Below are positions 1-44,103 of a stretch of DNA of 44,103 bases, piece after piece (positions within the stretch are counted from its first letter, which is position 1; the number at the start of each line of letters is the position of its first letter). A program made the translations under genes and the position numbers. Below the pieces are notes generated by a model. That model was not told the origin of the DNA, did not search any database, and saw only the letters and a list, made by a program, of their open reading frames with translations. The DNA comes from an uncultured Bacteroidales bacterium (lineage in GTDB: Bacteria; Bacteroidota; Bacteroidia; Bacteroidales; UBA4417): the NCBI GenBank assembly GCA_903946925.1, contig CAJAXK010000024.1, positions 1 to 44,103 on the forward strand, read 5' to 3'.

Positions 1-113
1 AACAATATACGTGAGGCATTCCCGTTTTGCAGCGCAAAACCAAATTGTATGCCCATAAACCCGAAACTCATGTTCCAGATTTGCCCAAACGAAAGGCGAG
101 GTCTTTTTCCCAT
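1..113 (-). CDS. MFS transporter (sugar/maltose-type), N-terminal fragment truncated by window edge
   Basis: Reverse complement from ATG at 113 reads MGKRPRLSFGQIWNMSFGFMGIQFGFALQNGNASRIL, typical of Bacteroidota MFS sugar transporter N-termini. Not in the ORF track because of the edge. Confidence 0.75.
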   Translation of the reverse strand, partial: MGKRPRLSFGQIWNMSFGFMGIQFGFALQNGNASRIL

Positions 114-351
114 AACTCTAAATAATTATCGTGTAGCGATACCACAAAAATATTATTTCATTTGGAATATCTAAGCTAAATATTCAAAAATTATTGGTTT
201 CGGGGATTTGGTGAACGATAATCTGTTTTTGAGAGGTGTTTTTCACGAAAATTGGTAAAGACGAACCTAGGTATTTTTGTTGGGAAATAAGAAAAGCAAA
301 AGAATAGTAAACATGTCGGCCAAACAAAAATAGGTGCGGGAAAGTTTCGCC

Positions 352-1137
352 CTACCTTATATCCTTTCCCATTTCCTGCTTTACAATATTCTCGAACCGT
401 GTCCGGCTTAAATAATGGTCTTCAAGTAACTTGCCATCCTTTATCAAGCTAAAAGTCCCAAACCCGGAGGGTGTATTTCGGGCTTCTTCAGGTGTTAACA
501 GCTTTGTGACTTTCATTTCTATACCATAATCCGAGGCTGCTTGCACCAAATCATTTACTGATTTTTGATGCCATGGGCATTGGTCCGAATATACAAGGTT
601 CCAGTCTGTATATTCAGTTTGGTGCTTGGTCCAGTCGATAAAACGCGGTTGCGGGAATTTATCATCGAATGTTAAGCTCATTAGCTCAAAACGACCGAGT
701 TTGTCCACTTCACGATAACCGTTTTTCTCGAACAATGTCCTGTTTGCCATCCAAACGCCATTGCTGCTCATGGCACAAACCCCGGATTTATTGTTCTTAC
801 GAGCATCCATCTCGCAGTAATTGAGCAATGCTGAGCCAATGCCGTTTTGCCTTGCCTCCTTCACCATTAGCGCAATACATTGCACAAACAGGTAGTTTGT
901 TGCTTCAACCGGTCGCCAGGCAAGTTCGGAAGGGATATATTCGATAAAACCCAATTGCTTGTTTTGCTGGTCGGTGGCAATCCTGATTTTGATTCCCTTA
1001 TTGATAGCTGACTTAAACCAATCCATTTTTGAGGTGTAACCTGGCGCTTTTTTATCTTTTATACAGAACAAACCGATTTCGGAAACATTCGCTGGAGTTA
1101 CTTCAAGTATTGTTATTTCATTTGATTGAATGGTCAT
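352..1137 (-). CDS. GNAT family N-acetyltransferase with C-terminal YoaP-like domain
   Basis: GNAT core (ARQNGIGSALLNYCEMDARKN...LFEKNGYREV) followed by a thioredoxin-like YoaP-type tail (LVYSDQCPWHQKSVNDL). Confidence 0.75.
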   Translation of the reverse strand: MTIQSNEITILEVTPANVSEIGLFCIKDKKAPGYTSKMDWFKSAINKGIKIRIATDQQNKQLGFIEYIPSELAWRPVEATNYLFVQCIALMVKEARQNGIGSALLNYCEMDARKNNKSGVCAMSSNGVWMANRTLFEKNGYREVDKLGRFELMSLTFDDKFPQPRFIDWTKHQTEYTDWNLVYSDQCPWHQKSVNDLVQAASDYGIEMKVTKLLTPEEARNTPSGFGTFSLIKDGKLLEDHYLSRTRFENIVKQEMGKDIR

Positions 1138-1164
1138 TTTTCAAATGGTTTATGTATCTGATAT

Positions 1165-1716
1165 TTATTTGATTATGTCTTTAACGTTTTTAGGTAGTCG
1201 GTAATGTAGTTGGGTCAGTCCGGAGTCGAATTGTTTTGCTGAGATGAGTTCCAGCTCCTGTTCAGGACGTCCATCATTAAAGAGCCTGGTTCCGTTACCA
1301 ACTAAAACTGGTACGACAGAAATTATTAACTCATCAAGTAATCCGTATTTCAAAAGTTCGTTCACTATTTCAGCCCCACCATCACAAAAAATGTTTTTTC
1401 CTTTTTCTGTTTTAAGTTTAGCAATAAGTTCCTTTATTCCGCCGGTATAAAACACTATTTTTCCAATACTTGGCCTTGCGGTTCTGGTTATGATAAATGA
1501 ATTAATATCAGCGTGCGGAAAAACCGGAACCTGCGTCATAACCCAATCGTATGTCCTGCGACCAAGTATAACAGTATCAATTGATTCAACAAATTGGTTG
1601 TAGCCATAATCCTCACTCTCGCGTTGAACAATTGATAAAAAACTTAGATCATCATTTGGTTTGGCAATATATCCATCTAAGCTTGTGGATATGTATAAAA
1701 TCACTTTTCTGTTCAT
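1165..1716 (-). CDS. Dihydrofolate reductase family protein (RibD C-terminal-like)
   Basis: VILYISTSLDGYIAKPNDDLSFL, VILGRRTYDWV, FCDGGAEIVNELLKYGLLDELIISVVPVLVGNGTRLF. Confidence 0.85.
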   Translation of the reverse strand: MNRKVILYISTSLDGYIAKPNDDLSFLSIVQRESEDYGYNQFVESIDTVILGRRTYDWVMTQVPVFPHADINSFIITRTARPSIGKIVFYTGGIKELIAKLKTEKGKNIFCDGGAEIVNELLKYGLLDELIISVVPVLVGNGTRLFNDGRPEQELELISAKQFDSGLTQLHYRLPKNVKDIIK

Positions 1717-1805
1717 GGTATTTTTTCAATTATAAAATGTATTTAACTCTATCTCAAGTTGCCCTTCTTCTAAATCCTTAATTGAAAGGAATCTATCAAA
1801 AACAT

Positions 1806-2684
1806 TTATGTTTCAATCATTTTCAAGAACTGTTTCCTGAAATCAGATGGCGTACACCCTTTTATTTGCTGGAAAATCCTGTTATAATGAGTAGTACTGT
1901 TAAAGCCCGACTGATAAGCCAATTGAGGAATACTGGTTTCGGGATGTTCGGACAACAATTTGCAAAAATGCGAAATCCGGATGGCATTTAAGTATTCTGT
2001 GAACGATTGTCCGGTAACTGATTTAAAAAAGCGGCAAAATGACGAATCTGTTAAATGTGTCAGTCTTGCTGCTGTTGAAATACTGATATTTTCAGCAAAA
2101 TGCTTTGCGACATACACAAAAATAGCGTTGATCCGTTCCATGTTGTATTTGTTTAATGAAGGCAAATAGCTTTCAGATGCTAAGAGATCATATCCCCTCA
2201 ATTTACTTAATTGATTTAGAATCAGCCAAAATCCTGTCAATTTTTCGAAATCGGAAGCTTTGAAAAGTTTAATTAAATTTTTACCTGTTGCGGTTGAGTG
2301 CTGATTATGAAAAGAAACTCCCCTTTGTGCCAACTGTAAAAGATTGTGAATTCCTTCAAATTCAGGGAAACCTGAAGATGCATCCGGAATTAGTTTGCTC
2401 CTGAACTGAAATACCACAGCCTTCGAGGTTTCAGCATCATTGAGGGATTTTTCCGAATTCCAAGAATGCGGAAGATTGCTCCCTAAAAGCACCAGATCCC
2501 CTTCGCGGAAGCTTTCAATATTATCGCCAACAATTCTTTTTCCACTGCCTCTAATTATGTATGTCAACTCATATTCAGGATGATAATGCCAAAAAGGCTC
2601 AAATGATGGCAAATCGAGCATCAGACTCTTCAACGAGGATTCCTTTTCAGTATTCGCTATTTGCTCAAAACTAGGCTTTAACAT
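1806..2684 (-). CDS. AraC family transcriptional regulator with N-terminal cupin
   Basis: Cupin (PFEPFWHYHPEYELTYIIRGSGKRIVGD) plus AraC HTH (ISTAARLTHLTDSSFCRFFKSVTGQSFTEYLNAIRISHFCKLL...SGFNSTTHYNRIFQQIKGCTPSDFRKQ). Divergent from the glycosidase genes. Confidence 0.88.
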   Translation of the reverse strand: MLKPSFEQIANTEKESSLKSLMLDLPSFEPFWHYHPEYELTYIIRGSGKRIVGDNIESFREGDLVLLGSNLPHSWNSEKSLNDAETSKAVVFQFRSKLIPDASSGFPEFEGIHNLLQLAQRGVSFHNQHSTATGKNLIKLFKASDFEKLTGFWLILNQLSKLRGYDLLASESYLPSLNKYNMERINAIFVYVAKHFAENISISTAARLTHLTDSSFCRFFKSVTGQSFTEYLNAIRISHFCKLLSEHPETSIPQLAYQSGFNSTTHYNRIFQQIKGCTPSDFRKQFLKMIET

Positions 2685-2759
2685 TATTTGTATTTTGTCT
2701 TATAAACAGCAAATATCTAAAATTATTGACAAAATACGGTCAACACTTGATAAATTAGG

Positions 2760-2792
2760 TTTGCATACACCTCTGATTTTTTTCTACTTTTG
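2760..2792 (+). promoter_or_regulatory. Bacteroidota-type promoter (TTTG -33 element, TACTTTTG -7 element) for the GH127-esterase gene
   Basis: TTTG at 2760-2763, 21-nt spacer, TACTTTTG (TAnnTTTG) at 2785-2792. Confidence 0.6.
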
Positions 2793-2814
2793 AATCAGCC
2801 AAATAAACCATAAA

Positions 2815-5655
2815 ATGAGAAAAACGATTTTCCCCCTACTTATGCTAACTGCATTGCTGACCAACAAGCCAACAATTATGGCCCAAACTGTAAACAATAA
2901 AGTTTATCAGGTAACAAAACCGCAGAATCAGAAACTGGAATACCTTCCGTTCGGAGAAATCAAACCTGCCGGTTGGATGAAACAGCAGATGCAGCATGAC
3001 CTTGATGGTTTTGTAGGCCATCTGGATGAACTGGTTCCCGATTTAATGGATGATAAAATATATGGAGCCGACCGACTTACAAAAGATCATAAATCAAAGA
3101 ACCTCGGTAATATCGGCCCGGATATGGATCCCCAATACCTTTGGTGGAACAGTGAAACTCAATCGAACTGGCGTGATGGTTTTATCCGTAATGCAATTTT
3201 ACTCAATGACACAAAGTATCTGGCAAAAGTGCAGGAATATATTGACTATATACTTTCAACCCAGGATGCTGATGGCTATCTCGGCATTTATTCCGGCGAT
3301 TTGCGCTACACTTTTAAAGACGAAAATGGTGAACTTTGGGCTAAAGCAACGGTTCTGCGCGGATTGCTTGCATGGTACGAATATACTCAGGAGCCCGAAA
3401 TCCTTCAAGCAGTTGCAAAAGCGGTTGACAATGTAATGAAGAATTATACCATCAACTCCAGTTCCCCTTTCAAATCGGTTAAGCCATTTGCTGGAGGCGT
3501 AACACACGGATTGGTTTTTACAGATATTCTTGACCGACTTTACCAGATTACCGGAAAGCAATTGTACCTCGATTATGCGTTATTTCTTTATAAAGATTTC
3601 TCTGAAAATATATTGGCGGAAGATGCGCAGTACGCAAAAATCATGAACCCTAACTATAAACTTAAGGAACATGGTGCCCATACTTACGAGCATTTGCGTC
3701 CATTGGCCTTGGCATATTTCACTTCTGGAAACCCCGAACTGAAAAAAGCCTTGGATATTTATCTTGATAGGATTGCGGATTGCACAACCCCGGCAGGCGG
3801 CCCAATTGGTGATGAATGGGTTGGTGAGCGGACGGCCAATGCCACACACACGGGCTACGAATATTGTTCGTTACAGGAATTGATGGACGGATATATCAAT
3901 TTGTTGCAAAAATCGGGCAATGCGCACTTTGGCGACCTCACCGAAAACCTGTTTTTTAATGCTGCCCAAGGAGCGCGGCTTAACGAGAAAAGCGCGATAG
4001 CCTATTGCAAAACCGATAATTCGTATCAAATGACAGGTTCCAGGAATGGGGAAGCTCAGGGAACCGAAAAGCAAACGCGGTTTAAATATTCGCCTGCGCA
4101 CCAGGATGTGGCCGTGTGCTGTTCACCAAATGCTGGGCGCATAATGCCATATTTTGTAAAATCCATGTGGATGAAAGACAGTGAAGGCCTTGTTTCTGCT
4201 TTGCTGGGGCCAAATGAAATTAAAACCACGATAAAAAACATTCAGGTTCAAATTGTGGAAGAAACCGATTATCCATTCTCAAATTCAATAGTTTATACTG
4301 TTTCAGTCGAAAAACCGGTGTCGTTTACCATAAAAATCAGGAAACCTGAATGGGCAAAAACATTTAAACTCAACTGCAATTTCACCGAAAAGGACGGATA
4401 CATTATTGTGACAAAAGCTTGGAAAAACAAGGAAACCATACAGCTTGAACTCGATGGCAAACCTGATTTGAAAAAGGATAGGAACCGGGAAAATTATTTC
4501 ACTTATGGCGCATTGGTTTTTGCATTGCCGATTGAAAGCAAGGAAACAATAACAAAGAAATATAGTGTTGAGGGGTTAAACGATTATGATTATGAACCTG
4601 TTAACCTTCAGAAATACAGGCTTTCTTCCTCTGAAAAACCTGAAATCGCAATTAAAAAACCTGAAGTTACTGCTAGCAAATGGCATAGTATTGAGATGAA
4701 TACCATTCTTATAAATGAAAAAACCGGCAAAGCCGAAAATGCAACTTTGGTTCCTTTGGGGGCAACCATTTTGCGTCAGGAAACCTTTCTGGATGAAGTA
4801 AACACTTCGTCAGGAACATGTGTGCGTTATAATGATTTCGCTTCAAAATATGTTAATCCACGCAGGGTTGATGTCTGGCTGCCTGATGGTTACGACGCAA
4901 AAAAGAAATACACTGTTCTCTACATGCATGATGGGCAGAATCTTTTTGACACCACCGTCAACACGTTTAACCACCAGGAATGGGGTGTGGATGAAACCCT
5001 TGGAAGATTGATTAGCGAAAAGAAGGTAAAAGATTGTATGGTCGTTGGCATTTGGAATACGGCTCAAAGGCATCAGGAATATTTCCCACAGAAACCCTTC
5101 GAATCGTTGAACCCCGAAGAAAAGGCCATTGTTACCAAACAGTTGCAGGCGGCAGGAAGAACCACTGAATTATTTAATCCGGTGTCTGATAAGTACTTGA
5201 AATTTGTTGTTGAAGAGTTGAAACCATTTATTGACAAAACCTTTTCCACATTTACTGACAGGGACAATACTTTTATCGCCGGCAGCAGCATGGGCGGATT
5301 GATTTCGATGTATGCAATTTGTGAATATCCTGAAGTGTTCGGCGGGGCAGCGTGCCTTTCAACGCATTGGCCCGGCACATTTTCGATGGAAAACAACCCG
5401 GTACCTGATGCATTTATCAGCTACCTGAAAAACAATCTTCCAATCCCTCAAAACCACAAAATCTACTTCGATTATGGCGATCAAACCTTAGATGCCATGT
5501 ACCCTCCTTTGCAGAAAAAGGTGGATGAGGTTATGAAAGTAAAAGGGTTTACTGATAAAAACTGGGAAACCAAATTCTTTCCGGGAAAAGACCACAGTGA
5601 AAAATCGTGGAACGAAAGGCTATCTGTACCCTTACTCTTCCTGTTAACAAAATAA
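2815..5655 (+). CDS. Secreted fusion: GH127-like beta-L-arabinofuranosidase (DUF1680) plus C-terminal CE1-like esterase (alpha/beta hydrolase)
   Basis: Signal peptide; GH127 features FGEIKPAGWMKQQM, GYLGIY, EYC and CCSPNAGRIMPYF; C-terminal esterase VDVWLPDGYDAKKKYTVLYMHDGQNLFD with nucleophile elbow GSSMGG. Confidence 0.88.
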   Translation: MRKTIFPLLMLTALLTNKPTIMAQTVNNKVYQVTKPQNQKLEYLPFGEIKPAGWMKQQMQHDLDGFVGHLDELVPDLMDDKIYGADRLTKDHKSKNLGNIGPDMDPQYLWWNSETQSNWRDGFIRNAILLNDTKYLAKVQEYIDYILSTQDADGYLGIYSGDLRYTFKDENGELWAKATVLRGLLAWYEYTQEPEILQAVAKAVDNVMKNYTINSSSPFKSVKPFAGGVTHGLVFTDILDRLYQITGKQLYLDYALFLYKDFSENILAEDAQYAKIMNPNYKLKEHGAHTYEHLRPLALAYFTSGNPELKKALDIYLDRIADCTTPAGGPIGDEWVGERTANATHTGYEYCSLQELMDGYINLLQKSGNAHFGDLTENLFFNAAQGARLNEKSAIAYCKTDNSYQMTGSRNGEAQGTEKQTRFKYSPAHQDVAVCCSPNAGRIMPYFVKSMWMKDSEGLVSALLGPNEIKTTIKNIQVQIVEETDYPFSNSIVYTVSVEKPVSFTIKIRKPEWAKTFKLNCNFTEKDGYIIVTKAWKNKETIQLELDGKPDLKKDRNRENYFTYGALVFALPIESKETITKKYSVEGLNDYDYEPVNLQKYRLSSSEKPEIAIKKPEVTASKWHSIEMNTILINEKTGKAENATLVPLGATILRQETFLDEVNTSSGTCVRYNDFASKYVNPRRVDVWLPDGYDAKKKYTVLYMHDGQNLFDTTVNTFNHQEWGVDETLGRLISEKKVKDCMVVGIWNTAQRHQEYFPQKPFESLNPEEKAIVTKQLQAAGRTTELFNPVSDKYLKFVVEELKPFIDKTFSTFTDRDNTFIAGSSMGGLISMYAICEYPEVFGGAACLSTHWPGTFSMENNPVPDAFISYLKNNLPIPQNHKIYFDYGDQTLDAMYPPLQKKVDEVMKVKGFTDKNWETKFFPGKDHSEKSWNERLSVPLLFLLTK

Positions 5656-5659
5656 GGAG

Positions 5660-7834
5660 ATGCAATCACTTAGAAAACTAATTACGGTTTCTGTCTACTT
5701 TGCTTTACTAAGTTTCGAAGTAAAAGCGCAAAAACAGCAAACTGATTACACCCAATTTGTCAACACATTTATTGGAACCGATGGAACCGGCCACACTTTC
5801 CCCGGCCCATCCATGCCTTTCGGGATGGTGCAACCAGGCCCCGATAACTGCGAAGAAGGCTGGAATTATACAAGTGGTTACCAGTATCAGGACAGCGTAA
5901 TCATGGGATTTTCGCAAACACGCTTCAGTGGGACCGGTATAAGCGAAATGGGCGATATTCTGATGCTTCCTTTCGCCGAAACCAGCGACATAACACTGCG
6001 AAACCGCTATTTCAAAAATTCTGAAAAAGCAAGTACCGGTTACTACACCCTCACCAAAAAGGATCAGGTAAAAGTAGAACTCACCTGTTCGGAACGGGTA
6101 GCTTTTCACCGATATACTTACCCACAGCAACAAAGTTTTTTACTTGTCAACCTGCAACATGGGCTGCGTTTCCTTACCGATAGCCTGATACTGGAAAGCA
6201 AGGTTAGGATCGAAGATAAAAATACCATTTCAGGCTATTGCCACACAAAAAACTGGGTGGAACGGAAGTATTTTTTCGTGATCAAATTTGACACACCTTT
6301 CACAAAGTCCGAACTGCTCGCGAAAAGCCCGAAAGAAAATGCCCCGAAATATATCCTGTCCTTTGACCTTGACAATAGAAAAGTTTTGCTGGTGAAAATT
6401 GCTTTATCCACCGTGGATATTGAAGGGGCTAAACTCAACATGAAAACTGAAATTCCGGGTTGGGATTTTGAGCAGGTGAAAATAAATGCCAAGAAAACCT
6501 GGAATGATTATTTGGGCAGAATTGATATTGAGGCTGAGCTAAAACAGAAAGAAATATTCTATACTTCTCTATATCACTTGTTTTTGCAGCCATCGAATAT
6601 TGCCGATGTGAACGGGAAATATCGCGGGGCAGATGACAACATTGCTCTGGCGCCAAATAATGAATATTATTCCACCCTTTCGATATGGGATATTTATCGC
6701 GGGGCATTCCCCTTACTGCAAATTATTGCTCCCGAAAAAATCAACGGCATAATCAATACCATGCTGTTGCACCACAAGGCAGCCGGTTTCCTTCCTATTT
6801 GGACCGCTTGGGGCCAGGACAATTTCTGTATGATAGGCAACCATTCCATCCCAATGATACTTTCTGCTTTCAACAAAGGATTCACAGGGTTTGATAAAAA
6901 CGAGGCGCTGAAATCAATGGTAGAAACCTCCACAAAAAGCCATATCAATTCCGATTGGGAATTGTACAATAAATATGGGTATTATCCTTTTGATAAACTG
7001 GATAATGAAGCCGTAAGCCGTACCTTAGAAAGTGGTTACGACGACTGGTGTGTTGCCGAAATGGCATCAAAACTCGGTGATAAATCAACTGCTGAAATTT
7101 TCCGGAAACGGGCCAATTACTACAAGGAACTTTACGATACAAGCACGAAACTGTTTCGCGGCAAAGACACCAAAGGAAACTGGCGCAGCCCATTCGATCC
7201 TTTAGCTGCCACTTCGCCCATGAATAATCCGGGCGATTACACCGAAGCCAATGCCTGGCAGTATTTCTGGACACCAGCCCAATATGATGTGGATGGAATG
7301 AAAAAGCTTTTGGGTGGAACCGATGATTTTACCAAACAACTCAATGATTTTTTTACCATCGAAGCTCAAAACCCGAACAAATTTCTCGGGCAGGAAGCCA
7401 TGATTGGGCAATATGCTCATGGCAACGAGCCTGGACATCACATCGTGTACTTGTACTCCTTTTCGAACACTCCGAAAACCGGGCAGAAGTACATACACCG
7501 TATAATCAATGAGTTCCATAACAATACGCCAAACGGAATGATAGGCAACGACGACTGTGGTCAAATGTCGGCTTGGTATATTTTGTCAAGTTTGGGATTT
7601 TACCCGGTGAATCCAGCTAACAATGAGTTTATTTTGGGTGCGCCGCAACTGAAAAAGGCGAAGTTGAATTTGCAAAACGGGAAAGTGTTTGAAATCAAAG
7701 CAAATAACATTTCTTCGCAAAATATTTATTCTGATAAAGCGATCTTGAATGGGAAAATACTTGACAAACCGTTTATTACATTTGAACAGATAATGAATGG
7801 TGGTAGTCTCGATTTTGAAATGGGAGAAAAATAA
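5660..7834 (+). CDS. GH92 family glycosyl hydrolase (alpha-mannosidase)
   Basis: VNTFIGTDGTGHTFPGPSMPFGMVQPGPDN, GNEPGHHIVYLY, GNDDCGQMSAWYILSSLGFYPVNP. Confidence 0.95.
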   Translation: MQSLRKLITVSVYFALLSFEVKAQKQQTDYTQFVNTFIGTDGTGHTFPGPSMPFGMVQPGPDNCEEGWNYTSGYQYQDSVIMGFSQTRFSGTGISEMGDILMLPFAETSDITLRNRYFKNSEKASTGYYTLTKKDQVKVELTCSERVAFHRYTYPQQQSFLLVNLQHGLRFLTDSLILESKVRIEDKNTISGYCHTKNWVERKYFFVIKFDTPFTKSELLAKSPKENAPKYILSFDLDNRKVLLVKIALSTVDIEGAKLNMKTEIPGWDFEQVKINAKKTWNDYLGRIDIEAELKQKEIFYTSLYHLFLQPSNIADVNGKYRGADDNIALAPNNEYYSTLSIWDIYRGAFPLLQIIAPEKINGIINTMLLHHKAAGFLPIWTAWGQDNFCMIGNHSIPMILSAFNKGFTGFDKNEALKSMVETSTKSHINSDWELYNKYGYYPFDKLDNEAVSRTLESGYDDWCVAEMASKLGDKSTAEIFRKRANYYKELYDTSTKLFRGKDTKGNWRSPFDPLAATSPMNNPGDYTEANAWQYFWTPAQYDVDGMKKLLGGTDDFTKQLNDFFTIEAQNPNKFLGQEAMIGQYAHGNEPGHHIVYLYSFSNTPKTGQKYIHRIINEFHNNTPNGMIGNDDCGQMSAWYILSSLGFYPVNPANNEFILGAPQLKKAKLNLQNGKVFEIKANNISSQNIYSDKAILNGKILDKPFITFEQIMNGGSLDFEMGEK

Positions 7835-7862
7835 TGCTAAGCAAAAGCTTCTGAAATACCGT

Positions 7863-8735
7863 CTAAAAAAGGGATAACTGAACCGTTCGAACATTTGTTT
7901 CCACTGGTTTATAGACACCAAATACCTGATATTTTTCTCTTAGTTTCTTGATTTTCACGCTTATTTGCTGTGCATAAGCCGCATCAGCTGTTGAAGTTGC
8001 ATATAATTTGGCAAAATCGGAGTACAAATCAGGAAAATGCAGTTTAATCAGTGAAAGGAATTTCGTTTTTACATCTCCCCTCAAAAACAATATACTGGTA
8101 ACCACATTGTCTATTCCATACGCTTTTGCCAGCCGGAAAACCGTTTCCAAATTTTCATCGGTATCCGATATAAGGGGAATTATTGGCATAAATCCCAAGG
8201 TTGTGCTCCGGCTGATGCCTTTAAATATCGCAAGCATTTCGAGCCTTTCGATGGTTGGGGATGCACCTGGTTCTATTATTTTGCGGATGGATTCGTCGAA
8301 TGTGGTGATGCTTGTGGCAATATCAACCGATGTGATTTCCGACAGTTCTTTGAGAATCTCAAAATCGCGCAAAATCAGTGTTGATTTCGTTTGGATGAAA
8401 ACAGGATTTTTATGCCTTTTTATAACAGCATAAATCTTTGGTAGCAATTCGTATTTTTTCTCCAAATGCTGGTATAAATCGGTAGTTCCACCAATTTTTA
8501 TCTGAGCACAACTCCATTTTTTCTGGCTCAATTCCTTTTCCAGCCTTTCGGATACATTAGTTTTGACCAGAATATCTTTAAAAAAATCATCAAGCCCCAG
8601 GTATTTATGCGAATATTGGGCAAAGCAATATTTGCATCCGATGGTGCATCCCCTGTATGGGTTTAAATCCCAATGGGTTGGAAATGCATCCGGATGAAAT
8701 GTCAGTACTTTTTTTGCCTGGATTTCTTTTATCAA
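7863..8735 (-). CDS. SPL-family radical SAM protein
   Basis: NPYRGCTIGCKYCFAQYSHKYLGL (CxxxCxxC). Confidence 0.88.
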   Translation of the reverse strand: MIKEIQAKKVLTFHPDAFPTHWDLNPYRGCTIGCKYCFAQYSHKYLGLDDFFKDILVKTNVSERLEKELSQKKWSCAQIKIGGTTDLYQHLEKKYELLPKIYAVIKRHKNPVFIQTKSTLILRDFEILKELSEITSVDIATSITTFDESIRKIIEPGASPTIERLEMLAIFKGISRSTTLGFMPIIPLISDTDENLETVFRLAKAYGIDNVVTSILFLRGDVKTKFLSLIKLHFPDLYSDFAKLYATSTADAAYAQQISVKIKKLREKYQVFGVYKPVETNVRTVQLSLF

Positions 8736-8875
8736 AAACAGCGGGTTGAAAAATGAGCCGAAACACGTTTAGCCCATTTTTGGATTATAATTTATTGTCT
8801 TTTCCCGGAATTTTCAATCAAGGTAATTTGCTGACAGTTTGCCTTTATACAGATCATAAAAAAGTTGGGAAGATA

Positions 8876-9346
8876 TTACCTTTTCCTTACTGGCCGTGCC
8901 TGTTTTACGTTGAACAGCCCAACAAAAACGGAATAACCCATCAATGCGCCAAAGCCGATTTGTTTCATAACGCCCAACAAATCGGTTGTTTGCCACTCCT
9001 GCATCACTTTTCCGTCTTTCACTTTTCGGATAAAAATCCCATTTATTTCCAAATTCTTGTTATTTGCTGGTGCTCCCATAAATTTCCCTGTGTTCACGGC
9101 AGAGGAAATGAAGCGGATAGAAGCCATGTCGCCATCAACAACAATATGTGGGAATTCCATTTTCAGGTTCGAGAAGGCAGCTTTCATATCCTGCATAAAC
9201 CCAATGTACTCGTCTTTTGTAAAAACAAAACCATCGCCTGTATAGGTAAATTTGTCGTCGAGCAGATTATCCAAATCATTCCAACGTGCTTCCAATATGG
9301 CTTTCGAAACTGCCAATGCTGTGTTTTTAACCTGTTCTTTATCCAT
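8876..9346 (-). CDS. NTF2-like / SnoaL-type ester cyclase family protein
   Basis: About 156 aa SnoaL-like fold signature (RWNDLDNLLDDKFTYTGDGFVFTKDEYIGFMQDMKAAFSNLKMEF...GKVMQEWQTTDLLGVMKQIG). Confidence 0.75.
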   Translation of the reverse strand: MDKEQVKNTALAVSKAILEARWNDLDNLLDDKFTYTGDGFVFTKDEYIGFMQDMKAAFSNLKMEFPHIVVDGDMASIRFISSAVNTGKFMGAPANNKNLEINGIFIRKVKDGKVMQEWQTTDLLGVMKQIGFGALMGYSVFVGLFNVKQARPVRKR

Positions 9347-9413
9347 TTTATTCTGTGTTTATTATTGATTGATGCTGCAAAATTGCGATTTGCACTTTGT
9401 AAACACAATATAC

Positions 9414-9444
9414 TACCCAAAATGAAAGTACTATCTATTGGGTA
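9414..9444. promoter_or_regulatory. Inverted repeat TACCCAA-(N17)-TTGGGTA between divergent SnoaL-like and HxlR genes; candidate HxlR operator
   Basis: TACCCAA 9414-9420 and TTGGGTA 9438-9444, with AGTACT palindrome between the arms. Confidence 0.5.
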
Positions 9445-9485
9445 AGAGAAAACTAAAGACGATTATCTTTGCAAAAAAAAGTGGG

Positions 9486-9815
9486 ATGAAACGATACGAA
9501 TTGGATGGCACATTTTACTATTGTCCGGTTGACTTAACGCTCTCCATCATTGGCGGAAGATGGAAAAGCCTGGTGTTTTGGAACCTGCGGAACGGCACCA
9601 AACGTTTTGGCGAAATAAAAAAAATATTGGTTGGGATTAACGATAAAATGCTGGCCCAGGTGCTGCGCGAACTCGAAAAAAGTGGAGTGGTTAGCCGCAA
9701 AGTGTATGAGGTTATCCCGCCAAAAGTTGAATATTCGTTGACCGATGAAGGGAAAAAACTATTGCCGGTAATGCAACTTATGTCCGATTGGGGCGAAAAG
9801 TTCGAAGTGTTGTAA
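9486..9815 (+). CDS. HxlR family transcriptional regulator
   Basis: YYCPVDLTLSIIGGRWKSLVFWNLRNGTKRFGEIKKILVGINDKMLAQVLRELEKSGVVSRKVYEVIPPKVEYSLTDEGKKL. Start moved to the ATG at 9486 because the ORF-track start (9438) precedes TATCTTTG (9464-9471), a likely -7 element. Confidence 0.9.
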   Translation: MKRYELDGTFYYCPVDLTLSIIGGRWKSLVFWNLRNGTKRFGEIKKILVGINDKMLAQVLRELEKSGVVSRKVYEVIPPKVEYSLTDEGKKLLPVMQLMSDWGEKFEVL

Positions 9816-10090
9816 GTATAGTTGTGATATATTTGAAATTGATTTCGGCTTGTTTTTATTCCCTTTCATTAGCTTGAAACAATTTAATAGATTTCTACTT
9901 CCTATTATCAGGTAGATGGTTTCTATATGAAAATATTATTAATTAGGCTATTTACCAATGTGTTAACTCATTGGATTAGCATTTTTTAGTACCTTTAACT
10001 AACCAATAAAAATCCAACTTTAAGCTAAGAAGCTATTAAAATATTGGCCACAAAAAATTACTTTTGTATCAGATAAATAACAACTTCATT

Positions 10091-11929
10091 ATGAAGCTAA
10101 TCCTTGCACTCTTAATGGCCACAACAACAGCTTTTTCATCGGCCTGGGCACAAACCCCGTTCAACGAACCTCCTTCCTGGGCAAAAACCGCAATCTGGTA
10201 CCAAATTTTTGTGGAACGATTCAACAACGGCGACAAATCCAACGACCCAAAGCCCGAGAATATGGATGTTCCGTTTATGAACATCAAAACGCCGGAAGGC
10301 TGGTCGGTTACGCCTTGGAACCACGACTGGTATATGCTGGAAGATTGGGCCGCGAAAACAGGTAAATCGTTTAACGATGCTGTTCAATACCGCCGTTATG
10401 GTGGCGATTTGCAGGGCGTACTGGATAAACTCGATTATTTACAGGATTTGGGTGTAACAGCTTTGTTTATGAATCCGTTGAACGATGCACCTTCGTTGCA
10501 TAAATACGATGCACGGAACTACCACCATATTGATGTGAATTTTGGCCCCGACCCAATTGGCGACAACAAAATTATTGCTTCCGAAAAGCCAGATGACCCA
10601 ACAACCTGGAAATGGACATCTGCTGATAAAATGTTCCTTAAATTAGTGGAAGAAGCACACAAGCGAGGCATGAAAATTATCATGGACTATTCGTGGAACC
10701 ATACCGGTACTTCGTTTTGGGCGTTTGAAGATTTGGTTAAAAATCAAAAAAAATCGGTGTGTAAGGATTGGTACAACGTTACTTCATTTGATAATCCGGC
10801 AACAACCGAAAATGAATTTGCTTACGAAGGCTGGCTTGGCAACAAATACCTTCCCGAAATAAAAAAAGTTGACCTTACCACCGAACGCAAGATTGGCCAT
10901 GCTTACGAAGGGAACATCAACGAGGGTGCAAAGCAGCATATTTTTGATGTTACCAAACGCTGGTTATCGCCTGATGGCAATGTTGCCAAAGGAATTGATG
11001 GTTTCCGCCTCGATGTGGCCGATCATATTGGGCTTGGCTTTTGGCGCGAATATCGCAAAGTGGTCCGCTCGATTCAGCCGGAAGCTTACCTGATTGGCGA
11101 AATATGGTGGGAAACCTGGCCCGACAAGCTTATGAACCCTGTGCCTTTTACCAGTGGCGATGTTTTCGATGCCGTGATGTTTTACCAATCGTACCGCCCG
11201 GCAAGGTATTTTTTCGCAAAAACGATTACCGAAATAAATGCGAAACAGTTGAAGGACAGTCTCCAATTTCAATGGAACCGCTTGTTGCCAGCAAACCGGT
11301 TTGCCATGATGAATACTTCCTCTACCCATGATTCGCCGAGGCTTTTGACCGATTTTTACAATACCAATAAATATAAATTCCAGGCAAACCCAAACGAGGA
11401 CAAAGCTTATAAAACCGACAAACCCAACAAGGAATCGTACACACGGTTGGGGCTGTATCTGGTACACATGTTTACAACCATTGGTGCACCGCAGATTTGG
11501 AATGGCGAAGAAATGGGTATGTGGGGCGCCGATGACCCCAACTGCCGCAAACCCCTGATGTGGAAAGAAATAAATTTTGATCCCGAAACGCGGAACAACA
11601 TACAACCCGGCAAAAAAACTTATGATAAGGTAGAATTTAACCAGGCTCAGTTTGATTTTTATAAAAAACTGATTGCTATCCGCAAAAGCAACCCTGTGCT
11701 ATCAACCGGCGATTTGAAATTTCTCACTGCAAAAGGCAAAATGTTGGCGTACAGCCGTTTCGATTCGAAGGATGAAATTATTGTATGTTTCAACCTGGAA
11801 CCCACCGCCCAGGAATTCGAATTGACAAAAAAATCTACATGGATTGATTTGTTGACAAATAAAAAGTTCAGTGGCGATAAAATCAAATTGAAAACCCTGA
11901 CGGCTGCTGTATTGAAAAGGGTGGGATAA
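10091..11929 (+). CDS. Secreted alpha-amylase family (GH13) glycosidase
   Basis: Signal peptide; WYQIFVERFNNGDKSNDP, KIIMDYSWNHTG, GIDGFRLDVADHI, AYLIGEIWWETW, SSTHDSPRL. ATG at 10091 preferred because TACTTTTG (10059-10066) overlaps the ORF-track start. Confidence 0.92.
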   Translation: MKLILALLMATTTAFSSAWAQTPFNEPPSWAKTAIWYQIFVERFNNGDKSNDPKPENMDVPFMNIKTPEGWSVTPWNHDWYMLEDWAAKTGKSFNDAVQYRRYGGDLQGVLDKLDYLQDLGVTALFMNPLNDAPSLHKYDARNYHHIDVNFGPDPIGDNKIIASEKPDDPTTWKWTSADKMFLKLVEEAHKRGMKIIMDYSWNHTGTSFWAFEDLVKNQKKSVCKDWYNVTSFDNPATTENEFAYEGWLGNKYLPEIKKVDLTTERKIGHAYEGNINEGAKQHIFDVTKRWLSPDGNVAKGIDGFRLDVADHIGLGFWREYRKVVRSIQPEAYLIGEIWWETWPDKLMNPVPFTSGDVFDAVMFYQSYRPARYFFAKTITEINAKQLKDSLQFQWNRLLPANRFAMMNTSSTHDSPRLLTDFYNTNKYKFQANPNEDKAYKTDKPNKESYTRLGLYLVHMFTTIGAPQIWNGEEMGMWGADDPNCRKPLMWKEINFDPETRNNIQPGKKTYDKVEFNQAQFDFYKKLIAIRKSNPVLSTGDLKFLTAKGKMLAYSRFDSKDEIIVCFNLEPTAQEFELTKKSTWIDLLTNKKFSGDKIKLKTLTAAVLKRVG

Positions 11930-12073
11930 GTGTTTGGATAGCAGAATATCCGGACTTTGATTTTAATGGGTAAATGAACACTACTGTATTGACTCCGGTA
12001 CCTCACAACCCATAACTACATATACCACCAACCGTTTGCAACATGTATTTAACACCTAAAAACTTCCCAGTAA

Positions 12074-12532
12074 ATGAAATTTATTCTTCTACTCCTTTTG
12101 TTTTGTGGCTTTTGCTTTTCGGCAAATTGCCAGTCAGATAATCCTAACTATGACAAATTGCTTGCTGACTCGTTAGGTGGCGATGATTATGGGATGAAAA
12201 CTTACATTTTCGTTATTTTAAAAACCGGGACAAATAAAATTGACGACAAAACTGTGCTCGACAGTTTATTCAAAGGCCACATGCAAAATATAGGCCGTTT
12301 GGCAGCAAATGGCAAATTGGTGGTTGCTGGCCCATTTGGAAAAAATGATAAGGCTTATCGCGGCATTTTCATCCTAAACGTAAAAACAATTGAGGAAGCT
12401 AATGCATTATTAGAAACGGATCCCACAATAAAAGAAAAAGTATTGGAAGCTGAAGTATTTAAGTGGTATGGATCGGCAGCACTGCCAATGTACCTGCCTT
12501 ACCATGAAAAAATAGAAAAGAATAAAATGTGA
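12074..12532 (+). CDS. Exported YciI-like protein
   Basis: Signal peptide MKFILLLLLFCGFCFSANCQ, then YciI-type core GHMQNIGRLAANGKLVVAGPFGKNDKAYRGIFILNVKTIEEANALLETDP. Confidence 0.75.
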   Translation: MKFILLLLLFCGFCFSANCQSDNPNYDKLLADSLGGDDYGMKTYIFVILKTGTNKIDDKTVLDSLFKGHMQNIGRLAANGKLVVAGPFGKNDKAYRGIFILNVKTIEEANALLETDPTIKEKVLEAEVFKWYGSAALPMYLPYHEKIEKNKM

Positions 12533-12618
12533 TGGAAGAGTTTATAAAAGCATATTTGCGATAATTGGGTGCGATAAACAGAGACAAGGCAAATCCTGCA
12601 TCTTTTTCATTCTATGCC

Positions 12619-13398
12619 CTACCCAACTTCCCCATTCATCCATGCCTTGAATGCTGCTGTTTTAACCCTGCTTACTACAATTTCGAGTTTGGGATCAGCA
12701 GCAATTTCAACTTTAAGCTTGAAATTAAAGTAATTGTGTACTTTTTGGATGGCATCGCCCGAAATAATATACTGTCGGTTTACCCTGAAAAATAGTTTGG
12801 GATCAAGTTTAGCTGATAAATCTTCGATAGAATAGGGTATAATAAACCTGTTATTGTCGTGGGTAAGTAGAAATACCTCTTTCTCTTCAGCGTAAAAGCA
12901 AGCAATTTCCGAAACTTTAACCGGAATCATCGCATTCCCTTTATTTATCAGAAAACGTTCCTTATACGATGCTTTACCTGGCATTTGCAGGTTTCTGAGC
13001 ATCTCGTAGAGGTTGTTGTTTGGGTTACTATCACCATAGTATTGTTTCAGGTTATGAAATTTTTGTAATGATGCTTTCAGCTTTTCCCTGTTCACAGGTT
13101 TCAACAGATAATCAATACTGTTAAACTCAAATGCCTGCAAAGCATATTCGTCGTAAGCCGTGGTAAATATCACGGGAGTAATAACTTCACATTCGTCGAA
13201 AATGCTAAAGCTTTTGCCATCAGCCAATTGAATATCCAAAAGTATTAAATCGTAAACCGGTTTTAATTTCAAATGTTGAACAGTTGCCGAAACAGTATCG
13301 ATTGGGCCATGAATTTCAGCTTCTGGTTCTATTTCAAGCACTAACTGACTAAGCCTTTTAGCTGCAAGTTCTTCGTCTTCAACAATAAGGATTTTCAT
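12619..13398 (-). CDS. LytTR-family response regulator
   Basis: REC (MKILIVEDEELAAKRL, YDLILLDIQLADG, FTTAYDEYALQAFEFNSIDYLLKPV) plus LytTR (FFRVNRQYIISGDAI). Confidence 0.93.
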   Translation of the reverse strand: MKILIVEDEELAAKRLSQLVLEIEPEAEIHGPIDTVSATVQHLKLKPVYDLILLDIQLADGKSFSIFDECEVITPVIFTTAYDEYALQAFEFNSIDYLLKPVNREKLKASLQKFHNLKQYYGDSNPNNNLYEMLRNLQMPGKASYKERFLINKGNAMIPVKVSEIACFYAEEKEVFLLTHDNNRFIIPYSIEDLSAKLDPKLFFRVNRQYIISGDAIQKVHNYFNFKLKVEIAADPKLEIVVSRVKTAAFKAWMNGEVG

Positions 13399-13410
13399 GG
13401 ATGGGTTAGG

Positions 13411-13617
13411 TTATTAAGGTGTTCAAGGTTCAATGCTTCGCGTTTAAGGGTTCAATGTTTCGCGTTCAAGGGTTCAATGTTTAATTGGCTTCGCCGTTCA
13501 ATTGGCTTCGCCGTTCAAATGTTCGCTTGTTCAAATGTTCGCTTGTTCAATTGTTCGCTTGTTCAATTGTTTTATTGCTAAAACGTTCAATTGTTTGCTT
13601 GTTCAATTGTTACAACT
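13411..13617. repeat. Degenerate tandem repeat GTTCAATTGTTCGCTT (16-, 17- and 22-bp variants)
   Basis: At least ten GTTCAA-initiated units, e.g. GTTCAATTGGCTTCGCC and GTTCAAATGTTCGCTT x2. Confidence 0.9.
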
Positions 13618-13625
13618 ACCGCTTC

Positions 13626-13713
13626 AAATCCCCACATCCTCAAATCCCCACATCCTCAAATTCCTACATCCCCACATTTTCAAATTTTCAAATTATCTCA
13701 TTTTCAAATTTAA
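13626..13713. repeat. 8-bp-period degenerate tandem repeat (ACATCCTC/AAATTTTC; sense to the flanking gene: GAAAATTT/GGGGATGT)
   Basis: AAATCCCC ACATCCTC AAATCCCC ACATCCTC AAATTCCT ACATCCCC ACATTTTC AAATTTTC AAATTATC TCATTTTC AAATTTAA, in constant 8-bp register. Confidence 0.93.
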
Positions 13714-14777
13714 ATTGCTTTCTCAAACAGTGGCAGCATTACCACAAATTTATCATTTTCAAATTTAACAACAATATTTTTCCCGGTTAGATGCAGATAG
13801 CGGTTGCGGATATTATCAAGGCCAACACCGGTTGAAGCATCTTTGTCGATTTTGGTTTTTACAGTATTTTCAACAACTACAAAACTGTTTTCACGAACAT
13901 AAACTTTAACAAAGAGGGGATCTTCTTTAGAAACCACATTGTGCTTCAGTGCATTTTCGAGCAGCATCTGCAGGGCTAAAGGCGCTATGGCGTAATGATA
14001 GAACTTTTCAGGAACATCAAACTCCACATTCAGTTTATCGCCAAAACGGCTTTGCTGTATAAAAACATAGTCGCGGGCAATTTTAAGTTCGTCGCGGAGC
14101 AAAACGGCATCTTTATCGCGCGATTGCAGCATGTAACGCATTATTTCCGAAATGCTTTCAACATACCGGGCTGCAACCGGGTTATCGTCAACAAGCATCA
14201 GTAAAGTATTCAAACTGTTAAAAAGAAAATGGGGGTTTACCTGATTGCGTAACGTATCGTAACGTGCTTCGAGGTTTGCTTTTTCCAATGCCTGTGTACG
14301 CAGGAGGTTCTCCTTCCATTGAATGAAAAACGCCACCGATGCATAAATGGAACTGATCATGAAAGTTATAATCAAGGATCCAACGATCAAGGCAGTTTTT
14401 TCCGATTGGGAAATTGAGACTTTCAGGAAATATTCGGCAGCATAAATTTCGCCCAACTCGACCAACAAAACAAAAACACTGAGCGAAACCACCTGAAATA
14501 CAATTAGTTTAGTGGTTTCTTTAAATACCGGGTATCGTCTTAATGCATACTGTATCAGTATCATGCTTCCGTTCCAAATCAAAGCGGTACGGATAAATGA
14601 TATTATGAACGCTTTCATTAAACTGGCTCCCCCTTGAGCATAACCAAAATCAAGGAACACCGAAACTGCTGAAATCAAGGTTATCCCAACTACGCGGATA
14701 ATAATCTCGCGCCAATGGTTCTGAGGCTGTTCAATTACAGGTATGCAATCTATTGTATCCTTGGGCGAAGTTTTCAT
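13710..14777 (-). CDS. LytS/YehU-type sensor histidine kinase
   Basis: Multi-TM N-terminus; LRNQVNPHFLFNSLNTLLMLVDDNPVAARYVESISEIMRYMLQ; LALQMLLENALKHNVV; STGVGLDNIRNRY. Confidence 0.92.
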   Translation of the reverse strand: MKTSPKDTIDCIPVIEQPQNHWREIIIRVVGITLISAVSVFLDFGYAQGGASLMKAFIISFIRTALIWNGSMILIQYALRRYPVFKETTKLIVFQVVSLSVFVLLVELGEIYAAEYFLKVSISQSEKTALIVGSLIITFMISSIYASVAFFIQWKENLLRTQALEKANLEARYDTLRNQVNPHFLFNSLNTLLMLVDDNPVAARYVESISEIMRYMLQSRDKDAVLLRDELKIARDYVFIQQSRFGDKLNVEFDVPEKFYHYAIAPLALQMLLENALKHNVVSKEDPLFVKVYVRENSFVVVENTVKTKIDKDASTGVGLDNIRNRYLHLTGKNIVVKFENDKFVVMLPLFEKAI

Positions 14778-14821
14778 TGGAATGGCATTATAAATTCACG
14801 ATAAAAATACTGCTTTTGCTA

Positions 14822-15400
14822 CTATTTCAACTGTTTGCCCAATAGTTCCACTTTTTGCATCCACTCTTTCCGCTTGCTTTCTGCCGAGTTCCTCATTGGC
14901 CCAAACGATGTTACTTTTACTGGTTTTATCCCACAAAACCCCAATATGCCTTTTTTCATGGTGGTATGCCCTGGGCTTTTCAAAAAGAGCGCATAATACC
15001 AGCTTGGCGAATCCATGGTAACTATAAGCCTTGCAGTTTTCCCACTGAGCAGTTTATTTATAAAAACACTGTTTTCGCGGTAACTGAAAGCGAAACCTGG
15101 AAGCAGGATGCGGTCGAGGAATCCTTTTAACAATGCCGGATATGTTCCCCACCAATTTGGGTAAACCAATACAATATGTTCGGCTTTTAGTATTTCCTGC
15201 TGCATCATCAGCAAATCGGGTTCCAGCTCGGTGCGTTTGCGATATCCGTTGGAAAGGCTTGGATTGAACTCCAAATCGACAAGGTTTACCAATTTACATT
15301 CTGCTCCGGCTGTATCGGCGCTTTTTTTATATCTGAGGGCCAATTCGTTGCAAAAGCTTTGTTTGTCAGGATGGCCATTTATTATAAGGATCTTTTTCAT
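14822..15400 (-). CDS. NAD(P)H-dependent oxidoreductase (flavodoxin-like, quinone reductase type)
   Basis: KILIINGHPDKQSFCNELA, HIVLVYPNWWGTYPALLKGFLDRILLPGFAF. Confidence 0.9.
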   Translation of the reverse strand: MKKILIINGHPDKQSFCNELALRYKKSADTAGAECKLVNLVDLEFNPSLSNGYRKRTELEPDLLMMQQEILKAEHIVLVYPNWWGTYPALLKGFLDRILLPGFAFSYRENSVFINKLLSGKTARLIVTMDSPSWYYALFLKSPGHTTMKKGILGFCGIKPVKVTSFGPMRNSAESKRKEWMQKVELLGKQLK

Positions 15401-15580
15401 TGTTCGAATTCTTAAATTTGTTGCTTTGTTGTTGTTACTAAACTGTTTTCAGGCATATTTTTTCGGGTCCAAGTTAAAAGTGCGGAACTGCTGACAGTGT
15501 ATTTCAAATCAATTTTTCAATCCCGTTCCAAGTATTCAGCTCTGAAACATCTTACTTTCCATCCCCCTCCCAACCCAAAC

Positions 15581-15643
15581 CTTTGACCTTTGACCTTTGA
15601 CCTTTGCCCTTTGCCTTTTGCCCTTTGCCTTTTAACTTTTGAG
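15581..15643. repeat. 7-bp-period tandem repeat (CTTTGAC/CTTTGCC)
   Basis: CTTTGAC x3, CTTTGCC x2, TTTTGCC, CTTTGCC, TTTTAAC, TTTTGAG in constant 7-bp register. Confidence 0.93.
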
Positions 15644-15648
15644 CTTTC

Positions 15649-18009
15649 CTAAAAATGAATCCTATACTGCATCATTGGGAAAAACCCTAACTGATAAACA
15701 TTGGTAACTTCGTTTTTCGAAGGACTGTAGGTTTGCATTAGAATATTGTCGTGGTCGGTAAAATTTTCGATGTAAAACACCCATTCCTGCGAAACTTTGC
15801 GCCAATTAAGCCTGTACCCAAATTTTATATCCGCTTTAAAAAACGCATCAAACTGCTCGCTATATGCTTTTGTTTCATCGTATTTGGTTGCACCTGCGTT
15901 CTGCGAAGCTTCCAAATCAATTGGCGTGTAACGTTTGCCTCCGGCATAAGTCATTTTAAAATCAATATTGAAAGTTGATTTGCTATTTATGGTAAACTCT
16001 TTGCCAAACAATACATTAGCTACGTAATTTCCATTAAATGCAGTGTTCCTTTCCATCCCGTCGCTGCCTTTGTATTTTGATTCGAACAAGGATAGCGTTG
16101 CCAGGTAATAGTAGTTTTTATAAAAAAACCGCTCTGCTGTTAGTTCCAATCCGTAGTTTTGGCCGGTTCCGGTATTAATAAGGCTATCCTGAGCCGCAAC
16201 GCCCCAGCCGGCACCGGTATTCAACATGCTGAACGAAGTACTGTTTTTTTCTACCGGCACATCATAAAGTGTTTGATAGTACATTTCGGCCTTCAAACGA
16301 GTGTTTGCGGTTATTGAATTGTTGTACCCTAACACAAACTGGTGCGATTTGGTGAAACCAAGATCGTTGTTGGTTAGAATTAGTGAACCATCATCCATTT
16401 GTGTACCAAGGTAATAGGTTGACAAGGCTTGTGTACGGGAATGGAGTCCATACCCAAAACTCAGTTTATGTTTTGTATTTATCTGCCAGTTTGCACCAAG
16501 CCGTGGCTCAACGCTGGCTGCCCCGTTAAGGTCGAAATAACTGAAATGTAAGCCGGGCACAAGGCTATATTTTTCGTTAAAACGATACGTTGCCTGTACG
16601 TATGGCTGATATAAAGTAACCCCTTCGGCCAAACTTTTGCTGTCGTCAATCAATGCGCGCAAGGTATTGGTTTCGCTGTCGTAAACTTTCGACAACAGGT
16701 CAAAACCCATGCGATCAACAAGAAATCCAGCCCTTGCCGACAAGCGGCTATTGTATTTTTTATGCAGGAAACCGCTCAGCGAGGTACGGAATTCGGCATA
16801 GTTGTGGTCAACATAAGGATGCGGGATGCCAGTAACATCAAGCGTATCAATGGTTGTTCCCCCTTTTTGGTAAATCCCGGAAAGTATGATTTTGTAGTAC
16901 GTATGTTCGTTCATGAAACGAGTGTACGAAATTCCGGTTGCGCCCATCCTCGAACTGTTTACCAAATCCTGACCTTCGCCTGAATACATATCCTGTTCAT
17001 TGCCATTTTGGCTGTCGAGCATGGCTATTTCGCTGTCGCCACCCAACCCGAAAAACGTTATCTTTCCTTTTTTAACCGGGAAATTAAGCTTGAACGAAAG
17101 GTCTTTGTATTTTGGGATCCCGGTAGTTCCCAAATCTATTATTCCATCCATAAGTTCCAAAGTGGAATAGCGGAAATTGGCCAAGTATGAAGCCTCATGT
17201 TTCTTGCTGAAAGGACCTTCGGCACCAACCTCAAAACCATTGAAACCAACCTGAAAAAGTTGTTCGTGTTTTTGGTTGTTGCCATTTCGCATATTCAGGT
17301 CGAAAACGCCGCTCAGCGCATTGCCATATTCGGCAGGGAAAGCACCGGTGAAGAAATCGCTGTTTTCGAGCAGGTTGTTGTTTAACATGCCAACAGGGCC
17401 GCCGGTTGTTCCGCCTTCAGCAAAATGGTTTGGGTTTGGTATATCAATATCTTCGAGCCTCCAGAGCAATCCACTGGGCGAATTGCCACGGATAATAATA
17501 TCGTTGCGCTGGTCGTTGGCCGAAGAAACACCGGCATAGTTCATGGCCATACGGGCTACATCACCTCGGCTTCCGGCATATTTTTCGGTCTCTTCAACCG
17601 AAAAAGTACGGGCGCTTACGGTTGCCATTTGGTTGCGGGTCTGATCCTTGCGGGCGGAACCTGTAATTACTACACCGCTGCTCATGGTTACATTTTCCTC
17701 AAGTTCCACTTCAAGCACAACTTCTTTCACCGAATTGACAATTATCCCTTGAAAAGTGGCTGGTTTATACCCGATATAACTAACCTGAATGCTTTGACGG
17801 CCAATTGCAACCTTTTCGAGACGGAAATTTCCATCGTTGTCGGTAACAGTTCCGGTTAAAGGTTGAACGTCGAGCAGCACCACATTTGCCCCAGGCAAAG
17901 ATGTTTTTGAATCCTTGTCGAAAACGTGCCCGCGGATGGTTTGAACCTGTTGTGCCCAGCCCAAAGCCGAAACAAGGAAAACTAAAGTGAAAATAAATGT
18001 CCTTTTCAT
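15649..18009 (-). CDS. TonB-dependent receptor with carboxypeptidase-like regulatory domain
   Basis: Signal peptide; IRGHVFDKDSKTSLPGANVVLLD; plug region RGDVARMAMNYAGVSSANDQRNDIIIRGNSPSGLLWRLEDIDIPNPNHF; C-terminal beta-barrel. Confidence 0.92.
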   Translation of the reverse strand: MKRTFIFTLVFLVSALGWAQQVQTIRGHVFDKDSKTSLPGANVVLLDVQPLTGTVTDNDGNFRLEKVAIGRQSIQVSYIGYKPATFQGIIVNSVKEVVLEVELEENVTMSSGVVITGSARKDQTRNQMATVSARTFSVEETEKYAGSRGDVARMAMNYAGVSSANDQRNDIIIRGNSPSGLLWRLEDIDIPNPNHFAEGGTTGGPVGMLNNNLLENSDFFTGAFPAEYGNALSGVFDLNMRNGNNQKHEQLFQVGFNGFEVGAEGPFSKKHEASYLANFRYSTLELMDGIIDLGTTGIPKYKDLSFKLNFPVKKGKITFFGLGGDSEIAMLDSQNGNEQDMYSGEGQDLVNSSRMGATGISYTRFMNEHTYYKIILSGIYQKGGTTIDTLDVTGIPHPYVDHNYAEFRTSLSGFLHKKYNSRLSARAGFLVDRMGFDLLSKVYDSETNTLRALIDDSKSLAEGVTLYQPYVQATYRFNEKYSLVPGLHFSYFDLNGAASVEPRLGANWQINTKHKLSFGYGLHSRTQALSTYYLGTQMDDGSLILTNNDLGFTKSHQFVLGYNNSITANTRLKAEMYYQTLYDVPVEKNSTSFSMLNTGAGWGVAAQDSLINTGTGQNYGLELTAERFFYKNYYYLATLSLFESKYKGSDGMERNTAFNGNYVANVLFGKEFTINSKSTFNIDFKMTYAGGKRYTPIDLEASQNAGATKYDETKAYSEQFDAFFKADIKFGYRLNWRKVSQEWVFYIENFTDHDNILMQTYSPSKNEVTNVYQLGFFPMMQYRIHF

Positions 18010-18162
18010 GGTTTGATGTTTTTTGTTTTATGCTGCAAAGATGCGGCAGTATTTGAAAGTACGAAATACTATTCCGATGAAATGAAGAAAAAGGAGGATG
18101 AAAGCGGTAAAATGTGGGGATGAAATGAGATGGCTGTTTTGGTAAAGGAAAATGATTTTTGG

Positions 18163-18215
18163 TGAGGGGAGAGGAGAGAAGAAGACATGTAGAGGGGGGC
18201 AAGGAGAAATGGCGA
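18163..18215. repeat. Purine-rich low-complexity repeat (GAGGGGAGAGGAGAGAAGAAGACATGTAGAGGGGGGCAAGGAG)
   Basis: Shares words with the 43.85-kb tract (GAGGGGAGA, GACAT, CAAGGAGA). Confidence 0.6.
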
Positions 18216-18273
18216 CCCGCATATAGGGAATATTACTAAAGCATCAGAAAAAAGACCCAAAACATTCGGGTTA

Positions 18274-18585
18274 TTACTTTTTACGAATATCAATTATTTT
18301 ATTTTCCGGATCCCTTTTACAATCCCAAATCATAATTACAAGTATTAATTTATCAAAAACTTCGTAAAGTATTTGATAATCACCTGTTATTAAGGCACGT
18401 ACAGGAACAACCTCTGTTTGTTTTCCCAGAAAAGGATTTTTGCAAAGCAGTCTGATACTCTTGTTAATACGAGAGAATAATTTTCTACTATAAATAGAAT
18501 TCCCATTGCGGTTGATATAAAACTCCAGGATATCCAATAAATCTAATTTCGCTTCGGCCGACCATTCTACTTTGATTGTAACCAT
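18274..18585 (-). CDS. RelE/ParE-superfamily toxin
   Basis: VEWSAEAKLDLLDILEFYINRNGNSIYSRKLFSRINKSIRLLCKNPFLGKQTEVVPVRALITGDYQILYEVFDKLILVIMIWDCKRDPEN. Overlaps the antitoxin gene by 19 bp. Confidence 0.85.
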   Translation of the reverse strand: MVTIKVEWSAEAKLDLLDILEFYINRNGNSIYSRKLFSRINKSIRLLCKNPFLGKQTEVVPVRALITGDYQILYEVFDKLILVIMIWDCKRDPENKIIDIRKK

Positions 18586-18803
18586 TGGTCAATCTCTTTT
18601 TGTAATTCATCATGCGAAATAGTCTGTCCTTTAAGCAGTTGTTCCCTACCTGTGCGAATCCTATCTTTCTGATACCCCGAAAGTTTATAAGCTTCTTCCT
18701 TAGCCTTAGAATCTATAATCGTTTTTATCGCATTCAGGAAAGATATATCATTAATTTGAGTTAGTTGATTAATTATCAACTCCCTAAGCTCTATGGTACT
18801 CAT
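18567..18803 (-). CDS. Cognate antitoxin (Bacteroidota RelB-like)
   Basis: MSTIELRELIINQLTQINDISFLNAIKTIIDSKAKEEAYKLS...ISHDELQKEIDQWLQSK, directly upstream of and overlapping the toxin. Internal Met (18803) is the likelier start. Confidence 0.75.
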   Translation of the reverse strand: MSTIELRELIINQLTQINDISFLNAIKTIIDSKAKEEAYKLSGYQKDRIRTGREQLLKGQTISHDELQKEIDQWLQSK

Positions 18804-18858
18804 AGCAATAAATTTTATCCAAAAGTACAACAATTTTTATTGCCCGGTTAATTTGTGA

Positions 18859-18978
18859 TTCTATGAAAAGCATGCCGCACCTACCGAAAAACAGCGTGCG
18901 CAAAAGCAGATGTGTGGGTTTATTGAACCACGCGAAAGGATTTGGGTGGTGGCGGGGTCTATGGACGAGTTTTTCTAA
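18859..18978 (+). pseudogene. Possible C-terminal relic of an unidentified gene
   Basis: Open frame after TGA reads FYEKHAAPTEKQRAQKQMCGFIEPRERIWVVAGSMDEFF*. It looks protein-like but has no start. Confidence 0.3.
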
Positions 18979-19077
18979 TGTAATAAATTTAAAAAGAAAG
19001 CAAGTTTCTGGAAAGATATCTTGTGCCCAAACAACGTGAAAATATGATATGCCTAAACATAAGTTTTCCCGAATCCA

Positions 19078-20019
19078 TTATTTATCAAATAATTTACCAA
19101 TTAAAATTAGTGTGTTTACTGACTTGATAGTATGAATAGCTGTAAGAGTCCCATGTGCATATTTTATATCATCTTTAAGATAGAATGTTGAATCCGAACC
19201 AAGATTTGGGGCTAAATCTTCTTCATAATATGCTTTATGAGATTTTCCTTCTAATTTATGGGAAAAAATATGTCTTGATTTAGCGATTGCCTTTATAGAA
19301 GCAACAATCTCCGTTTTCGATTTTAAAGATTTGTATTCATCTAAATTAAAAAAATCATCAATTCTTTGACTAAGTCCTTTTTGCTTGGTATAATCACATG
19401 TTAGGCAAGGTTTAGTTTTTACTTTAGGAGTTGTGTCATATTCCTTCATAATAGATTCGAACAATTGAAATTGTAATGTATTTTCAAATAATGCATTATT
19501 AAATATTTTTTGAGTTATCATCATAATTGGATTGACTACAGCTAAATAACTCAACGATTTATAAAGGAAGTCAGTTTCTGTTATGTTATGTAATCTGTTG
19601 AAGGTTTCAATAAATGAATACATGGGGGGTTCAGGCATTAGTAGTAACAAAGGCATTTCAGCATAATTAAAGTGTGTCATTAAATACCTTACTTCTGATT
19701 TGTTCTCATAATAAATATCCGCAATTGATTTATATATTTTCGTTTGAGAAGATAAACATACACCAGAAAACCATTTAATAGAATCATAATTTTGTCCAAA
19801 AATATTCTGTACAATAATAAAATCTCTAATTATCTTCTCTACAATAGAATCAGTATCTGCTTTTATTGCTAAGCAAAGACATGCTTTTATTCCATAATCA
19901 GTAAAAGCATCGATTTCTTTAGAAGGAAAACAATACACAGATTCTTTGATTTCAGTTAAACTATTTGGAATAGTGTGTGATGGAATATGGAATACGTAAT
20001 ATGCCATGTATGCAATCAA
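19078..20019 (-). CDS. Uncharacterised protein with a C-terminal HEPN-like motif (R-H-I-F-S-H)
   Basis: Long ORF; KTEIVASIKAIAKSRHIFSHKLEGKSHKAYYEED matches the R[N/D/H]xxxH pattern; also CLTCDYTKQKG. True start may be an internal Met (MAYYVFH). Confidence 0.6.
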   Translation of the reverse strand: MIAYMAYYVFHIPSHTIPNSLTEIKESVYCFPSKEIDAFTDYGIKACLCLAIKADTDSIVEKIIRDFIIVQNIFGQNYDSIKWFSGVCLSSQTKIYKSIADIYYENKSEVRYLMTHFNYAEMPLLLLMPEPPMYSFIETFNRLHNITETDFLYKSLSYLAVVNPIMMITQKIFNNALFENTLQFQLFESIMKEYDTTPKVKTKPCLTCDYTKQKGLSQRIDDFFNLDEYKSLKSKTEIVASIKAIAKSRHIFSHKLEGKSHKAYYEEDLAPNLGSDSTFYLKDDIKYAHGTLTAIHTIKSVNTLILIGKLFDK

Positions 20020-20273
20020 TTTTAAGTAGTATGTAAGATATTCTGTTTTGCTTCTTTGGAGTTTCCCGTTTCCCCCGTTGGTGCGCGTCTTATTCTCTGA
20101 CGCGTGCCGGTAAAAATTAGCATTAAAATATGGCCATTGCTATCCATCTTATTTTCTTTCGCACACTTCAGGCTTTAAATACTGCTGTAAAAGTACCGAA
20201 TTAAGTGAGCTGAAGACAAGCTATTTCTTAAATAAATGAGGTTTATTTTGAATGACAGAACCCGATATTCGCC

Positions 20274-20549
20274 ATGAAATTTGTAATTCTACAGAAAAAA
20301 AGTAAGATGGACTTACAAACACGCAAAATATCATTTATACAGGAATTCCTTAACATTCAGAGCGAAGAAGTTGTAGTTCGTTTGGAGAAATTATTAAAAA
20401 AAGAAAGGGCGAAATTTGCGGAACCCGGTTTCTCGCCAATGACTGTGGATGAGTTGAATAAAAGGATAGATAAATCGTTGCTTGATGCAAGCAATGGAAG
20501 GATTACCAAAAATGGCGACCTCGCTAAAGAAATAAAGGAATGGAGCTAA
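20274..20549 (+). CDS. Orphan antitoxin-like protein (RelB-like family typical of Bacteroidota)
   Basis: MDLQTRKISFIQEFLNIQSEEVVVRLEKLLKKERAK...MTVDELNKRIDKSLLDASNGRITKNGDLAKEIKEWS. Start may be the internal Met (MDLQTRK) at 20307. Confidence 0.7.
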   Translation: MKFVILQKKSKMDLQTRKISFIQEFLNIQSEEVVVRLEKLLKKERAKFAEPGFSPMTVDELNKRIDKSLLDASNGRITKNGDLAKEIKEWS

Positions 20550-20617
20550 CCTGGTTTATCCACAAAATTTTAAAGGATCTGGAAAACACGGATGTTACAG
20601 GTTTACACAGAAAATGA
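20540..20617 (+). pseudogene. Truncated RelE/ParE-type toxin remnant overlapping the antitoxin stop
   Basis: ATG at 20540 inside the antitoxin end (GAATGGAGCTAA): MELTWFIHKILKDLENTDVTGLHRK*. The N-terminus resembles RelE/ParE starts, then runs into an interspersed repeat. Confidence 0.55.
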
Positions 20618-20671
20618 TAAAAATCCTTTTTAATTCGTTTTATCAGTGTCATCAGTGTTCTTTTGCCCTTT
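20583..20671. repeat. Imperfect inverted-repeat element (AAAACACGGATGTTACAGG...ATCAGTGTCATCAGTGTTCTTTT)
   Basis: The left arm AACACGGATG..ACAG resembles the reverse complement of the right arm (GAACACTGATGACACTGAT). Confidence 0.6.
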
Positions 20672-20829
20672 AGAGATAATTTATTAAGAATTTACTAGAA
20701 CCGGATTGAAATTACAGATGTTTTCGATACAAGGCAAAACCCGGTTAATTAAAAAGAACGGAATTGCAACAGTTTTTCAAAATCTTCAATCAACCGTATC
20801 GAAGGTTAGTAAAAACCACTCGAAGGGTT

Positions 20830-20925
20830 TCATTTTCACATCCCCAAATTCTCAAATTTTCAAATTCTCACATTACCGCATTACCACATTATCGCATTCT
20901 CACATTATCACATTATCGCATTATC
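20830..20925. repeat. 8-bp-period tandem repeat (ACATTATC/GCATTATC), 12 units
   Basis: TCATTTTC ACATCCCC AAATTCTC AAATTTTC AAATTCTC ACATTACC GCATTACC ACATTATC GCATTCTC ACATTATC ACATTATC GCATTATC, in perfect 8-bp register. Confidence 0.95.
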
Positions 20926-22496
20926 AGCTCCACCAACTTTTGGATAGCCTCGTCGGGATGCAGATTTTTAAACGCAATTTCTTTTCCTTTATATAGAGTT
21001 ACCTGATCCTTGCCGGCCCCAACGTACCCATAATCGGAATCGGCCATTTCGCCTGGTCCATTTACTATACAGCCCATAACGGCAATTTTCAGGCCTTTAA
21101 GATGCCCTGTGGCGGCTTTTACCTGCTGTAATGCGCTTTCGATATCGAAAAGTGTCCTTCCACACGATGGGCATGAAATAAATTCGGTGCGGGTAATGCG
21201 GGCACGGGTGGCTTGCAGGATGGCAAAAGCTGTATTATTAACCGCTTCGGGATTTATATTTGGGGCTGTTGGCCAAATGGCATTACCAATCCCATCAATA
21301 AGCAAACTGCCAAAATCAATGGCACTATTTACCTGAAATTGCAGCAGATCCGAAGTTAAATACTTGTTTTTCAACACTATTGGTTTACTGCTTTCAACAT
21401 CCATTTTATCAAGTTCCCGCCTTAATCCTGAAGCATTTCCTTCGCATATTTCAAGAAGGTGGAAGTTGTGATCGGGCAAATTGCCGACAACAGAAAAATG
21501 TTCGTCAACCAAACAGGTTTTGCCAATTTTTTCAGCCAAAACAGCTACCGGATAATTTCCGCCAATGCCCGAAACGGCTATGGTTTCGCGTTGCCCAAAA
21601 AGCTTTGGTTTGGTAGGTTTCCAACTTATTCCCTTTTGGCCCAGGTTTCGTGCATGATTATATCGTTCGGTAATTGCCAAAGCAACTGGTATTTCGATTT
21701 CGGGCGCTCCTGTGAGCGAAACACGTATGGTATCGCCAATTCCATTTTCGAGTAAGGAGCCAATGCCGGCTGCTGATTTAATAATACCATCCTCGCCATC
21801 GCCAGCTTCGGTAACACCAAGGTGGATAGGGAAGTCCATTTTTTCGGCTGCCATTTTTTCGGCTAACAACCTGGTAGCCTGCACCATTACGCGCACATTG
21901 CTCGATTTTATCGAAAAAACCAAATTTTTGAAATTTTCATTCAGGCAAATCCTGCCAAATTCCAGGGCACTTTCAACCATTCCTTCGGGCGTATCGCCAT
22001 ACCTATCCATAATTCGCCCACTCAGCGAACCGTGGTTGGTGCCAATGCGTATTGCGGTGCCGTTTTGTTTGCAAATTTGCAGCAATGGCCTAAGCCGTTG
22101 GGCTATCCTTTCAAGTTCTTGGTAGTAATCGCGTAAGGTTAATTGGTTGGCCGATATGCGTTTGTCGGTATAATTTCCGGGATTTATCCGTACTTTTTCC
22201 ACAATACCGGCAGCAATTTCGGCAGCGTTTGGGTTAAAATGTATATCGGCAATAAGCGGGACTTTTATCCCTTTCGAGCGTAAGCTTTTCTTAATCAAAG
22301 CCAAATTGTTTGCTTCGGTAATTCCTTGTGCTGTAATGCGCACCATCTCGCATCCGGCATTTACCAGTCGGACACACTGATTGACGGTTGCTCCAATATC
22401 GTTGGTGTCCGTATTGGTCATGGATTGCACCCTTATCGGGTAATTCCCGCCAAGGGGCAGGTCGCTGATGTTTATGGTGCGGGATTGGAAGGACAT
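20913..22496 (-). CDS. ispG: 4-hydroxy-3-methylbut-2-en-1-yl diphosphate synthase (three-domain form)
   Basis: IRVQSMTNTDTNDIGATVNQCVRLVNAGCEMVRIT; large central insert; CPSCGRTLFDIE...IAVMGCIVNGPGE Fe-S ligands. Internal Met (MSFQSRTINIS) preferred over the ORF-track start. Confidence 0.96.
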   Translation of the reverse strand: MSFQSRTINISDLPLGGNYPIRVQSMTNTDTNDIGATVNQCVRLVNAGCEMVRITAQGITEANNLALIKKSLRSKGIKVPLIADIHFNPNAAEIAAGIVEKVRINPGNYTDKRISANQLTLRDYYQELERIAQRLRPLLQICKQNGTAIRIGTNHGSLSGRIMDRYGDTPEGMVESALEFGRICLNENFKNLVFSIKSSNVRVMVQATRLLAEKMAAEKMDFPIHLGVTEAGDGEDGIIKSAAGIGSLLENGIGDTIRVSLTGAPEIEIPVALAITERYNHARNLGQKGISWKPTKPKLFGQRETIAVSGIGGNYPVAVLAEKIGKTCLVDEHFSVVGNLPDHNFHLLEICEGNASGLRRELDKMDVESSKPIVLKNKYLTSDLLQFQVNSAIDFGSLLIDGIGNAIWPTAPNINPEAVNNTAFAILQATRARITRTEFISCPSCGRTLFDIESALQQVKAATGHLKGLKIAVMGCIVNGPGEMADSDYGYVGAGKDQVTLYKGKEIAFKNLHPDEAIQKLVELIMR

Positions 22497-22504
22497 TTTT
22501 GAAG

Positions 22505-22560
22505 GAAAAAGGGAAAAAGGCAAAAGGAAAAGTGCAAAGGTAAAGTGAAAAGTGAAAAGA
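22505..22560. repeat. GGCAAAAGGAAAAGTGCAAAGG-type low-complexity repeat
   Basis: Roughly 7-bp words (GGCAAAA, GTGCAAA, GTGAAAA x2), reverse complement-like to the CTTTGCC family at 15581. Confidence 0.6.
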
Positions 22561-22754
22561 ACTACACGATAATTATTGCCCAAATTTGCAGGGTATAGGC
22601 ACCCCTCTCATTTTTTCAAGGAGAGGGGACGGGGGTGAGGTTTTGGAGATGAAAGGCTTACCAATCAGAACATGCTAAACACATTCAACTTAAAGTAAAA
22701 AAGTGCAGAACAACCTTTGTAATAACCTATATATCTGTTATATAACATTAGTTT

Positions 22755-22816
22755 ATGAAAATGGTAAAAGGAAAATGGCAAAGTGAAAAGCAGAAAAGTT
22801 CAGGGCAGAAAAGGCA
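22755..22816. repeat. Second GGTAAAAGGAAAATGGCAAAG-type tract
   Basis: Same word family: GGTAAAAGGAAAATGGCAAAGTGAAAAGCAGAAAAG. Confidence 0.5.
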
Positions 22817-22861
22817 ATTTAGTTAGACTCCCCCAATCAACTTTTCACATTGCAAATCAGG

Positions 22862-24316
22862 TTAAAACCGCCATTTAACACCGGCTGTAACCGACGAGTA
22901 GTTGTAATCGGGGTTTGTAACTGTTGTAAGTGTTTCGGTGGTTGTTTGCGCAGGGGAAATTGTGGTTAAAAACAAGCCCATTTTTTGATACCGGTACATA
23001 AGCAGAACTTCCAGATGTTGGCCTATATATGGATAAATTGTTGCGCCAAGCCGCATACTTACCGGATAAACAAGGTTATAAACGATGTACGCATTTTTTT
23101 CGTTGTAATTTTTCAGTTCGCCCAACATGGCAAAGGCTTCTACCCAGCCATTTTTGTAAAACCTGCCCCCTACGGTTTGTTCAAAAACTGTACTCGAAGC
23201 GGTTTGATCGTTCAAAAACGTGAAAGCAGTATTTGTGTAAAGATTGGTATTCCCCATTGGATACCAACTAATTGAAGCCCCGATTTGAAATATTTTTTTT
23301 TCGAGTATCCGCGAATGGCTGCCTTTTAATTCCAAGGATATTTTCCCCAAATCTTTAGCAATTGAAAGCGAAAATACATGGTCGAAGTACGAAGTATCGG
23401 ATATATTTATTTGGTAACCGTAGGCATTATAATCGAAAGTGTGCCAGGTATTATCCAATTTGTTGTACCATGCGGTGTCGGTTTTGGTTGTAATTGTTTG
23501 CTCGGCAATAACTTTTTTAGCCTGTATATGCAGGTAATGGATTGAAGGTGAAATTTTTAAACCAGCAACCGGGAAATAGGTACATCCAAGATAATAGGAT
23601 AATTGTTGGTTGCTAAATTCCTGCTCGGCATAATTTGCTTTAATCGGGAACGAATAATAATAGTCATTCTCGAATTGTTGCTCAATAATGGTATCGCACA
23701 CAGCATCCTGCGTAAGATACCCAAAGCTTTTTTTATCGGTAAGGTCAATTTTCGAAAAGCTCAGAAAAACCGAGAGGTTAGGCAAAGGGCGCAAGTTTAC
23801 CCCTAAACTTTGATATGTACGGCTTATTGGGTTGATAAGTTCCTTGTAGTAAGTTGACGAATCGGTTATAACCGCACTGTCGTTCACTTTTCCAGGAAGC
23901 ACAATGCCAGCATCGGCATACATATAATCGAATAAGTGATATGTTTTTTTACTTCCCTTTTGCTGAAACGTTTCGCTACTGCGCCCTGCCCCCTTGCACG
24001 AAAGGTTGTAGTACAAAGCTGCCGTCGAATCGAAAGAATCGAACTTTAGCGCTTTGTGGAAATTTTCGGCAGCGTTGCGGTAATTTTCTTTATAAAAATA
24101 GGCAAAACCAATCCGCAACCGTAAGTATTTATAATCGTAGCCTAACGATATGGCTTGTTTGCCACTGTAAATCAGGCCGTTCCAGTTTCCTGAAAGATAT
24201 TGCTGATAGGTAAGGCTGTCGTAATATTGAAACGACTTTTGCTGGTTTTCCCCACAGTAAGCTGACGGAATAAGTTGAAGTGAAAGTGTTATAAATAGCA
24301 ATAACCTGAATTTCAT
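22862..24316 (-). CDS. Exported outer-membrane-type protein with N-terminal TPR-like region and beta-barrel-like C-terminus
   Basis: Signal peptide; NYRNAAENFHKALKFDSFDSTAALYYNLS; alternating aromatic strands ending in TAGVKWRF. Confidence 0.55.
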   Translation of the reverse strand: MKFRLLLFITLSLQLIPSAYCGENQQKSFQYYDSLTYQQYLSGNWNGLIYSGKQAISLGYDYKYLRLRIGFAYFYKENYRNAAENFHKALKFDSFDSTAALYYNLSCKGAGRSSETFQQKGSKKTYHLFDYMYADAGIVLPGKVNDSAVITDSSTYYKELINPISRTYQSLGVNLRPLPNLSVFLSFSKIDLTDKKSFGYLTQDAVCDTIIEQQFENDYYYSFPIKANYAEQEFSNQQLSYYLGCTYFPVAGLKISPSIHYLHIQAKKVIAEQTITTKTDTAWYNKLDNTWHTFDYNAYGYQINISDTSYFDHVFSLSIAKDLGKISLELKGSHSRILEKKIFQIGASISWYPMGNTNLYTNTAFTFLNDQTASSTVFEQTVGGRFYKNGWVEAFAMLGELKNYNEKNAYIVYNLVYPVSMRLGATIYPYIGQHLEVLLMYRYQKMGLFLTTISPAQTTTETLTTVTNPDYNYSSVTAGVKWRF

Positions 24317-24393
24317 TCGTAGTTCCGTTTAGTAGTTTGGATGTGGGATTCTGTAGGTAGAAGTTGTTTTATTTTAATATCTGACCAAAGCGT

Positions 24394-24966
24394 TTATTCA
24401 AGAAACTCTTTTATATCGGGATCATTCTCAACTAATTTTTTCAAGGCTTCTTTACAAAGATATTTTTTTGTTTTGGCATAAAATTCCGATTTATATCCCA
24501 TGCTTTCGGCAATTTCTTTTGTCGAGATATCGGTAAGGAATAATTTCAGTATTTTCTGGCAATCCTCGCTCAAATGCTCAAATTGCCTGACAAACGATTG
24601 GTACTTTTCTTCGTATTCGAGGTGTACTTCAATGCCTACTTCAGGCGTGTCGAGGTATCGGGTGAGTTCATCCTGGTTTTTTTGTGTCATCCTTTTACGT
24701 TTAAGCCGTTGAAACCAGATATTTTTACTGATCGAATACATAAACGTGATAAACGAGGAAGTCAACTCGAAATTATCATCTTTTATTTTAACGAGGATTA
24801 CCAACAAGGCTTCCTGAAAAACATCCTCTGCATCTTCCTCCAAACCAGCATTGTTCTTGATAAAATACCGTATTGCCGGAAAAAACTCCTTGTACACATA
24901 GCGAATTATAAAATCACTATTGAGCCTAAGGCCTTCAACAACGGCATAATCGGAATAGTGAATCAT
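24394..24966 (-). CDS. RNA polymerase sigma-70 family sigma factor (ECF-like)
   Basis: EDAEDVFQEALLVILVKI; FMYSISKNIWFQRLKRKR; LSEDCQKILKLFLTDISTKEIAESMGY. Confidence 0.82.
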   Translation of the reverse strand: MIHYSDYAVVEGLRLNSDFIIRYVYKEFFPAIRYFIKNNAGLEEDAEDVFQEALLVILVKIKDDNFELTSSFITFMYSISKNIWFQRLKRKRMTQKNQDELTRYLDTPEVGIEVHLEYEEKYQSFVRQFEHLSEDCQKILKLFLTDISTKEIAESMGYKSEFYAKTKKYLCKEALKKLVENDPDIKEFLE

Positions 24967-25226
24967 TTCCTCTGCTAAGGTTTATGTACTAAACGGAAAG
25001 TTAAGCCTGAAACAGAAATGCAAATTGAATTAAAGTAGTATTTCTTTGTCCGCTGCTTCAGGTTTTGGTGGTTTTTGGGGTGTGAAGATATAGAATATTT
25101 TTAAACAACAAACTAAAAACAAGCAATTTTGAACCTCAAATAGTTAGGTTGCTTATTAACAGATTCTTAAAAACTACTTTATTGAAAGATTGTGAGCCAA
25201 CAAAATCCGAAAAGCTACTTTTATGG

Positions 25227-25381
25227 TTGAGTCCGTTCCGAAAAGTCTTTTTTCGCCACAAAGCCACTAAACCACTAAGTTTCGCCAAGTCTATAACTTT
25301 GAATAACAATACTTTGTGAACTTTGAAGTCATTGTGACTTGGTGGCGTTTCTTCATTTTTAGGATATCAGAGAGGACTCAA
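25227..25381. repeat. Nested inverted-repeat element (outer TTGAGTCC/GGACTCAA; inner CGCCACAAAGCCACTAAAC...TCATTGTGACTTGGTGGCG)
   Basis: Perfect outer 8-bp inverted repeat at 25227-25234 and 25374-25381; inner imperfect inverted repeat at about 25254-25347. Confidence 0.6.
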
Positions 25382-25481
25382 GGTTATTTGTTTTAATTAT
25401 TTTGTTAAAAATGCCGAACAACACACTGCCAACGCAACTTTATGACGGCATTTTTGTTATCTTTGCTAAAAAATAACCTCT

Positions 25482-26525
25482 ATGAACAAGATACATTTAC
25501 TATTGATTTCAACGTTTTTTGTTGCTTCAAGTGCGTTTGCGCAGTTTGCCCTCACATATAAAAACAATGCGCCTTTGGTTGGCGACTCTATACGCACCCA
25601 ATCAATTGAAAACATTTCACCAGGCGGCGATGGGCTTGATCAGGTTTGGGATTTTTCGAAAATCCAGTTTACCAACGAAAAAGCAACCAGCTTTCTAACA
25701 CAAAACCCATCTAAACTTATTGATGGTATTGGCAGCCACAACGCTACCCTGAACGATAAAGCTTATGAGTACGTTTACAATATTGGAGAAGACAAATCGG
25801 AAATTGTTGGGCTTATGACCAATGGCCTTACTGTTGTGTTTTCTGATCCCATTCTTAAAATAAAGTATCCAGTTGCGTTCGGGACTTATTTTACCGATGG
25901 GTTTACTGGCAACGGAGCCGATTTATACAAATCGAACGTGGCCGTAAGCGGCACCAATTCGTTTAAAGCCGATGGATACGGAACATTGAAACTTCGGGAT
26001 AAAACATTGAACAATGTTTTGCGCGTGAAAATTGAGGAAAACAAGATACAACTAAACCCTTGCAGCGTTTACGAAATGAAAACCACAACCTATTTCTGGT
26101 ATGCCCCAACATACCGCTATCCGGTAATGGGAACAACAACGCGCGAGGTAAAGTCGAGTACAAAAAACACCGAAGTCACCCAAACATCGTTTATTAACGA
26201 GAAGCTAATAAACTCAAGTAGTTTGGTTACCGGTTTGGATAAAAAAGAAGCAATTCCCGATGAAATTTCGTTGTCGCTATATCCTAACCCATTTATCGAA
26301 AAACTCAATTATAGTTATTTCCTGCCAAAACAAATGCCAGTAACCATTGAATTGATTGACATTACAGGCAAAACCATAATTGAACTTGTTAAGGAGCAAA
26401 TTCAGCCGGAAGGTTTCCATAGCGGAAATATTGATGCCCTGAAAAATCATTTGGAAAGAGGGATGTACTCGTTTAGGATTAAATGCGGCGATAGCGTAAT
26501 TGTAAGCAAAGCCGTAAAAATGTGA
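25482..26525 (+). CDS. T9SS type A sorting domain-containing secreted protein
   Basis: Signal peptide; C-terminal LSLYPNPFIEKLNYSYFL...IELIDITGKTIIEL...ERGMYSFRIKCGDSVIVSKAVKM. Confidence 0.85.
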   Translation: MNKIHLLLISTFFVASSAFAQFALTYKNNAPLVGDSIRTQSIENISPGGDGLDQVWDFSKIQFTNEKATSFLTQNPSKLIDGIGSHNATLNDKAYEYVYNIGEDKSEIVGLMTNGLTVVFSDPILKIKYPVAFGTYFTDGFTGNGADLYKSNVAVSGTNSFKADGYGTLKLRDKTLNNVLRVKIEENKIQLNPCSVYEMKTTTYFWYAPTYRYPVMGTTTREVKSSTKNTEVTQTSFINEKLINSSSLVTGLDKKEAIPDEISLSLYPNPFIEKLNYSYFLPKQMPVTIELIDITGKTIIELVKEQIQPEGFHSGNIDALKNHLERGMYSFRIKCGDSVIVSKAVKM

Positions 26526-26576
26526 AAGGATTATAAATGTTTGTTTTACAATAGCATACATTAATATTATAAATGT

Positions 26577-26613
26577 AAAAAGGACAAAAAAGATTAACTT
26601 TTTTGTCCTTTTT
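26577..26613. terminator. Bidirectional intrinsic terminator between convergent genes
   Basis: Perfect 16-bp stem AAAAAGGACAAAAAAG-attaa-CTTTTTTGTCCTTTTT. Confidence 0.9.
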
Positions 26614-26638
26614 GCTTTTTCTGAAAGTAAGCGGGAAA

Positions 26639-27223
26639 TTATTTTTCAACAATAAACTTATCTTCTTTCATTTTTAACACTACTTCTTTTGCCACATCGT
26701 TAATAAGCTTATCGAGTTTTTTAGGGTTTGTTGATGCGGTTACCCCCGACCATAATAGCTTTTCGTTACTTACCGAAAAGAAATTGGTTGAAACAATATA
26801 ATCCATATCGGTTGCGTAAGCGCCTGCGTTAACATAATCGCCAAAATAATAAATGCCATTTTTCTGATACGCTTGGTTATGGCCTCCCTGAACAAAAGTA
26901 CTCTTGGCCTTGGTTGTGAGTAGCCTCATAACCAGCAAAGCATCAAAACCTTGAGCTTTTATCATATTCTTCACCTTCAGTGTATCGTCGCCCAATTGTG
27001 TACTCGAAAACATTGGGTAAGAGGCTTGAAGGGATTTGTTGTTCGAAACAATCAGATCTTCAGCCGCTCTACGGGCTTGTTCGTCCTTTGCCAATACCAC
27101 TACCAAAACTTTTTTATATTTATCGGGTGTATATGTTTCACCTGGTGCTGTCCAGCTATTAACAATGGATGTGGAGCTGCAACTGGCAGCAAGAATGCAT
27201 AATGCAAAGAAAAGTTTTTTCAT
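26639..27223 (-). CDS. Lipoprotein of unknown function
   Basis: Lipobox MKKLFFALCILAASCSSTS. Start re-assigned to the internal Met at 27223. Confidence 0.7.
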   Translation of the reverse strand: MKKLFFALCILAASCSSTSIVNSWTAPGETYTPDKYKKVLVVVLAKDEQARRAAEDLIVSNNKSLQASYPMFSSTQLGDDTLKVKNMIKAQGFDALLVMRLLTTKAKSTFVQGGHNQAYQKNGIYYFGDYVNAGAYATDMDYIVSTNFFSVSNEKLLWSGVTASTNPKKLDKLINDVAKEVVLKMKEDKFIVEK

Positions 27224-27447
27224 TTTTGTAATTCGATTAGTTAAGAGTGGAGGATTTACGAAACCACAAACGCAGGTTTCGGTGGCAACAAAATTATGTA
27301 AAATAAACGTATCTGGCTGGTTTTTCATTGCCGCACACCGGAGGAAGTTACAATCACGTTTTGTAAAAGGTATTTTCAGAAAAGTGATGCACTATATTGA
27401 AGGGAAAGCATTAAAAGAGAGATAAAAACACCAAACACAACTCTATC

Positions 27448-28443
27448 CTACGGCTGGAAGCAATCATCAAAATCAATTTTTAACAACTTAGCGCGACGCA
27501 ATAACCAGCCGTTAAGTATGCTTTCGGAAGAAATAAAAGCAGAATTATCATTTTTCAAAAATATGCCTTCCGTTTGCCCCACATGCAAAACCGAACCTAA
27601 ACTTAACTTTTTCCAATGCTCATTAACAGAAAACCCTCTGTTGTTCGCAGTGTTTGCCGTTAGCAACCAGACAAATGAGGTATATATTTTCCTTCCTGTG
27701 TTTTTATAGCCCAACAGAACAATATTGCCATTTTTGTGGATTGATGCATCGGTTATAAGCCCATCGGCATAAAACTGGCTTACAAAATGGGCTTCATAAG
27801 TGCCGGAATCGGAAGGAAGGGAATAGAGTTTGGTTTTATTATCTGACCAGTTTTTGGTAAAAAGATAAATCGAATCGTTGAAGCACAAGAATGCCTCGCA
27901 ATCAAAATTATTGTTATTGAAGTTGGGTGCAAAATCTTTTTGATCTGGATAATAGAACTTTATAAATTGGGCGTCAGCTTGGGTAATTGAGGTTTGGCGC
28001 AGTTCCCCTTTACTGATTTTTAAGATTTGAAGGTTTGTGCGATTCCCAGAATTATTGCCAAAATCGCCAATGTAAATATTATACTCGTCCTGGGCCATAC
28101 TTTCCCAATCGCAATTTGGGGCATTAATTATTTTTACCGTCCTCAAAACCTGCCCGTTAACGGTGTCGATCTGATATATTTCGGCAGGATTCCCGCCATC
28201 GTTAAACGTCCATAAAAGCCCATCAAACATCAGCAAACCAGAAGTTTCTTTTAATCCGGCAGGGAGTTTTGTTATTAAACTTGGCTTTATTTTTGCTTTT
28301 TTGCAAATTCCCGTTGAATGGAAAACACTGTCGTTTTTAGTTTGAAGGTTTGTAACTGTATCGTTTTCAATATTTTGTGCTATGCCGTAAAAACTTAAAA
28401 ACACAAACTTTACAACAATAAACAACCGAACCATTTTTTTCAT
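27448..28443 (-). CDS. Secreted beta-propeller-like protein of unknown function
   Basis: Signal peptide from internal Met (MKKMVRLFIVVKFVFLSFYGIAQN); LPAGLKETSGLLMFDGLLWTFNDGGNPAEIYQID...CDWESMAQDEYNIYIGDFGNN. Confidence 0.55.
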   Translation of the reverse strand: MKKMVRLFIVVKFVFLSFYGIAQNIENDTVTNLQTKNDSVFHSTGICKKAKIKPSLITKLPAGLKETSGLLMFDGLLWTFNDGGNPAEIYQIDTVNGQVLRTVKIINAPNCDWESMAQDEYNIYIGDFGNNSGNRTNLQILKISKGELRQTSITQADAQFIKFYYPDQKDFAPNFNNNNFDCEAFLCFNDSIYLFTKNWSDNKTKLYSLPSDSGTYEAHFVSQFYADGLITDASIHKNGNIVLLGYKNTGRKIYTSFVWLLTANTANNRGFSVNEHWKKLSLGSVLHVGQTEGIFLKNDNSAFISSESILNGWLLRRAKLLKIDFDDCFQP

Positions 28444-28593
28444 AATTGAGCAGAAACCATAAGGGGCAAGAAAGCCAAAGCCAAGAGTTGCCTCAAAAAC
28501 AATCCTATTCAAACATTTAAAAATACAATTCGCTAACTCTTTGTACATGATCGGCGTTTGGAGAAATAAGTATCAATTGATGTTTCCATCTTT

Positions 28594-30426
28594 TTATCTG
28601 AATTCCAAAAATTCGGGTTTTCCGATAACAAAATCAATAAATCCAAAATCGGTAGTCCTCACCGGATTTGCTTTCAGCACATTATTTCCTTTGCCCGGAA
28701 TGGTAGGATAAAATGCGAAAGAAAGTTGAAAATACCGTATCACCAAAAAATCATTTTTTATCAGTACGCCCATTCCAATTTGTGGGTACATCCTACTGTG
28801 GCTGAACCCATTGGCTTCGTTTCCTAACATACCCAAGGCAAGGTTAAGGTAAGGCCCAAACCTGAAACCAATTAAATTCCAAGGTGCATACGTTTGGGTT
28901 TGGAAAAGGAGCAAAAAACGGCTGGTGCCGGATAACACATCGCTGTTGAATCCATTGAGGCCGTATCCATCGTTCAGCGAAAGCCTGATAAAAGGAGTCC
29001 GACGATAACCAATGGTAAGTTCGGGTTTAACAAACTGCCTGATTTTCCATCGTGAGATAGAAAACAAAGGTGAAAAATAGCTGACACCTGCTTTCAGAAT
29101 CCCATCCGTTCGGTACGATGCGTTGATAAAAGTACCATATTCGATGCTCGTGCCTATATACCCAAGGTTGAAAAAATTGCCCCACGAATAGCGAAGGCCC
29201 CAATACCAACGTCCTTGGTTTTTCACCTGGTATCCAAACACCAATCCATAAGCAAGACCCACAGGCACATCTTCGGTTGTGCCAAACCTGTAGATATAAG
29301 TTTGCTTCACATACTTACGGCTCGATATGCCAACGCCTCCCAATACGGCCAATTCGTTGGTATAATAGTCTAAAAGTTCAGGCTGTTCCAAAGGTTTTTG
29401 CAGATAATTTAACCCGACTACCCTTCCCGATAAAATCAGCTTTGTGGTCCTGGCAGTTGCCGAACCGCCTTTAAAAAGTTTAACAGCTACCGCCGCCCAG
29501 TAATCCTGGTAATTTGATTTAGAAAGAAGGTTTAGGCGCGTGGTGTCATTTTTGTAAACCCAAGCTGGGATAAGCTGTTGAGCGAAAGAAACACCACTTG
29601 CCCATTGTGCCAAAGGCGAAAAAAAAGGCCTCTCGAAACTAATCCCTTTGCTGTAATTCCGATTCTCATTAATGGAGTAGAAAACACGGGCACTAATATA
29701 TGTGTTCTTAAAATTTGGCACTAAGTAATACGCTGAAAAAGCATTCTGCCCATTTGTATAATTTTGTTTAAAAGTATTTGAAAACGTGTGCCCCAAGCCG
29801 GCAAGGTTCTTATCGCTAAGCGAAATTGTTGCCGAACTTTTGCTAAGGGCAAAATCGCCGCCAATACTCCATAAATCGAGAACCCTTATCGTAATATCAA
29901 CCGAATCGGAATTTGCCGAACTATAGGCAACGCCCACTTTAATATCCTGCACATACTTTTGGCTGCGTATTAAACGTTCCGATTCTTTCACCATCAGCGA
30001 ATCGAACATATCATTTTTATGGATAAGCAAATGGTTGCGGATGGTGGTTTGCAACGACTTAACATGCAGGGCATTACCAGATTTTTCGAGAGTGCTCCTT
30101 GGCCTCGAAGCAGTGTCGGATACTAGAAAGCCAAATGGATCGAGTGAAACTATGTTTATTTTCCTGATAATTTTATTTTCAAAACCTGCATAGCTTTCCC
30201 CAATTTGCAGGTTTTGCATTAAAGGCTCTTTTTGGGGATGTTCTTGCACAGGTTTTAAAACCAAACCATAAAGTAAGTTTGTGAATTTTCGTTTCGAAGA
30301 ATAATTTTCAATTTTCCTGTAAACCCCTGATTCATTTGTACTGTCGGTTTTCTCCTGCGCAACCACATGACCGCTTTCGCACACAAGCAGTATCAGTATC
30401 ATGACGACAGAACAGCAAAATTTCAT
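28594..30426 (-). CDS. BamA/TamA-like outer membrane protein
   Basis: Signal peptide; POTRA-like region (SERLIRSQKYVQDIKVGVAYSSANSDSVDITIRVLDLWSIG), then about 400 aa of beta-barrel-like sequence. Confidence 0.7.
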   Translation of the reverse strand: MKFCCSVVMILILLVCESGHVVAQEKTDSTNESGVYRKIENYSSKRKFTNLLYGLVLKPVQEHPQKEPLMQNLQIGESYAGFENKIIRKINIVSLDPFGFLVSDTASRPRSTLEKSGNALHVKSLQTTIRNHLLIHKNDMFDSLMVKESERLIRSQKYVQDIKVGVAYSSANSDSVDITIRVLDLWSIGGDFALSKSSATISLSDKNLAGLGHTFSNTFKQNYTNGQNAFSAYYLVPNFKNTYISARVFYSINENRNYSKGISFERPFFSPLAQWASGVSFAQQLIPAWVYKNDTTRLNLLSKSNYQDYWAAVAVKLFKGGSATARTTKLILSGRVVGLNYLQKPLEQPELLDYYTNELAVLGGVGISSRKYVKQTYIYRFGTTEDVPVGLAYGLVFGYQVKNQGRWYWGLRYSWGNFFNLGYIGTSIEYGTFINASYRTDGILKAGVSYFSPLFSISRWKIRQFVKPELTIGYRRTPFIRLSLNDGYGLNGFNSDVLSGTSRFLLLFQTQTYAPWNLIGFRFGPYLNLALGMLGNEANGFSHSRMYPQIGMGVLIKNDFLVIRYFQLSFAFYPTIPGKGNNVLKANPVRTTDFGFIDFVIGKPEFLEFR

Positions 30427-30751
30427 TCTTAAAAAAGTGAAGGAAAGTAACAGGAAAGTATAAGTGTTTGGTCAACAACACGATCGCACAAAAATATACA
30501 TTTTTTCGACATGCCGGGTTTTGCATTTTAACCCACGACTACCAATAAAAGCAAACATAATGTGGGCGCCTTTCGTGTAAGGTCTCATTTTTACAGCCTT
30601 AAAACCGCTGAATCGTTACTATTCCAAACTGGAAGTTATAACTGAAACAACGCCGTTCGCCAGGCAATATATTTTTATTCGCTATAATAACAGGATAACC
30701 AAGAAAGCCAGATTTCTACAGTTCATCTTTCATCTTTCAAATAACAAATAA

Positions 30752-32833
30752 CTATTCAACTATGAGCTTATGAGCTTCAATCCCAGAATGGTTTTCCATT
30801 TTTACAAAGTACAAGCCTGTTGACAAGTTGCTTAAATCTATTTCTACGTTGGTTACATTGCTGGTTATTGATTTCATCATAAGTTTTCCGGTTATATCTA
30901 TTATGCTTATACAAGTTTCGCCTCCCTGAAGGCCTGCACTAAAGACAGTAACCTTATTGTTTGCAGGGTTTGGATATATGGTAAACTTGTGTTTTGATAC
31001 CTGAAATTCTTGAAGCGGCACAAAAGTCCCATTGGTAGTTTTCAATATAGTTCCATTGCTACCCACGGCATATCCGGTATTGGCATCGGTAAAATATACA
31101 TCCAGCAACCAGCCTGCATATCCGCCGGGGAAAGGGATCCATGTTGCGCCGCCGTTAACGGTCATCAACATGGTTTCGGCTCCAACCACATACCCAATAT
31201 CGGCTACCGGGAAATACACCGACATCAAATCGCGTGTGGTGCCGCTTGGCAGCAAAGTCCAGGAATTGCCGCCGTCCACGGTTTTTATAATTGTGCCATA
31301 CAATCCAACGGCATATCCGGTAAGCGCGTCGGTGAAACTAACCGAAAAAAGCATATGCTCGGCACCGGTTTGGCACAAAGTCCAGGTATTTCCGCCATTC
31401 CTTGTTTTTAGCACCATCCCTTGGGTGGGCGAACCACCGGCAGCATAACCTATATTGGCATCCACAAAATCAACCGCAAACAAATGGTCGCTTATGCCGC
31501 TGTTTTGTGCGAACCAGGTATTTCCCGCATCAATGGTTTTAAGGATAGTGCCTTGATGGCCAACGATGTATCCGGTGTTAGCATTTGTAAAACAAGCCTC
31601 TTCAAGCACTTGTGTTGTTCCGCTGGGCATGGATTCCCAATTTGAACCCCCATCAGTTGTTTTCTTTAACAAACCAACCCGGCCGATAGCATAGCCTGTA
31701 TTTGCATCAGTAAAATAAACGGATTCGTACCATTCGGATTGAATACCGGAATTCGACAGTACAGTCCAGTTTGAGCCTCCGTTTATAGTTTTTAATATGG
31801 TGCCATACATGCCAACCGCATAACCCGTGTTTGTTTCGGGGAAATGGATTGAAGACAGTTCGTTAGTCAAACCCGAAATTGTATTGCTCCAGGTTACACC
31901 GCCATCAACAGATTTTAGCATGGTTGCATTCATCCCCATTGCATGAATGGTTGTTCCATTGGTTGGGAACACCGAAAATAAACTATTTGTGGTGCCGCTC
32001 GTAACTGTTGTCCACGAAGTTCCTCCGTTTGTGGTACGCAAAATGGTCCCATTGCTGAAAGTCCCCATGTTTTCACAAACCGCATAACCTTTCATTATAT
32101 CGGTAAAATATACTGCACTAATATCTGATCCGTTTCCTTGAGCCGAAACTGTCCAGTTGGTGCCTTTGTCAATGGTTTTCAATACTATGCCTTGCTGCCC
32201 AACGGCAAATCCGATGTAATCGTTGGCAAAAAATATCGATTTTAAGTCCATATACATGCCATCGGAAAAAACTGTCCAGGTAGTGCCGCCATCAATGGTC
32301 TTAAGTATGATTCCATTGTCGGCTGCCACAAATCCGTTGTTGGCATTGGTGAAAAATACCGAATTTAACTTAACTGCCACAGGACACGATATTTCTGTCC
32401 AGGAAATTCCCCCATCGGCAGTTTTAATAATAGTTCCCGAATCGCCAACCGCATACCCGGTATTTATTTCGGGGAAATGGATCGAATACAAATTTTTTGA
32501 AGTGCCGATCGATAAAGCCTCCCAAGTTGAACCTCCGTTTTCAGTCTTTAAAACTGTGCCGCCAGTACCTGCTACAAACCCTGTATTTGCTTCGGGGAAA
32601 TTGACTGAATAAAAACTGCTTGAACTTACCAAAGGCTGAACGGCCCAGGTATTCCCACCATCGCAGGTCCTTATAATAGTCCCAAACGAACCAACGGCAA
32701 ACCCATTTTCGTTATCAACAAAGCAAACCGACATTAGGTGGTTTCCCTGTGGCAGAGGGTTTTGCCAGATCCATTGCGCGGAAGCAATTGCTGAAAGGAA
32801 TAAGAAAGTCGTGAGGAAGGGTGCTTTTTTCAT
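30752..32833 (-). CDS. YCF48-like beta-propeller repeat protein with T9SS type A sorting domain
   Basis: 14 repeats of [F/I]xDxNTGYAVGxxGTILKTxDGGxTW; C-terminal FTIYPNPANNKVTVFS...LSTGLYFVKMENHSGIEAHKLIVE. Confidence 0.92.
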   Translation of the reverse strand: MKKAPFLTTFLFLSAIASAQWIWQNPLPQGNHLMSVCFVDNENGFAVGSFGTIIRTCDGGNTWAVQPLVSSSSFYSVNFPEANTGFVAGTGGTVLKTENGGSTWEALSIGTSKNLYSIHFPEINTGYAVGDSGTIIKTADGGISWTEISCPVAVKLNSVFFTNANNGFVAADNGIILKTIDGGTTWTVFSDGMYMDLKSIFFANDYIGFAVGQQGIVLKTIDKGTNWTVSAQGNGSDISAVYFTDIMKGYAVCENMGTFSNGTILRTTNGGTSWTTVTSGTTNSLFSVFPTNGTTIHAMGMNATMLKSVDGGVTWSNTISGLTNELSSIHFPETNTGYAVGMYGTILKTINGGSNWTVLSNSGIQSEWYESVYFTDANTGYAIGRVGLLKKTTDGGSNWESMPSGTTQVLEEACFTNANTGYIVGHQGTILKTIDAGNTWFAQNSGISDHLFAVDFVDANIGYAAGGSPTQGMVLKTRNGGNTWTLCQTGAEHMLFSVSFTDALTGYAVGLYGTIIKTVDGGNSWTLLPSGTTRDLMSVYFPVADIGYVVGAETMLMTVNGGATWIPFPGGYAGWLLDVYFTDANTGYAVGSNGTILKTTNGTFVPLQEFQVSKHKFTIYPNPANNKVTVFSAGLQGGETCISIIDITGKLMMKSITSNVTNVEIDLSNLSTGLYFVKMENHSGIEAHKLIVE

Positions 32834-32919
32834 ATAGTTGGAATTTGTGCTCCGATTATATTGTGAAGATTAAGGCTAAATTAAAAAGGAATTGTTGTGC
32901 AAACAAATGTAGATATTTA

Positions 32920-32949
32920 TTGGGACGATTATAAAACAATCTATTTTTG
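32920..32949 (+). promoter_or_regulatory. Bacteroidota-type promoter for mtnA
   Basis: TTG 32920-32922, 19-nt spacer, TATTTTTG 32942-32949. Confidence 0.6.
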
Positions 32950-33006
32950 CATGGCAATCAAACAGAGATTTTATTTTGTTCAGACTTAGCTCATCAAATC
33001 CATAAA

Positions 33007-34107
33007 ATGAACGTAAACGGAACCCATTATCGCACTATTTGGATGGACAGCCTAACCGGCATAGTAAGCATGATTGACCAAAACGCCCTTCCCTTTGAGT
33101 TTAAGATTTTTGAAGCAAAAAGTTATCGCGAAACCTGCCATGCTATTGTTACCATGGTTACCCGTGGGGCAGGCGCGATTGGTGCTGCAGCCGGATTTGC
33201 CATGGCGCAGGCTTTTTTGGAAGGTGCGGGTTTGGATGTGGAAATGAGAGGGGAGAAGGGCGAGGGGAGAGGGGAGAGCGAAACTATGTATTCGGTGGCG
33301 CAACTTGGTTTTTTTGATCAGGCACGCAAAGAAATAGAAGCTACGCGCCCTACTGCCCGGAACCTGTTTTTTGCCACTGAAAAAGTGTATAATGCCGGAT
33401 TGAAAAGTGTGGATGCTGCTTTACAAGAAGCCCAATTTTTAGCTGATGAAAATATTGCCGATTCGAAAAAAATTGGCGAATACGGCAGCAGACTGATAAA
33501 AAATGGCAGTAAAATACTTACCCATTGCAATGCCGGATGGCTTGGTTTTGTTGATTTTGGAAGTGCATTGGCTCCTTTGTATGTTGCCAAACGGCAAGGG
33601 AAAGATTTTTTTGTTTATACTGACGAAACCCGCCCGCGCAACCAGGGCGCTCGGCTAACCGCCTGGGAATTGCAGAACGAAGACATTCCACACAAAATTG
33701 TTCCCGACAATGCCGGCGCACACTTGATGAGCCATGGATTGGTTGATTTGATAGTTGTGGGTGCCGACCGCATAGCTGCCAACGGCGATACGGCCAATAA
33801 AATCGGGACTTTCGAGAAAGCCATCGTAGCTAAGGAATTTGGGATACCTTTTTATGTTGCCGTACCTTTTTCGACTATTGATTTTTCGATCTCTGATGGG
33901 TCGCAAATCCTTATCGAAGAACGTAGCGAAGACGAAGTATTGTTTTATTCCGGACCAGATTCTGAAGGTATTATGCGGACTATACGTATGGCATCACTTG
34001 GTTCGCACGCCATCAACCCTGCGTTTGACGTAACTCCGGCAAAGTATATTACGGGGTTTATTACAGAAAAGGGGATTTTTTCAGCTGAAGAATTGTCTGG
34101 ATTGTAA
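33007..34107 (+). CDS. mtnA: S-methyl-5-thioribose-1-phosphate isomerase
   Basis: RTIWMDS; MVTRGAGAIGAAAGFAMAQA; EATRPTARNLFFA; LTHCNAGWLGFVDFGSALAPLY; YTDETRPRNQGARLTAWEL; VGADRIAANGDTANKIGTF. Start placed downstream of the promoter. Confidence 0.94.
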   Translation: MNVNGTHYRTIWMDSLTGIVSMIDQNALPFEFKIFEAKSYRETCHAIVTMVTRGAGAIGAAAGFAMAQAFLEGAGLDVEMRGEKGEGRGESETMYSVAQLGFFDQARKEIEATRPTARNLFFATEKVYNAGLKSVDAALQEAQFLADENIADSKKIGEYGSRLIKNGSKILTHCNAGWLGFVDFGSALAPLYVAKRQGKDFFVYTDETRPRNQGARLTAWELQNEDIPHKIVPDNAGAHLMSHGLVDLIVVGADRIAANGDTANKIGTFEKAIVAKEFGIPFYVAVPFSTIDFSISDGSQILIEERSEDEVLFYSGPDSEGIMRTIRMASLGSHAINPAFDVTPAKYITGFITEKGIFSAEELSGL

Positions 34108-34166
34108 GGAATTTAAAATTCTGAAGACTCATCCTGTAAAAATAATATTGTTAAAGGGAATTAAAA

Positions 34167-34748
34167 ATGACTGAAAACACCTGCAACTGGCCCGGAAACG
34201 ATCCTAAAATGATCGAATACCACGATAACGAATGGGGTGTTCCGCTACACGATGACCAAAAACTGTTTGAATTTATGATTTTGGATGCTTTTCAGGCCGG
34301 GCTGAGTTGGAAAACCATCCTTCATCGCCGCGAAGGTTTCTGTAAAGCATTTGACGGTTACGATGCCGTGAAAATTTCAGTGTACGGCGAAGAAAAAATC
34401 CAGGAACTGATGCAGGATGCTTCCATTATCCGCAACCAATTGAAAATCCGCTCAACGGTTACCAATGCGCAGGCTTTTTTGAAAGTGCAAAAGGAATTCG
34501 GGACTTTCGATAAATATATCTGGCAGTTCACCGGAGGCACAACCATTTACAACAATTGGACTGATCTTAAACAGCTTCCTGCAAAATCTGCCGAATCGGA
34601 CGCCATGAGCAAGGACTTGATTAAGCGTGGGTTCCGCTTTGTTGGTTCAACCATCTGCTATGCTTTTATGCAGGCAGCCGGTATGGTGAACGATCACATG
34701 GTATATTGCTCAAAGCATAATAACATGAACAAGCAAATGTCCTCCTAA
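34167..34748 (+). CDS. tag: DNA-3-methyladenine glycosylase I
   Basis: YHDNEWGVPLHDDQKLFEFMILDAFQAGLSWKTILHRREGF; KRGFRFVGSTICYAFMQAAGMVNDH. Confidence 0.95.
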   Translation: MTENTCNWPGNDPKMIEYHDNEWGVPLHDDQKLFEFMILDAFQAGLSWKTILHRREGFCKAFDGYDAVKISVYGEEKIQELMQDASIIRNQLKIRSTVTNAQAFLKVQKEFGTFDKYIWQFTGGTTIYNNWTDLKQLPAKSAESDAMSKDLIKRGFRFVGSTICYAFMQAAGMVNDHMVYCSKHNNMNKQMSS

Positions 34749-34969
34749 AAGAGTTTCTATTGACTTTATTGCTGTTTTCCAGTTTTACATCTGGTTTTGA
34801 GTTGTGGCGTTTGATTTGATAGAAATCTTGTAGCTTTAAGCTTTTAAAAATCTGTCTTTTTGCATTGATATCGGAGAAACCTGTTGCGTTAAATCTACAT
34901 ATAATTACAGAATAGTTCAAAAACATATCCATAATTAATTACTGTTTTTTGAATCAAAAAGAAACTTAA

Positions 34970-35593
34970 ATGGGGGTAAAAGAATCCTATAATGATTGGG
35001 CTGACCAGTACGATACAAACCTTAATAAAACAAGAGATCTTGAAGCGGTTTCACTAAGGGAAACGCTGATAGATATGTGTTTTGACTCCTGTCTGGAAAT
35101 AGGTTGCGGCACAGGGAAAAACACAGGATGGTTGTCCGAAAAATCTAACAAAGTCCTTGCCGTTGACTTTTCGGAAGAAATGTTGTTTAAGGCAAAGTTG
35201 AAAATCAATTCGCCAAAGGTGGTTTTTCGACAAGCAGATATAAACAACAAATGGACTTTTGGAACCAATAAATTTGATCTGATTGTTTTCAGTTTGGTGC
35301 TCGAACACATCGAGAACCTTGATCCGTTATTCGAACAACTTTCAGAGAGCATACAAAAAGATGGATATGTTTACATTGGCGAACTTCATCCTTTCAAACA
35401 ATATTCGGGAACAAAAGCAAAGTTTGAGACGGAAAGCGGAACACAAGCCGTTTCAAGCTATACGCATAATATTTCGGACTATACTCAAGTGGCTGCCCGA
35501 TATGGTTTCGCTATTTTAAAAGTGAATGAATATTTCGACGACAACGATAGGGTTTCGATACCTAGAATTTTGACTTTATTGTTTCAAAAATAA
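34970..35593 (+). CDS. Class I SAM-dependent methyltransferase
   Basis: CLEIGCGTGKNTGWLSEKSNKVLAVDFSEEML; FDLIVFSLVLEHIENLDPLF. Confidence 0.9.
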   Translation: MGVKESYNDWADQYDTNLNKTRDLEAVSLRETLIDMCFDSCLEIGCGTGKNTGWLSEKSNKVLAVDFSEEMLFKAKLKINSPKVVFRQADINNKWTFGTNKFDLIVFSLVLEHIENLDPLFEQLSESIQKDGYVYIGELHPFKQYSGTKAKFETESGTQAVSSYTHNISDYTQVAARYGFAILKVNEYFDDNDRVSIPRILTLLFQK

Positions 35594-35629
35594 GATTCCA
35601 TATAAAATTCCGACACAGAAAATAAAAAG

Positions 35630-35663
35630 AAACCCTGCCGGGAATTGATTCCTAACAGGGTTT
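35630..35663. terminator. Hairpin terminator between convergent methyltransferase and creD genes
   Basis: AAACCCTG...CAGGGTTT 8-bp stem with inner GGAAT/ATTCC stem. Confidence 0.75.
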
Positions 35664-35689
35664 TGTGTTTGGTAAATGCTATTATTCGA

Positions 35690-37081
35690 TTAGCCTTCAG
35701 TCTCAATTTCCTCACTTTCCCTTTCCTTGTGCAAATTCCTTGTTAGCAGCATAATAACCGATAGCATCACAGCCATGCCAATGGAACCAAAGAGCAACGA
35801 ATAGAGTTGAAGTTGCAAAAGCGTATAAAAATATGCATACAGCATAAACAAGATCAACCCAACAATAATCCCATATTTGCGGTTGGCAAAAATTGCCCCG
35901 GCATACAACATTACCATCAAGGTAACCACCACTGCCGCAATGGCATAGGCCAGATCGAAAAGCATGTACTCAGCCATGGAAAGCAACAATAGATAAAAAA
36001 GCATGATTGCAAATCCCACAATCAGGTATTGCAGCGGATGCACATATTTTTTGCGCAGCAACTCGAAGAAAAAGAAAGTTACAAACGTTAGTATCACAAA
36101 CAAAACACCATATTTGGCCGCACGGGTGGTACGCTGGTACTGATCAACCGGCATAATAAGGTTTACACCAAAACCACCGGCTTCGTTGTCGGGCGAAATG
36201 CGGTCGTTGTTGAACATCATTTTGGGTTGTTCTTCGCCGTTTCCAATAAAATTATCGAACCCAAACTGTCCGTAATTGCGGTTTAGCTCCAATATTTTCC
36301 ATTTTGCTGTAAAACCTTCTTTTGCAACCGTTTTATCGTAAGGGATAAAAGCCCCTTCAAACGATGGATTTGCCCAAGTGGATGTTAGGTTCACATTGGT
36401 TTCGGCGGCAAATGGCAAAAATGCCAACAACCTGCTACCATTCAACTGGAGTTTAAAACTGAATTTATTGTCAATTGCCGGATTTATTGCCACTGGTATG
36501 CTTACCCCTCCTTTAATAATATCGTGGACTGGCAAACCCGCCTTCATGCGGTAAACCGAATCGTTCCATGCCAGATCAATGTTTTCCTTCACGCCTTTCA
36601 TATCCGAAATGCCAAAGGAAATATAGGCTTTGTCCCATTTAATATCTGTTGGCTGCACATTCAAGCCTTTAGGATTCAATGGTTTGAAATTACCTTGCAA
36701 AGTTAAGTTGCTGGAATACAACACAACTTCGTAAATGCTGCGGTAGCGTTTTATTGGGGCTACTTCACCTGAAACGCTTAGGTTTTCGGGCAAAAAATGA
36801 AGAAAACGTGTTGTTGATTCGATAGTTCCACCAGCAACAGATTTGTTGGTTACCACCGGAACACTGATAACCGGACCGGCTAAAACCTGCCTGTCGCCCC
36901 AGGTCCGCCAAATCTCCGAAATGGTTTCGTTGCGGGTAGCTTCGCGTTCGCTGATCAACGACTGCACCAACTCCGATGGGATTAGTAGGATAAGCACAAA
37001 AAGCCCGATAACCATAAGTTTCAGGCTGATGGAGTTACGTGCCCATTGATTGATTTTGTTGAAAGTGGAAGAGGTTGTCAT
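35690..37081 (-). CDS. creD: Cell envelope integrity protein CreD family
   Basis: RNSISLKLMVIGLFVLILLIPSELVQSLISERE; GFGVNLIMPVDQYQRTTRAAKYGVLFVILTFVTFFFFEL. Confidence 0.9.
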   Translation of the reverse strand: MTTSSTFNKINQWARNSISLKLMVIGLFVLILLIPSELVQSLISEREATRNETISEIWRTWGDRQVLAGPVISVPVVTNKSVAGGTIESTTRFLHFLPENLSVSGEVAPIKRYRSIYEVVLYSSNLTLQGNFKPLNPKGLNVQPTDIKWDKAYISFGISDMKGVKENIDLAWNDSVYRMKAGLPVHDIIKGGVSIPVAINPAIDNKFSFKLQLNGSRLLAFLPFAAETNVNLTSTWANPSFEGAFIPYDKTVAKEGFTAKWKILELNRNYGQFGFDNFIGNGEEQPKMMFNNDRISPDNEAGGFGVNLIMPVDQYQRTTRAAKYGVLFVILTFVTFFFFELLRKKYVHPLQYLIVGFAIMLFYLLLLSMAEYMLFDLAYAIAAVVVTLMVMLYAGAIFANRKYGIIVGLILFMLYAYFYTLLQLQLYSLLFGSIGMAVMLSVIMLLTRNLHKERESEEIETEG

Positions 37082-37303
37082 TATTGAAAAGTTTGATTTA
37101 AAACCAAACGGTCTTTAAACCTCAATATTTCATTAAAACAGTAATAAAAACGCTGATTTAACATTTCTTACAATTGGGATTCCCTGAAAACGGTTCCTCC
37201 TATTTTTTCATAAAAAAGTATAACTTGTTACCAGAAATAATGGGATTGCCCTACTTGGAACTTAAATTAGTACCTTTGCCATCCTGAAATAGGATAGAAT
37301 CTG

Positions 37304-38902
37304 ATGAGAAAAAATGTTGATTTTTTGGTTATAGGTACAGGTATTGCCGGACTGAGTTTTGCTTTAAAAGCATCAAAGTTTGGAAAAGTTTGCATTGTTG
37401 CCAAAACCAAGGCCGAAGAAACTGCTACCAAATATGCCCAGGGCGGTATTGCTGCTGTAATGTACACCCCCGACACATACGAAAAACACATTCAGGACAC
37501 TCTGATTGCTGGCGACGACCTGAACGATGAAAAAGCAGTTAGGATTACCATTACTGAAGCACCTGAAAGGATTAAAGAGCTAATCGAATTGGGTGTTAAT
37601 TTTGATAAAAACGCATCGGGGAAATACGATCTCGCCAAAGAAGGCGGGCATTCCGAATTCCGGGTGCTTCACCACAAGGACCAAACCGGGCTTGAAATTG
37701 AAGAGACTTTACTTGAAAGGGCTCGCGAAGATAAAAATATCGAAATCCTCGAAAACCATTTCACGGTCGAAATTATCACACAGCACCATTTGGGCGAATA
37801 TGTAAACCGCCGCACTCCAGATATTACCTGCTACGGTGCTTATGTCCTCGATCGTGCCAACAACAGCATTGATACCATTCTTGCAAAAATCACTTTGATG
37901 GCTACCGGCGGGGCCGGAAATGTGTATGCCACCACTACCAATCCCCCGATTGCGACCGGCGATGGTATTGCCATGGTTTACCGGGCAAAAGGGACCATAG
38001 AAAAAATGGAATTTATCCAGTTCCATCCTACTTCCTTGTACAACCCTTCCGAAAAACCGTCGTTCCTGATTACCGAGGCTTTGCGGGGTTTTGGAGGGAT
38101 ACTGAAGGATGCAAACGGGAACGAGTTTATGCAGAAATACGATAAACGCCAATCGCTCGCCCCACGCGATATTGTTGCCCGTGCCATTGATAACGAACTG
38201 AAAATAAGTGGGGAAGACCATCTGTTTCTCGACTGCCGCCACCTCGACCGCAACAAACTCATTGACCATTTTCCCGGCGTTTATGCTAAATGCCTGAGCA
38301 TCGGCATTGATATGACCAAGGAAATGATACCTGTGGTACCGGCTGCCCATTATACCTGTGGCGGTATTAAAGTAGATGAATGGAGTTGCAGTTCTATCAT
38401 CAATTTATACGCTTCAGGCGAATGTTCATCTACCGGATTGCATGGAGCTAACCGATTGGCCAGCAATTCGTTGCTCGAATCGCTGGTTTATTCGCACCGC
38501 GCTTGTATTGATGCTTCCGAAAAGCTTAAACATATTGAATATTGCAACGAAGTGCCCGATTGGAATGCCGAAGGCACCGTGATGAATGAAGAAATGGTGC
38601 TTATTACCCAAACCATGCGCGAATTGCAGGGGATCATGACCAATTACGTGGGCATTGTAAGATCCAATTTGCGTTTGAAACGTGCTGCCGACCGGCTTAA
38701 CATACTTGAACGCGAAACCGAAGATTTGTACAAGCGTTCCGTACTGATTGCCAAAATATGTGAAGTACGCAACCTGATAAAAGTTGCAACCCTTATTATA
38801 AAAATGGCCCTCGAACGCAAGGAAAGCCGAGGGCTACATTTTTCAATTGATTATCCAAAGGTCAACGATAAGGAAATTCATTCGTTTAGTCCTGAAGATT
38901 AA
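37304..38902 (+). CDS. nadB: L-aspartate oxidase
   Basis: FLVIGTGIAGLSFALKAS; TKYAQGGIAAVMYTPDTYEKHIQDTLIAGDDLND; ATGGAGNVYATTTNPPIATGDGIAMVYRAKG; GECSSTGLHGANRLASNSLLE. Confidence 0.96.
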   Translation: MRKNVDFLVIGTGIAGLSFALKASKFGKVCIVAKTKAEETATKYAQGGIAAVMYTPDTYEKHIQDTLIAGDDLNDEKAVRITITEAPERIKELIELGVNFDKNASGKYDLAKEGGHSEFRVLHHKDQTGLEIEETLLERAREDKNIEILENHFTVEIITQHHLGEYVNRRTPDITCYGAYVLDRANNSIDTILAKITLMATGGAGNVYATTTNPPIATGDGIAMVYRAKGTIEKMEFIQFHPTSLYNPSEKPSFLITEALRGFGGILKDANGNEFMQKYDKRQSLAPRDIVARAIDNELKISGEDHLFLDCRHLDRNKLIDHFPGVYAKCLSIGIDMTKEMIPVVPAAHYTCGGIKVDEWSCSSIINLYASGECSSTGLHGANRLASNSLLESLVYSHRACIDASEKLKHIEYCNEVPDWNAEGTVMNEEMVLITQTMRELQGIMTNYVGIVRSNLRLKRAADRLNILERETEDLYKRSVLIAKICEVRNLIKVATLIIKMALERKESRGLHFSIDYPKVNDKEIHSFSPED

Positions 38903-38912
38903 AGGTAGGTTT

Positions 38913-38938
38913 GGGTTTTGGGGGTTGGGATTTAGGGG
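38913..38938 (+). other. Canonical G-quadruplex motif just downstream of nadB
   Basis: GGGTTTTGGGGGTTGGGATTTAGGGG: four G-runs of at least 3 with loops of 4, 2 and 4 nt. Confidence 0.7.
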
Positions 38939-39069
38939 TAAAGTAATACATTTTCATATTAAAGGAAATTGATGATTTTTTGAGAAGAACGTAAGACAAA
39001 TTGCGTTTTCAGTTGTTTTTGTTCTGATTAGAAAATAACTTTAAGCACCGACACTTTAAACCATTTATA

Positions 39070-39477
39070 ATGCGATCGCAAATATTTATCAATCTACCGG
39101 TTAAAGATCTGGAAAAGTCATTCAATTTTTACACAGAAATGGGCTTTACCAATAATCCCCAATTCTCTGACGATAGTGCTAAGTGCATGGTTTTCAGCGA
39201 GGATATTTTTGTGATGTTACTAACCCACGACAGGTTCAAAACATTTATTACCAAACCAATTGCAGATGTTTCAAAAGCTACCGCTGCATTGTTATCCATT
39301 TCGGTAGAGAGCTTGCAAAAGGTAAACGAAATTGCCGACAATGCTTTAGCGGCAGGCGGAAAAGAACCCGTTGAGCCAAAGGATCATGGTTTTATGCAGC
39401 AAAGGACAATAGAAGACTTTGACGGCCATATCTGGGAAATTTTTTACATGGATATGACTAAATTTCCGGTACAATAA
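39070..39477 (+). CDS. VOC family protein (glyoxalase-like)
   Basis: IFINLPVKDLEKSFNFYTEMGFTNNPQFSDDSAKCMVFSEDIFVMLL; DFDGHIWEIFYMD. Confidence 0.9.
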   Translation: MRSQIFINLPVKDLEKSFNFYTEMGFTNNPQFSDDSAKCMVFSEDIFVMLLTHDRFKTFITKPIADVSKATAALLSISVESLQKVNEIADNALAAGGKEPVEPKDHGFMQQRTIEDFDGHIWEIFYMDMTKFPVQ

Positions 39478-39494
39478 CCAAAACTTGTATAACA

Positions 39495-39917
39495 ATGGCA
39501 AATCCAATTTATCCATGCTTGTGGTTCGATGGCAAAGCCCACGAAGCAGCAGAATATTATTGCTCTGTTTTCCCAAATTCCAAGATACTTTCACTAAACC
39601 CGATGGTTGCTATTTTTGAACTAAATGGTACCAAATTCATGGGTTTGAATGGTGGCCCGGAATTCAAATTCACGGAAGCAGTTTCGTTTGTTGTAAATTG
39701 TGAAACACAAGAGGAAATTGACATGTACTGGGACAAACTTACCCAAGGTGGACAAGAAGGCAAGTGTGGCTGGCTTGTTGACAAATTTGGTGTGTCGTGG
39801 CAAATAGTCCCTTCCATTTTGGGCAAACTCATGAACGATCCCGAAAAGGCACCAAGGGCAATGTACGCATTCATGCAAATGAAAAAATTTGATATCGAAA
39901 AATTATTGAATGCTTGA
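39495..39917 (+). CDS. VOC family protein (PhnB-like)
   Basis: YPCLWFDGKAHEAAEYYCSVFPNSKI; FVVNCETQEEIDMYWDKLTQGGQEGKCGWLVDKFGVSWQIVP. Confidence 0.93.
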   Translation: MANPIYPCLWFDGKAHEAAEYYCSVFPNSKILSLNPMVAIFELNGTKFMGLNGGPEFKFTEAVSFVVNCETQEEIDMYWDKLTQGGQEGKCGWLVDKFGVSWQIVPSILGKLMNDPEKAPRAMYAFMQMKKFDIEKLLNA

Positions 39918-39989
39918 TTCCATCTTGTATTACTAACCCAAAATCGAACCTAAAAAAAGGTAAAACAACAACTTCAAACCCAAAACAAA

Positions 39990-40538
39990 ATGCCTCTCAT
40001 TTATCCCATTAAAGGAATTGCCCCAACCATTGGGAAAAACACATTTATAGCCGAAAATGCTACCATTGTTGGCGATGTGGTTATGGGCGACAATTGCAGT
40101 GTGTGGTTTAATACTGTAATCCGTGGCGATGTACATTCCATCCGAATCGGCAACAATGTTAACATTCAGGACGGCGCCATTATCCATTGCACTTACCAAA
40201 AAGCACCTGTTTGTATTGGAAACAATGTTTCAATAGCCCATGCTGCCATTATCCATGGCTGCACCATACACGATAATGTTTTGGTTGGCATGGGAGCCAT
40301 TGTAATGGATGGGGTGGTGGTCGAAAGCAATTCGATAATTGCCGCCGGGGCAGTGGTTTCCCAAAATACACTTGTTGAATCGGGGAGCGTTTATGCCGGT
40401 GTTCCCGCAGCCAAAATCAAATCGATAGACAAAACCTTACTCGAAGGCCAGGTAAACCGAATATCGAAAAGCTATACCATGTATGCCAGTTGGCACGATG
40501 ATTCTATTGTTCCATTGGTTGAGGAAGGGAATGGTTGA
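39990..40538 (+). CDS. Gamma carbonic anhydrase family protein
   Basis: Left-handed beta-helix repeats: FIAENATIVGDVVMGDNCSVWFNTVIRGDVHSIRIGNNVNIQDGAIIHCTYQKAPVCIGNNVSIAHAAIIHGCTI. Confidence 0.94.
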   Translation: MPLIYPIKGIAPTIGKNTFIAENATIVGDVVMGDNCSVWFNTVIRGDVHSIRIGNNVNIQDGAIIHCTYQKAPVCIGNNVSIAHAAIIHGCTIHDNVLVGMGAIVMDGVVVESNSIIAAGAVVSQNTLVESGSVYAGVPAAKIKSIDKTLLEGQVNRISKSYTMYASWHDDSIVPLVEEGNG

Positions 40539-40751
40539 TGGGTTGATGGTTGATGGGTTGATGGGGGAAATAGAAAATAGGGAAATAGAAAGTAGTTATT
40601 GGGAAAATGGGAGATGAAAAAATAGAAAATAGTTAATTGGAAAATGGAAAATGGTAGTTGGGAAATGTTAAAACAGTCGTTCTTGTTTCAGCAATCTCTA
40701 AATGGCAAAATTTCAGTCAACTATTTTCCATTAACTATTTCCCAATAACTA
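40533..40751. repeat. Composite repeat: (GGTTGATG)4 followed by GGAAATAGAAAATAG-type words and their inverted complement
   Basis: GGTTGATG GGTTGAT GGTTGATG GGTTGATG at 40533-40563; perfect 14-nt inverted repeat TAGTTATTGGGAAA (40593-40606) / TTTCCCAATAACTA (40738-40751). Confidence 0.9.
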
Positions 40752-40833
40752 AACCACAACAACTGCCACAATGTCGCACCCATTCCCTTGGCAGGGAATT
40801 TGTTAAATAAGCATCAATCTAAAAACAGAAACC

Positions 40834-41508
40834 ATGTACATAGTAATCTTTATTGGTTTTATGATCATCAGTTTGATTGTGAGCCAGGTGTTAAAATCGA
40901 AATTCAAGAAATATTCTGCCATTCCCATTGGTAAAGGCTTTACGGGAAAAGAAATTGCCGAAAAGATGCTCCGCGACAATGGGATTATGGATGTTCAGGT
41001 AGTTTCGGTGCAGGGACAGCTTACCGACCATTATAACCCACAAACCAAAACCGTAAACCTAAGCCAGGATGTATATTACAAATCGAGCATTTCGGCTGCT
41101 GCCGTTGCCGCCCACGAATGTGGCCATGCCGTTCAGCACGAGGAAGCGTATGCTTTCCTAAAGTTGCGTACCGCAATGGTTCCAGCAGTTAGTTTTGCCT
41201 CCAACTGGATGCAATGGGTGCTGCTGGCCGGAATTTTACTCATAAACACTTTCCCCCAACTCTTGCTGGCTGGTATCATTTTATTTGCTGCCACAACCCT
41301 TTTCAGTTTTGTAACCCTGCCTGTTGAAATTGATGCCAGCCGTCGTGCCCTGCTTTGGCTCAACAACAGTGGTATAACAACTGCCGAAACCCATCCAAAA
41401 GCACAGGATGCACTTAAATGGGCCGCTTATACTTATGTTGTAGCTGCTTTGTCGTCGTTGGCCACACTTCTGTATTACGTAATGATTTTTATGGGCCGCA
41501 GGGATTAA
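40834..41508 (+). CDS. YugP-like zinc metallopeptidase
   Basis: SISAAAVAAHECGHAVQHEEAYAFLKLRTAMVPAVSFAS; multi-TM; LPVEIDASRRALLWL. Confidence 0.92.
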   Translation: MYIVIFIGFMIISLIVSQVLKSKFKKYSAIPIGKGFTGKEIAEKMLRDNGIMDVQVVSVQGQLTDHYNPQTKTVNLSQDVYYKSSISAAAVAAHECGHAVQHEEAYAFLKLRTAMVPAVSFASNWMQWVLLAGILLINTFPQLLLAGIILFAATTLFSFVTLPVEIDASRRALLWLNNSGITTAETHPKAQDALKWAAYTYVVAALSSLATLLYYVMIFMGRRD

Positions 41509-41528
41509 ATTCCCACACAAAATAACAC

Positions 41529-41560
41529 AGCCGGATATCCTATAAGGATTCCGGCTTTTT
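41529..41560 (+). terminator. Intrinsic terminator after the metallopeptidase gene
   Basis: AGCCGGATATCC-TATAA-GGATTCCGGCT followed by a T-run. Confidence 0.88.
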
Positions 41561-41796
41561 TAATGATATTTTTTACTGCAAACAGCTCCCCTTTTTCCTT
41601 CTTGTTTCAAAACCCAGCAAATTTCATATTTACATACCTACAACCTACTTCTCAAACTCACAACCAATTACTCACTACTCAAACCATTCAAAAAAACACG
41701 CTCAAATCAACAACAAAATTAATTTCGACAATCTTTCAAATTATCCCATACTAAAAACTACTACTTTTGTTATCCATTTATTTATCCCCTTTACAG

Positions 41797-42522
41797 ATGA
41801 GTCAGCAGGAAATAATCCGATTAACCGAAATTACCCGTACCTACAAAGTTGGAACCGAATTGGTAAGGGCTTTGCGGTCAGTTTCCCTTTCAATTTACAA
41901 GAACGAATTTGTAGCCTTAATGGGGCCATCAGGCTCAGGGAAATCTACTTTGATGAACCTGCTTGGCTGTCTCGATACGCCAACAAGCGGGCAATATATC
42001 CTTAACAACCAGGATGTAAGCAAGTTGAACGACAACGAACTTGCCCGCATCCGTAACAAGGAAATAGGTTTCGTGTTTCAAACATTCAACCTGTTGCCAC
42101 GAAGCACAGCCCTTGACAATGTAATGCTACCACAAATTTACGCAGGGGTTTCGAAAACTGACCGGCTTAACCGCGCAAACGAAGTAATTGGGAGTGTGGG
42201 TCTTAGCGACAGGGCACATCACAAGCCTAACGAACTTTCGGGCGGACAACGACAACGAGTGGCTATTGCGCGGGCATTGGTAAACTCCCCTTCGATTATC
42301 CTTGCCGATGAACCAACAGGTAACCTAGATTCAACCACATCGTACGAAATCATGGGAGTGCTTGAGCAAATACACCGTGCCGGAAACACCATTATTCTGG
42401 TAACACACGAAGAAGACATTGCCCTCCATGCCCACCGCATTATCAGGCTTATGGACGGAAAAGTTTCAGCCGATTATTTAAATACAAATATTATTTCGTC
42501 GGCTCAGGCATTGAACAAATAG
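41797..42522 (+). CDS. ABC transporter ATP-binding protein (MacB/LolD-like)
   Basis: [62 protein letters not shown] at 41797 preferred because TACTTTTG (41762-41769) overlaps the ORF-track start. Confidence 0.95.
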
Positions 42523-42750
42523 GGGTGGATGGTTTGTTATTAGGTGGGTCAAATTTTTGGAGGTTCTATTAGTTTATTGAATAATGGTCTGCTCCTTGTA
42601 AAAATAAGATTTTTTTATCCGCCATTTTTTCCCCAGAATTTTAGAGAATAAAATTTGGGGTTAATTGGAGCCTTTCCATAAAGTCAAGTTTTATTGTTAT
42701 TTGCGATGACCGAATTACAATTGACAAATATAACTCACTGAAAAACAATC

Positions 42751-42778
42751 GTAATTCGTAATTCGTAATTCGTAATTT
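42751..42778. repeat. (GTAATTC)4 7-bp tandem repeat
   Basis: GTAATTC GTAATTC GTAATTC GTAATTT. Confidence 0.95.
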
Positions 42779-42826
42779 TTAGAGTGAACCAAGTTTAAAA
42801 ACAGACTCTAATTAACTCCCCCACCC

Positions 42827-43399
42827 ATGAAAAACGACTGGAAAATATACACCAAAACCGGCGATAAAGGCGAAACTTCCCTTATTGGCGGTACGCGCGT
42901 ACCAAAATACCACGAGCGCATTGAAGCGTATGGAACATTGGATGAACTGAATTCATTTATAGGATACCTTCGCGATCAGGTTGAAGATAAGCACATTAGG
43001 GAAGTATTGCTAAAAGTTCAGGAAAACCTGTTCACTGCCGAATCGCTTCTGGCCACTGACCCGGATAAAGAAATCGCACGCAAATTGCCACAATTAAACG
43101 AACGCGATGTTGAAGTGCTTGAACTCGAAATTGATGCCATGAACCAGCACCTTCCAGCTCTGGGTTCGTTTGTTTTACCTGGTGGCCACCCTTTGGTTTC
43201 GCTCTGCCATATTTGCCGTACGGTTTGCCGCCGTGGCGAACGGATAATTATTCTATTGGCTGCCGATACAAAAGTGGACGGGATACTTATAAAATACATA
43301 AACCGCCTATCCGATTACCTTTTTGTACTGGCACGCGAACTTGCCTTTGCTAACAATGTAGCCGATTTGCCTTGGAAACCTGACGTTTCGGACCAATAA
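42827..43399 (+). CDS. Cob(I)yrinic acid a,c-diamide adenosyltransferase (PduO type)
   Basis: IYTKTGDKGETSLIGGTRVPKYHERIEAYGTLDELNSFIGYLRD; FVLPGGHPLVSLCHICRTVCRRGERII; INRLSDYLFVLAREL. Confidence 0.96.
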   Translation: MKNDWKIYTKTGDKGETSLIGGTRVPKYHERIEAYGTLDELNSFIGYLRDQVEDKHIREVLLKVQENLFTAESLLATDPDKEIARKLPQLNERDVEVLELEIDAMNQHLPALGSFVLPGGHPLVSLCHICRTVCRRGERIIILLAADTKVDGILIKYINRLSDYLFVLARELAFANNVADLPWKPDVSDQ

Positions 43400-43497
43400 A
43401 AACCATTGGATTAGTTGCATTTAACCCGAATTTTTAGCTTAAAACCCTTGTAAAACCACTGCCTGCTAATAAGTTATTCACAAATTTACAACTGTTG

Positions 43498-43527
43498 TTG
43501 CTTTTGAACCCGAATAGATTATTTTTG
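43498..43527 (+). promoter_or_regulatory. Bacteroidota-type promoter upstream of the DUF2795 gene
   Basis: TTG 43498-43500, 19-nt spacer, TATTTTTG 43520-43527. Confidence 0.6.
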
Positions 43528-43556
43528 CAAAAAATATAAACCCTAATTTTCGACAA

Positions 43557-43778
43557 ATGTACTGGACGTTAGAATTAGCCTCAAAACTTGAGGATGCCCC
43601 CTGGCCGGCTACAAAAGAAGAACTTCTGGACTACTGTGTTCGCTCAGGAGCTCCAATGGAAGTGGTTGAAAACCTCCAGGAACTGGAAGACGAAGGCGAG
43701 ATTTATGAAAGTATCGAAGATCTTTGGCCCGACTATCCGTCTAAAGAGGATTTCTTCTTTCACGAAGACGAATATTAA
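43557..43778 (+). CDS. DUF2795 domain-containing small acidic protein
   Basis: MYWTLELASKLEDAPWPATKEELLDYCVRSGAPMEVVENLQELEDEGEIYESIEDLWPDYPSKEDFFFHEDEY. Confidence 0.85.
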   Translation: MYWTLELASKLEDAPWPATKEELLDYCVRSGAPMEVVENLQELEDEGEIYESIEDLWPDYPSKEDFFFHEDEY

Positions 43779-43793
43779 CCTACAACAAACAGG

Positions 43794-43819
43794 GCACTGG
43801 CAAAACCGGTGCTTTTTTT
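43794..43819 (+). terminator. Intrinsic terminator after the DUF2795 gene
   Basis: GCACTGG-caaaa-CCGGTGC followed by TTTTTTT. Confidence 0.8.
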
Positions 43820-43848
43820 ATTAAGGGAATCCTTGATGTTGAGAATGC

Positions 43849-43934
43849 GAGGGGAGACAAGGAGAAAGGAGACAAGGAGAGGGACAATTTTCTGAAATAG
43901 ACATAGAGAGGGGAGACAAGGAGAGAGGAGATTG
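43849..43934. repeat. Purine-rich tandem repeat (GGGGAGACAAGGAGA units)
   Basis: GGGGAGACAAGGAGA, AGGAGACAAGGAGAG, GGGGAGACAAGGAGAG. Confidence 0.85.
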
Positions 43935-44033
43935 CTTCCAATTCCCAATTCCCTTTCACCTTTAACTAATAACTGTCCTATCATGAAATAGGTTGACAAG
44001 AAGTTTAGTTCATAACTTTACAATTTGTCAAAA

Positions 44034-44103
44034 ATGGGACAGAACAAAGTGCGACGCACCTTCAGTGAACCTTTCAAGCGGGAGAAGGTTAAAATGCTTG
44101 AAG
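44034..44103 (+). mobile_element. IS3-type transposase (OrfA-like) N-terminus, truncated by window edge
   Basis: ATG at 44034: MGQNKVRRTFSEPFKREKVKMLE, an HTH_Tnp_1-like start. The left IS end probably lies near 43973. Confidence 0.7.

Follow-up and report, generated by a model that had tools for sequence, protein, structure and literature searches.

Octamer array at a histidine kinase stop codon

The window (the whole 44,103-nt stretch of DNA analysed) carries an array of degenerate octamers at the stop codon of a histidine kinase (HK) gene, and the question raised by this locus is whether the array grew there on its own or belongs to something larger. As shown below, it belongs to a family of degenerate 7-/8-nt tandem arrays that are dispersed through the genome and take a fixed orientation at gene boundaries. 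The sequence comparison was centered on the window's own genome G000 (6.17 Mb), together with its congener G011 and with G080 from another family of the same order; the gene calls made for this purpose matched the ORF list, and stops were surer than start codons.

The array occupied positions 13624 to 13711 (first annotated as 13626 to 13713) on the minus strand (NNNATKTG on the minus strand, equal to CANATNNN on the plus strand). It had been proposed by an initial annotation and proved real, with a lag-8 identity of 0.68 against at most about 0.55 in 5000 Markov shuffles. Read on the minus strand outward from the stop, it was composed of eleven octamers, TAAATTTG AAAATGAG ATAATTTG AAAATTTG AAAATGTG GGGATGTA GGAATTTG AGGATGTG GGGATTTG AGGATGTG GGGATTTG, with a progression from TAAATTTG/AAAATGAG/ATAATTTG through AAAATTTG to GGGGATGT/GGGATTTG; its minus (sense) strand was G-rich and devoid of C, the plus strand having 30 C and 0 G in these 88 nt. 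The inner 28-base block TTTGAAAATGAGATAATTTGAAAATTTG (13681 to 13708, minus strand) was common to many other loci. The upstream gene encoded a LytS-type HK (PF06580; 13710 to 14777, minus strand), whose stop codon was the first triplet of the array and whose C-terminus was conserved in congeners, and the downstream gene encoded, as judged from domains, the LytTR response regulator (RR; 12619 to 13398, minus strand) that is the partner in this two-component pair.

A composite repeat region (13421 to 13711) spanned the HK–RR gap, and the octamer array was no more than the one-third of it nearest the HK stop. From the HK stop to the RR start, this composite contained, all on the minus strand, (i) the octamers; (ii) a short unique junction (13612 to 13623) between the octamer array and a GAAC array, which was nearly unchanged in the orthologous gap of G011 and different in paralogous arrays; (iii) a middle array GAACAATT/GAACAAGC of period 8/16 (13513 to 13611), which also lay about midway (0.5) along other co-directional gaps; and (iv) start-proximal arrays of the 17-mer GGCGAAGCCAATTGAAC and the 22-mer GAACGCGAAGCATTGAACCCTT (13421 to 13518).

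Companion arrays in the window

A companion octamer array (20832 to 20926, minus strand; lag-8 identity 0.77 against the same shuffle limit of about 0.55) overlapped the stop of ispG (GcpE; 20913 to 22346, minus strand) and ran from TAATGTG/TAATGCG through AAAATTTG to GGGGATGTG. Both arrays thus started at or inside the stop codon of a minus-strand gene, and they lay 7.2 kb apart, as had been stated. Among the congeners compared, the ispG array was present in G000 and G011 only (window 20913 and L184): IspG of G011 read through a shorter array, while that of G000 was truncated with its stop inside the array and lacked the KQGGDWV-type C-terminal tail of congeners. Since the C-terminus of IspG differed in this way, unit number can alter a protein end; the loss of the tail, with the stop lying in the array, further suggests that arrays may fuse to a gene end via loss of intervening DNA.

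At two unrelated loci (20790 to 20835 in the window and about 17190 to 17240 in L071), the octamer array was followed immediately by an imperfect palindrome of the type AACCCTTCGAGTGGTTTTTTCAACCCTCGAAGTGGTT. Arrays within genes were few; a period-7 GAGAGGG repeat (33246 to 33278) was seen inside a called gene (33007 to 34107, plus strand).

Genome-wide extent and periods

The pattern (CANATNNN)3CANAT had 544 matches in the 6.17-Mb genome and 4 for the reversed control. A total of 149 intergenic arrays of period 7 or 8 were recognized in 1.13 Mb of G000, where other short periods were almost absent. Periodic segments in a 0.97-Mb sample, part of which was picked for containing arrays, likewise had period 7, 8, or multiples of these, with almost nothing at 5, 6, 9, 10, and 13, and shuffles gave none; in the unbiased period spectrum, the baseline of about 24 (G000) or 5 to 7 (G080) at every period was due to included N runs. 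The broad range of mostly short unit lengths that marks slippage-born simple sequence repeats (SSRs) was accordingly not found. Contigs taken without array-based choice harbored 69 arrays in 0.74 Mb under the same orientation rule (see below), and this density of about 93 per Mb leads to an estimate of about 570 arrays in the genome. Many arrays of G000 were located at contig ends (e.g., C378:2, C403:21, C39:49, C44:53, and C79:108); the draft assembly thus probably breaks in arrays, which would make array counts underestimates.

The octamer pattern was detected in 15/16 sampled genomes of the family (all of one genus), the other 14 having 1 to 108 matches compared to 544 in G000, and in 63/197 sampled genomes of the order and 23/198 of the phylum.

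Position and orientation at gene edges

Fifty of the 149 arrays lay no more than 8 nt from a stop, compared to 14.9±2.7 expected under random placement in the same gaps (maximum 24 in 1000 placements), and 14 arrays lay at starts compared to 11.3 expected under the same placement. The sense strand in G000 was G-rich in 50/56 arrays up to 12 nt from stops and C-rich in 30/32 arrays up to 50 nt from starts: at both ends of a gene, the strand leading outward 5′ to 3′ was G-rich and C-poor, and the strand leading inward was C-rich, G-poor, and hairpin-free. This rule was obeyed 25:4 at stops and 14:1 at starts in the unbiased contigs alone, and by single arrays touching one edge 29:1 in G000 and 9:1 in G080; gaps with two oppositely oriented arrays displayed the G-rich and then the C-rich array on the strand read 17:0. 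The period-7 array of the window (CAAAGGT/CAAAAGG on the minus strand; 15579 to 15647), 1 nt from the stop of a TonB-receptor gene (15649 to 18009), followed the same rule with a different word family.

Convergent stops also obeyed the rule (12:1 and 11:4), which is therefore not merely an avoidance of operon polarity. Control of orientation by the replication strand was considered and rejected, its association with contig GC skew being weak (45 vs 32) and far under the gene-edge effect. The rule was weaker in G080, with 22/28 arrays obeying it at stops and 35/48 overall, and two gaps had the opposite order.

Word order, shared blocks, and unit changes

The progression from A/T-rich words outward, initially read at the two sites of the window, held genome-wide: in G000 plus G080, A/T content was higher in the first 24 nt than in the following 48 nt in 18/21 stop octamer arrays, with one tie (p=2.5e-4). 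The order TAAT/AAAATTTG and then GGGGATGTG outward from the stop was significant in 47 arrays, as A-words preceded G-words 25:7 (p=0.002) and T-words preceded G-words 20:5 (p=0.004); a strict T-before-A order was not significant (19:10) and was discarded. A word order was also looked for in period-7 arrays, and none was seen there. When copies were collected, oriented, and compared for word order, as the initial annotation had recommended, orientation was locked to gene edges at about 90%, and the order was conserved; the random orientation and the lack of a common word order characteristic of slippage-born SSRs were absent. New relative to that annotation were the mirror-oriented arrays at starts, the families of period 7, and the composite build of the repeats.

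With up to 3 mismatches allowed, the genome contained 60 copies of the 28-mer TTTGAAAATGAGATAATTTGAAAATTTG and none of the reversed control. Arrays at unrelated loci had unit strings in common: the mean best similarity was 7.72, compared to 5.78±0.14 after shuffling of the unit order and 6.48±0.16 after shuffling within class only, in a set containing a few tandem-duplicated pairs at one locus. G000 and G080 had 18 octamer words in common compared to 2.2±1.3 expected, and 18 heptamer words compared to 12.5±2.7, a small excess. The families occupied fixed positions in co-directional gaps from stop (0) to start (1), namely 0.19 for the octamers, 0.52 for GAACAATT, 0.68 for AACCC, and 0.78 for GCGAAGCA; the junctions between sub-arrays differed at paralogous loci, and thus the composites were not copied whole.

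The HK–RR gap contained repeats in five congeneric species, with words differing in the more distant ones. In G011, whose kinase was 90% identical, the orthologous array was kept with substitutions and an 8-nt unit indel, a whole-unit length change of the kind known from slippage-born SSRs. The same gap in G015, G008, and G010 displayed, as judged by eye, other words starting at or near the stop (CAGAATC/CAGTTTC, GGTTCAA with CCCTTCGC, and GGGTTCC, respectively), the G008 repeat being the least regular; as a set, the congener loci had an excess at period 7/8 and at no other period. This complete change of words at the same site is not predicted by simple copying within one genome. The G010 locus L203 past the HK stop had a long (GGGTTCC)n tract whose G-runs, recurring at 7-nt intervals, might form a G-quadruplex.

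RNA structure and mobile elements

Array-rich co-directional gaps had a median fold z of +0.4, compared to −1.8 for array-free gaps, and folding ruled out both an intrinsic terminator and a hairpin between the two halves (for array strands, the median fold z was near 0). The C-rich strand, and only this strand, fitted the compositional description of Rho utilisation (rut) sites (PMC9160355), being C-rich, G-poor, and unstructured, and in G000 its C>G bubble was continuous. Of 84 G000 arrays, 26 had YC chains of at least 5 per 78 nt, a length reached in essentially none of the array-free gaps; YC dimers with 9 to 13 nt between them were present in arrays at the level expected from composition, and YC chains were no longer than in letter-shuffled arrays. 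It is therefore the composition, and not the period, that is rut-like, and nothing ties the 7/8 period to Rho; a repeat period matched to Rho was ruled out, as letter shuffles did equally well.

G000 harbored a MITE-like family of about 160 to 210 nt with terminal inverted repeats GAGTCCACTCCGA...TCGGAGTGGACTC (39 matches in 1.13 Mb, some inside arrays; loci L078, L080, L100, L113, L115, L138, L179, and others). G080 had a dispersed element with ATAAGATTAGCGACAACATGTTGG in 6 copies in 226 kb, and an octamer array was located 5′ of most copies (L147, L148, L149, L157, and L159). MITE or REP elements would be expected to surround every array with a conserved core bearing terminal inverted repeats; this was not seen in G000 and was seen in part for one G080 element.

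Origin and maintenance of the arrays

Owing to their near-uniform direction and common word order, the roughly 570 arrays look like a family at gene ends that is copied and orientation-controlled, unlike random stutter. As far as sequence can tell, our best guess is that they play a role in transcription at gene boundaries, and the preferred reading, held tentatively and at somewhat below an even chance, is a family that would be spread by recombination and kept in a single orientation by the Rho gate that C-rich RNA would provide on the way into a gene. The blocks in common point to recombination between arrays as the means of spread: existing arrays would serve as the source of new ones and would keep them similar, by gene conversion or ectopic recombination between long repeat tracts of near identity; slippage or unequal exchange would add and remove whole units; and flanking DNA could be deleted up to the gene, the array then supplying the stop codon. 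Less firmly, the single orientation may persist through an effect on transcription: RNA made just before gene entry, whether as a sense leader or as antisense across the 3′ end, is unstructured, C-rich, and G-poor like a rut site, and Rho would halt untranslated or antisense transcription there, sparing the C-poor RNA leaving the gene. The Rho gate is preferred since, placed where transcription enters a gene, it fits the rule and accounts for each of the four edge types. Copying plus a Rho gate does not account for the confinement to periods 7 and 8.

A selected RNA feature apart from Rho is rather unlikely; here, a trailer poor in C and a leader poor in G and rich in A/C would keep untranslated RNA unstructured and without spurious start signals, and arrays would be favored or tolerated in that orientation only. 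This reading would agree with the unusually unstructured state of array-rich gaps, with the fact that sense G is low before starts even in array-free gaps (C 0.187 and G 0.115), and with the many purine-ATG words on the octamer G-rich strand, which would be harmful upstream of starts; however, array-free trailers were not biased toward G over C (0.173 and 0.168) and so gave no sign of a general need after stops, and several G-rich word families were without ATG. The two-array order of 17:0, the unique junctions, the G-rich words, and the common word order would all follow from end-templated insertion, in which intergenic breaks have both 3′ ends extended with G-rich repeats by a polymerase or reverse transcriptase and are then joined; G-rich and then C-rich arrays would result around a unique junction, like head-to-head telomeres, and the mirror orientation at all four edge kinds would be explained as well as by the Rho gate. 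We consider this improbable, because Ku was missing from G000 and from 194/197 genomes of the order, and because by itself it leaves the preference for stops over starts unaccounted for.

Independent local slippage, with chance seeds grown on the spot and words alike through base composition, appears distinctly improbable. The whole-unit indel between G000 and G011, local higher-order units (e.g., CACATCCTCAAATTCC repeated in contig C53), and near-identical duplicated blocks within L103 and L138 are what slippage would leave; the exclusive periods 7/8 and multiples, the orientation lock, the conserved word order, the 60 copies of one 28-mer, and the octamer words common to another family all argue against it. 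Of the initial proposal that the arrays are directional, copied, or templated rather than products of independent slippage, the directional and copied parts stood (orientation, the 28-mer copies, and unit-string similarity above within-class shuffles), and the templated part, e.g., by an RNA template or telomerase-like addition, would be conjecture; the dismissal of slippage was favored by the multi-unit strings in common and has to be qualified by the slippage-like 8-bp indel. Introduction of the arrays by dispersed non-autonomous MITE- or REP-like elements targeting gene ends is very unlikely. The array at the 5′ side of the six-copy G080 element, which has a conserved flank, and the frequent contact of the MITE-like family with arrays in G000 would suit it, but that family was mostly without arrays in G000, had array sequence on both sides at L078, L100, L138, and L123, as if inserted, and 27/31 array gaps of 200 to 350 nt had no dispersed element; carriage by MITEs in G000 was rejected, given that the elements often sit inside arrays.

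Relation to known repeats

The TAACTGA heptamer direct repeats described by MacGregor are intergenic in Beggiatoaceae, Cyanobacteria, and some Bacteroidetes, mostly forward toward the start codon, as in sets from Bacteroidetes, where one further set is reversed directly after the stop (PMC4679880). They resemble the present arrays in their short intergenic heptamer unit, their orientation tied to starts or stops, and the breaking of contigs in repeats; they differ in having one fixed word, in contrast to many degenerate words of periods 7 and 8 with a conserved order here, and the present arrays have a strong stop-codon preference and form composites spanning the gap. TAACTGA was not among the most frequent array words, and the main words were different. 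A survey of prokaryote satellites, in the portion available, covers units of 6 to 8 nt and suspects a transposition-like spread of conserved short-unit satellites (PMC6749651); unit size and local duplication are alike, but that portion contains no orientation, stop-codon, or word-order rule, and Bacteroidetes are absent from its main text. With rut sites, the C-rich strand shares its G-poor, unstructured character and its continuous C>G bubble with YC chains; unlike rut sites, the arrays are tandem-periodic, their C-rich strand lies against rather than along the transcript leaving the gene, and the YC chains are at composition level. No description of multi-word, ordered, stop-anchored arrays was found in the open-licence literature.

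Eukaryotic telomere repeats have a G-rich strand running outward 5′ to 3′ and degenerate 7- to 8-nt units; unlike them, the present arrays are internal, bacterial, and of many word families. A telomere-like process, RNA- or self-templated, that adds G-rich 7- to 8-nt words of a fixed set in a given order to the outward ends of gene blocks would be a long shot. If true, intergenic DNA in many Bacteroidales would be partly its product and would have a readable stop-to-start word order.

Significance

The orientation rule gives clear and cheap predictions. If the account of a copied, orientation-controlled system is true, a large part of the gaps in some Bacteroidales, here with about 93 arrays per Mb, would be such a system and not random spacer, the arrays could change protein C-termini, as with IspG here, and gene edges carrying them would be a new place to seek transcription boundaries in a phylum with poorly understood termination.
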